DNA from: Solibacillus sp. R5-41
GTDB lineage: Bacteria > Bacillota > Bacilli > Bacillales_A > Planococcaceae
Assembly (NCBI RefSeq): GCF_002736105.1
Contig: NZ_CP024123.1
Location: 3,774,001-3,838,000, forward strand
DNA length: 64,000 nt
Direction: 5' to 3'
A model generated the notes under the pieces. The model did no database searches and was not told the DNA's origin. It saw nothing but the letters and a program-made list of their open reading frames with translations. The position numbers were made by a program, and so were the translations under genes. Shown here piece after piece: positions 1 to 64,000 of the stretch; positions within the stretch are counted from its first letter, which is position 1, and each line of letters begins with the position of its first letter.

Positions 1-518
1 ATAATATTTCGCTTAGTAGGGTCAAGTTTAAGCTTTATTTGGTCAATAATTTTAGCCATTGCTGCTTCATGCGTCGTAATCGTTTCATCCTCAAAAATGG
101 CCCTTACCGTAGATGGCTCTGCGAAAGGCACTAAGTAAAAATGAACTTCTCCGTAAGTATCCTGTAAAATTACCGGCTCAATTACTTTTTCTAAATGGCC
201 GATAATATGTAGCCCACTTGCCTTCATCAATTCGCTGCCAAAGTTTAAACGTGTCGCGCTATCATGATTTCCAGCAATCGCGATAATTGGTGTTTTTTCT
301 TCAATTAAAATTTGCTGCAATGTCGTATTTAACAATTGAATTGCATCCGTTGGGGGAACAGAACGGTCATATAAATCCCCTGCAATGATGATAAGATCCG
401 GTTTTTCTGTTCGAATTTCCTCAATAAATTGCTGTAAAATGTGTTGTTGATCTGCAATCATTGATACACCTTGCACAAGTTTTCCTAAATGCCAATCCGC
501 CGTATGAAAAATTTTCAT
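1..518 (-). CDS. sbcD: Exonuclease SbcCD subunit D, partial (N-terminal part)
   Basis: This is the 5' part of a minus-strand gene that runs off the left edge. It starts at an ATG at 516-518, preceded by a GAGGGGGT ribosome site. The product begins MKIFHTADWHLGKLVQG, and the D-x-H metal-binding motif at residues 8-10 is the signature of SbcD/Mre11-type calcineurin-like nucleases. SbcD pairs with the SMC-like ATPase SbcC to trim hairpins and double-strand ends in the cytoplasm. A later GDLYD segment and a GNHD-type motif (AGNHDSA) are also visible. The C-terminus and the expected sbcC partner lie outside the window. Identification is firm; only completeness is lacking. Confidence 0.92.
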   Translation of the reverse strand, partial: MKIFHTADWHLGKLVQGVSMIADQQHILQQFIEEIRTEKPDLIIIAGDLYDRSVPPTDAIQLLNTTLQQILIEEKTPIIAIAGNHDSATRLNFGSELMKASGLHIIGHLEKVIEPVILQDTYGEVHFYLVPFAEPSTVRAIFEDETITTHEAAMAKIIDQIKLKLDPTKRNI

Positions 519-546
519 AAAATTACCCCCTCACTTTGTTACCCAT

Positions 547-576
547 AGTGTACACGACGTTATTAACTCGACACAA
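547..576 (-). promoter_or_regulatory. Putative sigma-A promoter of sbcD
   Basis: On the minus strand TTGTGT (571-576) and TACACT (547-552) are separated by 18 bases and sit about 30 bases upstream of the sbcD start. It is a pattern match only. Confidence 0.4.
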
Positions 577-604
577 CTCGCACCACAATAATAGAGATTT
601 CTAT

Positions 605-646
605 ATAAAAAAACACACCAAACGAAATTCTCATTCGCGTGGTGTG
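605..646 (-). terminator. Intrinsic terminator of the peptide ABC transporter operon
   Basis: CACACCA..TGGTGTG arms, extended by CGAA/TTCG pairing, form a hairpin followed on the minus strand by a run of seven T. It lies just after the stop of the last gene of the minus-strand transporter operon. Confidence 0.8.
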
Positions 647-657
647 AAACTTATTTA

Positions 658-1671
658 TTATCTTTTTTCGGTCATTGTACCTGCTGTAATTTCTTCTAAA
701 TAATGACACGCTGCTTCATGTCCGTCTTTCATTGCTTTTGTCGTACGCAGTAGTGGTTCTTCAATACGACACTTTTCCGTTGCAAATGGACAACGCGTGT
801 GGAAACGACATCCTGTTGGTGGATCAATCGGTGAAGGCACATCTCCTTTAAGTACAATACGATTTTTAACCGCATCTGGATCTGGTACTGGAATGGCTGA
901 TAATAACGCCTTCGTATAAGGGTGCTGTGGATTTTCAAATAAGCTTAACTTATCCGCTATCTCCACAATTTTCCCTAAGTACATCACAATAATACGATCT
1001 GAAATATGACGTACCACCCCCAAGTCATGTGAAATGAAAAGGTACGTAAGCCCATATTCATTTTGCAATTCTTCCAATAAGTTTAATACTTGTGCTTGAA
1101 TCGATACATCTAGTGCCGATACTGCTTCATCACAAATAATGAGCTTTGGATCGACCGATAATGCGCGTGCAATTCCGATACGTTGACGTTGGCCACCAGA
1201 AAATTCATGGGGGTAACGATCTGCTTGATACGGTCGTAAGCCTACTGTTTCCAATAGTTCTTCAATGCGCGCACGACGCTGATTTGCTGGTAATACATTT
1301 TGAATGTGCATCGCTTCATTTAACACACTCGCTACTGTTTGACGTGGATTAATCGAAGCATATGGATCTTGGAAAATAATTTGTAAGTCTTTTCGGAATT
1401 TGCGCATTTCACTTTTAGAAGTTTTCGTTAAATCTGTTCCCTTGAATACAACAGACCCCTCTGTCGGCTCTTCTAATCGCAAAATTGCACGTCCTGTTGT
1501 CGATTTGCCACAGCCTGATTCCCCTACAATACTAACCGTTTCACCTTCGTAAACTGTAAATGAGATCCCATCAAGTGCTTTTACGTGATTCACTGTACGA
1601 CCTAAAAAGCCACCCTTAATTGGGAAGTACTGCTTTAATCCCTCAACTTTTAATAGTTCTTTTTTCGCCAT
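658..1671 (-). CDS. Oligopeptide/dipeptide ABC transporter ATP-binding protein (OppF/AppF type)
   Basis: A 337-residue ATPase energising peptide import at the inner face of the membrane. It shows Walker [10 protein letters not shown] at about 50-58, the ABC signature SGGQRQR, and Walker [13 protein letters not shown]. The C-terminal oligopeptide-transport extension carries the cysteine-bearing [10 protein letters not shown] segment, typical of OppD/OppF-type subunits. It is last in the minus-strand operon and its start overlaps the end of the OppD-like gene by 29 bases, suggesting translational coupling. Together with the permeases and the divergent lipoprotein it forms a complete importer. 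The exact substrate (di-, oligopeptide or another small solute) cannot be read from the sequence. Confidence 0.93.
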
Positions 1672-2680
1672 ATAGCGTCACCTCCGAATCTCCAACCCAC
1701 TCATCAGAGTACATCCAGCATCGGATTTGCTCTGCACTTTCATCATTTGGATTTAATAGTTGCGGCTCTTTACTATGACAAAGCCCTGTCGCAACTGGGC
1801 AACGTGGTGCAAAACGACATCCAACGGGCATTTCATGTGGACTTGGTACCATCCCTTTAATCGGAATTAATCGCTCTTGTTCAATATCATGACGTGGCAA
1901 TGAATTTAATAAACCTAATGTATAAGGATGCTTCGGATTTTTAAATAAAGAACGTACGTCTGAATATTCTACTACTTGGCCGGCATACATTACCGCTACA
2001 TAATCACATGTTTCTGCAACAACCCCTAAATCATGAGTAATCATAATAACTGACATGCCTAAACGGTTTTGTAAATCTTTAATTAACTCCAAAATTTGTG
2101 CTTGAATCGTTACGTCAAGTGCAGTCGTTGGTTCATCTGCAATTAAAATTTCTGGGTTACAAGCAAGGGCCATCGCAATCATGACACGCTGACGCATCCC
2201 ACCTGAAAGCTCGTATGGATATTGCTTTACACGCTTTTCAGGAGAAGGAATCCCTACAAGCTTCAGCATTTCGATTGATTGTTGGATTGCTTCCCTCTTG
2301 CCGACCTTTTTATGAATTTGAATCGTTTCTCCAATTTGCTGACCAACTGTATAAACAGGGTTTAACGATGTCATCGGCTCTTGGAAAATCATCGAAATTT
2401 GATTCCCACGAATTCCTCGCATCGCTTTTTCTGGTAGATTTAATAGATCCTTGCCCTTAAAAAGAATTTCTCCACCTTTGACGCTACCGTTCGATGCAAG
2501 TAAACGTAAAATTGTTAGTGCCGTAATACTTTTTCCTGACCCAGATTCTCCTACAATCCCAATTGTTTTACCTTTTGGTACTGCAAAGCTTACACCATCA
2601 ACAGCGCGCACATCTCCTGCATCTGTTTTAAATGTTGTTTGTAAATTATTGACGACTAAAATATTTTCCGCTTCATTCAT
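1643..2680 (-). CDS. Oligopeptide/dipeptide ABC transporter ATP-binding protein (OppD/AppD type)
   Basis: The second ATPase subunit of the peptide importer, about 345 residues, with Walker A GESGSGKS, signature LSGGMRQRV, Walker [13 protein letters not shown] and the C-terminal CRFAPRCP peptide-transporter extension. I chose the ATG at 2680 (MNEAENIL) because AGAGGTG sits 6-7 bases upstream; a GTG nine bases earlier is open but overlaps this ribosome site. It follows the OppB-like permease by 22 bases and overlaps the OppF-like gene downstream. OppD and OppF normally act as a heterodimer. Confidence 0.93.
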
Positions 2681-2702
2681 TTGCCACACCTCTTTTCCTT
2701 TA

Positions 2703-3656
2703 CTAATTCAAGTCAATACGTTTATTTAAGAACTTGTATGAAATATCTACGAGTAGGTTAACAATTACGAATAAGAGAGATATAACGAGCACCGTTCCTT
2801 GAACAACTGGGAAATCACGCTGTCGAATTGCATCAATTGTTAAACGTCCCATTCCATTAATCGCAAAAATTGTTTCAGTTAATACTGCACCACCAAGGAA
2901 GCCACCAAACTCTAATCCGATAATCGTGACAACTGGAATTAATGCATTTTTTAATGCATGGCGATAAATAACGATACGTTCTGATACCCCTTTTGCACGT
3001 GCAGTACGTATGTAATCTTGACCAATTACTTCAAGCATTGATGAACGTGTCATACGGGCAATAATTGCTGCTCCCCCTGTACCAAGAGTAAATACCGGTA
3101 AAATCATTTGACGCCATGTCTCCCCCCAGCCAGATGGACGCATTTTTAGAAACTCTGGAATTGGTATATCAAACGGCAAGTTACCAAGTGCAAACCACTG
3201 AATTAATAGTAAACCTAGCCAAAAGTTTGGCATAGACAACCCAAATAATGCCACAATCATAATCGTAACGTCAGTTAATGTATAATGGCGTACTGCAGAA
3301 ATAATTCCTGCAATTAAGCCTAAAAATACGGCTAAAATCGTCGAGTAAATCGCCACTTCTAGAGTTATCCAAAAGCGCGCTTGAATTTCATCCATTACAG
3401 GACGGCCACTACGAATTGAATTCCCTAAATCCCCTTGTAACGCACTGCTTAAAAAACGACCGTATTGCACATACGCAGGATCATTTAAACCGAGCTTTTC
3501 ACGTAAATTTTCAACTGTTTGTACAGATGCACCTTCCCCGGCCATTACTTGCGCAGGGTCACCAGGAATAAGGAACATCAATGAAAATACTAAAATAGAA
3601 ACACCTAATAATACAGGAATCGTTTGTAGTAAACGACGTATAATATATTTAGTCAT
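2703..3656 (-). CDS. Oligopeptide/dipeptide ABC transporter permease (OppB/AppB type)
   Basis: A 317-residue integral membrane protein beginning [20 protein letters not shown], the hallmark N-terminus of OppB/DppB permeases, with the FLIPGDPA loop after helix 1. About six membrane spans are visible, and the cytoplasmic ATPase-coupling loop has the EAA-like segment [14 protein letters not shown]. The start has GGAGG placed well upstream. It is the second gene of the operon, 12 bases after the OppC-like gene. Confidence 0.93.
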
Positions 3657-3668
3657 TCATCATTCCTC

Positions 3669-4562
3669 CTATTGCTTCATTTTTGGATCAAGCGCATCTC
3701 GTAATCCGTCTCCGAAAATATTAAATGCTAGTACAACAATGACAATCATCAATCCAGGGAACATAACCATATGACTTGCGTTATGCATGTAGGCACGACC
3801 ATCACTTAACATTGCCCCCCATTCAGGCTCTGGCGGTTGTGCTCCTAAACCTAGGAACGCTAAACCAGATGCTGTTAAAATCGCTGTCGCAATACGCATT
3901 GTTGCCTGCACAATAATAGGAGACAGAATATTCGGTAAAATGTGCCTAAAAATAATTCGTCCATCCGAAGCGCCTAATGCCTTTACCGCATCAATATACT
4001 CGAGCTTTTTCACTTGCAAGGTGGATCCCCGCACAATACGGGCAAATGCAGGTACTGAAAAAATACCAACTGCAATAATTACGTTTGTTAAGCTACCGCC
4101 TAGAACTGAAACGATCGCTAAAGCTAGTAAAATACCAGGGAAGGCTAATAATACATCCATAATACGCATAATAAGCGTATCAACTAATCCACCGTAATAA
4201 CCTGAAACAATTCCTAAAAAGATCCCGGTAACACCACCAATTAATACAGCTAAAAATCCAACTTTTAATGTCAGCTGTGTTCCATATATGATACGAGCAA
4301 AAATATCTCTTCCAAAGTTATCCGTTCCAAACCAATGTTCCTTTGAAGGTGGCTGCAACTTATTTATTATGTTTTGTGCATTCGGCTCTGTTTTCAACAA
4401 AGACGGACCGAATATTCCGACTAAAATAATGAATAGTATTACAAGTCCACCAATAACAGCGGCCTTATTTTTCAATAATCGTTTAATAAAGGTTTTAAAG
4501 GCTTCCATTCGTGGACTACTTTGCTTTCCAAAGACAGGATTCATTTCTGTTTGTGTACTCAA
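3669..4562 (-). CDS. Oligopeptide/dipeptide ABC transporter permease (OppC/AppC type)
   Basis: An integral membrane permease of about 297 residues, the partner of the OppB-like protein. It has the family's cytoplasmic N-terminus followed by TM1 and the periplasmic-side HWFGTDNFGRDIFARIIYGT loop diagnostic of OppC/DppC, and a coupling loop with EYIDAVKALGASDG. I chose a TTG start at 4560-4562 (LSTQTEMNP) because AAAGGGTG lies 7 bases upstream; an upstream TTG at 4580 is open but has no ribosome site. It is the first gene of the minus-strand operon, divergent from the binding-protein gene across about 385 bases. Confidence 0.9.
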   Translation of the reverse strand: MSTQTEMNPVFGKQSSPRMEAFKTFIKRLLKNKAAVIGGLVILFIILVGIFGPSLLKTEPNAQNIINKLQPPSKEHWFGTDNFGRDIFARIIYGTQLTLKVGFLAVLIGGVTGIFLGIVSGYYGGLVDTLIMRIMDVLLAFPGILLALAIVSVLGGSLTNVIIAVGIFSVPAFARIVRGSTLQVKKLEYIDAVKALGASDGRIIFRHILPNILSPIIVQATMRIATAILTASGLAFLGLGAQPPEPEWGAMLSDGRAYMHNASHMVMFPGLMIVIVVLAFNIFGDGLRDALDPKMKQ

Positions 4563-4947
4563 TATGAAGCACCCTTTCAAATGTAATATAAACTCAAAAC
4601 TTTAATAAATTGGTATAGGATATAGTATATATAGTAAAAACATAACTTTTCAACATAATAATTTTTCGATAACATCTTTATTTTTTATATTTTCTGAATT
4701 ATCACTTATATTAAAATAGTATTTTCTACTACTTAATATTTACATATTCCAATTAAATTCTACATTTTATTAAAAATTCAGAATATAAAATTATTATTCA
4801 ATTATTCTATTTAAAGCATATATTTTCTCTTTAAAATTTATTTTCTCTTTTTTGGTTATTGATGACTTTTAAACGCTATGCTATCCTTAAAAAAGAGTTT
4901 ACATTTTTGTAATATTCTACAATAAATTGTATAGGGGGATTTCCAAT
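4563..4947. promoter_or_regulatory. Divergent promoter region of the peptide transporter, with two CodY-like boxes
   Basis: This very AT-rich spacer separates the permease/ATPase operon from the binding-protein gene. Two stretches, 4688-4702 (TATTTTCTGAATTAT) and 4773-4787 (core TTCAGAA), resemble the CodY consensus AATTTTCWGAAAATT with about four mismatches each. For the rightward gene, TTGATG and TATCCT with a 17-base spacer form a possible promoter near 4859-4887. CodY control of peptide transporters is common in Bacillales. Here it is inference from loose matches. Confidence 0.3.
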
Positions 4948-6591
4948 ATGGCATTTTCGAAAAAATCGCTATGGATGATGCTTCTTACGTTTACACTGGT
5001 GCTAGTTTTAGCAGCTTGTGGCGGAGATGACGAAGATTCATCTACTAAAGGTAATGATGCTGAATCTGGGGAGAAAACAGATTCTGGTAAGACTGAGGAC
5101 ACTACAGCAACAGCTGGTGGCGACTTAATCATCGCTGAATTATCAGATGCTAGTTCATTAGATCCTCATGGTTCTAATGACGTACCTTCTTCAAATGTTC
5201 AATCAAATCTTTATGAAACATTAGTAAATCGTGATGCTAACGGTGATTTAGTTCCAGGTTTAGCTGAATCTTGGACTCAAGTTGACGATTTAACTTGGGA
5301 ATTCAAATTAAAACAAGGAATTACTTTCCATGACGGTGAAGCATTCAACGCTGAAGCTGTAAAAGTATCATTTGATCGTTTATTAGATCCTAAAGTTGCA
5401 TCTCCACGTGCCTTCTTATTTGAGATGGTAACAGAGGTTAAAGTAATTGATGATAGCACAGTTCAATTCGTAACTGAATATCCATTCTCACCATTGCTTG
5501 CTCATTTAACGCATAATGGTGGTGGTATCATCAGCCCGAAATCAATTGAAGCTGATTATGCAGCAATGGAAGCAGATTCTGCTGTACTTGCAGGTTCTGT
5601 AATCGGTACGAACCCAGTTGGTACTGGTCCATTTAAATTTGGTAGCTGGACTCCAGGTACTGAAATTAAATTAGTTAAATTTGCTGAGTATGCAGGTACT
5701 CCTGCAAATATTGATTCTGTAACATTCAAAGTAGTCCCTGAAGGCGCTACTCGTGTTGCTGAATTACAATCTGGTTTTGCCCACATTATTGGTACTGTAG
5801 AGCCAGGCCAAGTTGCAAACGTTAATAATACTGATGGGGCTTCTGTATTAGAAACAGCATCATCTTCATTAACTTACCTTGGCTTCAACACTGCAAAAGA
5901 GCCATTCAACGATGTTAAAGTACGTCAAGCGATTTCTAAAGCAATCGACCGCACTACTTTAATCAATGGTATTTATGAAGGTTTTGGTATTCCAGCGATT
6001 TCGCCATTATCGCCTGGTATTTTCGGATACACTGAAGATGTAACTTCAATGGAATTCAATATGGATGAAGCAAAAGCTTTACTTGCTGAATCTAATCATC
6101 CAAATGGTTTCAAAACAACAATTTGGACAAATGATAACCCAGTTCGTCAAAACGTAGCTATCGTATTACAAGAAGCTTTAAAACAATTAAACATTGAAGC
6201 AACAATTGAAGTATTAGAGTTTGGTTCTTACTTAGAGAAAACAGCTGCTGGTGAGCATGATATGTTCATCTTAGGTTGGTCAAACTCTACTGGTGATGCA
6301 GACTACGGCCTATATGCATTATTCCACTCTTCACAACACGGTGACCCAGGTAACCGTTCATTCTACACTAGCGCAAAAGTAGATGAGTTATTAGACAAAG
6401 GTCGTCGTGAAGCTGACCAAGTTGCTCGTGAAGCAATCTACAAAGAATCAATTCAACTTATTTCAGACGAGTCGCCAATGGCATTCGTATTACACCCATC
6501 TAACTTAACAGGTGTATCTGATAAAGTATCTGGCTTCAAAGTAGGTGCTGACAGCATCTATCAATTACGCGATGTTAAAATTAGCGAATAA
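4948..6591 (+). CDS. Peptide ABC transporter substrate-binding lipoprotein (family 5)
   Basis: An extracellular solute-binding protein of about 547 residues (SBP_bac_5, OppA/DppA/AppA type) tethered to the membrane as a lipoprotein. The signal peptide is MAFSKKSLWMM followed by a hydrophobic stretch ending in the lipobox LAAC, then a Gly/Asp/Ser/Thr-rich linker before the folded domain. The ATG at 4948 is preceded by AGGGGGAT; an upstream in-frame ATG at 4927 has no ribosome site. The AESWTQVDDLTWEFKLKQGI segment is typical of the family. It is divergent from the other transporter genes, allowing separate, probably higher, expression of the binding protein. Confidence 0.93.
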   Translation: MAFSKKSLWMMLLTFTLVLVLAACGGDDEDSSTKGNDAESGEKTDSGKTEDTTATAGGDLIIAELSDASSLDPHGSNDVPSSNVQSNLYETLVNRDANGDLVPGLAESWTQVDDLTWEFKLKQGITFHDGEAFNAEAVKVSFDRLLDPKVASPRAFLFEMVTEVKVIDDSTVQFVTEYPFSPLLAHLTHNGGGIISPKSIEADYAAMEADSAVLAGSVIGTNPVGTGPFKFGSWTPGTEIKLVKFAEYAGTPANIDSVTFKVVPEGATRVAELQSGFAHIIGTVEPGQVANVNNTDGASVLETASSSLTYLGFNTAKEPFNDVKVRQAISKAIDRTTLINGIYEGFGIPAISPLSPGIFGYTEDVTSMEFNMDEAKALLAESNHPNGFKTTIWTNDNPVRQNVAIVLQEALKQLNIEATIEVLEFGSYLEKTAAGEHDMFILGWSNSTGDADYGLYALFHSSQHGDPGNRSFYTSAKVDELLDKGRREADQVAREAIYKESIQLISDESPMAFVLHPSNLTGVSDKVSGFKVGADSIYQLRDVKISE

Positions 6592-6598
6592 TTGAGAC

Positions 6599-6645
6599 AA
6601 AAAGACACATCCATTCCGATTTTATTCGGATTGGATGTGTCTTTT
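6599..6645. terminator. Bidirectional intrinsic terminator
   Basis: AAAGACACATCCA pairs with TGGATGTGTCTTT, extended by CCGA/TCGG around a short loop. T-rich tracts on both strands serve the binding-protein gene (plus) and the convergent SGNH hydrolase gene (minus). Confidence 0.85.
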
Positions 6646-6647
6646 CT

Positions 6648-7529
6648 TTAGTCCATTAAAGGCTGTGGTTTATTAGCCTGAATGTGTTGTGGTACCACAT
6701 ATTTTATGTGCGCAGTTGATCCACCTTTTATTCCATCGTTTCTTAACGATAAAATCTCCTCAAATGTTAACGGATTTGGCTTTGGCATTGCTTCCACACG
6801 CATTTCAAGTGACGCATTTCCACTATACTGCTCTAACATGACATTAGCCATTAACCGGTAGCCTTGCTGATTGGGGTGAATATCTGAAAGATTGGATAAA
6901 TACGTCTTTGCCTGTTCATTAAACGTATCATACACATCTATAAAATGAGCGCCTGCTTGTTCTGCCTCTTGTTGTAATATACGATTTAATAAGTTTAAGG
7001 ATGCTTCTGCCCCTTCTACTTGCTCCTCATGAATACTTACATATGGGAAGTAATAACCCATCACATAAATTTCAGCAGCAGGTGCCTTTTCATGTAAGAG
7101 CTCAAGTAATTCTCGCATTTGAATACGCACTTCATTTAATGCGAAATCGGCAGAAAGCTGTGAAAAAGCGAGCGTCCCTGCATTGGCATTATAAGAAATG
7201 AGCGGCAGTAAATTATTTGCTCCCGCTGAAATGGTAATAAGCGTTGCATCTTTTAATAGCGCATCCGCTTTTTCAGATTGCGCACTTTCTAGCACATTGC
7301 CAATTCGGTAGCCCGGAAAAGAAAGTTCCTTTGTAAAATGAGCTAATTTCCCATGTCGCTGAAGCTGCATTGCAATAAAGTCCGTATAGCCTGCATCAAT
7401 TTGTGAATATGGCGTTTGTCCTGCCGCTAAAGAATCACCAATTGCAACATATACTTCTCGCTCCTTAGCCTCGGTACGAAATGGCATAATGAATAAAAAT
7501 AACGCTGTTAATAAGTAACATCGGCGCAT
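6648..7529 (-). CDS. Secreted SGNH/GDSL-family esterase or lipase
   Basis: An exported hydrolase of about 293 residues. The N-terminus MRRCYLLTALFLFIMPF looks like a signal peptide. Block I is VAIGDSLAAGQ (nucleophile Ser). The block III Asn sits in ISAGANNLL, and the C-terminal DIHPNQQGY supplies the Asp/His pair. Substrates in this family range from lysophospholipids to acetylated glycans, and the sequence does not decide between them. The start at 7529 has GGAGGTG upstream. A longer open frame to 7667 is coincidental because it runs into a non-coding repeat. It is convergent with the peptide-binding protein gene and shares its terminator. Confidence 0.85.
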   Translation of the reverse strand: MRRCYLLTALFLFIMPFRTEAKEREVYVAIGDSLAAGQTPYSQIDAGYTDFIAMQLQRHGKLAHFTKELSFPGYRIGNVLESAQSEKADALLKDATLITISAGANNLLPLISYNANAGTLAFSQLSADFALNEVRIQMRELLELLHEKAPAAEIYVMGYYFPYVSIHEEQVEGAEASLNLLNRILQQEAEQAGAHFIDVYDTFNEQAKTYLSNLSDIHPNQQGYRLMANVMLEQYSGNASLEMRVEAMPKPNPLTFEEILSLRNDGIKGGSTAHIKYVVPQHIQANKPQPLMD

Positions 7530-7554
7530 GGACACACCTCCTTTTGCCAAAAAC

Positions 7555-7804
7555 CAATTACGCCTCGGCGTAATTGCGTCCAGAATTTTTTCGAGCTCGC
7601 TAGAAAAGCTTCCCTCAAAAAGTCTGTGACATCCGCCGGGGCAATGGGCCAACACGATGTTGGTCACTCGAGCGTTGCCGCACGACGCGGCGTTCTTAGC
7701 CTTAGTTCCTCTATTCAGCTAGGGTTTGAATCCACACTGGATAAAATTGCATATTTGGCATCCATCCTCCACTTACAGAAGTAGAAGAATTCTGCTGAAA
7801 TAAG
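7555..7804 (-). repeat. Intergenic structured repeat, family 1, copy 1
   Basis: About 250 bases fill the space between the M29 aminopeptidase stop and the SGNH hydrolase ribosome site. Read on the minus strand it matches the plus-strand copies at 20812-21079 and 21760-21947. Shared blocks are GGATTCAAACCC, GCTGAATAG, CCAACATCGTGTTGG, CCCGGCGGATGTCACAGA, TCGAAAAAAT and GGACGCAATTACGCC, ending in the inverted repeat CAATTACGCC..GGCGTAATTG. Several blocks are themselves short hairpins, so the unit looks like a structured RNA or a non-autonomous mobile element. No coding potential is convincing. Confidence 0.85.
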
Positions 7805-9034
7805 TTAGAATGCCCAATTCCCTTTTCGGAAAATCGGTTCAACCGTTCCATCAGCTAAAACCCCATCAATATCCATGTCTGCGCTGCCAATCATAAAGTC
7901 CTCATGTGTCAGTGATCGGTTAATGCCCAATGCTTCTAGTTGACCTTCTTCAAGTTCTTTACCACCTTCATAGCAAGTTGGATACGCTTCACCAATCGCA
8001 AGGTGATTCGATGCATTTTCATCAAACAACGTGTTGTAGTATAAAATATTTGAAGCCGAAATCGGTGATTCATGCGGTACTAGTGCAACCTCCCCTAAAT
8101 ACGCAGAGCCTTCATCCGCAGCAATAAGTTGTTGTAATATCGCATGCCCTACTTTTGCTTCAGCTTGAATAATTTTGCCGTTTTCAAATGTTAACTTGAA
8201 ATCATCAATAATATTTCCTTTATAAACAAGCGGCTTCGTATTTGATACAACGCCATTCACACCAAATTTCGCTGGTAATGTATATACTTCCTCGGTCGGC
8301 ATATTCGCAATAAACGTTGTGCCATCTGGAGATTTACTACTACCACTCACCCATAAATGCTTGTCAGGAAGAGCAATTTTCAAGTCTGTACCTGGTGCTT
8401 TATAATGTAATAACTTATATTTTTTCTTATTTAATTGGGCTGCACGGTTTTCTAAGCTTTCAATATGCTTCTGCCATTTCGTAACAGCATCCCCTTCACC
8501 GATACGTACTGTTTTAAAAATGGCATCCCATAATGCGGGTACTTGTTCTTCTACAGGTAGTTGTGGGAATACTTTTGCAGCCCATTTTGGTGATGGAACC
8601 GCAATAATTGACCAAGCAATATTATCATTCATTACAGCTTTTCGGTAATTGACAAGCGCTGTGCCTGCTGCCTTTTGCTGTGCACCGATTTTCTCGACAT
8701 CAATACCCGCTAATAAATCTGGATCTTCCGCATCAATCCATAAAAGTGCCCCTTTGCGCTCGATTAATTCCTCACGCTGAGCAACAATCCATTTCGGGAA
8801 ATTCGCTGTTTCTTCTAATGATACATTTTCAAAATACGAACGCTCAAAGCTTGCATCCGTTAAGTTCACATGTACGCGACCCGCGCCCGCTTCATATGCC
8901 TTTTTCACAACAATTCTTGTAAAGTCTAACGTTTCAGTTGAAGTATTAATTAATACGTATTGCCCTTTTTGTACATTGATGCCGATACGTACTGCTAAAT
9001 CTGCAAATTGCTCTAATTTTTCTGCAAATGTCAT
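7805..9034 (-). CDS. M29-family metalloaminopeptidase (AmpS/AmpT type)
   Basis: A cytosolic aminopeptidase of 409 residues, colinear with thermophilic aminopeptidase T/AmpS proteins. Family-typical segments holding likely metal ligands are NMPTEEVYTLP around 260, VPHESPISASNILYYNTLFDENASNHLAIG around 330-355 (a Glu/His/Asp cluster) and LTHEDFMIGSADMDIDG near the C-terminus. It removes N-terminal residues from peptides. Its start lies 4 bases beyond the helicase stop, so it is the second gene of a two-gene operon. It could help use peptides brought in by the neighbouring transporter, but that link is inference. Confidence 0.93.
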   Translation of the reverse strand: MTFAEKLEQFADLAVRIGINVQKGQYVLINTSTETLDFTRIVVKKAYEAGAGRVHVNLTDASFERSYFENVSLEETANFPKWIVAQREELIERKGALLWIDAEDPDLLAGIDVEKIGAQQKAAGTALVNYRKAVMNDNIAWSIIAVPSPKWAAKVFPQLPVEEQVPALWDAIFKTVRIGEGDAVTKWQKHIESLENRAAQLNKKKYKLLHYKAPGTDLKIALPDKHLWVSGSSKSPDGTTFIANMPTEEVYTLPAKFGVNGVVSNTKPLVYKGNIIDDFKLTFENGKIIQAEAKVGHAILQQLIAADEGSAYLGEVALVPHESPISASNILYYNTLFDENASNHLAIGEAYPTCYEGGKELEEGQLEALGINRSLTHEDFMIGSADMDIDGVLADGTVEPIFRKGNWAF

Positions 9035-9037
9035 CGC

Positions 9038-10270
9038 TTATTTCCCCTTTTTCGTTTTACTGAATGTCATTCCCTTATTGCTTGATTTTGATTTGTAAGG
9101 CTTTTGCACGCTTGTTTTTTTAGGAGCTTCTTTTTTTGCTGTAACTGTTTTTGAATTTCCTTCAATAAATTCCCCTTGATGCCATACTTTTTGGACAGGC
9201 TTTTGTGATAAATCACGAACCCATTTTTTATATGTTTTTTCATCGCGGTAAGAAAGTAATGTTAATACTTCACCATCTGCCCCTGCACGACCTGTACGCC
9301 CTGAGCGATGCGTATATTGCTCTATCGTACGAGGAACATCAACATGAATAACATGTGTTAAGCCCGAAATATCTAAACCACGTGCTGCAATATCCGTTGC
9401 AATTAAAATACGCGCCTCGCCTTTTCGGAATGCATCTAATGCGTTTTTACGTTCATCCTTTTTCATCTCTGAATGCAAGGCAACAATTGGTGCATCTCTG
9501 TAAGTTAATTTATTTTGTTTCATTAATACTTGATCAATATTATTGACGAATGCTAAGCCACGTACACCTTCAATATTCGATAAACGGCGCAACATATCGG
9601 TTTTATCACGCTCTTCGATTTTTATAAAGGAATGCACGACTTTGCCGAACTTCACCATATCTTCTGGTTTAATTTGGATTTCGATAGGTTCAAACATGAA
9701 GCGCTCGGCTACCATTTTAATTTCCTCGGTAATAGTTGCAGAAACGACAACTACTTGACGTCCGAAAGCAGATCCTTCGATAAATGATTTTACAACTACT
9801 CGGTATTCACGACTTAATAATTGATCGCATTCATCTAATACAATTGTTTCGATTTCTTTTAATTTTAGCTTTCCTTGGCGCGCTAATTCATTCAAACGAC
9901 CTGGAGTACCGACAACAATCGTTGGTTTTTTCTTCAACTTTTCAATTTGGCGTGCTGAGTTTGCACCACCAATTAATTGTTGTACCGTAATGTCTGTTCC
10001 CACTGTCCAATCACGAATGACTTCGACAATTTGCATTGCAAGTTCTTGTGATGGTGCAACGATCAATGCTTGCGTTTGCTTTTTTGAGCCATCTACTTTA
10101 TTTAAAATTGGCAATGTGTATGCGAGTGTTTTCCCTGATCCTGTTGGGGATTCTGCCACAACATCTTTCCCGTCAAGCATTGCGGGGATCATCTCTTCTT
10201 GAATTTTCATTGTTGTTTCAAACGACCATTTATTTTGTAATGTTTCTTTTAATAAGTTTATTGCTGACAT
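9038..10270 (-). CDS. DEAD-box-type ATP-dependent RNA helicase (DECD variant)
   Basis: An RNA helicase of about 410 residues. It has motif I SPTGSGKT, motif Ia VAPSQELAMQ, GTPGRL, motif II as DECD rather than DEAD, motif III SAT, motif V ATDIAARGLD and motif VI HRSGRTGRAG, then a basic Lys/Ser/Thr-rich tail of about 50 residues for RNA contact. It probably acts in ribosome assembly or RNA turnover and resembles Bacillus YfmL-like helicases. I chose the ATG at 10270 (MSAINLL) because AAGGTGG lies 8 bases upstream; the GTG at 10282 overlaps that site. It leads an operon with the M29 aminopeptidase. Confidence 0.92.
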   Translation of the reverse strand: MSAINLLKETLQNKWSFETTMKIQEEMIPAMLDGKDVVAESPTGSGKTLAYTLPILNKVDGSKKQTQALIVAPSQELAMQIVEVIRDWTVGTDITVQQLIGGANSARQIEKLKKKPTIVVGTPGRLNELARQGKLKLKEIETIVLDECDQLLSREYRVVVKSFIEGSAFGRQVVVVSATITEEIKMVAERFMFEPIEIQIKPEDMVKFGKVVHSFIKIEERDKTDMLRRLSNIEGVRGLAFVNNIDQVLMKQNKLTYRDAPIVALHSEMKKDERKNALDAFRKGEARILIATDIAARGLDISGLTHVIHVDVPRTIEQYTHRSGRTGRAGADGEVLTLLSYRDEKTYKKWVRDLSQKPVQKVWHQGEFIEGNSKTVTAKKEAPKKTSVQKPYKSKSSNKGMTFSKTKKGK

Positions 10271-10360
10271 GTTTTTTACCACCTTAAGTTCATTGCGTTT
10301 AGTGTACCATATTCCTTTGACTTTTAATGTGAATTTCGTATCGTTTACTTTTTATCCATC

Positions 10361-10398
10361 AAAAAAAGGTGTTAGTAAGACTCATTACTAACACCTTC
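10361..10398 (-). terminator. Terminator of the murQ operon
   Basis: AAGGTGTTAGTAA pairs perfectly with TTACTAACACCTT around a six-base loop, followed on the minus strand by seven T. It lies 7 bases beyond the murQ stop. Confidence 0.92.
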
Positions 10399-10404
10399 AA
10401 CCAA

Positions 10405-11307
10405 TCATGCGTTTAATTTAGAAATGGCTTTTTTCGTATTTCCTTCTACTTCAGTGAGTACTGCTTGAACTATTTCGAAATCTGCGTTTGTTTTAAGCAT
10501 GACAATTGCTGGTTTTACAGCAAAATTAGTCGTGTTTAAGACTTGTTCTGCTTGTTCAAATGAGCAATTTGTCGACATCATAACGATTCGCTTTGCACGC
10601 TCTACTAGCTTTTTATTGCTTGCGTTAACATCGACCATTAAATTTTCATACACTTTCCCTAATTTCACCATCGTAATTGTACTAATCATATTTAAAATCA
10701 TTTTATGAGACGTCGCTGCTTTTAAACGTGTTGAGCCAGTCAAAATTTCTGGGCCGACTTCTACTTCAATCGCTTCATCGGTATAATTGCTAATTTCCGA
10801 GTTTTTATTGCTCGTTAAGCTTACAGTAAATGCATCATTTAATTTTGCATATTTTACAGCACCAATCGTGTAAGGTGTTGTACCACTCGCGGTAATGCCA
10901 ATGACGGTATCCCACTTCGTAATCACTTTTTTCGCTAAATCTCGGTTTCCTGCCTCGGCATCATCTTCTGCATTTTCAACTGCCTGAAAAAATGCGGAAT
11001 TTCCACCTGCCATAATCGTTTGTACTAAATGGGGGTCCGTCATAAACGTCGGGGGGCATTCGGATGCATCCATCATCGCTAAACGTCCACTACTCCCAGC
11101 ACCTACATAAAAAATCCGCCCACCATTTAAAAGATTATTAACAATTTTCTCGATGACCTTTTCTAAAGTTGGCAGCACTTGTGCGACAGCTTGAATAACA
11201 TGCTCGTCTTGGCGGTTCATAATATTTAAAATTTCTGCAACCGTTAATTCATCTAAATTCATCGTTTCAGAATTTCGTTTTTCAGTCGTTAATTGCTTGT
11301 CGTTCAT
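10405..11307 (-). CDS. murQ: N-acetylmuramic acid 6-phosphate etherase
   Basis: MurQ cleaves the lactyl ether of MurNAc-6-phosphate to give GlcNAc-6-phosphate and D-lactate in the cytosol. The 300-residue protein is full length. It has the SIS-domain phosphosugar loop YVGAGSSGRLAMMDASECPPTF near 68-90, with the conserved Glu in SECPP, and the ITASGTTPY segment around 150. The N-terminal TEKRNSETMNLDEL is also family-typical. It follows the kinase gene by one base, with GGAGGGAT as ribosome site, and is the last gene before the operon terminator. Its presence sets the theme of the operon: recovery of MurNAc from peptidoglycan. Confidence 0.96.
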   Translation of the reverse strand: MNDKQLTTEKRNSETMNLDELTVAEILNIMNRQDEHVIQAVAQVLPTLEKVIEKIVNNLLNGGRIFYVGAGSSGRLAMMDASECPPTFMTDPHLVQTIMAGGNSAFFQAVENAEDDAEAGNRDLAKKVITKWDTVIGITASGTTPYTIGAVKYAKLNDAFTVSLTSNKNSEISNYTDEAIEVEVGPEILTGSTRLKAATSHKMILNMISTITMVKLGKVYENLMVDVNASNKKLVERAKRIVMMSTNCSFEQAEQVLNTTNFAVKPAIVMLKTNADFEIVQAVLTEVEGNTKKAISKLNA

Positions 11308-11308
11308 A

Positions 11309-12289
11309 TCATCCCTCCTTTACATCATCCCATGAATTTTTAATGCTTTCTTTCATCATTTCATCGATTATAATTTGATTGGCATGCATCGCTAATATAT
11401 AGGCACCTACTTCACCCGAAACTTCTGGCTTTGTAAACTTTAACATCGGAAATTTTTGTTTTAATAGCTTGCAAAACGCTTCATAAAAAGCCGTATTGCT
11501 GAATAATCCTCCATGTAAAACGAGTGGCTTTTCCATATCCATTTGATATTGTGCTAGTTGAATTAAACGGATTAACTCCTCTTGGATGAGTTGAACAATT
11601 TCTTTTGCCAGCTCATCCCCTTTTTCAAATGCCAACAGCACATCACGACAAATGGATGCAATGATTGGGACGGGAGCCTTATGACTATAAATTTTCGATA
11701 TAATGTCCGGTGGATGCTGAACTTGAAATTGGGTCAATATTTTTTGTTGGAATGGCCGCAATGGGAGTTTTGCATCATAGGACTTCAAAATCGAGCGAAT
11801 TGCCAATTTTCCAAGATGAAAACCGCTTCCCTCATCTCCTAATAAATAGCCCCAGCCGCCCACTCGAAAATAGTAATCTCCTTTCCGTCCAAAAATGATG
11901 GAACCTGTACCCGCAATTAATAACGTGCCCGAACTCCCCCATGTACCTGCTGCTAAAGCGGCATGTGCATCACTTTGAATAGTCATTTTGTCAAACAACG
12001 CACTTCCCGCAAAGGATTGATGAATATCTTCTTTTTCAGCTACACGATCTGCACCAGCTAAACAAATAAAAATTTGTTGAACATCGAGTAAATTGATTTT
12101 TGTCTGTGATAATATCGTTTCGATTACATTATTCAGCATGTCATGTAACTCAGTTAATGGAATTGCATTTATATTGCCCGATGTGCTTACTTTAGAGCCA
12201 ATAATATTGCCCTCGAAGTCTCCGATGACACAGCGCGTTTTCGTTCCACCTCCGTCAATACCAATCAAATACTGTTTTCGTATGTTCAT
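11309..12289 (-). CDS. BadF/BadG-type N-acetylhexosamine kinase, probable MurNAc/GlcNAc kinase (MurK-like)
   Basis: A 326-residue ASKHA-fold kinase with phosphate-1 motif IGIDGGGTKTRC at the N-terminus, LAGTGSIIFGR in the middle and GGWGYLLGDEGSGFHLG, the typical core of N-acetylglucosamine/N-acetylmuramic acid kinases. It would phosphorylate free MurNAc (and perhaps GlcNAc) at C6, giving the MurQ substrate. A cytosolic kinase is needed if the sugar enters through an ABC importer rather than a PTS, which matches the operon. ATG at 12289 is preferred over the adjacent GTG at 12292; AAGG is close upstream of both. Specificity is inferred from context. Confidence 0.85.
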   Translation of the reverse strand: MNIRKQYLIGIDGGGTKTRCVIGDFEGNIIGSKVSTSGNINAIPLTELHDMLNNVIETILSQTKINLLDVQQIFICLAGADRVAEKEDIHQSFAGSALFDKMTIQSDAHAALAAGTWGSSGTLLIAGTGSIIFGRKGDYYFRVGGWGYLLGDEGSGFHLGKLAIRSILKSYDAKLPLRPFQQKILTQFQVQHPPDIISKIYSHKAPVPIIASICRDVLLAFEKGDELAKEIVQLIQEELIRLIQLAQYQMDMEKPLVLHGGLFSNTAFYEAFCKLLKQKFPMLKFTKPEVSGEVGAYILAMHANQIIIDEMMKESIKNSWDDVKEG

Positions 12290-12293
12290 CACC

Positions 12294-13337
12294 TTATTTC
12301 CTACTGTTTTCTACTTCTATCTCAATTAAATTGTGAGTAATTCGTCGAAACCTTTGAATATTACACTGTCGTCCATAATGCACTCGATTCGTTAATAGTA
12401 CGATGACGAGTTCTTGCTCATCTGAAACCCATATTGACGTCCCCGTAAACCCCGTATGTCCAAAGCCATCCTGCAAATATTGCCCTGAAAAATTCGGATT
12501 ACTATACAATTGCCATCCTAGTCCACGCTGTTCATCAAGAACACTCGTATAAGATTGTTTACTAATTCGTTTCGAGCCTTCTGAAAAGATAGATGATTGC
12601 CCCTTCATAAAAGCTTGTGTATAACGTGCCAAATCTTCAGCCGTTGAAAAGAGACCCGCATGACCACTCACACCACCAAAAAAATTCGCATTTTCATCAT
12701 GAACGTCACCCCACTGGTAATCTTGTAAATGATCGCGATATTCAGTTGCTGCTATTTGCGATTGTAAATCGGATGGAGGGTTAAATAGCGTGTGCTTCAT
12801 TTGTAGTGGTATAAATATATTTTTTTGTGCAAAGATTTGCAATGGTTCTCCGCTCACTTTTTCTACGAGCTTGCCAAGTAAAATATAGTTCACATCACTA
12901 TAAATCACTTCTGAACCGATTGCTTTTCGATTTTGTATTTGAGCAATCACTTCTAGCGGACTTTTTTGCACGTATTCCTCTAAATAAAACCTCACTTCTG
13001 GTTGAAAGCCACTCGTATGTGTCAGTAAATGTTTTATGGTCACTTCTTCATGAAAGCCTTGTAACTCCGAAAAATAGTATGCGATTGAATCATCCAAATC
13101 GAGTAGCCCTTGTTCTAGCAGTAATAAAATTGCAGGTGTTGTTGCAACAACCTTAGTTAAAGAAGCAATATCAAATAGCGTATTTTCCGTCATTGGTATT
13201 TCCCTTTTGACATGCGCTTTGCCAAAAGCTTTATTTAGTAAAATGTCCTTTTTATTTGCTATACAAAGAACCGCGCCTGGTAAAAAATTTTGTTCAATAG
13301 AATGTTCAATAAATCGTTGGACCGCTTGGAATTCCAT
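12294..13337 (-). CDS. Beta-lactamase-family serine hydrolase, AmiE/YbbE-like
   Basis: A class C beta-lactamase-fold protein of about 347 residues. It has S-x-x-K as SLTK (in IASLTKVVAT), the tyrosine motif in IYSDVNYILLG, and HTG near the C-terminus (GFGHTGFTG). In Bacillus subtilis the relative AmiE (YbbE) of the mur operon releases the peptide from MurNAc; the same role is inferred here. No signal peptide is visible (MEFQAVQRFIEHS), so it should act inside the cell, unlike the secreted B. subtilis enzyme. The start at 13337 has a perfect AGGAGG; upstream codons to 13361 overlap the permease gene and are unlikely. Other esterase or peptidase roles are possible. Confidence 0.82.
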   Translation of the reverse strand: MEFQAVQRFIEHSIEQNFLPGAVLCIANKKDILLNKAFGKAHVKREIPMTENTLFDIASLTKVVATTPAILLLLEQGLLDLDDSIAYYFSELQGFHEEVTIKHLLTHTSGFQPEVRFYLEEYVQKSPLEVIAQIQNRKAIGSEVIYSDVNYILLGKLVEKVSGEPLQIFAQKNIFIPLQMKHTLFNPPSDLQSQIAATEYRDHLQDYQWGDVHDENANFFGGVSGHAGLFSTAEDLARYTQAFMKGQSSIFSEGSKRISKQSYTSVLDEQRGLGWQLYSNPNFSGQYLQDGFGHTGFTGTSIWVSDEQELVIVLLTNRVHYGRQCNIQRFRRITHNLIEIEVENSRK

Positions 13338-13347
13338 ATGAATCCTC

Positions 13348-14175
13348 CTATTTGATGGCACCTTCTGTCATTCCCTTTACAATGGAACGTTGGAAAATCG
13401 TGTAGAAAATAATAACTGGAACAACCGCAATACATAAGCCTGCAAATAATACGCCCCACGCACTTTCATATTGTGCTTTCGTTTTCAATAAATTCATAGC
13501 AACCCCTAGGGTAGTTTTGCTTTCTGTTTGTAACAATATAAGCGCCATAAAAAACTCATTCCAATAAGAAATCGCATTTAAGATTGTGACGGTCATAATA
13601 CCTGATTTAATCAAAGGGGTCACGATTTTAAACAAAATACCATAAGGACTCATCCCATCTACCATTGCTGCTTCTTCAAGCTCCTTTGGTATGTTTCCAA
13701 TAAAGCCAATTAATATAAAAATGGTAAAAGGAACATGTGAAATGGCGTATACAAGAGATAATGCCCATAAATTATCAAGTAAATTAAGCTTCATTAATAA
13801 AAAGAATAGCGGAATCCACCCTAAAACAGCTGGAATCATCATCGAAGCTAAATAAACATTTATTAGCACCTCGCCCATTTTTGAGCGGATTCGTTCTAAT
13901 GCGTACGCCGTTGGGATTGATAGTAATAACGTTAATACGGAACCTAAAACGGTAACAAAAAAGCTATTTAAAAAGGCACGACCGATATTGAAGTCATTCC
14001 ATGCGCGTTCAAAGTTTGAGAAGTTAAAGGATTGTGGGAGCGCCCAGGGAGAAGAAAAAATTTCTGCGTTCGTTTTAAAAGCTCCCATAAACATCCAAAC
14101 GAGCGGGAGAATTACGATCATAGCCCATAGTAAAAGCGGAATTCGTACGATAATTTGAGAAAAAGCTTTCATCAA
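13348..14175 (-). CDS. Carbohydrate ABC transporter permease (MalG/AraQ type)
   Basis: A 275-residue inner-membrane permease with six predicted spans. The N-terminal hydrophobic segment is followed by MFMGAFKTNAEIFSSPWALP, typical of MalG-type sugar permeases, and the coupling loop reads ELEEAAMVDGMSPYGILFKI (EAA motif). It pairs with the upstream MalF-type permease, 11 bases away, and the lipoprotein SBP. No ATPase gene is in the operon, so the importer probably uses a shared MsmX-type ATPase encoded elsewhere. Confidence 0.92.
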   Translation of the reverse strand: MMKAFSQIIVRIPLLLWAMIVILPLVWMFMGAFKTNAEIFSSPWALPQSFNFSNFERAWNDFNIGRAFLNSFFVTVLGSVLTLLLSIPTAYALERIRSKMGEVLINVYLASMMIPAVLGWIPLFFLLMKLNLLDNLWALSLVYAISHVPFTIFILIGFIGNIPKELEEAAMVDGMSPYGILFKIVTPLIKSGIMTVTILNAISYWNEFFMALILLQTESKTTLGVAMNLLKTKAQYESAWGVLFAGLCIAVVPVIIFYTIFQRSIVKGMTEGAIK

Positions 14176-14186
14176 TAATCCTCCTT

Positions 14187-15080
14187 TTAATATTCAACTT
14201 TTTCTTTTTTCAAGATAAATTGTGAGATTAGTACGGTTACCAGAGCCACGACTAAAATTAAAACGCCGATTGCCGCGCCATAACCAAATTGAAAGTCTTC
14301 AAATGCGCGTTGGTATAAATATGAGCCCATTACTTCTGATGCGCTCCCTGGTCCACCGCCCGTCATTACTTGAACTAATACGAATGAGCCGTTTAACGAT
14401 GTAATTATAATGTATAAAATTGATGTTTTAATTTGAGGCCAAATTAATGGAACCGTTATTCGCCAAAATTGTTGCCATTCCGAAGCACCATCTATATCTG
14501 CAGCTTCATATAAACTTTTAGGGACATTCGAAATGCCTCCCATAAGCAATAGCATGAATAGTCCAATCCCCGCCCAAATTGCAGGAATAGCAATACTTGG
14601 TAGAACCCATGTCATATCCCCTAGCCAAGGACGCACCCATTCTGTTAATCCGACTTTTGTTAAAAAACTGTTTACAAGTCCGATACTTGGGTCATAAATA
14701 AATTGCCATAAAATACCGATTACTACAACAGACATAATGTTCGGAAAGAAAAATACAATTCGATAAAACGGTGCCTCTTTAATACGTAGTTGTGTTAACG
14801 CCACCGCAAAAAATAAAGAGAGCGTCATAATACCGATTACTTTTACAAATACGAAGAAGAAATCATTAAATATTGCTTTTTTAATAACAGAATCATTCCA
14901 AAGTTTCACATAATTATCCAAGCCAATAAATGTTTTTACTGAGCTAGTGCCTGACCATTCAAAAAAGGAATAATATAAACCGCCTAACATCGGATACACA
15001 GTAAAAACGAGAAATAATAAAAACGTTGGAAGTAAACAAAAGGCTAAAAATAAGTAGCGTTGTTTCGATGTGTGCGCCAT
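14187..15080 (-). CDS. Carbohydrate ABC transporter permease (MalF/UgpA type)
   Basis: A permease of about 297 residues with the first span in YLFLAFCLLPTFLLFLVFTV, the extracellular YPMLGGLYYSFFEW segment and EAA loop LYEAADIDGASEWQQFWRIT, all typical of MalF/UgpA sugar permeases. The start at 15080 (MAHTSKQ) follows GGAGGAAGG; an upstream ATG at 15101 would place the ribosome site inside the gene. It follows the binding-protein gene after a 115-base spacer holding a strong hairpin. Confidence 0.92.
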   Translation of the reverse strand: MAHTSKQRYLFLAFCLLPTFLLFLVFTVYPMLGGLYYSFFEWSGTSSVKTFIGLDNYVKLWNDSVIKKAIFNDFFFVFVKVIGIMTLSLFFAVALTQLRIKEAPFYRIVFFFPNIMSVVVIGILWQFIYDPSIGLVNSFLTKVGLTEWVRPWLGDMTWVLPSIAIPAIWAGIGLFMLLLMGGISNVPKSLYEAADIDGASEWQQFWRITVPLIWPQIKTSILYIIITSLNGSFVLVQVMTGGGPGSASEVMGSYLYQRAFEDFQFGYGAAIGVLILVVALVTVLISQFILKKEKVEY

Positions 15081-15115
15081 TCTATTCCTTCCTCCTCTCA
15101 TTTGAATGATTATAG

Positions 15116-15165
15116 AAAGGAAGGGTTGTCTAGAAAGATATCTTTCCAGCCAACCCGGTTCCTTT
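15116..15165 (-). other. Long stem-loop between the binding-protein and permease genes
   Basis: Read on the minus strand, AAAGGAA + GGGTTG + GAAAGAT pair with ATCTTTC + CAACCC + TTCCTTT with only small mismatches, making a stem of about 20 pairs. No T run follows, so it is not a normal terminator. A stem here could protect the upstream mRNA and raise binding protein over permease, as known for several ABC operons. This role is inference. Confidence 0.65.
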
Positions 15166-15195
15166 GTAAAGAATTTCGCTTACTAATACATTTTG

Positions 15196-16593
15196 TTATT
15201 TCCGTAATTCCTGTGCTTTTTTCGTCATGGTGTCTACAAATTGCTCTGCCGTTTTCTTACCTAATAAAACCTCTACAAGTTGAAGCTTTATTTCATTTGT
15301 AATTTCAACGGCAATTTTTTGTTCCTCTGCGTTTGGCGTGTTACGTTTATAAAGTTGGACAGCACTTGGATTGTTAATCATGTCATTAATGCCTGTTAAG
15401 AACTCCGGCACATTTGTATTTGCTGAAAGATCTACATTTTTCAAGTTCATAATGGCACCTGTTGATTCTGCAAATGCTTGTGCATATTGCTCTGTAAATA
15501 TGAACTCAAGAAACGCTTTTGCCGCTTCTGGATTTTTTGCTTTTTCAGCAACCGCAATTGTACGAATATCTGGTACTAATGCTAAAGGCTCTCCCGGATT
15601 ATTCATCGGCGTTGGCGTAAACCCGAATTCAAGGTCACTTGGTGTGTCATTTTTCATTTCATTTGGTAACCAGAACCCTACTGGAATGTATGCGTTTTTA
15701 TGCAGTAGGAAATTCATTTGTGATTGCGTATGGTTATATGCCGCAAATCCAGGATCAACGACTTTAGCATCTACCATTTTCTGAACCTTTTTCATCACTT
15801 CTAACACTTCTGGTCTTTGCCATGCTTCTACTACACCATTTCTTAAATCATTTAAAAATTCTTCCCCTCCAGCTGCTGCAAAGGCTGGATTTAATATGCC
15901 GCGTTCGAAGTATTGTGGGTGTTGACCCGTCGTAATAAATGGTGCAATATTCGTATCTGCTTTAATTTGCTCCATTGAACTTAACCAAGTATCAAAGTCT
16001 GTTGGTGCTGTCCAATTATTATCTTTAAACCATTTTGCATCATACCAAATGCCCCATGTATCAAATACAAGCGGTAACGAATAAATTTTCCCACCATCAA
16101 TTTCTTCAGCTGGTGATATGAAGCTCTCCAATAACGGTGTGCCATCATCCATTTTTAAATCTTTTACAAAATCACTAATATCCATTAATTGACCTTCTGC
16201 AATCATTTGTGTTTCATTTGAGCCAGCTCCATCGATATAAACTACATCTGGTGGCGAATTTGAAATCCAACGTGTATTCATTTCAGTATTTATATTAGGT
16301 CCAGCATGTTCAATAATTTCTAAATTCGGGTGCTCTTTTTTGAAATCACCAATTACACGTTTCCACCATTCATCCCCGTAACCACCTACGAAATATTGAA
16401 TTTCTAATTTACCTGATAACCCGTCCTCTTTTGCTGGTTCCGTAGTTGTACTATCTGTTTTGGTACCGCCACTATCATTTTCTGATGCTACGTCCTTTTT
16501 CGTATCATCATCTGAACAAGCTGCTAACAACATCAACAATCCTACTAATGCAAATAATAGCCAAAATTGCTTCATACCTTTTTTGCGATTCAT
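15196..16593 (-). CDS. Sugar ABC transporter substrate-binding lipoprotein (family 1)
   Basis: A lipoprotein of about 465 residues, COG1653/MalE-like. The signal peptide MNRKKGMKQFWLLFALVG ends in lipobox LLAAC, followed by an acidic/Thr linker. The mature part has the family's FKKEHPNLEIIEHAGPN and PPDVVYIDGAGS segments. The start at 16593 follows AAGGGGTG; the frame open to 16650 lacks a ribosome site. It lies between the RpiR regulator and the permeases. Given murQ, murK and the amiE-like gene downstream, the ligand is inferred to be MurNAc, a MurNAc-peptide or a cell-wall disaccharide; the sequence alone does not prove this. Confidence 0.88.
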   Translation of the reverse strand: MNRKKGMKQFWLLFALVGLLMLLAACSDDDTKKDVASENDSGGTKTDSTTTEPAKEDGLSGKLEIQYFVGGYGDEWWKRVIGDFKKEHPNLEIIEHAGPNINTEMNTRWISNSPPDVVYIDGAGSNETQMIAEGQLMDISDFVKDLKMDDGTPLLESFISPAEEIDGGKIYSLPLVFDTWGIWYDAKWFKDNNWTAPTDFDTWLSSMEQIKADTNIAPFITTGQHPQYFERGILNPAFAAAGGEEFLNDLRNGVVEAWQRPEVLEVMKKVQKMVDAKVVDPGFAAYNHTQSQMNFLLHKNAYIPVGFWLPNEMKNDTPSDLEFGFTPTPMNNPGEPLALVPDIRTIAVAEKAKNPEAAKAFLEFIFTEQYAQAFAESTGAIMNLKNVDLSANTNVPEFLTGINDMINNPSAVQLYKRNTPNAEEQKIAVEITNEIKLQLVEVLLGKKTAEQFVDTMTKKAQELRK

Positions 16594-16653
16594 TAGTAAA
16601 CACCCCTTATTGATATTTATGTAAACTACTAAAAAAATAGTTTCCACCATTGG

Positions 16654-17502
16654 TTAACGAGAATAATTCGCGATTGTTTTTCTCGTGCGGTCTAACACTT
16701 CAATTGATCGATCAAACTTCAAAGTGGCCACACCAGTAAATAAAATATCAATCAATGTTAATTGTGCAATTCTTGATGCCGTTGCTGCACTGCGAATCAT
16801 TGCCTCATTTGAAACGATAAATAATGAACTATCCGCATACGTCTGTAATGCATTTCTTTGATTTTGAGTCATTGTAATAATGGTTGCCCCATTTTTTTTC
16901 GCCTCAGAAACAGCGTTAATAATTTCTTTTGTTTCACCTGAATAGGAAATAGCAAAAATAATATCTTTATTGTTTACATGTGTTGCTGCAATTAGTTGCC
17001 CATGACTATCGATAATTGCTTCACACCATTTATCAATTCTCTTAAACTTATGCTCTAAATCAAGTGCAACTACCGCCGATGCACCAACACCTATTACTAT
17101 AATCTTCCTGGCATGATCAAGTTGATGAATAACCTTATTTAGTTCACGTTTATCATTTGCAATTAATGTCTGTTGTATAGATTGTATGTTATGAACACTA
17201 ATTGTTTGAATCATTTGAGCAATCGTAGAGTTTTTTTCAAGCTCTGAATAGGCGGTGCTCTCTTTTGTTTGACCTAAGGACGCCGCAATGCTTAGCTTTA
17301 GATCCCTAAACCCTTTAAAATGTAGTGCACGGCACATACGAATAATTGTCGCTTCACTCGTTTTTGTTTCTAATGAGAGTTGCGCAATCGGCATATGTAT
17401 AATTTTCTCCGTATTGTTCACAATAAAGTCCGCTACAATTTTTTCAGTTGGCTTTAATAGCCCTATCCCAGACCGAATTCTTTCTATCCCATTTTCGACC
17501 AT
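16654..17502 (-). CDS. RpiR-family transcriptional regulator, MurR-like
   Basis: A 282-residue regulator with an N-terminal RpiR helix-turn-helix (LKPTEKIVADFI.. through SEATIIRMCRALHFKGFRDLK, about 16-66) and a C-terminal SIS phosphosugar-sensing domain (IGVGASAVVALDLEHKFKRI and AISYSGETKEIINA). MurR of B. subtilis and E. coli belongs to this family and senses MurNAc-6-phosphate. First gene of the mur-like operon, so probably autoregulated. ATG at 17502 follows AGGTG. Confidence 0.9.
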   Translation of the reverse strand: MVENGIERIRSGIGLLKPTEKIVADFIVNNTEKIIHMPIAQLSLETKTSEATIIRMCRALHFKGFRDLKLSIAASLGQTKESTAYSELEKNSTIAQMIQTISVHNIQSIQQTLIANDKRELNKVIHQLDHARKIIVIGVGASAVVALDLEHKFKRIDKWCEAIIDSHGQLIAATHVNNKDIIFAISYSGETKEIINAVSEAKKNGATIITMTQNQRNALQTYADSSLFIVSNEAMIRSAATASRIAQLTLIDILFTGVATLKFDRSIEVLDRTRKTIANYSR

Positions 17503-17528
17503 TTAAATGCACCTACTTTTTGCATAAT

Positions 17529-17604
17529 TGTAATAAAGTTTCTAGAAAATTCTGAAAATATGGAGTTTTATTACATATTAGTATGACAAGTACGTTATTG
17601 TCAA
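17529..17604 (-). promoter_or_regulatory. Promoter and candidate MurR-like operator of the mur operon
   Basis: On the minus strand TTGACA (17599-17604) and TAATAT (17575-17580) are 18 bases apart. Immediately downstream, perfect 9-base arms TGTAATAAA/TTTATTACA (17567-17575 and 17529-17537) bracket the probable transcription start and leader. An RpiR dimer or tetramer could bind them. The palindrome and promoter are visible; the binding assignment is inferred. Confidence 0.55.
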
Positions 17605-17720
17605 TATTTTCTCCATCAAATTTCAGAATATTAAAATAATTAAAGTGTCGCTTCATCTACTTTTTCACGATAATTCTGCTATACTTCAAATTAGAATTTC
17701 TAACGATGGTGGTGACAATT

Positions 17721-18311
17721 ATGCAATACGCATTATTAGGTGATTTACATTCACATTATAAATGTACAAAATCGGTACTTGAGCACATAAAAGAAGTGGC
17801 TCCTCAAGCTGAAATTATTGGATTGGGCGACTTATTTGAATGTACAATTGGTAAAAAAAAAGCACAAAAAATTCGTAATGCACCAGTGGAAGTTGCTGCT
17901 ATTTTAGAAAAGGAGTTTACTAATTTATTAACGTTTCCATCGATTATTGGCAATCAAGAGGAGCGTATCGCCCTTGTTACTGGAGACAAGCGCTTTTTAC
18001 AATATGAAAACGTGTACGAAATAGAAAATGCAACATTAATGCATGGGCATCAATTCGATTGGGATGAGGATTTTAATCCGACATTTCCACCGATCGAGAC
18101 ACCTTTATTATTTTTTGGACATAGTCATCATGCAGCAATTTATGTAAATGGGGAACGACAAGCCGTACCTTATAATAAGCCACTTTCAATCGGAGAGAAA
18201 TGCTATCAAATTAATGTTGGTCCGGTTGTTGAGAACATGGAATGGTGTCTTTATGATAGCGAGGTAATGAGCGTCACTTTTATGCAAGCAATCAAATTCG
18301 ACCCAGAATAA
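17721..18311 (+). CDS. Calcineurin-like metallophosphoesterase (YfcE/MJ0936-like)
   Basis: A small phosphoesterase of about 196 residues starting at ATG 17721 (MQYALLGDLHSHY), with GGTGGTGA upstream. Metal-binding motifs in order are GDLHSH, GLGDLFEC, GNQEER, HGHQFD and FGHSHHA. The third block reads GNQE where GNHE/GNHD is usual, so one expected histidine is replaced by Gln; activity or metal preference may differ. Substrate unknown. Single-gene unit, divergent from the mur operon. Confidence 0.85.
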   Translation: MQYALLGDLHSHYKCTKSVLEHIKEVAPQAEIIGLGDLFECTIGKKKAQKIRNAPVEVAAILEKEFTNLLTFPSIIGNQEERIALVTGDKRFLQYENVYEIENATLMHGHQFDWDEDFNPTFPPIETPLLFFGHSHHAAIYVNGERQAVPYNKPLSIGEKCYQINVGPVVENMEWCLYDSEVMSVTFMQAIKFDPE

Positions 18312-18330
18312 TTGCGACTGAATGAAGTTA

Positions 18331-18375
18331 AAAAAGCGGGCAATGTGTAGTAACTATGACTACGCATTGCCCGCT
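18331..18375 (-). terminator. Strong terminator, mainly for the minus strand
   Basis: AGCGGGCAATG and CATTGCCCGCT pair, extended by GTAGT/ACTAC around a seven-base loop. On the minus strand it is followed by six T, serving the small gene at 18390-18632; it also lies just after the phosphoesterase gene. Confidence 0.85.
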
Positions 18376-18389
18376 ATAAAAAAGGAACA

Positions 18390-18632
18390 TTATTTCATAT
18401 ATTGAGATTTATTATTTACTAAAATTTGTTGCAGCTGTTGAAGTTTATCAATGACCACTTTCGAAGTGATTGTCAGATCTTCTAAATACGTTTCTGCAAG
18501 TTCCTTTTTATTATTAATATGTGCTTGAACTGCTTTTCTCGCAATTTCATATACATAAATATTCATAATTGCTATTTCTATTCTTCCCAAACATGATGTT
18601 CTCTCCCTATGTCCTTCTACAAATAACTCCAT
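18390..18632 (-). CDS. Small helical protein of unknown function
   Basis: An open frame of up to 80 codons followed by a good terminator. The C-terminal 58 residues (from MNIYVYEIARKAVQ, ATG at 18566) are predicted helical and charged, ending LQQLQQILVNNKSQYMK, and could form a coiled coil. Start choice is poor: neither the ATG at 18632 nor that at 18566 has a convincing ribosome site. I do not recognise the family. Confidence 0.5.
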   Translation of the reverse strand: MELFVEGHRERTSCLGRIEIAIMNIYVYEIARKAVQAHINNKKELAETYLEDLTITSKVVIDKLQQLQQILVNNKSQYMK

Positions 18633-18721
18633 CTATTTGTATAGAAGTAAAATCTAATATAACTTTATTCTACTTTACCTTCTTCTCAAATAGATGGGTT
18701 CTATTACAAACTTAACTAAAT

Positions 18722-19618
18722 TTACAATTCTGGCAGCTCGTGATCCAATCCAAATTTTTGACGGAAGCCACATTTTTTACATAGTTCTTCTACTGCTTCT
18801 CGGCGTGAAAAGCCATCTACTAAATTTTGTGCACGTTCACTTTCAATAATGTCACCAAATTTTTGCTCATGGACATTTCCTAAATTAATTACCCCTTCAC
18901 CATCCAAGCAGCATGGCACTACTGAGCCGTCTACTAAAATCGCTGCATGGGTACGCAATGCATGGCAGAACCCTTTTCCTTCATCTGCCTTTTCAAGCAA
19001 ACTCGGCCAACGGAATTCGTGGTCTTGGTTTAAGTAAATATTTTTGGCAATTTTTACGCCTTTCCCCATCTCAACACGCTCTTGAATTTCATAATCAAGT
19101 TCATACTCATTTTCAAGAATTTCAAGCGTTTCACGATTTCTACGATTTGCTTCTTCTGAAAGGTGATTGCGCTGTAAATTCCACAGACGATACGAAATAA
19201 TCACATTATGCTCACGTACTTCACGAACAAATTTTAATATTTCCTCTAAATATTTCTCGCGGTTTTCAGAACCTTCATGTCCATCAAAGCTATGCAGAGA
19301 AAAATTGATTTGACGTAATGCGGGCTTGCCTAATAATTTTTCACGATTTTTTTTAATTAATGTACCATTCGTCGTAATATTTACTTTAAATCCTTTTTCA
19401 TGTGCAATATCCAATAACTGTCCAATGCGTGGATGCAATAATGGCTCCCCTTTTACATGTAAATAGATATATTTAGTATAGCCGCTAATTTCATCAAGTA
19501 TATTAGCAAACTGTTCGACTTTTATTAAACCTTTTGCACGCTCAGTTGGCGGACAAAAACTACATGCTAGGTTACAAACGCTTGTAATCTCAATATAAAC
19601 TTTTTTAAATGTTTTCAA
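18722..19618 (-). CDS. Radical SAM/SPASM-domain protein
   Basis: An iron-sulfur enzyme of about 298 residues. The radical SAM cluster motif is CNLACSFC near residue 20, followed by VKGEPLLHP (GGEP-like loop) and ITTNGTLI. The C-terminal SPASM-like region has CHALRTHAAILVDGSVVPCC and CKKCGF. Such proteins modify peptides or carry out other radical chemistry; no precursor peptide gene is evident nearby. I chose the TTG at 19618 (LKTFKKVYIEI) because GGTGAG is 6 bases upstream; the frame continues to a TTG at 19648 without better support. Confidence 0.85.
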   Translation of the reverse strand: MKTFKKVYIEITSVCNLACSFCPPTERAKGLIKVEQFANILDEISGYTKYIYLHVKGEPLLHPRIGQLLDIAHEKGFKVNITTNGTLIKKNREKLLGKPALRQINFSLHSFDGHEGSENREKYLEEILKFVREVREHNVIISYRLWNLQRNHLSEEANRRNRETLEILENEYELDYEIQERVEMGKGVKIAKNIYLNQDHEFRWPSLLEKADEGKGFCHALRTHAAILVDGSVVPCCLDGEGVINLGNVHEQKFGDIIESERAQNLVDGFSRREAVEELCKKCGFRQKFGLDHELPEL

Positions 19619-19695
19619 CGCTCGCTCACCGTTCCTTTTTTTTAACAATACTACTCATTGTATCAAATTTCTGATGGAAAAAGGAAGGAAGCGAC

Positions 19696-20745
19696 TTACT
19701 GTTCACGCTCTAATTTCGCTACTTCTACACGGACAATTGGCGCAACTTCCTTACCAAATAACTCAATTGCACGCATTACATCGTCATGTGGCATCGAACC
19801 GACTGGCATGTGAATCATAAAACGATCTATACCGACATGCTTTCTCAGGAAAATAATTTTTTCTGCTACTGTTTCCGGGTCACCAACATATAGTGCGCCT
19901 TCTAACTCAGACATCGAATCAAATGTATGACGGGAATAGGGGCCCCAGCCGCGCTCTTTTGCTAATTGATTCATAACAAGCGCAGTAGAAGGATAAAATT
20001 TCTCTCTTGCTTGTTCATTTGTTTGTGCAATAAAACCATGTGAATGAGAGGCAATTTTCAGCTTGTTCACATCATGTCCTGCCTTTATTGCTGCGCGTTT
20101 ATAGTATTCTACTAACGGTGCAAACTGCAATGGACTTCCTCCAATAATCGCCAGCACGAGTGGCAATCCTAATAGTCCTGCACGAACAGCAGATTGAGGC
20201 GTACCTCCACTTGCAATGGTCACAGGTAATGGATTTTGAACAGAGCGTGGGAACACTTGTAAATTTTCGATTGATGCGCGGTGCTTCCCTTGCCAATTGA
20301 CCACTTCATTTTTACAAAGTTCTAATAGCAGTTCTAATTTTTCATCGAATAATTCATTATAATCGTCTAAATCGTAGCCAAATAGCGGGAAAGACTCGAT
20401 AAATGAACCGCGCCCAGCCATAATTTCTGCTCGCCCATTTGAAATGGCGTCTAATGTTGAAAAATTTTGAAATACTCGTACAGGATCCGCAGATGATAAA
20501 ACCGTTACAGCACTAGTTAATCGAATATTTTTCGTTTGCGATGCCGCTGCTGCTAAAATCATTTCTGGAGCAGATGCTGCAAAATCCTCACGATGATGCT
20601 CACCAACGCCAAATACATCAAGCCCTACTTGATCCGCTAATACAATTTCCTCAACTACCTCTCGAATACGGACATCATGTGGGATCGTTCCTCCATTCAC
20701 TGCATTTTTCGTCGTTTCTACAAACGTTGTAATTCCTAATTCCAT
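19696..20745 (-). CDS. LLM-class flavin-dependent oxidoreductase (luciferase-like)
   Basis: A 349-residue TIM-barrel FMN-dependent oxidoreductase. The start MELGITTFVE, the DQVGLDVFGVGEHHREDF segment and AVTVLSSADPVRVFQ are typical of the bacterial luciferase-like group. ATG at 20745 has AAGGAG upstream. Substrate unknown. It stands alone with the family 1 repeat copy 2 upstream. Confidence 0.9.
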   Translation of the reverse strand: MELGITTFVETTKNAVNGGTIPHDVRIREVVEEIVLADQVGLDVFGVGEHHREDFAASAPEMILAAAASQTKNIRLTSAVTVLSSADPVRVFQNFSTLDAISNGRAEIMAGRGSFIESFPLFGYDLDDYNELFDEKLELLLELCKNEVVNWQGKHRASIENLQVFPRSVQNPLPVTIASGGTPQSAVRAGLLGLPLVLAIIGGSPLQFAPLVEYYKRAAIKAGHDVNKLKIASHSHGFIAQTNEQAREKFYPSTALVMNQLAKERGWGPYSRHTFDSMSELEGALYVGDPETVAEKIIFLRKHVGIDRFMIHMPVGSMPHDDVMRAIELFGKEVAPIVRVEVAKLEREQ

Positions 20746-20811
20746 CCTACATCGCTCCTTTTACATATATCATACATCGAATTTATCTCGAATTAAAAGT
20801 ATTAGCTTTTT

Positions 20812-21079
20812 AACTTGCTTCAGCAGACGTTTCCACTTCTAAAAGTGGGGGATGAATGCCCAAGTATAATCTTAATTCTGTGGGATTCAAACCCCGGCTG
20901 AATAGGGGAAATCAGGCTAAGCTGGAGGAGCAAAGGCTAAAACCGTCGCGTCCTGTGACAACGCCTGAGTGTCCGACATCGTGTTGGCCTAAAGCTCCCG
21001 GCGGATATCACAAATTTTTAGGAGTTTTTCGAACAAGCTCGAAAAAAATTTGGACGCAATTACGCCGAGGCGTTATTGC
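20812..21079 (+). repeat. Intergenic structured repeat, family 1, copy 2
   Basis: The fullest plus-strand copy, about 268 bases. It begins with a small hairpin (ACTTCTAAAAGT) and GATGAATGCC, also seen in copy 1, continues through GGATTCAAACCCC, GCTGAATAGGGG, an extra internal stretch GCTGGAGGAGCAAA absent from the other copies, ACATCGTGTTGG, CCCGGCGGAT, the hairpin TTTTTCGA..TCGAAAAA, and ends GGACGCAATTACGCCGAGG. An apparent 90-codon frame over it is not a gene. Confidence 0.85.
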
Positions 21080-21083
21080 TTGC

Positions 21084-21127
21084 AAAAAACCCACTATTCC
21101 GGCAAATGCTGGAATCATGGGTTTTTG
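21084..21127 (-). terminator. Terminator of the DUF1456 gene
   Basis: AAAACCCA + ATTCC pair with GGAAT + TGGGTTTT around a central loop, with T runs on both strands. On the minus strand it ends the DUF1456 gene. Confidence 0.75.
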
Positions 21128-21159
21128 ATTTACGTTATGTTAATTGCATTATTCTTTAC

Positions 21160-21675
21160 TTACACTGTTCCGTCTTTTTTACCACGGTATCGAACAGATA
21201 ACCCTTTAATAAATTTACGCGCAAAATTATCGCCACATTCTTTATAATTACGATGACCAGGCTTACGCATTATGGCACCTAGCTCTCCTTTAGAAACAGC
21301 AATTCCGCCCTCATCTAGAACATCAAGCATCTCTTCTGTTGTCAGTTGACAAGCAACTTTGAGCTTTTTCAGTACCATGTTATTTACATGATCTGGCTTT
21401 TCCTGTACTGGAGTAACTTGCCCTTCTTTTTTAGGCATCGGACCGCGCTTCAGCGTAATAAGCCCATTGAAAAATGCTTCCAGTGTTTTGTGATTCACCT
21501 TCACTTGCTCATAATCAGCCGGAATTTCCTCATCTTTTTCTAAAGACTTCGTTAATATTTTTGGCATATCCTCAGGCTTTACCGTTACGCCGCCTAATCC
21601 AAATATTTCAACCATTTCTCTATTTTTTAAATCCATTGCATAACGCACGCGAATTAAAATATCATTATTATCCAT
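21160..21675 (-). CDS. DUF1456 family protein (YehS-like)
   Basis: A protein of about 171 residues starting MDNNDILIRVRYAMDLKN at ATG 21675, with GGAGG nine bases upstream. It contains two related copies of a helical unit: the first has RYAMDLKNREMVEIFGLGG, the second LKVACQLTTEEMLDVLDEGG, the tandem layout of DUF1456/YehS. Function unknown. The gene lies between two direct copies of repeat family 1. Confidence 0.9.
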   Translation of the reverse strand: MDNNDILIRVRYAMDLKNREMVEIFGLGGVTVKPEDMPKILTKSLEKDEEIPADYEQVKVNHKTLEAFFNGLITLKRGPMPKKEGQVTPVQEKPDHVNNMVLKKLKVACQLTTEEMLDVLDEGGIAVSKGELGAIMRKPGHRNYKECGDNFARKFIKGLSVRYRGKKDGTV

Positions 21676-21759
21676 TACAAACCTCCACACTTCTACTACC
21701 ACATATTATAACAGAGGTTATGCTGCGAATGTTAGCTTGCACCATAGGATTTTTTATCT

Positions 21760-21947
21760 TCATTCAGTTGGCGTCCAAACGCCAATTGAATAGGGGAACT
21801 CTGGCTAAGAACGCCGCGTACTGCGTCAACGCCTGAGTAACCAACATCCTGTTGGCCTAAAGCTCCCGGCGGATATCACAGATTTTTAGAGGAGTTTTTC
21901 GAACAACTCGAAAAAAATTTGGACGCAATTACGCCAACGCGTAATTG
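21760..21947 (+). repeat. Intergenic structured repeat, family 1, copy 3
   Basis: About 188 bases, same orientation as copy 2. It lacks the 5' hairpin block and begins with its own inverted repeat TTGGCGT..ACGCCAA, then matches through GAATAGGGGAAC, GGCTAAGAACGCCGCG, CCAACATCCTGTTGG, GCTCCCGGCGGATATCACAG, TTTTTCGAACAACTCGAAAA and GGACGCAATTACGCC. Confidence 0.85.
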
Positions 21948-21967
21948 ATAATCACATACTTTTTTCC

Positions 21968-23512
21968 TTACAGTGGTCCAGTTTCTCTACTCTCGTCAGT
22001 TGCTTGCTGAACACCTTCATCACTTGTTGCATTGCCAAGAGGTCCGGTATTTTCACTACTTGTCTTCAAATTCTCTCGTAAACGTCTACCATAGTCAACA
22101 TCTGCTTGCTCGGCATAACGAAGCATCGTTTCTTGAATTGTTGGAGAGCATTTTGCTAAATCGGTCGTTAAATTCAAAATTAAATCGTCTTGCTCCCACT
22201 TTTCAAATTCTCGATACGTTTCACCAGCTTGTTTCGTGTCATTCGTTCGGTCAAGTGGCGCGCGTACGAGATGCCCTTCAACAAATGGTGTATGGTCCTT
22301 TCCAGCTTGCGGTGCTTCTTTAAGCCCCCCTAACAAAGAAGGTTCATAATTAATATGGGGATTTTTATTTGTTTGTACTTTATATTGCATTTGGCCACCG
22401 CGTTGATTTGTGGCAACTTGTTTTTTCGGTGCATTAATAGGCAATTGTAAATAATTCGTCCCTACACGGTGTCGTTGCGTATCAGAATAACTAAATGTAC
22501 GACCTTGTAACATTTTATCATCGGAAAAATCGAGACCATCCACAAGAACCCCTGTCCCAAAAGCAGCTTGCTCTACTTCTGCAAAATAATCTTCGGGGTT
22601 TTTGTTTAGTGTCATTTTGCCAACTGCTTTCCAAGGAAATAACTCTTTTGGCCAAAGTTTCGTATCATCAAGTGGGTCAAAATCGAGCTCTGGATGTGGA
22701 CCGTCTTCCATTAGTTGTACGAATAACTCCCACTCTGGATAATCCCCTTGTTCAATCGCTTCATACAAATCTTGCGTGGCATGATTAAAATTTTTGCCTT
22801 GAATTTCTTGTGCCTGTTGCTGCGTTAAGTTGTGAATCCCTTGCTTCGGTTCCCAATGATATTTAACAAGCACTGCTTTTCCTTGCGCATTGACCCATTT
22901 ATACGTATTTACCCCTGAACCTTGCATCATACGGTAATTTGCAGGAATTCCCCAAGGCGAATAAACTAAAGTCACCATATGAAAGCTTTCCGGAGAAGCT
23001 GCACAAAAATCAAAAAATCGTTCTGCATCTTGTCGGTTCGTAATAGGGTCTGGTTTAAATGCATGGATCATATCAGGAAACTTCATCGCATCTCGAATGA
23101 AAAAAATTTTCAAATTATTACCTACTAAATCCCAGTTGCCGTCTTCAGTATAAAACTTAACCGCAAACCCGCGCGGATCACGTAATGTTTCCGGCGAATG
23201 TCCGCCATGAATAACACTTGAAAACCGTACAAATACAGGCGTTTTCTTGCCCTTTTCTTGAAATAACTTTGCTCTCGTGTAGTTTGAAATCGGCTCACCT
23301 TCTAAAGTTCCATAAGCCTCAAAAAAACCATGGGCTCCCGCACCCCTCGCATGAACGACACGCTCCGGGATACGCTCTCTATCAAAGTGACTAATCTTTT
23401 CAATAAAATCATAATTTTCTAATGTGGCAGGGCCTCGATTACCAACAGATCTTAGTTGTTGATTGTTTGTTATCGGATGTCCTTGTCCATTCGTTAAAAT
23501 TTCCTCTTCCAT
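21968..23512 (-). CDS. katA: Monofunctional haem catalase (small-subunit)
   Basis: A 514-residue catalase degrading hydrogen peroxide. The active-site His lies in [18 protein letters not shown], the distal Asn region is [11 protein letters not shown], and the proximal haem-ligand Tyr is in [12 protein letters not shown]. The NADPH-binding-type region and the Gly/Asn/Glu-rich C-terminus fit clade 3 catalases. ATG at 23512 (MEEEI) has AGGAGTGAG upstream. I saw no clear PerR box in the 140 bases upstream. Confidence 0.95.
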
Positions 23513-23608
23513 ACTCACTCACTCCTTTTTTTGTAAACATAGGCAATTTGGAAGGGGGTTATACAACTTGCATTTAGTAAGATTCCAATTGCTGTCACTT
23601 CTATTTTC

Positions 23609-23637
23609 AAAAAAAAACGAATTCCTTAACAGGAATC
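23609..23637 (-). terminator. Terminator of the MFS transporter gene
   Basis: On the minus strand GGATTCC and GGAATTC pair around TGTTAA, followed by nine T. It lies 25 bases beyond the MFS stop. Confidence 0.85.
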
Positions 23638-23662
23638 CATTTTGGCAAAATCATTATGCTAA

Positions 23663-24940
23663 TTAAGATGTATGGATGTTCGTTTTATCCTCTGTTTCCT
23701 GAAGCTTTTCCTTATAAGAAATGATACCGATCAAGCCCATTATTGAAAAGAGAACTGGCGTGATGAAACTATAATAGTATCCATCTACTAAATTACCTGA
23801 AGTAGATTGAAAATAATCCAAAATTAATCCAAAAATAATCGGTAACAACACAGCACTTAAAAATCCACCTGTATTTACAAAACCCGAAACAATGCCAGAA
23901 TCTTTCAGTGAGAAAGATTTACGTACAGCTGCAAACGATAACGCACTTGCCCCGTAACCAATCCCTATTATAAAGAAAAGAATGATGAGCAAATAAGGAG
24001 TTGGCTGCCCTTTATATAAAAGAAACGTAAACCATCCGATTAAAACAGTCATTTGCACAACAATATACGGTCTTTTTATCATTTCTAACTGACTAGAAAT
24101 CCAACCGAATAGAGGCGCTCCAATTAGTGCCCCGATTAAACCAATCATAATGAGCTGACTTGCTTCAGAACGTGTCATTTCATACATGTTCATCCCATAT
24201 GGTACAGCCCAAGAACTAATAAAACCAACATAACCACCGACTACACCAAAGTGACAAAAAAATAAGGCCCATGCTTGCCGGTTCGAAAAAATTCTTCGGA
24301 GTAAAGCAACTGTATTTTCTCGTTGTACATTATGCGTTACCACCTCTTGTTCAACGAAAGAGATGCGCTGTGGTTTTTTAATAAGTACAAAATATAGAAG
24401 TACGCCACAGCAACATAATAGGAAGCCCGCTGTGAAAAACGCTACCCTCCAACCGAGTAAATCGATCCATGCGGAAAAAGGGACTGTTGCCAATAAGAAG
24501 CCTAGACTTCCTGTCATTCCTGCTAAACCGATTAACCGAACAAATTCCTTCGTATGAAACCATTGTGCCAAAATGAGCACCATATTAACCCATATGGTCG
24601 CATCCCCGATACCTGTTAGTATTCTAGCAAAAAACAGAACAAATTCATGAGTCCCAAAACTATAAATAATTGTACCTAAACCTGTAAGCGTAGCCCCAAT
24701 AATAAGAAAAAAGTTCGGCCCATAGCGGTCAGCTAAAATCCCCATTGGAATTTGCAAACTTGTGTAAACAAAAAATTGGATACTTGTTAATAATCCAATC
24801 GTTGAAGCTGCTACATGAAAATCTCTCATTAGCTGTTCAGTTATTAATCCTGGAGCAGTTCGTTGGCTCGCCATTAACAAATAAGTAAATAACACCGATA
24901 CAAATACAATCCATCTATATTTGCTATTTCGTTTGTCCAG
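23663..24940 (-). CDS. MFS transporter, probable CTG start
   Basis: A 12-span major facilitator protein of about 425 residues with the loop 2-3 motif MGILADRYGPNFFLIIGATLTG. No ATG, GTG or TTG yields a full first helix: the first standard start (GTG at 24895) begins inside TM1. Upstream in the same frame a CTG at 24938-24940 gives LDKRNSKYRWIVFVSVLFTY, a normal MFS N-terminus, and AGGGGTGG lies 5-6 bases before it; an in-frame TAA two codons upstream of the CTG blocks any earlier start. Substrate unknown. Start assignment is inference from this layout. Confidence 0.85.
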   Translation of the reverse strand: MDKRNSKYRWIVFVSVLFTYLLMASQRTAPGLITEQLMRDFHVAASTIGLLTSIQFFVYTSLQIPMGILADRYGPNFFLIIGATLTGLGTIIYSFGTHEFVLFFARILTGIGDATIWVNMVLILAQWFHTKEFVRLIGLAGMTGSLGFLLATVPFSAWIDLLGWRVAFFTAGFLLCCCGVLLYFVLIKKPQRISFVEQEVVTHNVQRENTVALLRRIFSNRQAWALFFCHFGVVGGYVGFISSWAVPYGMNMYEMTRSEASQLIMIGLIGALIGAPLFGWISSQLEMIKRPYIVVQMTVLIGWFTFLLYKGQPTPYLLIILFFIIGIGYGASALSFAAVRKSFSLKDSGIVSGFVNTGGFLSAVLLPIIFGLILDYFQSTSGNLVDGYYYSFITPVLFSIMGLIGIISYKEKLQETEDKTNIHTS

Positions 24941-25077
24941 TGATTACCACCCCTATGTGCTTTTACAATATATATATGAAAATTATCGTTGGATATATAC
25001 GAAATGTGCATTTGTAAAGAGGCTTATTCGCTTTTACAATATAAATGCATTTTATCTTCACCCAAATTAAAGAAATA

Positions 25078-25108
25078 GAGGATGTCCGAAAACTTTTCGG
25101 ACACCCTC
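25078..25108. terminator. Probable terminator downstream of the DUF4256 gene
   Basis: GAGG.TGTCCGAAAA pairs with TTTTCGGACA.CCTC in a compact stem. T-rich sequence follows on the plus strand and a shorter T-rich stretch on the minus. Confidence 0.6.
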
Positions 25109-25117
25109 TTCTTACTC

Positions 25118-25201
25118 TTATTTCTTTTTAACAACTTTAAGATAAAGACTACCATCAACTTCTATATAGATTACCTTGATTGTACGTCCATTAATGCATT
25201 C
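25118..25201 (-). other. In-frame open stretch after the DUF4256 stop
   Basis: Directly after the TAA of the DUF4256 gene the same frame stays open for 27 codons (ECINGRTIKVIYIEVDGSLY.. ending KKK) to a second TAA just before the terminator. It has beta-strand-like composition but no start of its own. It may be a C-terminal remnant of a lost gene or a former extension cut off by a nonsense mutation. Confidence 0.3.
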
Positions 25202-25768
25202 TTATACTTTTAGCGAGCCACGAAAGCCCCTAGCAGCATAGTAGGAATCTGCTCCATTATGGTATACAAAGACTTTGTTATAGCGGCGGTCACAGAAAAT
25301 CGCACCACCTAGTTTTCTAATGTCCGATGGTGTATCCACCCAACTAGATGTTTTCTTATCAAATTCCCCAAGATTTTGTAGCGCCCGGTATTGTTCTTCT
25401 GTTAAGATTTCAATTCCCATATCTGTCACCATATCCATTGCACTCGTTTGTGGTTTGTGTTGCTTTCTTGATTCTAATGCTTCACGGTCATAACAAACAC
25501 TTCTACGGCCTTTAGGACTTTCCGCTGAACAATCATAAAAGACGTATTCCCCTGTTTGTTCATCAAAGAAAACGACATCCGGTTCGCCTTCCGTTCTTTC
25601 CATTTCAAATAGAGACCACAGTTTTTCAGGATTTGCTTCCAGTTTTTCTTGAACGTTTACCCATTCAAGCTCTGGATGGCGATTCATATTTTTCTCAAAA
25701 CGACCTTTCAATAGGTTAAGTATTTCTTCCTGTTGTTCCTGTGATAATTTCCTGTTTTCGTTTCTCAT
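25202..25768 (-). CDS. DUF4256 domain-containing protein
   Basis: A 188-residue soluble protein starting at ATG 25768 with GGAGG upstream. It matches the DUF4256 family in WSLFEMERTEGEPDVV, DCSAESPKGRRSVCYDREAL and the near-C-terminal FVYHNGADSYYAARGFRG. Function unknown. Monocistronic. Confidence 0.9.
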   Translation of the reverse strand: MRNENRKLSQEQQEEILNLLKGRFEKNMNRHPELEWVNVQEKLEANPEKLWSLFEMERTEGEPDVVFFDEQTGEYVFYDCSAESPKGRRSVCYDREALESRKQHKPQTSAMDMVTDMGIEILTEEQYRALQNLGEFDKKTSSWVDTPSDIRKLGGAIFCDRRYNKVFVYHNGADSYYAARGFRGSLKV

Positions 25769-26503
25769 ACGAAACCTCCAATAATATATATAAAATTATT
25801 TTTAATCCCTTACTTGATCTTGCGTATTCAGTAATCCTATAATATATAATTTATATCATATCCGTATAAGGAATGACATTACCTTGAGCTATTTGTTGCA
25901 AGATGTTTGTTTCTAAGAACAGGTGAACCAAGGTCTGCTTAGAAATTCATAATCTTTTAACATCGATTTCATTTCGACTTTAATATTTTTAGTATTGATA
26001 ATCTAGAAGGATTTAGATTGTGTACGTAAAAATTTAGTCTTATAAAGCTTAAACCATAAATATAGCTGGAATGGGTACCAGAGGAATTAAACTACCTCCA
26101 CCACCCCAAATAGCAGAGATTTAATTGAGTACTAATAATGGAGCGTTACCAGATAGATTATTGATTTTACCGACTATTGATATACCTAAAAATCCAGAAC
26201 CATCTATTCCTATAAACGCTCGTACACCTGTTAGCTTAACATCTGCCATTTCTTTTGTTACTTAAAAATAATAATCAGTCGACTCTGCAAGATTTTTCTT
26301 TTTTGGTTGGTCTCTTTTTAATTTCATATTATGTTAATTTAGTGACGACCTTTACATATATTGCGTATATATGGAAATACGGGTAGTACTTTTTTATTTG
26401 GAACCTATAATTGCACATACCTGATTAAGACTAGTAAATAAAGGACTGAACGAACTAACCTTACATTTCCATGAAATCCCAAATTTATTTTAGGAGTGGA
26501 CAC
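25769..26503. other. Gene-poor stretch with decayed coding remnants
   Basis: Over 700 bases without an intact gene. On the minus strand, 25857-25905 reads as the end of a protein (LQQIAQGNVIPYTDMI then stop) with no start. At 26049-26249 an ATG-led frame of 42 codons (MADVKLTGVRAFIGIDGSG..) is stopped by TAA and continues open for 23 codons (ISAIWGGGGSLIPLVPIPAI..). These look like pseudogene remains, but I cannot name the parents. No clear promoter for the following monooxygenase gene was found. Confidence 0.4.
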
Positions 26504-27955
26504 ATGGGGGCTATTAATGGCGAAGATTATATTAACCGATTAAATCAGTTAAATAATGAAATCTGGGTTGACGGTAGAAAAGTTGAAGGATTGCTGTCTG
26601 AACATCCCACTTTTAAGGGGCTTATTCAGACAAAAGCTTCTCTTTATGATTTGCAACATGACCCAAAAATAAAAGATGAAATGACTTTCATATCACCGGT
26701 TTCAGGGGCACCTATTGGACTTTCCTATTTACAACCAAAAACAAAAGAGGACTTATTGAAAAGACGGAAGATGATGGAGCATTGGGCAAGGTATACGGGT
26801 GGTGTTTTAGGAAGAAGCCCTGACTATTTGAACTCTGTTTTAATGAGCTTTGCCTCTTCAGTATCCTTATTAAAGGGTAAAGAGAACTGTTTTCCAGATA
26901 ATCTTCAAGCATTTTTTGAATTGGCCAGAGAAAATGATTTATCTCTTACACATACATTTATCGCCCCACAAGTGAACCGCTCTCAAATTTATTTTGAAAA
27001 TACGGAAGAGCCAATCGCAGCGAAGGTTATTGCTGAAAATGAAGAAGGCATCGTGATAAAAGGCGCACGTCTTTTAGCTACACAAGGTGGTTTAACCGAT
27101 GAGGTATTTGTATTTAGTGTTGGTAGCTTTCTTTTTAATGAAGATGAAGCTTTTGCATTTGCCATCCCCTCAAATACGAAAGGGTTAAAATTTATTTGTA
27201 GGGATACATTTATTGGTGGAGACTCTTCCTTTAATCATCCGTTAAGTTCAAGATACGAAGAGATAGATTCACTTGTCGTTTTTGACAATGTATTAGTTCC
27301 GTGGGAGCGAGTATTTTATTATAAGAACGATGAAGTAGCTGAAAATTTTCCAATTCAAAGCTCTTTTCACCATTTTGCTAAACATCAAGTGTTGACTAGA
27401 CAAATAGTAAAAACAGAATTTATTTTAGGTGTTGCTGAGCTTCTTATAGAAACGATCAACGTTAGTGAGTATCAACATATACAAGAAAAGATGTCGGAAA
27501 TCATCATTGGTTTAGAAACAATGAAATCATTGTTAGAAAAATCGGAGAATGACGCAGCACTAGATGAATGGGGTTATATGCGCCCTGATATTATATCACT
27601 GAAGGTTGCCGGTAACATTTTCCCGAAAATCTATCCTCGTTTCATTGAAATTATCCAATTAATTGGCGCTAGCGGAATGATAACATTGCCAACGGAAAAG
27701 GCATTTCATTCTGCTATTAGAGCAGATTTAGATCAATATCTCCAAGGAGCAAGTAAAACAGCAGAGGAACGAGTAAAAATATTCCGTTTAGCCTGGGATT
27801 TAACAATGAGTTCATTTGGAACGAGACAAATGCAATATGAGAGGTATTTTTTTGGCGATCCAATTCGCTTATCAAGTGATTTATATAAAACTTACCCCAA
27901 AAAAGAATTTGTAGAGGTAGTTAATAATTTGTTAAATCTTAAAAAGAGAGAGTAA
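26504..27955 (+). CDS. HpaB-family flavin-dependent monooxygenase (4-hydroxyphenylacetate 3-hydroxylase type)
   Basis: A 483-residue protein with the acyl-CoA-dehydrogenase-like fold of HpaB. The N-terminal MGAINGEDYINRLNQLNNEI and GLIQTKASLYDLQHDP match the HpaB N-terminal domain; HWARYTGGVLGRSPDYLNSV and FDNVLVPWERVFYY are family hallmarks, the latter near the flavin/substrate site. It would hydroxylate a phenolic substrate with reduced FAD from a partner reductase; no hpaC is next to it. ATG at 26504 has AGGAGTGG upstream; the open frame from 26471 lacks one. Confidence 0.85.
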   Translation: MGAINGEDYINRLNQLNNEIWVDGRKVEGLLSEHPTFKGLIQTKASLYDLQHDPKIKDEMTFISPVSGAPIGLSYLQPKTKEDLLKRRKMMEHWARYTGGVLGRSPDYLNSVLMSFASSVSLLKGKENCFPDNLQAFFELARENDLSLTHTFIAPQVNRSQIYFENTEEPIAAKVIAENEEGIVIKGARLLATQGGLTDEVFVFSVGSFLFNEDEAFAFAIPSNTKGLKFICRDTFIGGDSSFNHPLSSRYEEIDSLVVFDNVLVPWERVFYYKNDEVAENFPIQSSFHHFAKHQVLTRQIVKTEFILGVAELLIETINVSEYQHIQEKMSEIIIGLETMKSLLEKSENDAALDEWGYMRPDIISLKVAGNIFPKIYPRFIEIIQLIGASGMITLPTEKAFHSAIRADLDQYLQGASKTAEERVKIFRLAWDLTMSSFGTRQMQYERYFFGDPIRLSSDLYKTYPKKEFVEVVNNLLNLKKRE

Positions 27956-28220
27956 TAGAAATTTGTTGTTTACACAATCTTGAGAAATACACTAATAAAA
28001 AATAGCCGAGCGCTATAGCCCTTGGATAATTTTCAATTGCCATGTGCTATATTCTTTTGGGTAAAGTACTCGACACTCTTAAATTTTTCGAGTAATCGTT
28101 CTTGTGGTTGTTCGTGAAAAAGAACTGAAGCATATAATCATGAATGACCTAAAGTCGCCATTCAATTCTTTACTTAAGAAAGCTTTGCTCAGATTTTAGT
28201 AATAGAGTTAAAAAATAGTT

Positions 28221-28260
28221 AGCACCAAATTCAGAAGAAACTCACACTGAATTTGGTGCT
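28221..28260 (-). terminator. Terminator-like hairpin
   Basis: AGCACCAAATTCAG and CTGAATTTGGTGCT form a perfect 14-pair stem with a 12-base loop. On the minus strand a T-rich tract (CTATTTTTT) follows. It may end the unit carrying the short frame at 28363-28482. Confidence 0.65.
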
Positions 28261-28362
28261 ATAAAAGTTTAAATTATTTCGATGGTAATTTAACAACTGC
28301 TACTTCAATTTAGGTGCATTATATGTACATCTATAAATTCCTGATAGTTTCATCACCTTGAA

Positions 28363-28482
28363 TTAGCAAAAATATTCTTCATCAATTTTTAAATCTCGAA
28401 GACTTTTTGCTGCTTGAACTAAACTTTGCATTGTACTTAATTCATCATCGCTGATTTCAACTAGTTCTTCAAACCTAGGCAT
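28363..28482 (-). pseudogene. Short frame, probable C-terminal gene remnant
   Basis: It encodes MPRFEELVEISDDELSTM.. ending DEEYFC, acidic and helical, 39 residues. The frame is open a further 7 codons upstream to a TAG and the ATG has no ribosome site, so it looks like the tail of a lost protein. Family not recognised. Confidence 0.35.
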
Positions 28483-28583
28483 AATGAGGAGTTTTAATAA
28501 TTTTGTCTAATCAAAAACGAATCCCACTAATAGGAATCCGTTCTAAATTGTTTGTGCACCAGGTACAGATTATGCTACACATA

Positions 28584-28613
28584 GAAAAAGAATAGGACAC
28601 TCACATCCTATTC
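28584..28613 (-). terminator. Terminator of the two-component operon
   Basis: GAATAGGA and TCCTATTC pair around an eight-base loop, with a T-rich tail on the minus strand 10 bases after the histidine kinase stop. Confidence 0.8.
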
Positions 28614-28623
28614 CTTCTCTACA

Positions 28624-30675
28624 TTATTCATTTGGAAATTTCGGTAAATAAATCATCGCCTTAAATAAATCGCCATCTACTTGGACACTGAACTTTCCGC
28701 GCTGGATGTTGATAAGGCTTTCAGCAATCGACAACCCTAATCCGCTACCTTGACTAGTTCTCGATTCATCCCCTCGTTTAAATCGTTCCATTAGCTCATC
28801 AGCTGAAATATTTAATTCATATGCTGATATATTTTTAAATGTGACGCGTATTTCATTCTCTAAATCTTCAACATCAATATATACCCTTGATGCAGGCTGT
28901 GCGTATTTAAAAATGTTTGAGAATAAGTTTTCGATAGAGCGCCATAGTAATTTACCATCTGCCTTCACATATACCTTTTCTGTTGGGTAGGCTAATTTAA
29001 AATCTAATGCCGATGCTTCGATTTTTTCATCCATTTCCCCTATTCCTTGTGTTAGCAATGAAACGATGTCAATTCGCTCTATCTGAACAGGCATACTTCC
29101 ACTGGATGCTTTAGCCGCTTCAAATAAGTCATCCGTTAAATGCTTTAATCTTTTCGATTTTTGATCTAACACATCAATATATTCTGCAACTTTTTCTGGG
29201 TCATTTTCAATTTTTAATAAATCGACATACGTAATGATTGACGTTAATGGCGTTCTAATATCATGAGAAACATTTGTAATGAGCTCTGTTTTTAAACGCT
29301 CGCTCTTAATCTCACTATCCACCGACATTTTTAACCCATCGGTAATGCTATTAATATTTGATGCCAGTTGGCTAAATTCCCCTTTTCCGTCTAATTCAAT
29401 TCGATGATGGAGATTTCCATTTTTAATTTGCTCTACGCCTTCTTTAATGTGGTTAAACGACTTCACCTTTTTCAACGCAAACCAAGCCACTAAACCAATG
29501 GTAATCGGAAATATAAAAAACGTTGCCGCAACAACTACTGGATAGCCAATAACAAGTAGTACAACTTTTATACCAGTACTGCCACTATCAAAGACATTTT
29601 TCACTGAAAGAAAAATCTTTTTGAAAATTTGATAGATGAGCGTATGCTTAAGCAGTGTTCTATTTTTAATATGCTTTATTAGCGATAAAATCAACAGTAA
29701 GGCAATGCTAAAAATAGGTACTGTAAGAAGCATGTACATATCGTGGAACACATCAATAATCATCGCTATCCACATCGAAGTTAAACTAACGACAATTATA
29801 ATATTGAGGTCATTATATAGTTTATCCATAACATTTAAATGAACTTCTTTATCTTTAAAGGATGTTCTACCAATAACTATGATTAAATAAATCATTGATA
29901 AAATAAATCCTGCTACATATACAAGAAATTCATTAAGTAAGCGTTTAGAAATTGCTTTATTCTTTTCCCATTCTTGTGTTTTTTGTTTTAAGTAAGGTTC
30001 TTTATACGCCACATAAATTACATCCGTTTGTGGATTCAGCCTTTCAACTTCATGCGTAAAGTAGCTAAAGTAGCGATTTTCTTTCGCTTCAATTGGGACA
30101 ATCTTTTGTTGATAGTCCTCAAATAGCATATACGTATTATACTCCTCAAATTGCTGTTTTTTATTGAATCCACTATTAGAAAATACTTGTTCACCGTTAC
30201 TCGCATAATAGATGATTCCTTTATTTGCTTTTAGTGTGCTGAGTAACCTGTAAAATTCCCTTACTTGCTCTTTCATGTTTTCAGCTTTTTTACGATTGAT
30301 GTCATCTGCATAATTTTCTTGATATATACGAGTATTTTCCTTTTCACTCAAATTGTCATTATATTTGTATGAATAACGAAATTCATTATATAAATTACCT
30401 TCAATTTCTCTAATCTCTTCTTCAGTTAGTGTCTTACCACTTAAAATATGTTCTTCACTTTTATATTTTCCGATTAATTGCGCTAAAGGTGAAATAATGC
30501 GGTAACTTTCATCTGCGAACGCTCGGCTTTCAAAGTAATTTTTTTGATTTATACTACTAAGATGAACCTCATTTACTTCCATATCAATAATTGTCTTCAC
30601 TGTACCGGTTATACAAACGACAGCAAATAGAAACACAATCACTTTCGTAATAAGTGCATGACTAATATTTCTCAA
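28624..30675 (-). CDS. Sensor histidine kinase (multi-span membrane sensor)
   Basis: A kinase of about 683 residues. Order: one N-terminal span (KVIVFLFAVVCITG), an extracellular region of about 200 residues, several further spans (LVYVAGFILSMIYLIIVIGR onwards), a HAMP-like linker with NGNLHHRIELDGKGEF, the HisKA phosphoacceptor SHDIRTPLTSIITYVDLLK, and HATPase_c with SGLGLSIAE. I chose the TTG at 30675 (LRNISHALITK); the frame is open to 30699 inside the response regulator gene. It overlaps that gene by 14 bases, so the pair is co-translated. The signal is unknown. Confidence 0.9.
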   Translation of the reverse strand: MRNISHALITKVIVFLFAVVCITGTVKTIIDMEVNEVHLSSINQKNYFESRAFADESYRIISPLAQLIGKYKSEEHILSGKTLTEEEIREIEGNLYNEFRYSYKYNDNLSEKENTRIYQENYADDINRKKAENMKEQVREFYRLLSTLKANKGIIYYASNGEQVFSNSGFNKKQQFEEYNTYMLFEDYQQKIVPIEAKENRYFSYFTHEVERLNPQTDVIYVAYKEPYLKQKTQEWEKNKAISKRLLNEFLVYVAGFILSMIYLIIVIGRTSFKDKEVHLNVMDKLYNDLNIIIVVSLTSMWIAMIIDVFHDMYMLLTVPIFSIALLLILSLIKHIKNRTLLKHTLIYQIFKKIFLSVKNVFDSGSTGIKVVLLVIGYPVVVAATFFIFPITIGLVAWFALKKVKSFNHIKEGVEQIKNGNLHHRIELDGKGEFSQLASNINSITDGLKMSVDSEIKSERLKTELITNVSHDIRTPLTSIITYVDLLKIENDPEKVAEYIDVLDQKSKRLKHLTDDLFEAAKASSGSMPVQIERIDIVSLLTQGIGEMDEKIEASALDFKLAYPTEKVYVKADGKLLWRSIENLFSNIFKYAQPASRVYIDVEDLENEIRVTFKNISAYELNISADELMERFKRGDESRTSQGSGLGLSIAESLINIQRGKFSVQVDGDLFKAMIYLPKFPNE

Positions 30676-31348
30676 CTTTATACCCAACTCCCCATACAAC
30701 TTTTAAATACTTCGGCTCTTTCGGATTAATTTCAATTTTTTCTCGGATCTTTCGAATATGAACCGCCACCGTATTTTCCGGATTGACGGCCCTTTCATTC
30801 CATACCTTTTCATAAATCTCTTCAATTGTGAACACTCTCCCAGCATTTGCAGTGAGGAGCTTTACAATTTTATACTGCACGGGTGTTAAATGAACCTCAG
30901 CATTATCAACCGTAATGATTTTCTGTTCATCATTAATCGTGAGCCCACCCGATTGAAATACATGACTACTTACCTCAAGACTGCCAAATGTCGTATACCT
31001 TCTTAGCTGCGACTTCACTCTAGCCATCAGTTCTAACGGGTTAAATGGCTTGGCCATATAATCATCTGCCCCAATATTTAATCCGAGAATTTTATCATGA
31101 TCCTCCGAGTTAGCAGAAAGCATAATTAACGGAATCATATTATCTTGCCGAATTTTCATCGTTGCCGTAATGCCGTCCATTTTTGGCATCATTATATCCA
31201 TAATAATGAGGTGAATTACTTGATCTCGAATAAGATCGATTGCCTCTAAACCATTGTACGCTTTGAATACTTGATATCCTTCATTTTCTAAATAAATGCT
31301 AATCGCCCTTACAATTTCTTTATCATCATCACAAATTAAAATGTTCAA
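30662..31348 (-). CDS. OmpR/PhoB-family response regulator
   Basis: A 228-residue regulator with receiver domain MNILICDDDKEIVRAI (acidic pocket), phosphoacceptor Asp in LIIMDIMMPKMDG, conserved Lys in YMAKPFNPLELMARV, and a winged-helix DNA-binding domain (LTPVQYKIVKLLTANAGRVF through VAVHIRKIREKIEINPKEP). It begins at a TTG (31346-31348) with GGAGGAG about nine bases upstream. Likely paired with the downstream kinase. It is VanR-like in overall similarity, but no resistance genes are nearby. Confidence 0.92.
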   Translation of the reverse strand: MNILICDDDKEIVRAISIYLENEGYQVFKAYNGLEAIDLIRDQVIHLIIMDIMMPKMDGITATMKIRQDNMIPLIMLSANSEDHDKILGLNIGADDYMAKPFNPLELMARVKSQLRRYTTFGSLEVSSHVFQSGGLTINDEQKIITVDNAEVHLTPVQYKIVKLLTANAGRVFTIEEIYEKVWNERAVNPENTVAVHIRKIREKIEINPKEPKYLKVVWGVGYKVEKY

Positions 31349-31606
31349 CTACATTCACTCCTCCATCTCTTTAGGCTCATATGATCACCCCTATAGGATT
31401 CGTATAAGGTTATGATACTAATTAAATCTTAACAAACACACACATCAATTCTTAAGATTTTCTTAGTGTTTTTTCTAGGTAAATCTTATTATACCGAATA
31501 GATGATTTTGTGTTTGTAATAAGGGCAGATGGTTCCGTTGCAAAAATAAAGAGGGATTTAATACCAATTCCACGAAGTTATATTGTATATAGAAAGGGGA
31601 ATTATT

Positions 31607-33673
31607 ATGAAAACACCTGTAGCAAAACGCATTCCTTATTTACATGAAATACATGGCGATGTACGTGAGGATGATTATTATTGGCTTAAAGAACGCACAA
31701 ATCCAGAAATCATCCATTATTTAGAGGAAGAAAATCAATATTACAATGAAGTTATGAAACCACTTGAAAAACAAACGGAGCAAATTTATGAGAGCATGGT
31801 AGACCGTGTACCCGACTCCGAAATCAATGTGCCAGTGCAGCACGGGCCATTTTTCTACTACTCTCGCTTGGAAAAGGAAAAGCAGTATCCTATTTATGCT
31901 CGTAAAGAAGCAGCAAGTCGTGAACTTTTGCCACACACAGCCGAGAAAGTCATACTTGATTTAAATGAATTAGCTACTGCTGACGACTATTTAAGCGTGA
32001 CAGTGCGCCGCCTAAATAACAAGCAAACGCAATTAGCTTATTTAGAAAATCGAGATGGCTCTGATCGCTATACAATCTACATAAAAAATTTGGAAACTGG
32101 TGCACTTCTACCGGATCAAATTTCAAATGTATATTTATATAGCAGTATTGAATGGAGCAGCTGCGGACAATTTATTTTTTACGTGACTGTTGATGAGCTT
32201 CAACGACCGTACCGACTATGGCGCCACCGTTTAGGAAGTGACGTAACGAACGATGAACTACTTTACGAGGAACAAGATGCGACGTTTACATTATTCATCG
32301 CAAAAACACAAAGCAACAAATTCATTATGATTTACTCAAGGTCCAGCACGACAACTGAAATTCGACTATTAGATGCCAATTCACCGTTATCTCCTTTACA
32401 GCTGTTCGATACGCGACGTGAAGGAATTGAATATGATGTGGAGCATTGGGGTGAGGATTTACTCATCCTTACAAACGAAAATGCGATGAACTTTACGCTG
32501 CTTCGTTGTCCTTTAAATGATTTCAATGCACGAGAAAATGTCATGGAGTACGATGAAAATTGCTTCCTTCAAGCAATGTATCCATTTGAAAATAAGCTAC
32601 TTCTTTTAGGGCGCAAGGATGGATTAACACAAATTTGGATGCTTCAAGACGGTAAGTTAGAGCAATTACAATGGGATGAGCCTCTATATACATTGTCTAT
32701 TTTAGATGGACAAAGCTACGATACAGAAGAAGTGTTAATACAATATGAATCGTTACTTACACCGAAAACAACTTACGGACTTAATTTAATAACACGTGAA
32801 AAAAAATGTTTACAAGTAGCTCCTGTTAGTGGAGTGTATGATGTTTCTTGTTATCGCCAAGAGCAATTATGGGCAGAAGCAGAAGATGGCGTAAAAATTC
32901 CGTTGATGGTCGTTTATAAAGAAGGGGCGCTAAATTCTGGACCTGCACCATTAATTTTATCTGGCTATGGTTCATACGGTTACAGCAGTGACCCGTCTTT
33001 TAGTCCGTATCGTCTTCCTTTATTAGATAAAGGGGCTGTATTTGTAACGGCACAAGTACGCGGGGGATCTGAAATGGGACGCACATGGTATCAAAACGGA
33101 AAAATGCAATATAAGCGCAACACCTTTACTGATTTTATTGCAACCGCTAAATATTTGATTGAAATAGGCTACACGACTCCAAGCAAAATGGCGGCTCGTG
33201 GTGGTAGTGCGGGCGGTTTACTTGTAGGTGCAGTAGCAAATATGGCCGGCGAGTTATTCCAAGTGATTGTGCCTGATGTGCCGTTTGTAGATGTCGTTAC
33301 AACGATGCTCGATGAAACAATCCCTCTTACGACACTTGAATGGGATGAATGGGGCAATCCAAAAAAACAGGAGGATTACTTCTATATAAAATCTTATAGC
33401 CCTTACGATAATGTAGAAGCAAAGGATTACCCCCACATGTATGTTACAACGGGGTTAAATGATCCGCGTGTTGCTTATTGGGAACCAGCAAAATGGGTTG
33501 CACGTTTACGCACCATGAAAACGGATAACAATACGCTCGTGCTCAAAACAAATATGGGTGCCGGTCACTTTGGGGCATCAGGCCGCTTTAACCACTTGAA
33601 AGAGGCTGCTGAATGTTATGCATTTATTCTTGATAGGCTTGGTGTGAAGGTGGATTCGGCAATTTTAAAATGA
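31607..33673 (+). CDS. Oligopeptidase B-type prolyl oligopeptidase (S9A)
   Basis: A 688-residue cytosolic serine peptidase with a seven-bladed propeller followed by an alpha/beta-hydrolase domain. Nucleophile Ser about 533 in ARGGSAGGLLVG, Asp about 619 in GLNDPRVAYWEP, His about 654 in NMGAGHFGASGRF. The N-terminal HGDVREDDYYWLKERTNPEI is typical of PtrB/oligopeptidase B, which cleaves short peptides after basic residues. ATG at 31607 follows AGAAAGGGGAA; the upstream frame from 31583 is unlikely. Confidence 0.93.
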   Translation: MKTPVAKRIPYLHEIHGDVREDDYYWLKERTNPEIIHYLEEENQYYNEVMKPLEKQTEQIYESMVDRVPDSEINVPVQHGPFFYYSRLEKEKQYPIYARKEAASRELLPHTAEKVILDLNELATADDYLSVTVRRLNNKQTQLAYLENRDGSDRYTIYIKNLETGALLPDQISNVYLYSSIEWSSCGQFIFYVTVDELQRPYRLWRHRLGSDVTNDELLYEEQDATFTLFIAKTQSNKFIMIYSRSSTTTEIRLLDANSPLSPLQLFDTRREGIEYDVEHWGEDLLILTNENAMNFTLLRCPLNDFNARENVMEYDENCFLQAMYPFENKLLLLGRKDGLTQIWMLQDGKLEQLQWDEPLYTLSILDGQSYDTEEVLIQYESLLTPKTTYGLNLITREKKCLQVAPVSGVYDVSCYRQEQLWAEAEDGVKIPLMVVYKEGALNSGPAPLILSGYGSYGYSSDPSFSPYRLPLLDKGAVFVTAQVRGGSEMGRTWYQNGKMQYKRNTFTDFIATAKYLIEIGYTTPSKMAARGGSAGGLLVGAVANMAGELFQVIVPDVPFVDVVTTMLDETIPLTTLEWDEWGNPKKQEDYFYIKSYSPYDNVEAKDYPHMYVTTGLNDPRVAYWEPAKWVARLRTMKTDNNTLVLKTNMGAGHFGASGRFNHLKEAAECYAFILDRLGVKVDSAILK

Positions 33674-33840
33674 AATTTTTCCTTTAATTGGTTTGTTATT
33701 AAAAATAATTAACTTCAATGTAGAAATAAAACTCCTTCAATTGGGCAAGATTAAATATGAGGAATATTAAAAAGGACAGGAAATACTCCATTCTTATTTT
33801 GTATTTTTCAAATTTTATCCTATTGAAGAGGAGGAAAGTT

Positions 33841-34077
33841 ATGACAACTTTAGAGGTAAAATGTACTGTGTCTCATTGTTTTTATCATGCACCAGGGAAT
33901 GTTTGTAATGCTGAGAAAATTGAAATTGATATGGATTATCAAGTGAACAAAAATGCCCGGACAGAGTTTGCTTCTGATTTTGATTTCCAGGCTGAATTAG
34001 GGGACGTATTGAATTCTACAAATACGTGCTGTAAAACATTCAGACCAAAAAAGGATTTAAATTATCGCTCTAAATAA
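33841..34077 (+). CDS. DUF1540 domain-containing protein
   Basis: A 78-residue protein beginning at ATG 33841 with GAGGAGG upstream. Four conserved cysteines (VKCTVSHCFYH, GNVCNAEKIEI and TCCKTFRP region) match DUF1540, a small probable metal-binding domain common in spore-forming Firmicutes. A longer frame from 33757 is not supported by a ribosome site. Confidence 0.85.
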   Translation: MTTLEVKCTVSHCFYHAPGNVCNAEKIEIDMDYQVNKNARTEFASDFDFQAELGDVLNSTNTCCKTFRPKKDLNYRSK

Positions 34078-34185
34078 TGAAGAATGTTTATTATCAAGTT
34101 TAAAAAAAAATAATTACCGACACATGTATAAAAAATAGAATATGACCTATACTATTAAAGATTTCACTTCGAATCTAAATGACTA

Positions 34186-34369
34186 GGAGGGTTAACCCGA
34201 TGAGTGCGAATGATCAATAACTCAGAAGGACCATCAATACTGAGTGAAGCTAAAGCAATGTTTTCTTAGGAAATTCTTAAGATTCAATGCGAAAGCGAGG
34301 CAGTGTGTCATGGAGTATTCAAAGTAAGTGGTAATCAAACCCGGAATTTAAATTCCGGGTCTTTTTTTT
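34186..34369 (+). ncRNA. Candidate small transcription unit with a 6-codon leader frame
   Basis: A strong ribosome site (AGGAGGG, 34186-34192) precedes ATG 34200 of the tiny frame MSANDQ (stop 34218-34220). Then come an ACTCAG..CTGAGT pairing (34220-34251), about 85 further bases, and a perfect terminator at 34339-34369. No downstream gene is read on this strand. It could be a small RNA, a leader without its gene, or a decayed small gene: another frame reads NNSEGPSILSEAKAMFS. It matches no riboswitch I recognise. Confidence 0.35.
34339..34369 (+). terminator. Intrinsic terminator
   Basis: ACCCGGAATTT pairs perfectly with AAATTCCGGGT, followed by CTTTTTTTT on the plus strand. Confidence 0.9.
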
Positions 34370-34525
34370 ACAATGAATGACTCAAGTTCATTTAGAAATA
34401 GGATTTGTATTTTATTTACATAATCACTTTAGCAATAATTATAGACCGCGCTTATGATACGGTTCTCCGTAATTTAACTAAATGTAGTATCATTTTTAAT
34501 CATTTAAAAGTTGCAAACGCTTTAC

Positions 34526-35113
34526 TTAATTACCCACTTTTTTAAAATAATCATATACTTTTTCTAATTTCTTTATTTGGCTTCCCCGTGGACTTTCCAT
34601 ATTACCAAATTCAAAGAACTTTACTTTCTTAATACCTACAAAATTAAATAAAGCTCTTTTCATCAAAACTTTATGAGTATTATTCAACCAGAGAAGCGGA
34701 TAGTATGTAGGACCCTTCATAGTAGATACACATACAACTGACTTTTCTTTCAAAAGCCCTTCTGGGAAAAGCCCTTTCTTATCCTTATATGCAAAATCAG
34801 AAGCAAATAGTTGGTCTATGTATCCCATAAGCATCGCTGGAGGTCTTCCCCACCAAATTGGATAAATAAAAACAATTTTTTCCGCCCATTTAATTTGCTC
34901 TCTATACTTTTCAAGATAAGGATCTGTATGCATATCACGTCTTCGTTTATGTTCATTAAAGACGAGGATAGGATTAAAATCCTCCTCATATAAATCTACG
35001 ACTTGTAACTCCTTAATGTTAGGATTTTCATTACTCCCTTTAATGACTTGCTGTAAAAAAGAATAATTTAAGCTTTTATGATTTGGATATGTGTAAACAA
35101 CTAGCGTTTTCAT
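34526..35113 (-). CDS. NAD(P)H-dependent flavodoxin-fold oxidoreductase (quinone reductase, KefF/YwrO-like)
   Basis: A 195-residue Flavodoxin_2 protein. The N-terminal LVVYTYPNHKSLNYSFLQQV is the FMN phosphate-binding start of the family, and FIYPIWWGRPPAMLMGYIDQLF is the conserved active-site loop. Such enzymes make two-electron reductions of quinones or nitro compounds. It is divergent from a MarR regulator, which probably controls it through palindromes in the spacer. Confidence 0.9.
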   Translation of the reverse strand: MKTLVVYTYPNHKSLNYSFLQQVIKGSNENPNIKELQVVDLYEEDFNPILVFNEHKRRRDMHTDPYLEKYREQIKWAEKIVFIYPIWWGRPPAMLMGYIDQLFASDFAYKDKKGLFPEGLLKEKSVVCVSTMKGPTYYPLLWLNNTHKVLMKRALFNFVGIKKVKFFEFGNMESPRGSQIKKLEKVYDYFKKVGN

Positions 35114-35128
35114 AAAGCACCCCTTTAC

Positions 35129-35210
35129 TTATCATTTGATAACAAAAGTTTACCATTCTTTATTTTTAGTTGTCAAATGATAATTGTATTGTGATAATAT
35201 ATTTGTTATC
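35129..35210. promoter_or_regulatory. Three palindromic operator candidates in the reductase/MarR spacer
   Basis: TTATCA-TT-TGATAA (35129-35142), TTGTCA-AA-TGATAA (35170-35183) and GATAA-N8-TTATC (35193-35210) share the TTATCA/TGATAA half-site. Their place between divergent genes fits autoregulation by the MarR protein. The palindromes are plain in the sequence; the binding is inferred. Confidence 0.6.
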
Positions 35211-35231
35211 TTTCAGTAAGAGGTGAGAGAA

Positions 35232-35660
35232 ATGGACGAAAAAGCTCTTTTTACTAAACTTGTGTCATTTACAACTTCCGTTCATCGTGTGACACAGGAA
35301 TTATCACAAAATGCCAAAGCGGATTCAATAACACCCATTCAATATAATATTCTTGAATATGTCACAGTCAGTCAGTCTGTGACACCAAGCGAGATTAGCG
35401 ATTGTCAACATATGTCTATGCCTAATACCAGTCGTGAACTTCGAAAGCTAATTGAAAAAGGATTAATTGAAAAAATAGGTGATACCGAGGATCGACGAAA
35501 ACACTATATACGTCTTTCGAATGAAGGAGAAACCATGATGAAAGAAGCCTTTGCAACTATAGAATCTCGTTTTCAAGCTCGAATACAAAATGCCTCGAAA
35601 GATGATATAGAGGAAATAAACCGTGCACTAGAAATTCTTCAGACAAAATTATTTTATTAA
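35232..35660 (+). CDS. MarR-family transcriptional regulator
   Basis: A 142-residue winged-helix protein: helical N-terminus, recognition region SEISDCQHMSMPNTSRELRKLIEKGLI and wing EKIGDTEDRRKHYIRLSNEG, all typical of MarR. ATG at 35232 has GAGGTGAGAG upstream. It contains one Cys (in SDCQHM) inside the recognition region, so redox sensing is possible but unproven. Confidence 0.9.
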   Translation: MDEKALFTKLVSFTTSVHRVTQELSQNAKADSITPIQYNILEYVTVSQSVTPSEISDCQHMSMPNTSRELRKLIEKGLIEKIGDTEDRRKHYIRLSNEGETMMKEAFATIESRFQARIQNASKDDIEEINRALEILQTKLFY

Positions 35661-35838
35661 TAGAAATAAATCCCAGAATAATTACTCCCTCAAATGAATG
35701 TTGATTATTTATAACAAATATACTTTTAAATAATGGAGCATCGCGAGGATTCGTCGGCATCCCAAAACTTACCTATTTTCAGTTCTAAATACTTCCTTTT
35801 ATTCTTACAGTGTATAAAAGCGATAAAGGGGAGAACAA

Positions 35839-36723
35839 ATGATTGTTGACGGGGTGTTCTCTGGCGGTGGCATTAAAGGGTTTGCTTACGTAGGGGCAAT
35901 ACAGGTGCTAGAGCAACGCGGAATACAATTTAGACGCGTTGCTGGTACGAGTGCTGGTGCTATTTTGGCAGCCTTTATCGCAGCAGGCTTTAATGCCAAA
36001 GAGCTAGAGGAAATTTTTGATGAGCTAAATTTGCAAGTATTGCTCGACCCACCGAAATTATGGATTGGCTTCCCGTTTTTAAAGTGGATTAATTTATATA
36101 TGCGATTTGGGATGTATCGAGGGAAAACGTTGGAGAAATGGTTCCATCAAAAATTAGCAACAAAAGGCATACGTTCCTTTGGTGATTTACCAAAAGGTTC
36201 ATTAAAGCTCATTGCTTCCGATTTAACAAACGGTCGAATTCTTGTATTGCCAGATGATTTAAAGAACTATGGCATTGATGGCAGTACATTTCCGGTTTCC
36301 CGTGCACTGCGCATGAGCTGTGGCCTGCCGTTTTTCTTTGAGCCCGTTTATTTAAAAAATGGCAAGGAAGAATGTGTCATTGTGGACGGTGGAGTACTAA
36401 GCAATTTCCCCCTCTGGATTTATGATAATCACAAGCAAGTGAGGCCCGTTCTCGGTATGAAGTTAAGCAGTTCCAGTGAAGAAATGCCGCCACATAAAAT
36501 CAATAATGCCATTCAGCTATTTGAAGCCCTGTTTTCAACAATGAAAGATGCGCATGACAATCGCTATATTTCACGAAGGCATGAGAAGAATATCATTTTT
36601 ATTCCGGTCGAAAAGTATAGTGCCACGCAATTTGATATGAATGAAGAAACGAAGAAAAAATTAATTAGCATTGGTAAAGAAAGGACCATTCAATTTTTAA
36701 AAACATGGTCACCAATTTGGTAA
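35839..36723 (+). CDS. Patatin-like phospholipase
   Basis: A 294-residue acyl hydrolase with oxyanion-hole GGGIKGFAYVGA at residues 9-20, nucleophile motif GTSAG at about 40-44 and catalytic Asp in VIVDGGVLSNFPLWI. No signal peptide. Family members release fatty acids from phospholipids; some act in defence or membrane turnover, but nothing around it indicates a defence system. ATG 35839 has GGGGAG upstream. Confidence 0.9.
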   Translation: MIVDGVFSGGGIKGFAYVGAIQVLEQRGIQFRRVAGTSAGAILAAFIAAGFNAKELEEIFDELNLQVLLDPPKLWIGFPFLKWINLYMRFGMYRGKTLEKWFHQKLATKGIRSFGDLPKGSLKLIASDLTNGRILVLPDDLKNYGIDGSTFPVSRALRMSCGLPFFFEPVYLKNGKEECVIVDGGVLSNFPLWIYDNHKQVRPVLGMKLSSSSEEMPPHKINNAIQLFEALFSTMKDAHDNRYISRRHEKNIIFIPVEKYSATQFDMNEETKKKLISIGKERTIQFLKTWSPIW

Positions 36724-36734
36724 TGTTAAACATA

Positions 36735-36778
36735 CAAAAAAGACGAGCAGCTATTATGAATAGTTACTCGTCTTTTTT
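36735..36778. terminator. Bidirectional terminator
   Basis: AAAAGACGAG and CTCGTCTTTT pair, extended by CTATT/AATAG, with A and T runs on both sides. It lies between the patatin gene and the convergent chemoreceptor gene. Confidence 0.85.
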
Positions 36779-36848
36779 CTATTTATTATTTCCTCTTTGT
36801 AAGTCAGATCCCCAATAAGTTAATACGATAGCCTATAGCATCGCCCTA

Positions 36849-38577
36849 TCAAAGATCATTGTCCAATTTAAATTTTGCGACAAGCGCTTGCAATTCCTCT
36901 GCTGTTTGTCCTAACGAAGTAGAAGCTTCTTTTACTTCTAGCATTGTTGACAGTTGTTGCTGAGTAGATTGCGATACACTTGACGAAAATTGCGAAGATT
37001 GTTCGGATGCTTTCTTAATGTTCGTAACAGACGCAGCTACCTCCTCTGAAGAAGCTGATATTTGTTGAGATGTTGCTGAAATTTCACGAATTTGATTTGC
37101 CACTTCTTCTGATGAAGTAAGTATTTCTTTAAATATTACCCCTACTTCATTCGTGAAATCCATTCCAACCTTCACATCATCTTTACCTTTTTCCATCACC
37201 ACGATGGATGCGTTCGAATCCGATTGTATTGTGCTAATAAGATTGTAGATTTCTGTTGCCGATTGTGATGATTGTTCGGCTAATTTTCTTACTTCATCTG
37301 CAACTACTGCAAAGCCTTTACCATGTTCGCCAGCTCTTGCCGCTTCAATAGCCGCATTTAGCGCCAATAAGTTTGTTTGGTCGGCTATTGCTGTAATAAT
37401 ACTCACAATGTCGCTAATTTTATTAGTATTTACATGTAAACCATTAATTGTTTTACCAATTTGTTCAACAGATTCATTAATTAAATGCATTTGCGCAATC
37501 ACTTGTTGAACAACTTTATCCCCTTGTTCGGAAGCTTTAGAAGCAGAAACAGACGACTCGGCCGCTGTATTTGCCGATTCAGCAATTTGTTGTATACCAA
37601 ATGCAGTTTCTTCCATTGCAGCAACTGTTTCCTCCGTAATTACTAATGAGGTTTCCGCATTTCGAGTAATTTGCTCCATACCATTCGCAATATGTGTTGA
37701 ACTGTCATATGACTCAGTTGCATTGACTGTAAGTTGATTTGCTGCTGAAGAAACATGATTAGATGTATTTCGGATATTTAAAATAACGTGTTGTAAATTA
37801 GAAACCATCATTTTAATCGATTGTGATAACTTCCCTATTTCATCCTGTGTAATTTTTAAATCGATATTATTCAATTCTCCGTTTGCTACTTGATCTGCTA
37901 CACTTACTAATTTTTCAAGTGGCTTCAGAAGACGGTCAATAACTATGTACAGTAGAACTAATAACACGACAAGCCCAATTGCTGCCATGGCAATCTGTTT
38001 GTAGACACTGGCTTTAATGATAGTATCGATATATTCCGCTGAATAATCAATTCCCAATAGTGCAATCATTTCGCCATTTTCATCTTTAATCGGACTATAA
38101 ACAGATCTCCATATACCAAACTGATCTTCATAAATATCTGTTACTTCAGTCTGATTATTTTTAATGGCAAGCTCAGCCGTTTCTACATGTTCAGGAGCAA
38201 GATCCGAAAGTACTTCTCCCACCTCGAAAATCTCATTCAGGTTGGTTGTATACCCGATAGGATTAATCCCCCCATCTTCCATAACTCCAACTCATAATAC
38301 CCTGTTCTTCTAATATTTTATTTAATTGATTTTGAACCTTTTGGAAATTGGCATTATCTTCACCTGTAGTCGCTAATAATTCCTTTATCTCATTACTATC
38401 CAAATTCATAGCTGTTAGTAAACCAACACTTTCCATCTCTTGTTCAAGGTCCATATTCATTTGGTTGTCCAACTCATTAATATTTGCTGTTGTGATGCCA
38501 ACGATAAGCGCAAACACAACTATAGAAACTGTCAGTAACAGTTTGTACTTTAAAGATGCATTTTTTAAAAACTTCAC
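36849..38577 (-). pseudogene. Methyl-accepting chemotaxis protein, split by a frameshift
   Basis: Two overlapping frames together make one chemoreceptor. The upstream part (38263-38577, GTG start after GAAGGAG) encodes MKFLKNASLKYKLLLTVS with TM1 and the start of the sensor domain, ending ..[12 protein letters not shown]. The downstream part (36849-38282) carries the rest of the sensor ([16 protein letters not shown]), TM2, HAMP, and the MCP signalling domain with the tip [20 protein letters not shown]. The break lies at 38263-38284, where there is a run of six G (38268-38273) and a TTATG that may once have been duplicated. Without correction, no complete receptor is made. Ligand unknown. Confidence 0.85.
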
Positions 38578-38610
38578 AATCCATTTCTCCTTCCATTTTC
38601 ATTCAAATAT

Positions 38611-38644
38611 AAAAAGCCTATTTCTAAAGAAAATAGGCTTTTTA
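38611..38644 (-). terminator. Terminator-like hairpin in the chemoreceptor leader
   Basis: AAAAAGCCTATTT pairs with AAATAGGCTTTTT around a seven-base loop, with T following on the minus strand. It lies 34 bases upstream of the receptor start and downstream of the promoter at 38675-38703, so it may attenuate the gene or end a short leader RNA. Confidence 0.65.
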
Positions 38645-38674
38645 AAATACACAGGCACTCTAATACGAACCTTA

Positions 38675-38703
38675 AAATTAGCATAACTTCAAAATATAGT
38701 CAA
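38675..38703 (-). promoter_or_regulatory. Putative promoter of the chemoreceptor leader
   Basis: TTGACT (38698-38703) and TAATTT (38675-38680) on the minus strand, 17 bases apart. Transcription would start near 38668 and meet the hairpin at 38611-38644 after a few dozen bases. Confidence 0.45.
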
Positions 38704-38884
38704 TAGTCCTTATTTTAAAAACAATAAACAAAACCATTAGACTACATCACGATAAATCAACTCAAAAAAAACAATCTAAAAGTAACCAATCAGCCATATC
38801 GGTTATCATTCTACAAAACGGATTACGGTATTAATATGGCGAAGAATCAATCTTTTATCACCTTATAATAGTAGAATCTCAAAT

Positions 38885-38928
38885 GACAATTAATGCCCAC
38901 CTATATAATTAGGTAGGCATTAATTGTC
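38885..38928 (-). terminator. Long hairpin after the ycsI-like gene
   Basis: GACAATTAATGCC pairs with GGCATTAATTGTC, extended by ACCTA/TAGGT. The T tract on the minus strand is weak (ATTTGAG), so it may be a terminator or an mRNA 3'-end stabiliser. It lies 27 bases beyond the stop. Confidence 0.6.
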
Positions 38929-38954
38929 GCTTACTTATGAAAACAAAATATATT

Positions 38955-39746
38955 TTAAAGAATACTTAAACTTGTTTCCTTTATATCCGTAATTAGCATA
39001 TGACCTGGTGCATGTGTAATCATGATAGCAGGTTTACTTTCCATCGCCACCGCTTGTGGTGTTACGCCACAAGCCCAGAATACTGGTATTTCTCCAGGCT
39101 TAATTGACACTGCATCACCGAAATCCGGTTTTGAAATATCCTTAATCCCAATTTGTTCTGGATTACCGATATGTATCGGTGCACCGTGTACGTTCGGAAA
39201 GCGAGAGGTAATTTGGATTGCACGGATTGCATTTTCTGGTGTCATTGGGCGCATACTGACAACAGTTGGTCCCTCAAACATACCTGCCTTAACACATGGA
39301 ATATTCGTTTTATACATTGGCACATTACAATTTTCTTGAATATGCCGAATCGGAATACCTGCTTCATGCAACGGAGTTTCAAATGTAAAGCTACAACCAA
39401 TTGAAAATCCAACCATATCGTCTTCCCAATAATCTGTAACATCTAGTACTTCCTCTGTAAAAATACCATCACGATATATACGATATTTCGGAATATCTTT
39501 GCGAATATCTGCATTCTTCGCAATTGTAGAAGGTATAAACGATCCCGGTTCTGTCACGTCTAATAGTGGACACTGTTTTGGATTCCGCTGACAGAAAAGA
39601 AGAAAGTCAAAGGCATGTTCTTTTTTCAAAATCACTAAATTCGCTTGTGTAAATCCAATCGACATACCAGAAGTCGGTTCAGTAATCTCTTGATTGCGAA
39701 TAAGTTGTCGAATTTCATTTGGCTCTAAAGTGCTATATAAAGTCAT
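38955..39746 (-). CDS. YcsI/D-glutamate cyclase-type hydro-lyase family protein (DUF1445)
   Basis: A 263-residue protein with hallmarks of the YcsI family: [64 protein letters not shown] and a C-terminal [23 protein letters not shown]. Mammalian relatives convert D-glutamate to 5-oxo-D-proline. In B. subtilis ycsI lies with the 5-oxoprolinase genes, as here. ATG at 39746 has GGAGG 9 bases upstream. Confidence 0.9.
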
Positions 39747-39769
39747 CGCCAATTTCCTCCTTTTCTATT

Positions 39770-39813
39770 ATCCCTCGGCACAATTCAAAATCTGTGACAT
39801 CCTACCGGAGGCA
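39770..39813 (-). repeat. Decayed remnant of repeat family 1
   Basis: On the minus strand this reads CTCCGGTAGGATGTCACAGA then TTTTGAATTGTGCCGAGG, matching two separated blocks of family 1 (CCGGCGGATGTCACAGA and CAATTACGCCGAGG) with the middle deleted. It sits directly after the ycsG-like stop codon. Confidence 0.6.
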
Positions 39814-41067
39814 TTAACCAAATAATTTTTGCATTTGTTCTGTTAGTGTAATTACGCTCAAATAGCCCATAAGAACGATGACGATTATACCCGTCACAGT
39901 TAACCAACGAGGGTGCTTATATGTACCCACAATGTCTTTTTTATGCGCTGCAATTAAAATAATACTAAGTGCTAATGGCAGAATCAGTGCATTTAATGCC
40001 CCAACAATAATTAACACATTTACAGGCTGTCCGATGAAGGCAAAAGTTGTTGTTGAAACAATGATAAATGCGATAATCACCCAGTTATGATATTTTTCAA
40101 TCTTTGGATGGAATGAACGAATAAATGAAACGGATGTATAAGCCGCACCTACGACAGAAGTAATCGCTGCCGCCCACATAATCATACCGAACATGCGATA
40201 ACCGATATCACCAGCAGCAAGTTGGAATACAGATGCAGGTGGGTTTTCCGGGTCAATAGCTAAACCTTGTGATACCACGCCTAGTACCGCTAAAAATAAT
40301 GCAATACGCATAACTCCTGTAATCAAAATCCCTGTTACAGAGCTTTTTGTTACTTCTGGCAAAGATTCTTGACCTTTAATGCCTGCATCCAACAAACGGT
40401 GACCACCAGCAAACATAATGTATCCGCCAACTGATCCACCGACCAACGTCACGATTGCAAACCAGCTAATTTCTTGCGGCATAAACGTACTCGCAATCGC
40501 TTCCCCTACAGGTGGTGAAGTTTTAAAAGCAACAAATACCATAAGTAAAATCATAATACCGCCAGCTATTTGTGCTACTTTGTCCATTACCTTCCCTGCT
40601 TCTTTATAAACAAAGATAAATATAGCAAACAATGCACTTACGACTGCTCCGGTAATCGGATCTAAACCAATCATGGCATTTAATCCTAGACCAGCTCCAG
40701 CAACGTTCCCAATATTGAATGCTAAACCACCAATAACGATCATGATGGCAAGGACAACACCTAACCCTGGCAATACCTTATTGGCAATCTCTTGTCCACG
40801 TAAGCCAGAAACAGCAATGATTCGCCAAACATTAACCTGTGCGACAATATCTAAAATTAAAGAAATTAAAATGACAAATCCAAAACTAGCGGCTAATTGC
40901 TGTGTAAATATCGTTGTTTGTGTTAAAAAACCTGGTCCGATAGATGACGTAGCCATTAAAAATGCTGCGCCTAGTAATACACTTTTACTTGCTGTCTTTT
41001 TCGCAAACTTATTTTTTTTCTTTTGCTCGAGCTCTTCTTTGCTCACTTTGATTTTATTAGCTTCCAT
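39814..41067 (-). CDS. NRAMP-family transporter (YcsG-like)
   Basis: A 417-residue membrane protein with about 11 spans. It has the NRAMP-like first span [20 protein letters not shown], where canonical metal transporters have DPGN; the helix 6 region reads [12 protein letters not shown] rather than MPH. These changes make classical Mn/Fe transport doubtful. It sits between pxpA and ycsI as in B. subtilis, so it may carry 5-oxoproline or a related solute. ATG 41067 has AAGGAGG; the start overlaps the pxpA end by 11 bases. Confidence 0.88.
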
Positions 41068-41833
41068 TTAGTTCCTCCTTGATTGCACATACTGATATTT
41101 GTTGTTCCATTAATTTTGCATGAATCTCTTTCGCAAACTCTACAGCGTGTTCCCCGTCTCCATGAATACAAACAGTATCTGCTCGTAAAGCGACTTCGAT
41201 TTGCTGCTGTGACAGTACTTTACCTTCTTTCACCATTTTCACAACTTGCCCGACAGCTTGTCCGTTATCCGTAATCAATGCATCCGATTGTTTACGAAAC
41301 GTTAACGAACCATCCTGCTGATAAGTACGATCTGCAAACACTTCATGAGCTGTTTGAAGCCCAATTTTTTCTCCGGCTTTCGTTAACTCACTACCTGACA
41401 AACCAAATAACACAATTGAAGGTGAAATATCATACACGGCTTGTGCGATGGCCTCTGCAATTGCTGGATCTTTAGCCGCCATATTATAAAGCGCTCCATG
41501 TGGCTTAACATGCTGCATCGTTTCATTGTGAATTGATAAAAAACCTTGCAATGCTCCAACTTGATATACGACCATATCATAAGCTTCCTGTGCAGAGATA
41601 TTCATCTCACGTCGCCCAAAGCCAATTAAATCCGGTAATCCAGGGTGTGCCCCAATTTTCACACCATTAGCAATGGCTAGATTTACAGTTTCACGCATAA
41701 CCGTTGGATCTCCACCATGAAAACCACAAGCAACATTAGCAGATGTTACATATTTTAAAATTTCTTCTTGTTCTCCAAGTTGATAACGACCAAAGCTTTC
41801 GCCTAGATCACAGTTTAAATCAACACGAAACAT
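41057..41833 (-). CDS. pxpA: 5-oxoprolinase subunit A (LamB/YcsF family)
   Basis: PxpA, with PxpB and PxpC, forms the ATP-dependent bacterial 5-oxoprolinase converting 5-oxo-L-proline to L-glutamate. The 258-residue protein begins [17 protein letters not shown], the family signature, with later [16 protein letters not shown] and [11 protein letters not shown] chose ATG 41833, preceded by GTGGGGGAA; the frame open to 41941 runs into the operator region. It leads the minus-strand operon pxpA-ycsG-ycsI. Confidence 0.95.
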
Positions 41834-41893
41834 CTTGTTCCCCCACTTTCTTTTCACAATCGCACGATAATGAATACGTTTCCAATTATTCGG

Positions 41894-41914
41894 TACCGAC
41901 ATTCGGAACTTAAG
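41894..41914. promoter_or_regulatory. Candidate KipR operator, copy 1
   Basis: TACCGACATTCGGAACTTAAG contains the palindrome CCGA-CAT-TCGG. It recurs in near-identical form at 42075-42095 and flanks the divergent pxpA/pxpB promoters from the pxpA side. Confidence 0.55.
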
Positions 41915-42074
41915 TTTTGAATTGTAAAAAAATTTTAGCATATTTTATTATTGTAGGAAAGGAATAATTTCAAATTTTAAGAAATAATATAATTTTTTCA
42001 TTTTTACTAACATTCTGCTTGTTTTTGTTTATTATTAAAATATAATATTTATAATCCGTAATTTAAAACCTTAA

Positions 42075-42095
42075 TACCGAAATACGAAACTTAAG
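42075..42095. promoter_or_regulatory. Candidate KipR operator, copy 2
   Basis: TACCGAAATACGAAACTTAAG differs from copy 1 at three positions and overlaps the AAGGAGG ribosome site of pxpB. It is in direct orientation to copy 1, 181 bases away. Binding by the IclR-type regulator at 43853-44638 is inferred. Confidence 0.55.
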
Positions 42096-42107
42096 GAGGT
42101 TGGTTCC

Positions 42108-42848
42108 ATGTCAAATTTAACAATATCTGTACAAATAAGACCTCTGAGCGATTCTGCACTTGTGATTCAAATGGGTGAAGGAATCAATGAGGTTACGCAT
42201 ACAAAAGTAAAAACGATATTAAATTTATTAGAAAAAAATCCATTTAGAGGTTTTATTGAAGCTGTGCCTGCCTATAACAGTGTGACGGTTTACTACAACC
42301 CCATTGATGTATATTTTTCAAATTTAGAAAAAGGTGTTCAAACGCCTTACGAAAATGTGAAAGTAAAAATCCTGTCCTTAATGAACCAATCTCACATCGT
42401 TGAAATGGCGAAGGAACGTTTAGTAAAGATACCTGTAGCATATGGTGGTGAGATGGGACCAGACTTAGAATTTGTAGCATCTTATAATGGTTTAACACCT
42501 AGTGAAGTTATTAAAATCCACTCTTCCGCGGAATACCTTGTCTACATGTTGGGCTTTGCTCCAGGTTTTCCTTTTATGGGCGGGATGGACAAACAAATTG
42601 CAACACCACGAAAAGAATCACCACGTTTGGCAATTGCACCTGGATCTGTTGGAATCGCAGGTAGTCAAACAGGAATCTACCCATTAGAAACACCAGGGGG
42701 TTGGCAGATTATCGGAAGAACACCATCCCGTTTATTTCTACCAGAACAATCCCCTCCGACCTTATTGCAACCAGGTGATCGTATTCAATTTGTCCCCATT
42801 TCATTGGAAGACTATACGAAAGATTGGGAGATGAAAACATGGGAGTAA
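42108..42848 (+). CDS. pxpB: 5-oxoprolinase subunit B (KipI)
   Basis: A 246-residue subunit. Family segments are IRPLSDSALVIQMGEGIN, RGFIEAVPAYNSVTVYYNP, LGFAPGFPFMGGMD, PRKESPRLAIAPGSVGIAG and TPGGWQIIGRTP, with a C-terminal FLPEQSPPTLLQPGD. The B. subtilis homologue KipI also inhibits the sporulation kinase KinA, so the protein may act outside the enzyme. It starts the plus-strand operon with a perfect AAGGAGG and overlaps pxpC by 10 bases. Confidence 0.95.
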   Translation: MSNLTISVQIRPLSDSALVIQMGEGINEVTHTKVKTILNLLEKNPFRGFIEAVPAYNSVTVYYNPIDVYFSNLEKGVQTPYENVKVKILSLMNQSHIVEMAKERLVKIPVAYGGEMGPDLEFVASYNGLTPSEVIKIHSSAEYLVYMLGFAPGFPFMGGMDKQIATPRKESPRLAIAPGSVGIAGSQTGIYPLETPGGWQIIGRTPSRLFLPEQSPPTLLQPGDRIQFVPISLEDYTKDWEMKTWE

Positions 42849-43837
42849 AGGTATTGCAGCCAGGTATGCTGGCAACCATTCAAGACTTAGGAAGATATGG
42901 ACTGCAGAAGTATGGCGTTATCGTAGGAGGAGCAATGGATTCAAATTCCTTACGAATTGCCAATCTACTCGTTGGGAATGCTGAAGGAGAAGGCGCTCTA
43001 GAGGTTACACTTTTCGGAACTAGCCTCTTATTTGAAAGTGATGAACTAGTTGCAATTACAGGTGGGAATCTACAACCGACATTAGATGGAAAGGAAGTTC
43101 CAATGTGGCAACCTCTTCTAATTCGAAAAGGATCGGTTTTAAAATTTAATGCTGCGATTAGCGGTAGCCGCGCTTATGTATCATTTAGCGGTGGCATTCA
43201 AATACCTGAAGTGATGGGCAGTAAGAGTACCTACATACGCGCTGGCATTGGAGGCTTTCAAGGAAGAAAACTGCAAAAGAATGATGTTTTTGAATGCAAT
43301 ACACGAACAGAATCAGGCGAGGATCTTTTTAATCTATTACAAAAGAAAACCTCTTACCTTTCTTGGTCAGTTCATTACACACCCTTTGTTACATTCAAAA
43401 AAACGCAAACAATCCGTATCATCAGAGGCTCTGAATATGAGCGGTTTGATGAAGAATGTTTAAAAAAATTCTTTTCAACGCCTTACACAATCTCAACACA
43501 CTCCGATCGAATGGGCTATCGATTGGCAGGAGAAAATGTCCAATTAAAAGAGCCGTTTGAATTATTATCTGAAGGGGTTACGTTTGGAACAATTCAAGTA
43601 CCTTCTAATGGCCAACCCATTATTTTAATGGCTGATCGTCAAACGACTGGTGGCTATCCTAAAATAGGACAAGTCATTTCTGCCGATTTACCATCCTTAG
43701 CACAAATGCAAGCAAATGGTCAGGTATTTTTTAAAGAGGTTACACTTGAAGAAGCGCAGTGGGCATTAATACATCAAGAGAAAGAAATGAATGACTTGGC
43801 ATTTGGGCTACGTATAAAAAGATTACATCAACTGTGA
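42839..43837 (+). CDS. pxpC: 5-oxoprolinase subunit C (KipA)
   Basis: A 332-residue protein, biotin-dependent-carboxyltransferase-like. It has the typical start MGVKVLQPGMLATIQDLGRY, GAMDSNSLRIANLLVGN, and the C-terminal TFGTIQVPSNGQPIILMADRQTTGGYPKIG. ATG 42839 is preceded by GGGAGATG inside pxpB; the longer frame from a TTG at 42824 lacks support. It completes the PxpABC set with pxpA encoded divergently. Confidence 0.94.
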   Translation: MGVKVLQPGMLATIQDLGRYGLQKYGVIVGGAMDSNSLRIANLLVGNAEGEGALEVTLFGTSLLFESDELVAITGGNLQPTLDGKEVPMWQPLLIRKGSVLKFNAAISGSRAYVSFSGGIQIPEVMGSKSTYIRAGIGGFQGRKLQKNDVFECNTRTESGEDLFNLLQKKTSYLSWSVHYTPFVTFKKTQTIRIIRGSEYERFDEECLKKFFSTPYTISTHSDRMGYRLAGENVQLKEPFELLSEGVTFGTIQVPSNGQPIILMADRQTTGGYPKIGQVISADLPSLAQMQANGQVFFKEVTLEEAQWALIHQEKEMNDLAFGLRIKRLHQL

Positions 43838-43845
43838 GTAAAATA

Positions 43846-43882
43846 GGGCGTCTCAATTGAATTTGAGACGCCCCGTTTTTTT
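43846..43882 (+). terminator. Terminator of pxpBC, overlapping the regulator's last codons
   Basis: GGGCGTCTCAA pairs with TTGAGACGCCC around TTGAAT, followed by GTTTTTTT on the plus strand. The stem also encodes the last residues (TGRLKFN) of the convergent IclR-type gene. Confidence 0.9.
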
Positions 43883-44638
43883 AATATGCTCATAACCCAA
43901 TTGTCTAGATATTTCAGTTGTGGCCTTTTTTAGTTTCTCAACGAAGATTTCAGCATTGCCCTCTCGATAATTGGCTTCTAAACCTGCGATACTCATAGCT
44001 GCAATGACTTCACCTTTATGATCGAAAATCGGCGCTGCAATAGCGGATGTATAATTTTCTAATTCTGAATGGCTAATTGTATAACCATGTTTTCTTGCAT
44101 GTACAATTGCTTCATAAAGCTCTTCCTTATCGGTAATCGTTCCCTTTGCAAATGGTGTAAGTTCGATTGATTCAAGATATTCCTTTATTTCACTGTCTGG
44201 TAAAAAAGACAAGACAGCACGAGAGCATGCCCCTGCATAAAGAGGACTTTTTCTACCTATTGCTGTATAAAGGCGAACTTTTTGCTTCGAATCCACTTTC
44301 TCGATATAAATGGCTTCGTCACCATCACGCACAATTAAATTAATTGCTTCTTTTGTATCATTATGTATCTCATTCATAATCGGATATGCAATTTTCCGTA
44401 CATCTAAACGCATGGAAACTAAGTGTCCAAATTTTAGGAATAGAATACCCAACCTATACTTTGCATCAGTTCCCTTTTCTAACAACTCCATTTCCTCTAA
44501 TGATTTTAGCATGCGGAATGCAGTCGTTTTAGGGATTCCTGATAATTCAATTACTTCTTGAAATGACAGTTCTGTATGATCGATAAATAGATTTAAGATG
44601 TCCATTGAGCGGACAACCGTTTTATTTTTATTTGTCAA
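43853..44638 (-). CDS. IclR-family transcriptional regulator (KipR-like)
   Basis: A 261-residue regulator with an N-terminal winged helix (VVRSMDILNLFIDHTELSFQ, GIPKTTAFRMLKSLEEMELL) and an IclR effector domain (GRKSPLYAGACSRAVLSFLP; ISHSELENYTSAIAAPIFD). Convergent with pxpC and next to the 5-oxoprolinase genes, as kipR in B. subtilis, where it represses that operon. Start is a TTG at 44638 with GGAAGA about 12 bases upstream; spacing is long, so the exact start is uncertain. Confidence 0.9.
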   Translation of the reverse strand: MTNKNKTVVRSMDILNLFIDHTELSFQEVIELSGIPKTTAFRMLKSLEEMELLEKGTDAKYRLGILFLKFGHLVSMRLDVRKIAYPIMNEIHNDTKEAINLIVRDGDEAIYIEKVDSKQKVRLYTAIGRKSPLYAGACSRAVLSFLPDSEIKEYLESIELTPFAKGTITDKEELYEAIVHARKHGYTISHSELENYTSAIAAPIFDHKGEVIAAMSIAGLEANYREGNAEIFVEKLKKATTEISRQLGYEHIKKTGRLKFN

Positions 44639-44737
44639 TTCAGGTTTGTCTTCCTTTCGTTACAAGCTTTAATTTATCGGCTTTAATAGGCAATATACCT
44701 CTAATTTCAGCCAAATTGGAACACTTTGCAAAGTTGA

Positions 44738-45097
44738 TTAAAGGCGGTTCTCTAAGGATTTGATTGCCAGTTTAATCGCAATTAATCGACGTTCATTTAA
44801 TGTTTTTTGAGCGCTGCCTTCCTTTGCCTTTGCTAACTGTTTTTCGATTGATGGAATGATACTTTGCAAAACATCTTTAGAAGTCAAAATGATTTCTTCG
44901 TCATAGGGGAAATCTCCTCCATCCCAAACTTCTATAAGACTTTTCAAACCAACTTTTATGGCGTCTCGCCTCTTTTTGACAAGTGTTGTATTTGAACCCT
45001 TTTCGGTCATGCTTTTAAAAGCATTAGAAAGCTTATTTAAAGTTGATTCCAAGGAATTAATAGACAACTTTTGTGTTTCTTGGCTAACTGTCTTCAT
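44738..45097 (-). CDS. Hypothetical helical protein with an internal duplication
   Basis: A 119-residue soluble, all-helical protein. Two halves resemble each other: LVKKRRDAIKVGLKSLIE (about 39-56) and LNERRLIAIKLAIKSLEN (about 100-117), each preceded by a helix with LESTLNKLSNAF or LQSIIPSIEKQL. This suggests a duplicated helical hairpin. ATG 45097 has a weak CGAGG upstream. Family not recognised; no operon partner. Confidence 0.65.
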   Translation of the reverse strand: MKTVSQETQKLSINSLESTLNKLSNAFKSMTEKGSNTTLVKKRRDAIKVGLKSLIEVWDGGDFPYDEEIILTSKDVLQSIIPSIEKQLAKAKEGSAQKTLNERRLIAIKLAIKSLENRL

Positions 45098-45286
45098 ATA
45101 CGAACCTCGTCTTTCATTTTCAATTTTTAATTATACCTAATAACTCACTGTTTTTGTATAGCTTGTATATTGGGAGATATGGATGTGATGATTTGCAATG
45201 GGGGAAAAGCAATTGTTTAACTTACGGATGCCTAAGTGAAGGGTCCTTTTTTTCTTTCTAACATATAATGTTGAGGAGCTAATTTA

Positions 45287-45355
45287 ATGGAGCTTTTACA
45301 TGATTTTCTTAACTTGATAAAAAATTGGCACGGTAAGAAGTCTATTATCTTTTAA
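45287..45355 (+). CDS. Candidate 22-residue peptide
   Basis: ATG 45287 follows TTGAGGAG at ideal spacing and opens a 22-codon frame (MELLHDFLNLIKNW.. ending IIF). The peptide is short, amphipathic and basic at its C-terminus. It lies 20 bases before the start of the next gene, so it may be a leader peptide or a small membrane-active peptide. Only the ribosome site and frame support it. Confidence 0.4.
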   Translation: MELLHDFLNLIKNWHGKKSIIF

Positions 45356-45375
45356 TTAAATTATGGAGGTATTAT

Positions 45376-45864
45376 ATGACAAGTTTTCATTCTTTTCATG
45401 GAACGATAACGGAGATTACTAATTTTAATGCAGGTCAAGGCGGAAAAAAGGGTTGTTATAAACTTTTTACAGTAAGAAATAATATGGGGGTAATCGTAAA
45501 TTTCGTCGTTTCACCTTCAACTTACTTCGTTGATCATGAAATGCTAGTAGTGGGAGATCGCGTTACAGGATATTATGATGGAGATGCACCAGCTATACTT
45601 ATTTACCCTCCACAATATCAAGCGCTTGTTATGGTAAAGGATAACCCAAATCAAAATGTAAAAGTTGATTTTTTTAATAACCAATTGCAAAGCAGTGATG
45701 GGCAATTACAGTTAAATATATCTACTAATACCCACATCGTCTTAACAAATGGACAATACTTTTCAGGCCATCCAGGAAACCGCGATTTAGTTGTATATTA
45801 CGGCCCTACTACAAGAAGTATTCCGGCTCAAACTACACCGTATCGTATTGTCGTTTTATGTTAA
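45376..45864 (+). CDS. Hypothetical protein, beta-rich
   Basis: A 162-residue protein after a GGAGG ribosome site. It is beta-rich, with HGTITEITNF, NFVVSPSTYFVDHEMLVVGD, GDAPAILIYPPQYQALVM and a C-terminal TTRSIPAQTTPYRIVVLC. The first half has the look of an OB-fold. No signal peptide and no membrane span. I have seen this pattern in Firmicute hypothetical proteins but cannot assign a function. Followed by a good terminator. Confidence 0.75.
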   Translation: MTSFHSFHGTITEITNFNAGQGGKKGCYKLFTVRNNMGVIVNFVVSPSTYFVDHEMLVVGDRVTGYYDGDAPAILIYPPQYQALVMVKDNPNQNVKVDFFNNQLQSSDGQLQLNISTNTHIVLTNGQYFSGHPGNRDLVVYYGPTTRSIPAQTTPYRIVVLC

Positions 45865-45885
45865 AAGCACAATGTAATTGGAATT

Positions 45886-45916
45886 AAAACTCGTTTAAGT
45901 TTTAACGAGTTTTTTT
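45886..45916 (+). terminator. Terminator after the 162-residue protein gene
   Basis: AAAACTCGTT pairs with AACGAGTTTT around an eight-base loop, followed by T. Confidence 0.85.
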
Positions 45917-46149
45917 GTCTCTTCTTAAGCTTGAAAAACCTTATTAACATCGTTTTTTCTATTCCATGGATGATTCCTGTTGTAAACTGATTTAAAGAGA
46001 TGATCTATTTTCTTAGGGGATTTAAAAGGAATTTTTATTTACACGGAACATTTATACTCTCAATTTATTATCGTAAGTTGGTTTACCTTATTGGCATCAT
46101 ATCAATTTGACGACATTCAATTATCACCCAATTTAACTCCTTAAGATCG

Positions 46150-46630
46150 ATCACATTGGACTTAGAAACTGAAGGTACAGTAAGTTGGTTACAAGCGATG
46201 TTGAATAGTTTAGAATAAGCTTTTTCCTACAAATCCCCTTTTCAGCCATTTCACTTTATATTAGATTAGTTTTTACAGGTTGGAAATTTGGCGTATTTGC
46301 GTTAATTGGAAACGTATTTGCAATTTCAACTGCCTTTGCACTAGGTGGGGCACATGAATTGGTACATGCAAGACTTTACGGATTTAATGGGGTTTACTAT
46401 TCTTGCTGTATCTGTTGTCTTAAAAGATTCTAATACTCGTCTAGGCTATCTAACGGGGATTATCGGAGCGTGTTAAAGTATGCCACTCACTGCCACTGTC
46501 ACGACATGGCTTATACCATATGGGATTCCGAACTTCACCATGCCATTCGTCCTTTGTACATGATTGCTATTAGGTGCAGAAAAGAATTACCGCGGCTTCA
46601 ACACTCTGCACCGGGTACAAAAATAAACAT
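46150..46630 (+). pseudogene. Urea transporter (UT family) remnant
   Basis: Fragments in two frames recall the UT family: GWKFGVFALIGNVFAISTAF, then ARLYGFNGV (family hallmark LYGFN near the selectivity filter), then after a frameshift TILAVSVVLKDSNTRLGYL, a TAA, then TTWLIPYGIPNFTMPFVLCT and a TGA where Trp is expected. At least one frameshift and two stops, so it is dead. The N-terminal half is too decayed to read. No urease genes are in view. Confidence 0.7.
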
Positions 46631-46664
46631 AAAAAAGACGCTATTCCTAATATGGAAATGCGCC
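46631..46664 (-). terminator. Terminator of the MFS-TetR gene
   Basis: On the minus strand GGCGCATTTCC pairs imperfectly with GGAATAGCGTC, followed by six T. It lies 18 bases beyond the stop. Confidence 0.75.
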
Positions 46665-46681
46665 TGTTTCTAGGGATTAGT

Positions 46682-48544
46682 TTAAATTTGCAGTGCAGTT
46701 TTGAGGTATAATTTTAAGGCATTTATCTGTCCTTCTGTATCAGCTTCTTTCTTTCCAGCAAGATTTGTCTCCAATAAAATACCATCTGTAACATTTATAA
46801 TAAAGGTGGCAATCGTATGAAGGGGCTGTTCTGGAGAAAATTCCCCTGTGTCTACTCCTTTTTGAAGCATTTTGATAAAGTTCTCCCTTGCACGATTAAA
46901 ACGTGTAAGTAAATACGGAATTCGCTCTATTCCTTCGCTACGCCATCCTGTAACGAAATATTCATAAGTAACTGCACTAATTTTATTAAATGAATCTTTA
47001 TTGTACTCATCTAAAATAGACTCTATAGTTTCCCAAACAGGTTGATTACTTTGAATAAGATTATGAATTTTCTTTTCAAATTGTTCATCCCTTTCATTCA
47101 GTATGCACTTTAACATCTCTTCTGTACTAGAAAAGTATTGATATACACCGCCCCGACTCATTCCAGATACTTCAACAACGTCTTTCATAGTTGTAGGTTC
47201 GAAACCCTTTTGACAGAACACAGTTTCAGCTGCCTTCAATATTTCAAACTTTCGATTTTCTTTGTACTGTTTAGTTACTTTAGGTGACATTTGGAACCTT
47301 CTTTCAATAGGAGATTTTATTATGATTGTTAATAAGCTGACTGCAATCAAAGATGTGCCGGATACAATAAATGTCATAACAACACCAAATAATTCGGAAA
47401 GAATTCCACCCGAAACCATCCCTATCAATGTCCCAAGTGTAGTCATACTGTTGATTATTCCGAAAACACGACCAGTTTTATCTACTGGGGTACTTTTTTG
47501 TACAATTATATTTAAAGGTATAATGGCAGATCCAAAAGAAAAGCCAGCTAGAAAAAAAAGTATGGGATATGCAATTGAAAGAAATGAAGGGGGAAGTTGA
47601 GACATAAGAGCAAGCGCTACAAGTGAAATTCCAAGTCCTAACGCTCCGAAAAACATGCAATCTAATGTCGAACGAATATGCTTTTTTGTAAAGATAGCTG
47701 ACGCTAAAAACATACCACCTCCACTAGCAGCCATACTATATCCCGCTACGGTTACAGGATCTTTAAAGATATCCCTCAACAGTACCATGAATTGAGTATC
47801 GGCGATTTGTAAAACGAGAAGCAAAAAAGTGGTAATAATTAAACTAATTAAAATGATAGGAATGCTTTTTAGGAAAGAGAAACCTCCTTTCATATCTGTT
47901 AGTAAATTTGAAATGAAATTCATTTTTTGCTGTTCGTTTTTTTCAACCTTAACCTTAACCTTTCGATTGTCCTTTGGAACGCCAAGTAAAAATAATGCTG
48001 ATAAAGCAAATGTAATAGCATCGATATAAAATGCCCATTGGATGCCTACAGTCGCAACAATCATTCCACTTAGTACTGGACCAATAATTTTTGCGCCATT
48101 ATCAATCATCCCACTAATGCCGATTGCTGCCTGCATTTGATCATCTTCTACGATTTCTTTTAATTTACCATTTTTTGCGGGAATAAATAATGCTACATAC
48201 GAACTTTTTAAAAATAACAAGACATATACATGCCATAGTTGGGTTGAAAATGCCACTCCTAAAACAAGAACCACACAGAACAAATCAGAAATCAACATAA
48301 TTAAACGCCGGTCAAACCGATCACTTAGCACACCGCTAAAAGGACCTAATAAAACCATAGGACCTACAAACACGAGCATTACACCAGAAACTGCTAGTGG
48401 TGAAGCATTCCACTTTACAGCAACTAAAGTGATTACAGCTAAAATATCCAACCAGTTTCCAATAGCCGAAACAGTTTGAGATGCAATCAAATACAAAAAA
48501 GCTTTATTTTTATATAGACGTTTTGAATCCGAACCACTAGTCAT
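46682..48544 (-). CDS. MFS efflux transporter fused to a TetR/AcrR-family regulator
   Basis: One uninterrupted 620-residue frame. Residues 1 to about 410 are a 12-span MFS exporter (SQTVSAIGNWLDILAVITLV; LLGPFSGVLSDRFDRRLIML). From about 419 (MSPKVTKQYKENRKFEIL) a full TetR protein follows, with helix-turn-helix TTMKDVVEVSGMSRGGVYQY and a ligand-binding domain. The junction is RRFQ-M; that ATG (47288-47290) has its own AGAAGG six bases upstream, so free TetR (46682-47290) could also be made. ATG 48544 follows GGGGGAATAAGG. Twin operators overlap its promoter. Fusion versus two linked products cannot be settled from sequence. Confidence 0.88.
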   Translation of the reverse strand: MTSGSDSKRLYKNKAFLYLIASQTVSAIGNWLDILAVITLVAVKWNASPLAVSGVMLVFVGPMVLLGPFSGVLSDRFDRRLIMLISDLFCVVLVLGVAFSTQLWHVYVLLFLKSSYVALFIPAKNGKLKEIVEDDQMQAAIGISGMIDNGAKIIGPVLSGMIVATVGIQWAFYIDAITFALSALFLLGVPKDNRKVKVKVEKNEQQKMNFISNLLTDMKGGFSFLKSIPIILISLIITTFLLLVLQIADTQFMVLLRDIFKDPVTVAGYSMAASGGGMFLASAIFTKKHIRSTLDCMFFGALGLGISLVALALMSQLPPSFLSIAYPILFFLAGFSFGSAIIPLNIIVQKSTPVDKTGRVFGIINSMTTLGTLIGMVSGGILSELFGVVMTFIVSGTSLIAVSLLTIIIKSPIERRFQMSPKVTKQYKENRKFEILKAAETVFCQKGFEPTTMKDVVEVSGMSRGGVYQYFSSTEEMLKCILNERDEQFEKKIHNLIQSNQPVWETIESILDEYNKDSFNKISAVTYEYFVTGWRSEGIERIPYLLTRFNRARENFIKMLQKGVDTGEFSPEQPLHTIATFIINVTDGILLETNLAGKKEADTEGQINALKLYLKTALQI

Positions 48545-48580
48545 CCTTATTCCCCCATTAATGAAATAAAATCAAAAAAA

Positions 48581-48626
48581 TGACAACTCTGTCATTATTA
48601 TAAAGTGACAGGGTTGTCAGTTTCAA
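48581..48626 (-). promoter_or_regulatory. Promoter with twin TetR-type operators
   Basis: TTGAAA (48621-48626) and TATAAT (48597-48602) on the minus strand, spacer 18. Two palindromes TGACA-N4-TGTCA-type, TGACAGGGTTGTCA (48606-48619, between the -35 and -10) and TGACAACTCTGTCA (48581-48594, at the transcription start), are also mirror images of one another apart from one base. A bound TetR would block RNA polymerase. Binding by the fused regulator is inferred. Confidence 0.8.
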
Positions 48627-48676
48627 GACTTAAATACATTTAATTAGAATAATTTAGCATTATTTTCTAATTTATA

Positions 48677-48778
48677 ACCTGTACTGGACGCAAAAACCAT
48701 TCTGGCAATTAACTACAATTCAAAAAGCCATGCCGTAAATTCCACTGAAAATCGGATTTTTCGGCACAGCTATTTTTA
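48677..48778 (+). repeat. Intergenic repeat, family 2, copy A
   Basis: Matches copies at 55364 and 59369 in the same orientation: CTGTACTGGACGCAAAAACC, CAATTAACTACAATTCAAAA, AAATTCCACTGAAAAT, and CGGCACAGCTATTTTTAT. Its 3' half can fold (GCCATGCCG with CGGCACAGC, partial) and ends in T, so it may double as a terminator. It abuts the stop of the next minus-strand gene. Confidence 0.75.
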
Positions 48779-49672
48779 TTAATCTCCTCCCCCACCGCAG
48801 CTTGAACAGGAACTACCGGACGAGCAAGAATTACAGGAGCTTCCCGACCCGCAACTTGAACAACTTGATGAACCGTTGTTGCTTAATTTCATATAACTTG
48901 AAAATTCATCATAATGAAAAAAAGAAACAGATAAAAAAGGTACGAGCATCGCATTGTAATTTTGCTGTTTTTTTCTTTTTCTCATCATTTCATGTATGAG
49001 CTTTTTCTCATAGTTTTTAACTCTGTTTGCTGATTTTTTCATGGAAGAAATCAGTGCGAGGAGAGGAGGCATATATTTGGTATTGCGCTTAAAATAAATA
49101 TCTATTAGTTCGTCTACTGATAAATTTCTAAATTCATCTATCACATTTGGATTTACTGGGTATTTGAAAAACCCCTTATAAAGATGGATATTTTCATTTC
49201 TTATGAAAAATAGCTCTGCATATACCCAATCAAAAAATCCGCGCAAATCAGGATCAGGCTCAACATTAACATTTGGACTGTGGTGAAGTAATGTCCCTAA
49301 ATATTTCTTTGAAAAATCTTCATACTCACGGGTAAACATGAGCATCTGATGCCACAGTTCATCAACTTTCTTACTAAACATAGGTGACTCTTTTAAAAGA
49401 AAAGTCAAAATAAAATAACGTTTTAAATCCAGGAGACGCCACTCGTACTCATTTTCTTTTAACCTATTCCTATTTCTTTCCCTTACCCTATCTTCTACGG
49501 TTCCCATATAATTTTTTTTAAGGGCTTGCTCCAGATTTTCACTTAACTTTTTTAATCCTTTAATTGGTTTTATATCTAATGTATTTGGAGATAAACCAAA
49601 TTTAAATGAAAGCTTTTTACGTATAAATAAAATAAACGAAATAAAAACTACAAGCAATAGTAACCATCCCAT
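48779..49672 (-). CDS. Membrane-anchored protein with a Ser/Gly-Cys tail (glycine-rich-domain-like)
   Basis: A 297-residue protein: an N-terminal span (MGWLLLLVVFISFILFIRKK), a charged linker, a domain with KKVDELWHQMLMFTREYEDF and a following LGTLLHHSP typical of glycine-rich domain proteins, and a low-complexity tail after about 265 of Ser/Gly with six Cys arranged as three CxxC pairs (CSSC, CNSC, CSSC) ending GGGGD. The tail could bind metal or form disulfides. ATG 49672 follows GGAGGGC. Function unknown. Confidence 0.75.
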   Translation of the reverse strand: MGWLLLLVVFISFILFIRKKLSFKFGLSPNTLDIKPIKGLKKLSENLEQALKKNYMGTVEDRVRERNRNRLKENEYEWRLLDLKRYFILTFLLKESPMFSKKVDELWHQMLMFTREYEDFSKKYLGTLLHHSPNVNVEPDPDLRGFFDWVYAELFFIRNENIHLYKGFFKYPVNPNVIDEFRNLSVDELIDIYFKRNTKYMPPLLALISSMKKSANRVKNYEKKLIHEMMRKRKKQQNYNAMLVPFLSVSFFHYDEFSSYMKLSNNGSSSCSSCGSGSSCNSCSSGSSCSSCGGGGD

Positions 49673-49807
49673 CAAATGCCCTCCTTCCTTTTAGAATTTT
49701 ATTGTAGTCAGGTTTCATATTTTACTATTTTAAATATCCCTAAACTAAACAGACACACTTGTTCAATAACTTCACCAAAAATACGTTTAATCCTTTTTTG
49801 AACAACA

Positions 49808-49844
49808 GAAAGAACGAATTTCGCCATCAGAAATTCGTTCTTTT
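49808..49844. terminator. Hairpin in the spacer before the dus gene end
   Basis: GAAAGAACGAATTTC pairs perfectly with GAAATTCGTTCTTTT around a seven-base loop, T-rich on the plus side. The rest of the 49676-49972 spacer shows nothing I can name. Confidence 0.65.
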
Positions 49845-49972
49845 CATATTGGATTTTCCCCAACTCCACGACAGCCTCTAATTATGGTGGATGTTGATCA
49901 AGGGGAATCATTAAATAAAGTAGTGTTACAACTTTTATGCAAATAAAATCTCAAATAACAATCGTCGTTTTT

Positions 49973-50941
49973 TCAATCGACAATGTTTGCTTCAAAAGCA
50001 TCCAGCAACGCTCTTACTTCATCGGTTGTTTTTGTGTTCATCAATTGATTTCTTAATTCACCTGCCCCGCGGAATCCTTTGACATAAATTTTGAAAAATC
50101 GATGCAGCCCTGTGACTGAACGTGGTAATTCCTCTGCATATTTATCTTGAAGATCTAGCTGCAATCTTAAGAGATCCAGGTATTCATCACTACTATGCTC
50201 TTTTGGTTCCTTTTCAAAGGCAAACGGATTTTTAAAAATACCGCGCCCAATCATCACACCATCAATACCGTATTTTTCTGCAAGCTCAAGACCCGTTTGA
50301 CGGTCAGGAATATCTCCGTTGATTGTTAGTAGCGTATTTGGTGCGATACGGTCACGTAATTCTTTGATTTCCGGAATCAGCTCCCAATGCGCATCAACTT
50401 GGCTCATTTCTTTTCTAGTACGCAAATGAATAGAAAGATTCGCAATATCTTGTTTCAATATATGCGTTAGCCATTCCTCCCACTCCTCTAAATCCGAGTA
50501 ACCAAGTCTTGTTTTCACACTTACAGGCAGCCCTCCAGCTTTTGCTGCTTGTATAATTTCAGCGGCAACGTTTGGACGTAAAATAAGACCGCTCCCTTTT
50601 CCTCTCGTAGCGACATTTGGTACAGGGCACCCCATATTAATATCTACGCCTTTAAACCCAAGTTCTGCCATACCTATACTCATTTGACGGAAATTTTCGG
50701 GCTTATCTCCCCATATATGCGCAACAATTGGCTGTTCATCTTCTGTAAAAATCAAACGTCCTCGCACACTTTTCATGCCCTCTGGATGACAATAACTTTC
50801 CGTGTTTGTAAACTCTGTAAAAAACACATCTGGGCTTCCTGCTTTACTTACGACATGACGAAAAACAACATCAGTCACATCTTCCATCGGAGCAAGTACA
50901 AAGAACGGTTTCGGTAAATCGTTCCAAAAATTTTCTTTCAT
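49973..50941 (-). CDS. tRNA-dihydrouridine synthase
   Basis: A 322-residue FMN-dependent enzyme reducing uridine to dihydrouridine in tRNA. The barrel starts [20 protein letters not shown], with the catalytic Cys in [20 protein letters not shown] and the phosphate-binding [17 protein letters not shown]. It resembles the DusC-like branch found beside DusB in many Bacillales. Monocistronic. Confidence 0.93.
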
Positions 50942-51212
50942 ATATATTCAAATCCTCTCATTATTGGTACATAGTCAAATGCTCGTCTTAAAATTAATAA
51001 ATGAATTCCATCTACACCTAATTTGATAGGATTGAGTTTGGAAATTCCTTAGATTTTTAAATTATAACCTAGCTTTATTCATTTATGTTCAACAATGTCC
51101 TCGACGGCGATATTTTTTGCTAAGGAACAGTAGAAAAAATCACGTTTTCACTTTAAACTTTTGATTACTTTCACCCAACAATAGTAGCTTGAATTATATA
51201 GTAATAAAACGC
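50942..51212. other. Spacer with nothing recognised
   Basis: AT-rich sequence upstream of the dus gene. Apart from the terminator that follows at 51213 I see no gene, repeat or operator here. Confidence 0.5.
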
Positions 51213-51250
51213 AAAAGCAGCAGAATCACATAGGATTCTGCTGCTTTTTT
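51213..51250. terminator. Strong bidirectional terminator
   Basis: AAAGCAGCAGAATC pairs perfectly with GATTCTGCTGCTTT around ACATAG, with T following on the plus strand and T-rich sequence on the minus. It lies 14 bases beyond the nitroreductase stop. Confidence 0.9.
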
Positions 51251-51263
51251 AGTAGCCAATAAT

Positions 51264-51890
51264 TTAGATAAAACGAGCAATATCTTCTAATGGTAAACGT
51301 GATGAACCGTACGCTGGTGCAGCTGATTTACCAATAGCAATCAGTACGATAGGGAATTGATTTTCTGGTAATTCAAATCGCTCCGCAAATTTCACTTTGT
51401 CAAAGCCACCCATTGTTACTGTATCAAAACCTTTTTCTTTTGCAATTAGCATAAGCTGCATTGAAATAAGACCTGCATCAAATGAAGCGATGTTTTGTCT
51501 TACCGCTAAAGGTAATGATGGGTATAAACGATGGGTATTTCCAATCATTAAATCCTTTGATGTATCATCCATATGGCCTTCTGTTACGTTTTGAGTGTAG
51601 ATTTTTTCTACATTTTTATACATTTCAGCATCACCTAAAACGGCAATAACTGCTGATGATGTCTCTATTTGTTCTTGATTGTTGGCAATTGTACGGAGTT
51701 CTTTTTTCGTTTCTTCATCTTGAATGACAAGGAAACGCCATGGTTGCAGGTTACTTGAAGATGGTGCACTCGTCGCTTCTTTAATGATTTCCTCAAGTTG
51801 TGCTTGCGTCATTTTAAAAGTAGGTTCGTATCTGCGAACAGATTTTCTTTCATGCATAATTGTATATAAATCTTTAGTTGTAGTTGTCAT
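51264..51890 (-). CDS. Nitroreductase-family oxidoreductase (YodC/HypO-like)
   Basis: A 208-residue FMN protein: HERKSVRRYEPTFKMTQ is the family's N-terminal RRS-type motif; APSSSNLQPWRFLVIQD is the FMN loop; the C-terminal IAIGKSAAPAYGSSR is also typical. It would reduce quinones or nitro compounds with NAD(P)H. ATG 51890 has AGGAGG upstream. Divergent from an HxlR/DUF24 regulator, the layout of the quinone/aldehyde-responsive YodB-YodC and HypR-HypO pairs. Confidence 0.92.
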   Translation of the reverse strand: MTTTTKDLYTIMHERKSVRRYEPTFKMTQAQLEEIIKEATSAPSSSNLQPWRFLVIQDEETKKELRTIANNQEQIETSSAVIAVLGDAEMYKNVEKIYTQNVTEGHMDDTSKDLMIGNTHRLYPSLPLAVRQNIASFDAGLISMQLMLIAKEKGFDTVTMGGFDKVKFAERFELPENQFPIVLIAIGKSAAPAYGSSRLPLEDIARFI

Positions 51891-51906
51891 TTTATTTCCT
51901 CCTAGT

Positions 51907-51956
51907 AAACTTACTAATGATAAGTTAATAAATAGAATCTTATCATTAGTAAGTTT
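51907..51956. promoter_or_regulatory. Perfect inverted repeat operator between nitroreductase and HxlR regulator
   Basis: An 18-base arm AAACTTACTAATGATAAG (51907-51924) is repeated exactly in inverse at 51939-51956, with a 14-base spacer. Each arm itself contains CTTA-N7-TAAG. This fits a dimeric DUF24-family repressor at two sites. Binding is inferred. Confidence 0.8.
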
Positions 51957-52024
51957 GTCCGTCAAATAAAAAATGTTCTATGTTACAATGTATGAAAATG
52001 AATTCACATGCGGGAGGTTATGAC

Positions 52025-52363
52025 ATGACTCAACCGAATTGTACACATACTTGCAGTAGCTATCATCAAGCGATTGAATTTATAGGGAAACGATGGATGG
52101 GTATGATTATATATACCTTGTTGCCAGGGCCAAAAAGGTATCACGAAATTCACTCGGCTATCCCAGGAATTTCTGATCGTTTATTAACAGAACGTTTAAA
52201 TGAACTTGTCAATGCAGGTTTAATCAAGAAGAAATTCATCGACTCTTCTATAAAAAAAGTGGAATATGAGTTAACACCAAACGGCATAGCATTCCAAGAA
52301 GTCATTAAGTCGATTCAAAAATGGATAGATCTATGCGACTTTGAAAAGACAACAATTGAATGA
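52025..52363 (+). CDS. HxlR/DUF24-family transcriptional regulator (YodB-like)
   Basis: A 112-residue winged-helix protein. The N-terminal MTQPNCTHTCSSYHQAIEFI places Cys at 6 and 10, in the region of the redox-active Cys6 of YodB. KRWMGMIIYTLLPGPKRYHE and ISDRLLTERLNELVNAGLI are the DNA-binding core. It probably represses the divergent nitroreductase until a thiol-reactive compound modifies the Cys. ATG 52025 has GGGAGG upstream; the frame from 51980 is not needed. Confidence 0.9.
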   Translation: MTQPNCTHTCSSYHQAIEFIGKRWMGMIIYTLLPGPKRYHEIHSAIPGISDRLLTERLNELVNAGLIKKKFIDSSIKKVEYELTPNGIAFQEVIKSIQKWIDLCDFEKTTIE

Positions 52364-52368
52364 AAACG

Positions 52369-52407
52369 AAAAAACTAGCTAGAATATTAATTCTAACTAG
52401 TTTTTTA
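52369..52407. terminator. Terminator between the HxlR gene and the permease gene
   Basis: AAAACTAG + TAGAAT pairs with ATTCTA + CTAGTTTT, followed by T on the plus strand and A/T-rich sequence on the minus. Shared by convergent genes. Confidence 0.85.
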
Positions 52408-52425
52408 TTTTGTTAATATTATGAA

Positions 52426-53778
52426 TTACCTAGCACTCGGCAATATTTTATTCAACACTATCGCTACAATCGCAGCTGTTGCTATTGGGGAGCCGAATAA
52501 ATATTGTACGGTTGTCGGTAAAGTATATAAGAAATCCTTAGGTAGTAATGTTACTGCTAAAGTTAAAATCATTGGAACAGCAATAACGTACATTTCTTTT
52601 TCACCGATTCGTTCATTTTTTATGACTTGCAAACCGCTAATCGCGATAATGCCACAAACGATAACGAACACACCACCAATTACCGCTGATGGAATGGCAG
52701 AGATTAAGGCAGCTAGCTTACCTGAAAATCCGAATAATACAAACCAAATTCCTGCAGCTACAAAAACACGTCGACTTGCAATACCTGTAATTGAAATAAC
52801 ACCTGCATTTGTTGAGTACCCTGTTACTGGTGTAGACCCGAGTAATGAAGCAGTGAAGCAACCAATCCCTTCACCAATAACCCCGCGATTCACTTGTTTG
52901 TCTGTTAATGGTTTATCGATAACATTACTAACAGCAAACCAAGTACCTGTTGTTTCAGCCATTAAAACAATATAAATGATGACCATTGTTACGATAGCAG
53001 AAATATTAAAAGTGAAACCAAAGTCTGCAAAAGGAATTTGTGGCATGCTAAACCATTTTGCTTGTGAAACAGCCGATAAATCTAAAATTCCCATAAATTT
53101 AGCTACAATGCTCCCTACGATTAACGCAATCAGGACCGATCCAATACGAAATACGCGACCTTTCTGACCGAAGAAGGAACCTAGCATAACACAAACGATT
53201 AATACAGTAGCTGTAATCAGCGCTAAATAGATGTTTTGATTAATTGAAGCACCTGCACCGTTATAGATGTTACTACTTAAACCGACTGGCATTAATGCAA
53301 GACCAACGACAAAGATAATTGTACCTCCAACGATTGGTGGAATGAAAGTTTTTACAATCTTATTAAAAAGACCTGTAAAACCTAAAATGATGACTAAAAT
53401 AGCACCAATTAAACTTGCACCTAATACGGTACTCCAACCAAGTTCACCACCACCACTAGCGGCATAAATACCAACGATGGCGCCAAGTGGAACATAAGAT
53501 GGACCTTGCGCGATTGGTAATTTCATACAGAAGTAAGTTTGAACGATGGTTGCAACCCCTGCCGCAATAAAGGTCGCTTGTATTAGTGCCGTTGATTGTC
53601 CTGATTGTAAACCGATTAACATCGCAATAAGGAAAGGTACTACATAGACGTCCATCGCCATTACATGTTGTAAACCGAGAAGGGCTGATTGACCAAATGA
53701 AACTTTTTCATCGGGTAAAACGGTTAATCGTTGAGTATTGCTTTTATCGTTAGCTTGCATGTTATTTTGCGTTTCCAC
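52426..53778 (-). CDS. Nucleobase permease, NCS2 family (xanthine/uracil type)
   Basis: A 450-residue membrane protein with about 14 spans. It has LLGLQHVMAMDVYVVPFLI at the first span, GPSYVPLGAIVGIY, the TETTGTWFAVSNVI helix 8 motif (acidic substrate residue) and NRGVIGEGIGCFTASLLGSTPVTGYSTNAG of helix 10. The gene follows guanine deaminase by 66 bases, so the cargo is probably guanine, xanthine or a related purine. I prefer the GTG at 53778 (VETQNNMQAND), nine bases from GAGGTG, to the GTG at 53790. Confidence 0.9.
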   Translation of the reverse strand: METQNNMQANDKSNTQRLTVLPDEKVSFGQSALLGLQHVMAMDVYVVPFLIAMLIGLQSGQSTALIQATFIAAGVATIVQTYFCMKLPIAQGPSYVPLGAIVGIYAASGGGELGWSTVLGASLIGAILVIILGFTGLFNKIVKTFIPPIVGGTIIFVVGLALMPVGLSSNIYNGAGASINQNIYLALITATVLIVCVMLGSFFGQKGRVFRIGSVLIALIVGSIVAKFMGILDLSAVSQAKWFSMPQIPFADFGFTFNISAIVTMVIIYIVLMAETTGTWFAVSNVIDKPLTDKQVNRGVIGEGIGCFTASLLGSTPVTGYSTNAGVISITGIASRRVFVAAGIWFVLFGFSGKLAALISAIPSAVIGGVFVIVCGIIAISGLQVIKNERIGEKEMYVIAVPMILTLAVTLLPKDFLYTLPTTVQYLFGSPIATAAIVAIVLNKILPSAR

Positions 53779-53844
53779 TGAATTGCACACCTCAAAGTTA
53801 TAGTTTTTCTATATGAATGTTCGACGATATAGGGTAATGATCTA

Positions 53845-55215
53845 TTATTTAGTTCTGTTGTGAACTTTGGTGCCTTGAACCCATACTTCACGAATGTTTT
53901 CTGGTCGCACAAGATACATCATTTTTTGGAAAATATCATGTAAATCTTCGTTCCCATCAAAAATCGGTAGCTTTGCCGATGGTAATTTTGTATCGATAAT
54001 TTGTACATCCCATGTATAGCTTTCTTGTAAACGTCCGATTGGCAGGCTTAAACTTTCCCCACCACCAGCAGTTGCTAAATAGAATGCTTCATTAATTGTC
54101 ATACGTGAATTTGGTAAACCGCGCTTTTCAGCAGGAAGATTCGGGTCTACACCGTCCTCTAACATTCTAGATGACATGACTACTTGGCGAGCATTGTCGT
54201 AAAGACTTGGTGAAAAACCACCCGAAACATCTGTACCTAAACCAATATCGACGCCTTTTGCATGTAAATGTGCAACTGGAAGAACACTGTTGGCAAAGTA
54301 AGCATTTGAAATCGGGCAATGACCGATAGCAGTGCCTGTTTCGGCAAATAGTTCTGCATCCTCATCGTTTAAAAAATTGCAATGTGCCATGACAGCTTTG
54401 TCACCCAATAGTCCGAAATCATTTAAAGCAAACGCATCATTTTTATTGAATCTCTCTTGTACGTAACCATGAGCCCAATCACTTTCACTGCAGTGAGACT
54501 GGATGTGCGTATCGTACTTAGCAGCTAATTCTCCTAAACCCTTCAAAGCACCGTCCGTACAACTTGGTATAAAGCGTGGTGTGACAACAGGATAAACCCC
54601 TTGTTTAGTCGACTTCGCCAATTCTTTAACAGCTAAAATAAATTCCTCGGTATCAGCTATTGCCGATTGCGTATTAGCATCACGGTAAAATTCAGGCGTT
54701 TGTTCAGGATCGTCCATCACAACTTTCCCCACGAGACCACGTTGGCCTTTTTCTGCACAAATTTCAGCTAATAATAAGCTAGCTTCTTTATGAACCGTTG
54801 CAAAATAAAGTGATGTCGTTGTGCCGTTCGCTAATAACGTACTAACTAAGTCTTCATAGACCTCCTTAGCAAATTCCAAATCTGCAAATTTAGATTCAAT
54901 CGGGAAAGTATACGTATTCAACCAATCATATAGAGGAATGTCTAACGCGGTTCCAGATTGCGCCCACTGCGGTGCATGGACATGTAAATCAATAAAGCCT
55001 GGTAAGAAATACTGTCCGTCCTCTAATTGATGAAAATTTTCTTTTTCTTGGTATGTATTTAATAATGATTGATAGTCAGCATGTTCAGGTGCAACGGCTT
55101 TTTCAATCATACCGTCAGCATTAATACAAAACAGATAATCTTTTAACACTTGTACTTCTTTAGGTGACTTACTTGTAAAAGCAGTACCTCTGAAAATTCG
55201 CGTATATTTAGACAT
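53845..55215 (-). CDS. guaD: Guanine deaminase (amidohydrolase family)
   Basis: A 456-residue zinc enzyme deaminating guanine to xanthine. Metal site HVHAPQ (in GFIDLHVHAPQWAQSG), later QSHCSESDW (His), VMAHCNFL (His) and GTDVSGGFSPSLYD (Asp), the standard amidohydrolase order; the FRGTAF N-terminus and PQWAQSG are those of the human/E. coli-type guanine deaminase, not the small B. subtilis GuaD. ATG 55215 follows AAGGTGG; the longer frame to 55350 is AT-rich non-coding DNA. Operon with the permease. I looked for a purine riboswitch upstream and did not see one. Confidence 0.92.
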   Translation of the reverse strand: MSKYTRIFRGTAFTSKSPKEVQVLKDYLFCINADGMIEKAVAPEHADYQSLLNTYQEKENFHQLEDGQYFLPGFIDLHVHAPQWAQSGTALDIPLYDWLNTYTFPIESKFADLEFAKEVYEDLVSTLLANGTTTSLYFATVHKEASLLLAEICAEKGQRGLVGKVVMDDPEQTPEFYRDANTQSAIADTEEFILAVKELAKSTKQGVYPVVTPRFIPSCTDGALKGLGELAAKYDTHIQSHCSESDWAHGYVQERFNKNDAFALNDFGLLGDKAVMAHCNFLNDEDAELFAETGTAIGHCPISNAYFANSVLPVAHLHAKGVDIGLGTDVSGGFSPSLYDNARQVVMSSRMLEDGVDPNLPAEKRGLPNSRMTINEAFYLATAGGGESLSLPIGRLQESYTWDVQIIDTKLPSAKLPIFDGNEDLHDIFQKMMYLVRPENIREVWVQGTKVHNRTK

Positions 55216-55363
55216 AAAATCCACCTTAACGTTCGCATTTATTGGAGAATAGGGATTATTATAGGTTATAAAAATAATTAAGTCTATATAAAATACGAAT
55301 AGATTAATAATATTATATAAAATTAGAGAAATGCATTCGTTTTTTGTCATAAAAGTAATACTA

Positions 55364-55450
55364 CGACCTGCTGCAGTAGCAAAAACACTCCGACGATTAA
55401 CTCCAATTCAAAAAGCTGTGTTGAAAATCCAATGTTTTCTGAAGTTCTGT
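55364..55450 (+). repeat. Intergenic repeat, family 2, copy B
   Basis: Matches copy A and C in GACCTGCTG..AGCAAAAACACT, GATTAACTCCAATTCAAAA, AGCTGTG and the GAAAATCCAATG block; the 3' arm is degraded (AAGTTCTGTG). It lies about 265 bases before the CbrC-like gene. The 55216-55714 spacer otherwise shows nothing clear. Confidence 0.65.
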
Positions 55451-55714
55451 GAAATACACTCATGAAAAACAAAAGCCACTTGGAAAATAAATTACCCAAA
55501 AGATGGTAACAGTGAAATCAATTTGATAAACTTAGCGTACAAAGCGAAAACTCCTATTGTGATTTGTCTCAGTAACAATTACGATACATAAGTTTTCGCT
55601 TTTATTTTATAATTTAATGTAAAATTATAGAATCTTTATATGGTCAACTCCTAGTTGTAATGATGGCACTCTTTTTTCAAGATTTTCAAATATAAAGGAT
55701 AAGGAGAATTCAGT

Positions 55715-56260
55715 ATGTGTAAAAAAACAGTTGAAGAATTGGAATTAAAATTACCTAAATTTAAATATATAGAGCATCCCATTAAATCAGGTATTTTTAA
55801 AACAGACAAAAAAGTGGTCTGTGATTGTTGTGAACAAGAAGTGGAAATTTATATTGAAAGTGGACTATATGCAATAGAATCCGTCGAATACCTTTGCCCT
55901 AACTGTATAAGTAATGGAAAAGCAGCAGAGAAGTATAATGGCACATTTCAATCGGATTTATTTAATGATGAACAAGTAGTGAATGAGTCGTTTGTAGATG
56001 AAATTTTACATCGAACACCAGGTTATGTGAGTTGGCAAGGTAATAACTGGTTTGCACATTGTACGGATTATTGCAAGTTTATTGGATATGTAGGTTGGGC
56101 CGAATTAGTTGAAAGAGGGATTGAAAGTGAGATAGAAAATTTTACAGACATGACTATAGAGGACTTAAAACACTACTTAATAAATGATGGCGAATTACAA
56201 GGCTATTTATTCCAATGTTTAGAATGCGGAAAATATTGCTTATATGCAGATTGTGCATAA
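55715..56260 (+). CDS. CbrC family protein (UPF0167)
   Basis: A 181-residue protein with the CbrC/UPF0167 pattern: LKLPKFKYIEHPIKSGIF, CDCCEQEVEIYIESGLYA, EYLCPNCISNGKAAEKYNG, EILHRTPGYVSWQGNNWFAH and C-terminal LFQCLECGKYCLYADCA. Cys pairs suggest zinc binding. E. coli CbrC was linked to colicin E2 tolerance; the biochemical role is unknown. ATG has AAGGAGAATTC upstream. First of four immunity-like genes. Confidence 0.88.
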   Translation: MCKKTVEELELKLPKFKYIEHPIKSGIFKTDKKVVCDCCEQEVEIYIESGLYAIESVEYLCPNCISNGKAAEKYNGTFQSDLFNDEQVVNESFVDEILHRTPGYVSWQGNNWFAHCTDYCKFIGYVGWAELVERGIESEIENFTDMTIEDLKHYLINDGELQGYLFQCLECGKYCLYADCA

Positions 56261-56284
56261 ATCATCTAAAGAGGAGCCGTGCAT

Positions 56285-57331
56285 ATGTTTGATAAGGAAC
56301 TAGTAACAGCGATAAAAGATAGTAATGTAACTGTGCTAGAAAAATATACGACAAATAGTTGGAAAATTAATGAGAAAATACTTTGTTATGAAGCGGCCTA
56401 TACACCGGAATTACCACTAAAGTTTGCAATTGAAAGTCAAGCAACACGAGCAATTCGTTGGTTGGTAGAGCAAGGGGCAAATTTAAATGACAAAGATTCG
56501 CCAGCATTTGTAGCGGCAGTACAATATCTGGGTGAATCGGATATAAGGTATTTAGTTGAGCATGGTGCAAAAATTCATTTACAAGATCGTTTAAAGAAAA
56601 ATGCCTACGATGCCGCCGTCTATAGTGGGCAATTCAATAAATTAGCACTTGTAAAATCACTAGGGCTATCTGTCGAAAAATATGGCGGCTCTGCATTTAG
56701 AAACGTTGTATCTAATTTCAATAAAAATGCAGTTGATTTCTTTCTTGAAAATAAGGTAGATATTAATTATAACAAGCCTAATATGGTTTATCCTTGGGGA
56801 CCGACGCCACTTGAAGTAGCTATTAGATATAATCATTCTCCAGATTTAGTAATGTATTTAATAGAACAAGGCGCTGATTTTATGAAGCCTAATAAAAATG
56901 GAGAACGTCCTTATACAGTAGCAGTTATAGAGCAAAAAGAAGAAATTGCAGCTTATTTAAAGTCGTTAGAGCCTGATGAATATCATGATTGGGAAAATAA
57001 ACTGTATGAATTAAGAAAAGCAAATATGTCTGGAGATATGATTTCCTTTCTTTTAAGTGATCAATTAAAAGTTGAACTTCCAGAAAGTGACCTGGAAATT
57101 TCATATATTGAGTTTCTACCAGCTATAAGTACTTTTTGGTACCAAGTAAAGCGGAAAAAGTTTATTCAAATAAGTAGAATTATAGATAACTATTCAGATT
57201 TATTAATTCTTTGGCATCCATCTAAAAAGAAATTGTATTTTTATGATGAAGAGCATTTAGAGTTACATGAAATTGGATCATTCCAACAGTTCATAGCAGA
57301 CCCGTACAAAGCGTTTGACAATTATTTTTAG
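56285..57331 (+). CDS. Ankyrin-repeat protein with a SUKH-like C-terminus
   Basis: A 348-residue cytosolic protein. About five ankyrin-type repeats fill residues 10-240 (LPLKFAIESQATRAIRWLVE; QYLGESDIRYLVEHGAKIH; TPLEVAIRYNHSPDLVMYLI). The last 85 residues (ISYIEFLPAISTFWYQVKRK..; HLELHEIGSFQQFIADPYKA) look like the end of an SMI1/KNR4 (SUKH) domain. Ankyrin and SUKH proteins are frequent immunity proteins against polymorphic toxins. ATG 56285 follows GAGGAG, 24 bases after cbrC. The SUKH call is tentative. Confidence 0.75.
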   Translation: MFDKELVTAIKDSNVTVLEKYTTNSWKINEKILCYEAAYTPELPLKFAIESQATRAIRWLVEQGANLNDKDSPAFVAAVQYLGESDIRYLVEHGAKIHLQDRLKKNAYDAAVYSGQFNKLALVKSLGLSVEKYGGSAFRNVVSNFNKNAVDFFLENKVDINYNKPNMVYPWGPTPLEVAIRYNHSPDLVMYLIEQGADFMKPNKNGERPYTVAVIEQKEEIAAYLKSLEPDEYHDWENKLYELRKANMSGDMISFLLSDQLKVELPESDLEISYIEFLPAISTFWYQVKRKKFIQISRIIDNYSDLLILWHPSKKKLYFYDEEHLELHEIGSFQQFIADPYKAFDNYF

Positions 57332-57446
57332 TTGAGATGTTGGTGATTTTTAGAAGTATAATGCTGTAATAGATTTATGTTTTAACAAGCTCATAAACTA
57401 CATCCAAAGGACAAAGAAAAGAATTTGAAAATGGAGCTGATGTGCT

Positions 57447-58028
57447 ATGAAGAAAAGTAGATCTGAAACGATTCGTATAGAGGATTTTGAAATGGATGGG
57501 GATTTACTAGAGGGAGAGATTTTATTAGATGAATGGAATGCTTTTTTTAATTGCGAAAGTTCCATTTGTTTATCAATTCTACTTGAGGAAGATACTATTT
57601 TAGAAGAATTATTGCCAGAACATTTGAATGGGTATAACTATATCCTCCATAATCAAACGAAAATGCTACATGCCATTTTGAATGAACTTCTGAAACAATA
57701 CCCTAAAATGCAGCTACAATACGGCTATGACGAAGAGGAAAAAAAAGAATATATGCCTGATGTTTCGCATATTCGAAACTTTTCATCCTTACTTTCACCA
57801 TTGACGATGTATATTTTGGATGTATCAAAGGATGGTTCTCCATATTTCGGATGTATTTTTTCTTGCAAGTGGGATGACGAACATGCTTTTGGCGCAATGC
57901 TTTATAAAGACCGCGTTGTTGAAATCGGTGGAGCAGATACAGCTTTCTTATCTTGGATAGCACAAAATGATTTAGATAAGTGCATTCAATATGAAAATAC
58001 TAACCAAAAAGGATGGGATGAAAAATGA
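57447..58028 (+). CDS. DUF6985-like protein
   Basis: A 193-residue soluble acidic protein. The C-terminal half, with SPYFGCIFSCKWDDEHAFGA and RVVEIGGADTAFLSW, recalls DUF6985-type domains seen in probable immunity proteins. The N-terminal half (IRIEDFEMDGDLLEGEIL..) has no clear match. It overlaps the next gene by four bases (ATGA), so the two are co-translated. Function unknown. Confidence 0.7.
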   Translation: MKKSRSETIRIEDFEMDGDLLEGEILLDEWNAFFNCESSICLSILLEEDTILEELLPEHLNGYNYILHNQTKMLHAILNELLKQYPKMQLQYGYDEEEKKEYMPDVSHIRNFSSLLSPLTMYILDVSKDGSPYFGCIFSCKWDDEHAFGAMLYKDRVVEIGGADTAFLSWIAQNDLDKCIQYENTNQKGWDEK

Positions 58029-59365
58029 ATTACTTAAAATCTTCCAATTTCACTACGCATGTAGCAACCTTTCAACAAGCAATCACTGAAATTCAAACGG
58101 ACCGCTGTAAATTTATTGAAGAGTACCCTACCACAATTGAGTTATCTACGGGGGAAAGTATTTTAGTTACTGCTGCCTTAGAGTTTTACTTAAATAATCA
58201 ACTATCGACACCATTTAGTTATACTGAATCGAGAGCTTTTTGTGAAAAAATACGACAGAAGATAGGATTCGAAGCGATTCGTTATACTTTGCAAGTTTGG
58301 ATTGAAAAAAATATTCAGCAGCCATATTTCTCTACCGAAGAGAGAAATTGGGAAACTACATATACATTAATAGAAGGAATAGAGCTAGTGTATATTCATG
58401 AGGATTTGCTAGATTTTGTATGCTATGTAGCTATTTGTTACATGAAGTTTGGTGCTAATTTTGATTCCATTTCAGCGGAGCGACTTTTTAACTTGGTGGA
58501 AGCAACTGGATCAAACAAAGTCGCAAAACTAAGAGAAAATGGTTCGGGGGATCTTTCAATAAGCGAAAGTTCTTATAGTGACAATGATGTTGATTGTTTT
58601 GCGAATGATGCTTTTGCCATTATTGTTATTAAAATTAAGAACGAAAAATCGGAAGCATATGGAAAGTCTTTGGATTTTATTATTCAATTACTAGATTTAG
58701 ACTTCCCAAGAAGTTATCAAATTCAATTTGCAAGTTCTAAAAATGGGTACTTGCCAATTGAAAATTTACCTCATGTGCCTGTTCACAATTTTTTTGCCAA
58801 TGCACTTAAGTATCCGGAGCTGCATTCGAAAATTAAATCATACGCTGAAAAAGCCATGAGAACATATGAATGGTATGCGGATTTAGAAGACGAGGATTGT
58901 GCTATGCCTTCCACATTTGCCGTATTAGGTTTAGGTTTAGTTTCCTCAGAATACTGGCCATTAGTACAAACATACATGGAAACTTGTGATGAAGAACACT
59001 CATCCATCCAAACAGCTTTCACACCAGAATTTATCAAAAAATTCGGATTTACTTCTGAAACACTGCCTGTATTCATTAGTTGCGTGCTTTCTGTACAAGA
59101 ACATGAACCTCATGCTGTTTTTGAGGAGAAAATGAATAATAAAGCCAGTTTAGAACTGCTATTAACATGCAAAAATAATTTTGTAGATTATCTTAGTGAA
59201 AGCCAAAAAGAAGATTGGAAAGATGAACTCGATGAAATGATTGACTACGTCTGGCAAAACGTATGTTATACCATTTGGGGCGTTTGTTTTAATAAACCAG
59301 TTGCAATAGTAATTGACAGTGCTCCAGAAGAACTAAAACAACTTTACCGAGAGATTTTGCAGTAA
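58025..59365 (+). CDS. DUF6138-like large helical protein
   Basis: A 446-residue soluble protein, mostly helical and acidic, without signal peptide or membrane span. Recognisable segments are RYTLQVWIEKNIQQPYFSTE, DCFANDAFAIIVIKIKNE, SKNGYLPIENLPHVPVHNFF and DEDCAMPSTFAVLGLGLVS; the pattern recalls DUF6138 proteins of Bacillales. Last gene of the cluster, directly before repeat family 2 copy C. Function unknown; context suggests immunity or phage/toxin resistance. Confidence 0.65.
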   Translation: MNYLKSSNFTTHVATFQQAITEIQTDRCKFIEEYPTTIELSTGESILVTAALEFYLNNQLSTPFSYTESRAFCEKIRQKIGFEAIRYTLQVWIEKNIQQPYFSTEERNWETTYTLIEGIELVYIHEDLLDFVCYVAICYMKFGANFDSISAERLFNLVEATGSNKVAKLRENGSGDLSISESSYSDNDVDCFANDAFAIIVIKIKNEKSEAYGKSLDFIIQLLDLDFPRSYQIQFASSKNGYLPIENLPHVPVHNFFANALKYPELHSKIKSYAEKAMRTYEWYADLEDEDCAMPSTFAVLGLGLVSSEYWPLVQTYMETCDEEHSSIQTAFTPEFIKKFGFTSETLPVFISCVLSVQEHEPHAVFEEKMNNKASLELLLTCKNNFVDYLSESQKEDWKDELDEMIDYVWQNVCYTIWGVCFNKPVAIVIDSAPEELKQLYREILQ

Positions 59366-59368
59366 TTC

Positions 59369-59475
59369 CCCTTCTGTACCGGGGGCAAAACGATTCTAAC
59401 AATTAAATCCAATTTGAAAAGCTGTGGCGGAAATTCCAATGAAAATTGAATTTCTCAACACAGCTATTTTTATGA
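59369..59475 (+). repeat. Intergenic repeat, family 2, copy C
   Basis: CTTCTGTACCGGGGGCAAAA, CAATTAAATCCAATTTGAAA, AGCTGTGGCGGAAATTCCAA, TGAAAATTGAATTTCTCAAC and ACAGCTATTTTTATG: a close relative of copy A. AGCTGTG pairs with CACAGCT and a T run follows, so it may terminate the immunity-like operon. Confidence 0.75.
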
Positions 59476-59642
59476 ATTAATCAAACTAACTCCAACGATA
59501 GCAACTATTTTACAATATGTCGATTGTTGAAATTTCTAGATGCATTACAATTACAAGACCTGTTAGCTTACCTCTAAAGATGTCACTAAATTCTCTGAAA
59601 ACTAATTCAAGTCTTGAAATATCGTAGAATATTTTGTCTCGC

Positions 59643-60359
59643 TTAATTTGACAATTCGAATGAGAAAAACTCAGTCAATTGTTGTTCATGCTTATCGAGC
59701 ATAATCTGTTCCGCCTTGATGCCCTGCTCACGTAGTACTTCAATGTTCTGCACAAGGAATTCGTCACTGCCAACAACATAGAAGAGCCCATCCTTGTCTC
59801 CAGCAAGATTTTTCACTTCTTCATAGTAGTCTTTACGGTTATCGGCGAACTGTGATGTAAACTTCTTATCAGGTGCTGTTTCAAAAATATCGGTAAATAA
59901 GAAATCTCTTGATGAATCGATGTTTAAGGAATGAATTCGATTGATGTTGTCAGCACGTTTAAAATAATCAAGTACAAGCGGTCTGAAAGTTGCCAAGCCG
60001 ACACCTGATGACAACAGGTAAATATTTTTCCCTTCTCTTTTCAGCGGTACATTTGAATGTGTTTTAAATATTGCAACTTCATTACCAACTTCAAGATTTT
60101 TTAAAATCGTTTTGAACTCAGAGCATTGTTCTTTGATGCGTGTTGTAATTCCAATCGCATCTTCATGCGGTAAAGTGGAGATTGACATATGGCGAATCAG
60201 GCTGCGATTTGGTTTATCTCCGGCATTAAAACCCTCCAGTGCGAAGTGGGTGTGGGAGCCTTCTTCCCATGTAAAGTCTCGTGGACAGTCGAGTAGATAC
60301 GTTCTAACCTCAGGCGTTTCTTCAATAATCTTATTTATTTTAGTCCAATATACTTGCAT
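59643..60359 (-). CDS. FAD/NAD(P)-binding reductase, probable siderophore-iron reductase
   Basis: A 238-residue ferredoxin-reductase-fold protein without a 2Fe-2S domain. FAD motif RHMSIST (RxxS) at about 61-67, pyrophosphate loop SSGVGLATFRPLVLDYF, and C-terminal YVVGSDEFLVQNIEVLREQG. Its place beside a siderophore importer and a Fur-like box upstream suggests release of iron from imported chelates. That role is inference. Confidence 0.75.
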   Translation of the reverse strand: MQVYWTKINKIIEETPEVRTYLLDCPRDFTWEEGSHTHFALEGFNAGDKPNRSLIRHMSISTLPHEDAIGITTRIKEQCSEFKTILKNLEVGNEVAIFKTHSNVPLKREGKNIYLLSSGVGLATFRPLVLDYFKRADNINRIHSLNIDSSRDFLFTDIFETAPDKKFTSQFADNRKDYYEEVKNLAGDKDGLFYVVGSDEFLVQNIEVLREQGIKAEQIMLDKHEQQLTEFFSFELSN

Positions 60360-60409
60360 TATTTATCCTCCTCAATTATATTTCTCTTTGCTATCTAATA
60401 TACAACAAT

Positions 60410-60424
60410 TGAAAACGTTTCTCA
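60410..60424 (-). promoter_or_regulatory. Candidate Fur box
   Basis: On the minus strand TGAGAAACGTTTTCA matches the 7-1-7 Fur pattern TGATAAT-N-ATTATCA at about 10 of 14 positions. It lies 51 bases before the reductase start. A cre-like reading (TGAAAACG) is also possible but poorer. Confidence 0.4.
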
Positions 60425-60627
60425 ATTAAATAAATCGATTGAACTGATACTAACAATTATGAAGCTCAAGAGAACGTATCTCATAAACAAATTGAATGTT
60501 CTTCTAAATCACTTCAAACTGAATAGCTGTTATGATCTGTGTAAGCTGAGGTAAATAATCTAATTTTCAATTCGGTTTCTTTATGTCACTCAATTTTTGA
60601 GATGCTTCACTTTTTTTAAATTTATGA

Positions 60628-61380
60628 CTAATAAACTGCTATTGGCCCATATGGACCCTGGAGAATTTCTATTTTCGTTTCAAAAATATTTGTCAAAACT
60701 TCTGGGTCCATAATTTCTTCCACTGTTCCAAAAGCCGCAATTTGTCCATCTTTCATAGCACAAATTCTATCGGAATATTTTGCTGCGAAATTTATATCAT
60801 GCATCACGGTCAAAATAGTTCTTCCAAATTCATTTGCAGCCTGTCTTAAATGCTCCATCATTTGAACAGAACGAGCAATATCAAGATTGTTCAGAGGCTC
60901 GTCCAAAAGTACATACTCAGTCTCTTGGCACAAAACCATTGCAACATATGCCCTTTGCCTTTGACCACCTGAAAGCTCATCTAAGTATCTATTTTCTAAA
61001 TCAGTCAAATCTAAAAAATCAATATACTTAGAAATAATGGTCTCATCCTCTTTCGTTAATCTACCATTTGAATAAGGAAAACGCCCAAATCCAACTAGCT
61101 GCCTAACAGAGAGCCTCGTTACAAAATGATTTTCTTGTCGCAAAATAGTAATAATTTTCGCCAAGTCTTTTGATTTAGATTCAGACACATCCATATTCGC
61201 CACCATAATTTGTCCTTCATCCAAATCCAAAAGTCTGCCAATCATCATAAGTGTCGTAGATTTCCCAGCACCATTTGGTCCAATTAATGAAGTAAAACCC
61301 GCTTTTGGTATTTCTATATTCAATGGTCCTATTTTGACGTTATCAGTATATATCTTTCTAGCATTATTAATCTTTATCAT
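60628..61380 (-). CDS. Iron-siderophore ABC transporter ATP-binding protein (YclP-like)
   Basis: A 250-residue FecE-type ATPase: Walker A LIGPNGAGKSTT, signature LSGGQRQRAYVAM, Walker B YVLLDEPLNNLD. The N-terminal MIKINNARKIYTDNVKIGPL and PYGPIAVY end match the YclP/CeuD/VctC group. It is the last gene of the importer operon and its ATG overlaps the permease stop (ATGA). Confidence 0.92.
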   Translation of the reverse strand: MIKINNARKIYTDNVKIGPLNIEIPKAGFTSLIGPNGAGKSTTLMMIGRLLDLDEGQIMVANMDVSESKSKDLAKIITILRQENHFVTRLSVRQLVGFGRFPYSNGRLTKEDETIISKYIDFLDLTDLENRYLDELSGGQRQRAYVAMVLCQETEYVLLDEPLNNLDIARSVQMMEHLRQAANEFGRTILTVMHDINFAAKYSDRICAMKDGQIAAFGTVEEIMDPEVLTNIFETKIEILQGPYGPIAVY

Positions 61381-62441
61381 AGAGACCTCTTCCTTAATAT
61401 TACAATTAAAAATAGTATTCCACCAAACAGTTCAATAATAACTGACACTACAGCTTGAGAATCGAATACATGATACATTAAAAAATATGCACTCGTAAGT
61501 ATAAAGAATCCTATAGCAAGAGCCATTGGAAAGATATATCTGTGATCATAAGTTGGAGCCGCTTGATAACTCAAAGTTGCAACTAAAAATCCATAGAAAG
61601 TAAGTGGTCCAATCAAAGACGTTGAAATTGCCATCAAAATAGCAACTAATATAAGGGTATAAATTATACTGGATTGATATTTAACGCCAAAAGTAGTAGA
61701 CACATCTTTTCCAAGTGACAATACATTTAATTTCTTAGAATAAGCAAAAATTAATATTGCTACAATTATTACCATTGGAATAACGATTGGAAAGTATTCC
61801 GCATCTGCATTATTGACAGATCCAAATAATCTTGCCTGTAAAAGATCAAACTCTGACGGCGCAAGAAGCCTTCTCATAAACGTTGACACAGAATTTAGCC
61901 CAGTCCCAATAATAATTCCAACTAAAAGCATCAGTTGTAAATTCCCATACTTTCCTGAAAGTAACCACCCATAAAGGATCAAACTCATCATGACCATCGC
62001 AATAACTTGAAATAGAAATGATCCAATACCACTAAAGCCAACCAATGCACTAGCACCAAAGAAAAACATTGTACTAGTATGAATTGTTGAATAGAGTGAT
62101 TCAAAACCTAACAGAGAAGGCGTTATAATCCTATTGTTCGTAATTGATTGAAAAGCAACGGTCGATAAACTGTGACAAATCGCTGCAATAATCATTGCCA
62201 CAAGGGCTACTATCCTTCTCATAACAACTGGGATAAAAGAAGGGGAATCTACTGGAACTGGATTGTTATAAACTAAAAGACCATACGAAGAAAGACCACC
62301 TAAAGCAAGTAATGTTATTAGCAAAATCCAATAACGTTTTTCCTCTTTTTTAGAACGAAAAGCTCTAGCTGATCTCTTTTCATTATGAAGGCTAGTCTCG
62401 ATTTGGACATTTTCTTTATTTCTATATTCCAATGCGTTCAT
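61377..62441 (-). CDS. Iron-siderophore ABC transporter permease 2 (YclO-like)
   Basis: A 354-residue FecCD-family permease with nine to ten spans. An extended cytoplasmic N-terminus (MNALEYRNKENVQIETSLHN.., basic RAFRSKKEEKR) precedes the first span. LSTVAFQSITNNRIITPSLLG and LGKDVSTTFGVKYQ are the family's segments. AAGGAGG ribosome site; it overlaps the preceding gene by four bases. Confidence 0.92.
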   Translation of the reverse strand: MNALEYRNKENVQIETSLHNEKRSARAFRSKKEEKRYWILLITLLALGGLSSYGLLVYNNPVPVDSPSFIPVVMRRIVALVAMIIAAICHSLSTVAFQSITNNRIITPSLLGFESLYSTIHTSTMFFFGASALVGFSGIGSFLFQVIAMVMMSLILYGWLLSGKYGNLQLMLLVGIIIGTGLNSVSTFMRRLLAPSEFDLLQARLFGSVNNADAEYFPIVIPMVIIVAILIFAYSKKLNVLSLGKDVSTTFGVKYQSSIIYTLILVAILMAISTSLIGPLTFYGFLVATLSYQAAPTYDHRYIFPMALAIGFFILTSAYFLMYHVFDSQAVVSVIIELFGGILFLIVILRKRSL

Positions 62442-63454
62442 CTTAGCCTCCTTGGTTTTCTTTGTCTCAATAAAATAGTAGTAAATACGACTGCTCCCAC
62501 TGTTCCAAGTATTAAAGAGACAGGTACTTCAAAAGGCATAATTATTGTTCGAGAAATTATGTCACAAAGAGTGATAGTGCCCATTCCGATCACACATACC
62601 CATGGCAAATTACTTCTAAGATCATCCCCTCTAAACATTGAAACAATATTTGGAACGATTAAACCTAAAAAAGGTAGGTTTCCAATAACAGCCGCAACAA
62701 TTCCAACTGCAACAGCAATAAGACCATTAGCCAAAAGAATGAGCCTGTTATAATTTACGCCAAGACTTGTTGCAACATCTTCCCCTAGTCCAGCTAAAGT
62801 CAATCGATTCGCATACATGAAAATAAGGATAGTAACAATAACAATGACCCATAAATATTCATATCTTCCAACTTGAACACCCGCAAAAGAACCAACAAAC
62901 CAACTTTCAATAACTTGTGTCATTTGAAAAAAGAGTCCCATAAAAGTTGACACTGCAGAAATGACTGCTCCAAGCATCAATCCAATGATTGGGACAATTA
63001 AAGACGAGCGAAGTTTAACTCTTCTTAAGAATAAAAAGAAAATCATAGTTCCTATAAAAGAAAAAATGATTGCACCCGTCATTCTAAGCACTAAAGTTGG
63101 TGCTGGAAATACTAAATACACAATGAGGAGTCCCAAGCCTGCCCATTCAATTGTTCCTGTTGTGGTAGGTTCTACAAAACGATTTTGTGTTATAAGTTGC
63201 ATTACGAGTCCTGCCATTGCCATAGCAGCTCCGGTAAGCATTAGTGCTACAGTTCTTGGAACACGAGTGATGAAAAACATTTCCATTCCATCTTCTTGGC
63301 CACGTATATCATAAACTCCAGTAAACAGTGATATCGCCCCTAAAATAATTACGACGATAACTGCTAATATAAAAGGTTTTGTCCATATTTTATTATAGGT
63401 ATAAAACTGGGGCTGAGAAAAATTCTCAACCCCGGTTATGACATTTTTCGGCAC
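62438..63454 (-). CDS. Iron-siderophore ABC transporter permease 1 (YclN-like)
   Basis: A 338-residue FecCD-family permease: RVPRTVALMLTGAAMAMAGL with VMQLITQNRFVEPTTTGTIE, and ATP-coupling region LGEDVATSLGVNYN and GLIVPNIVSMFRGDD. It starts at a GTG (63452-63454) with AAAGGAG upstream. A hairpin lies in codons 7-15. It pairs with the downstream permease. Confidence 0.92.
   Translation of the reverse strand: MPKNVITGVENFSQPQFYTYNKIWTKPFILAVIVVIILGAISLFTGVYDIRGQEDGMEMFFITRVPRTVALMLTGAAMAMAGLVMQLITQNRFVEPTTTGTIEWAGLGLLIVYLVFPAPTLVLRMTGAIIFSFIGTMIFFLFLRRVKLRSSLIVPIIGLMLGAVISAVSTFMGLFFQMTQVIESWFVGSFAGVQVGRYEYLWVIVIVTILIFMYANRLTLAGLGEDVATSLGVNYNRLILLANGLIAVAVGIVAAVIGNLPFLGLIVPNIVSMFRGDDLRSNLPWVCVIGMGTITLCDIISRTIIMPFEVPVSLILGTVGAVVFTTILLRQRKPRRLR
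63409..63433 (-). terminator. Terminator-like hairpin inside the start of the permease gene
   Basis: GGGGTTGAGAA pairs with TTCTCAGCCCC around TTT, followed by AGTTTTAT on the minus strand. It lies 41 bases after the binding-protein stop and could make part of the transcripts end there, giving more binding protein than permease. Confidence 0.6.
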
Positions 63455-63473
63455 TATGTTATACTCCTTTACA

Positions 63474-64000
63474 CTACTTAGCTAAAGAGTTAGCAATGTT
63501 GTCAAATAACTCTATAAAAGTTTGCAGTGATTCATTTGTGTAAGTGTCATTTGGTGCATAAATGATATTACCTTCAGTAACTGCCTTTGTGTTTTGAAGA
63601 GCAGGTGAATTTTCAACTACATCCTTAGCAGGAATTTTCTCGTCTGTAGAATTTATTGAAGCATCACGATCTAGTACAAATAGCCAATCAGGATTACTCT
63701 GTGCAATAGCTTCAACAGAAACTTCATCACCTTGGTGGTTTGTAGAAGAATCTTCAACTTCTAATGCAGGAGTCCATCCAAAAATGTCATACATTGGTCC
63801 CCAAACACGTCCAGAGTGTGGAGCTGAAAAACCAATATCTCCTCCAGAAACTATAATACTCATAACTTTATCTTTTCCGTTATATGCAGACTTAGCTTTT
63901 TCGATAGCTTGATCAAAATCAGCTGTCATTTTTTTAGCCTCTTCATTTTTATCAAAAATTTGTCCCAAAGTAATTGTTGCACCTTTAAGTCCATTTACTA
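63474..64000 (-). CDS. Iron-siderophore ABC transporter substrate-binding protein, partial (YclQ/FatB-like)
   Basis: C-terminal part of a minus-strand gene that begins beyond the right edge; the frame is open to the edge (VNGLKGATITLGQIFDKNEE). Class III binding-protein features are VMSIIVSGGDIGFSAP, GRVWGPMYDIFGWTPA and SNPDWLFVLDRDASI. Together with the permeases and ATPase it resembles the petrobactin/catecholate YclNOPQ and FatB systems. First gene of the operon; the lipoprotein signal and Fur site should lie outside. Confidence 0.9.
   Translation of the reverse strand, partial: VNGLKGATITLGQIFDKNEEAKKMTADFDQAIEKAKSAYNGKDKVMSIIVSGGDIGFSAPHSGRVWGPMYDIFGWTPALEVEDSSTNHQGDEVSVEAIAQSNPDWLFVLDRDASINSTDEKIPAKDVVENSPALQNTKAVTEGNIIYAPNDTYTNESLQTFIELFDNIANSLAK

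Follow-up and report, generated by a model that had tools for sequence, protein, structure and literature searches.

The window, that is the whole stretch of DNA analysed here, comprises 64,000 nucleotides from Solibacillus sp. R5-41 (NCBI RefSeq assembly GCF_002736105.1, contig NZ_CP024123.1, positions 3,774,001 to 3,838,000). On its minus strand, an MFS exporter gene and a TetR regulator gene are joined in one open reading frame, preceded by a promoter and two palindromes. The features, in the order of transcription, are the following:

48597..48626, minus strand: promoter with -35 box TTGAAA (48626-48621), 18-nt spacer and -10 box TATAAT (48602-48597), 11 of 12 consensus bases
48606..48619, minus strand: putative operator 1, TGACAACCCTGTCA, a conserved palindrome inside the -35/-10 spacer
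48581..48594, minus strand: putative operator 2, TGACAGAGTTGTCA, a conserved palindrome just after the -10 box, 25 bp from operator 1
48552..48556, minus strand: GGGGG, ribosome-binding site of the MFS start, read from the sequence
46682..48544, minus strand: single open reading frame of 620 amino acids, YfiS-like MFS exporter fused to YfiR-like TetR regulator, fused in 4 of 16 genomes of the genus
47291..48544, minus strand: MFS (YfiS-like) part, residues 1-418, with the Pfam MFS_1 match and under purifying selection
47297..47302, minus strand: AGAAGG, the ribosome-binding site that tetR had as a separate gene, kept in the fusion, pairing -9.9 kcal/mol
47288..47290, minus strand: junction ATG (M419), aligned with the regulator start (ATG, GTG or TTG) of split relatives
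47280..47282, minus strand: TAA in what was once the MFS frame, its end 11 nt past the beginning of the regulator start, found in 4/4 fused and 0/54 split loci
46682..47290, minus strand: TetR (YfiR-like) part, residues 419-620 and stop, with the Pfam matches TetR_N (435-479) and TetR_C_17 (520-601)

The initial annotation had described an uninterrupted frame leading from an MFS protein into a TetR regulator. Its continuity, both domains and its 620 codons, with one terminal stop, are as described, but its strand is not: the frame reads from 48544 to 46682 on the minus strand, and the plus strand of the same interval contains many stops. All three Pfam matches (MFS_1, TetR_N and TetR_C_17) lie above their cut-offs, and MFS_3 matches as well. 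The MFS_1 match (E 1.1e-45, residues 21-375) covers positions 3-346 of a 347-position profile and thus corresponds to a full-length MFS domain. TIGR00900 is matched over its whole profile (1-364 of 364, residues 16-387), with 176.3 bits, under the curated cut-off of 319.6, which fits a complete transporter. No separate exporter protein of about 417 residues is encoded, the frame running on to the end of the TetR part in all four loci of the genus that carry it. For the MFS start, the pairing of the 18 preceding nucleotides amounts to -8.4 kcal/mol. In the TetR part, TetR_N scores 47.7 bits (cut-off 24) and TetR_C_17 82.7 bits (cut-off 26.1), and the closest solved structure is that of Bacillus subtilis YfiR (1rkt, E 1.5e-53, over residues 1-201 of this part). 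A search of 299 genomes of the class for TetR_C_17 yielded 35 matches, spread over 34 genomes: the window's own lies in a frame of 629 amino acids and the remaining 34 lie in frames of 197-246.

The relatives of this gene show from which arrangement it derives. Among 80 distinct MFS loci with at least 34% identity, 59, the window included, have a YfiR-type regulator directly after the MFS gene on the same strand. The other 21 loci, which had no TetR match at E 1e-4 in the flank fetched (about 1.5 kb for most), and the paralogues of the window genome below 34% identity were omitted from the count; L012, which comes from the same genome as L011, was counted once. The 59 loci consist of 4 fused and 55 split ones. 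In each of the 55 split loci, which are non-independent (many come from one genus) but spread over several families, yfiR begins in the +1 frame before yfiS has ended, with an overlap of 20-56 nt; one more split and overlapping pair, outside the 55, occurs in genome G353. Compared with a randomisation of synonymous codons, the overlaps are longer in 0/55 loci at P<0.05 (mean 43.1 versus 35.9 nt). The early proline codon of the regulator is never CCT in the split loci of the series L013-L088 (0/54); CCT before AAA or AAG would end the exporter frame early.

The pair can be identified as YfiS-YfiR, because a published yfiS primer is found in three split loci, one of which encodes a regulator that matches 1rkt over its full length (E 1.3e-126). 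The B. subtilis pair (YfiS, an MFS protein, TCDB 2.A.1.31.3; YfiR, a TetR protein, PDB 1rkt) belongs to the same two sequence families as the Solibacillus fusion; gene order, operator type and the region of the regulator start are also alike. The subtilis-type loci L049, L050 and L052 share about 41% (MFS) and 49-50% (TetR) identity with the fusion in tblastn. However, they consist of two genes in different frames, with a 35-nt overlap and a regulator starting with TTG, whereas Solibacillus has one frame and an ATG.

The search for the same fusion in related genomes, which the initial annotation had proposed, bore it out: 4 of the 16 genomes of the genus are fused and 55 of the 55 counted relatives elsewhere are split. 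In the family, matches at E 1e-60 occur in 4 of 261 genomes, all in the genus of the window and all fused; an order-wide search covered these same 261 genomes. No further fused frame was found in a sample of 398 genomes of the class (39 with a match at E 1e-50), in a sample of 398 genomes of the phylum (8 matches at E 1e-60, all in the class) or in the families around good matches (17, 80, 193, 34 and 18 genomes); these searches covered sampled species under E-value limits, and rare fusions elsewhere are possible. The longest other frames, of 559 and 525 amino acids, both come from MFS genes. The former (genome G402) was rejected as a fusion, the fetched stretch containing a separate MFS gene of 426 amino acids with no TetR gene beside it, and the latter (L074) proves to be a split pair. 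A read-through frame of 582 amino acids in the window genome was likewise discarded, as it corresponds to a separate TetR gene of 194 amino acids between two metabolic genes. This genome lacks a second close copy of either half, its other 18 matches showing 21-33% identity. As for a plasmid or viral origin, no match was obtained among 72,556 plasmid records at E 1e-20, nor among viral contigs.

A chance frame is excluded, because this single frame recurs in three further genomes of the genus, with 82-90% identity and low dN/dS. The gene fusion is therefore real and conserved; the YfiS-YfiR pair was known before, and the fused form is a new variant of it. Pfam-type architecture lists include a few MFS+TetR proteins. 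At the level of titles and abstracts, no report of a natural MFS-TetR fusion was found in the literature, which is weak evidence of novelty, and the accessible part of a paper on frame transitions and translational coupling names no such case (PMC3711429).

The promoter region carries an element shared with the split relatives. An exact GACAnnnnTGTC operator (GACAN4TGTC) is present in 59/59 loci within a 180-nt stretch around the exporter start, and base-shuffled upstream stretches contain 0.0014 such sites each. Two copies occur in 4/4 fused loci; among the 55 split loci, 39 have two copies and 16 have one. The operator is thus common to split relatives and retained in the fused form, as autoregulation predicts, binding itself being predicted from this conservation. 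The two palindromes would be the operators by which the regulator probably controls its own promoter. The whole promoter region is not enriched in promoter-like sites (5 versus 7.8 in shuffles).

The old start of the regulator has also been kept. The initial annotation had placed AGAAGG six bases upstream of the junction ATG (47290-47288, M419) and had proposed that a free regulator may be made from the same mRNA; the two motifs are exactly where it put them, and the free product appears likely. The internal site of the window pairs with the anti-Shine-Dalgarno tail at -9.9 kcal/mol, and those of the three remaining fused loci at -10.1 to -11.0. The value for the window is close to that of a typical mechanical ORF start there (median -10.05 for 46 starts), and 2.7% of 339 internal in-frame ATGs have a pairing as strong; the nearest split relatives pair more strongly (-12.4 to -13.0). 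All four fused loci therefore still possess the old ribosome site and ATG, with a start of ordinary strength, so that a free TetR of about 202 residues is probably made alongside the 620-residue fusion.

How the two genes merged can be partly read from the junctions. The overlapping split pair is taken as the ancestral state, and, given the +1 overlap, a net deletion of one base joins yfiS and yfiR in one frame. The four fused loci are monophyletic in the MFS, TetR and joint trees and form two pairs, L001/L009 and L010/L011 (support 0.935 and 1.0 in the joint tree). In L001/L009, the distance between AGG and ATG is 6 nt, while it is 7 nt in L010/L011 and in the nearest split loci; in L010/L011, one base is missing further upstream instead. 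The linker DNA of L001 and L010 is identical at 12/24 positions when ungapped and at 21/24 once a single gap is placed in each sequence; this would account for the unrelated appearance of the linker peptides SPIERRFQ and SLSKEGIE. The position of the deletions is read from this identity count (12 versus 21 of 24): of three MAFFT settings applied to 16 sequences, two place the gaps of the two pairs apart and the third, with a high gap cost, places one shared gap in all four, whereas MAFFT on the four fused loci alone places no gap.

As the deletions seem to lie at different places in the two sub-lineages, the in-frame state was probably reached twice, or else reached once, broken and regained. 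Events counted by hand amount to three for two mergers and four for one merger followed by a compensating pair. The fused loci share, however, the CCT codon that creates the old-frame TAA, in 4/4 fused and 0/54 split loci (CCT represents 86 of 270 proline codons in all 59 TetR parts). This hints at an old exporter tail with which their common ancestor could already dispense. Indel positions and event counting thus favour two mergers, and the shared CCT codon speaks against them. The fused clade with its stem represents about 4.5% of the tree length (crown 0.325 and stem 0.396 of 16.12); two mergers in such a small part of the tree and none elsewhere would be suggestive of something specific to this clade.

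Both halves look functional, since pairwise dN/dS among the four fused loci is low in the MFS part (0.094-0.143) as well as in the TetR part (0.067-0.154), as expected under purifying selection. The linker behaves differently. For its nine codons, which offer very few sites, dN/dS exceeds 1.6 in the five pairs, out of six, for which the ratio could be formed, four of these five pairs spanning the two different frames. The linker is short and lacks sequence conservation, even within the pair L001/L009, whose frame is the same. The absence of stops in the linker was dropped as a test for selection on the fusion, only 0.16-0.66 stops being expected under neutral drift. Because the linker is not conserved and so few neutral stops are expected, selection for the tether itself is unproven. 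The fused state has persisted over a dS of 0.37-0.66 in L001/L009 and of 0.12-0.22 in L010/L011.

Taken together, we somewhat favour the reading of the locus as an autoregulated efflux operon in which the pump carries TetR as a cytoplasmic tail and free TetR is made as well. Ancestrally, the regulator gene would have begun 20-56 nt before the end of the exporter gene, in the +1 frame, and have been translated from a ribosome site inside the exporter tail. Deletions with a net loss of one base, located between the last membrane span and the regulator ATG, would then have brought both genes into one frame. A single mRNA, whose promoter two GACAnnnnTGTC operators overlap, would give the 620-residue exporter with its cytoplasmic TetR tail and, from the retained ribosome site and ATG, the free TetR of about 202 residues. 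TetR proteins are dimers; the fusion and the free TetR would both dimerise and repress the promoter, until repression is lifted by binding of a ligand, probably a substrate of the pump. Within this scheme, the fused frame and its conservation, the split relatives, the operator palindromes and the strength of the start site were observed, whereas we infer the making of both products, the DNA binding, the ligand and the cytoplasmic orientation.

A less probable, although serious, explanation is that the fusion is an incidental and tolerated by-product of the overlap, with an inert TetR tail and a free TetR that regulates as before. In every one of the 55 split loci counted, the overlap sets the two genes off by one base, which agrees with this explanation, as do the retention of the internal start and the unconstrained linker. 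It accounts poorly, however, for the distribution of the fusion, found in none of the 55 split lineages, each a single mutation away, and in both sub-lineages here, and for the dS over which the fused state has lasted.

It is unlikely that, conversely, the working unit is the tethered form, acting as a one-component sensor coupled to the transporter. The pump would then, at the membrane, pass ligand to the TetR tail it carries, or signal its transport state to it, and so set repression, the free TetR being minor. With no separate MFS frame, and the former frame stopping in 4/4 loci, every full pump must carry the tail; purifying selection on both halves and an in-frame state probably reached twice, or broken and regained, within so small a part of the tree also point in this direction. 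Yet an internal start of ordinary strength is retained in all four loci, the operators do not differ in kind from those of split relatives, the linker diverges even between two loci that share a frame and its lack of stops is uninformative. A more specific proposal is likewise unlikely: the short linker of a natural transporter-tethered TetR would relay the transport cycle or substrate occupancy to the repressor domain, coupling export and derepression in one molecule, and selection for this coupling would have driven two mergers in Solibacillus. We estimate that about 18 residues separate the last span from the first TetR helix. A direct link between transport and derepression within the fusion is possible.

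Finally, indels of a single base are frequent among assembly errors and the difference here amounts to one base, but an assembly error or a decaying gene can be ruled out with near certainty by four concordant genomes, forming two pairs with different junctions, by low dN/dS in both halves and by the clean split state of the closest relatives.

With respect to known systems, the predicted circuit recalls the TetR/TetA and QacR/QacA operons, in which a TetR-type repressor controls an exporter promoter through palindromic operators. TetR and QacR are, however, free cytoplasmic proteins encoded by separate, often divergent genes, unlike the Solibacillus fusion, and textbooks present TetR-family repressors in general as free cytoplasmic proteins. 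A DNA-binding domain tethered to the membrane is found in the ToxR/CadC membrane-integrated one-component regulators, and CadC is described as receiving a signal from a transporter, LysP (PMC5936718). ToxR-type regulators nevertheless have an N-terminal winged helix, one transmembrane helix and an outer sensor, and the transporter of CadC is separate; in contrast, the Solibacillus fusion, a probable repressor, bears its TetR at the C-terminus of a complete multispan transporter. The ToxR/CadC architecture is absent here, Pfam showing only MFS then TetR domains.

The function of YfiS itself in B. subtilis is uncertain. According to the literature, TCDB places it in 2.A.1.31 and its function is given as unknown (PMC5417439); it is the closest relative in B. 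subtilis 168 of the lipopeptide exporter KrsE, its overexpression raising the surfactin titre in this strain (PMC11124408), and is a possible surfactin exporter (PMC12096827). The gene also flanks yfiT, and YfiS has been suggested to export mercapturic acids that derive from bacillithiol conjugates (PMC4360819).

A maintained repressor-exporter fusion would make the reporting of substrate flux from pump to promoter testable. Even with an inert tail, the conserved +1 overlap leaves two genes one base from fusion, and the 55 split and 4 fused loci provide a before-and-after series for how gene fusions begin.

The surroundings of the fusion differ within the genus. Genome G160 retains the gene neighbourhood of the window, whereas none of 15 neighbouring ORFs of the window was matched within 18 kb around the gene in G151 and G150; relocation or transfer of the gene within the genus is a possible explanation. 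The neighbourhood in two other fused genomes (L100 and L101) is unlike that of the window and G160, L100 having Amj upstream and another MFS gene downstream. In the window, an ORF with a Cys/Gly tail (48779-49675, no Pfam match) and a gene named by eye as dihydrouridine-synthase-like lie at 48779-50941, between the fusion and a nitroreductase-like gene; neither has a match in the syntenic stretch of G160. Directly downstream of the fusion, at about 46260-46560 on the plus strand, lies what by eye resembles a urea transporter gene reduced to a remnant, interrupted by stops and shifts of frame; this gene is intact in the syntenic G160 (L099:7056-7988, Pfam UT, 4.5e-73).
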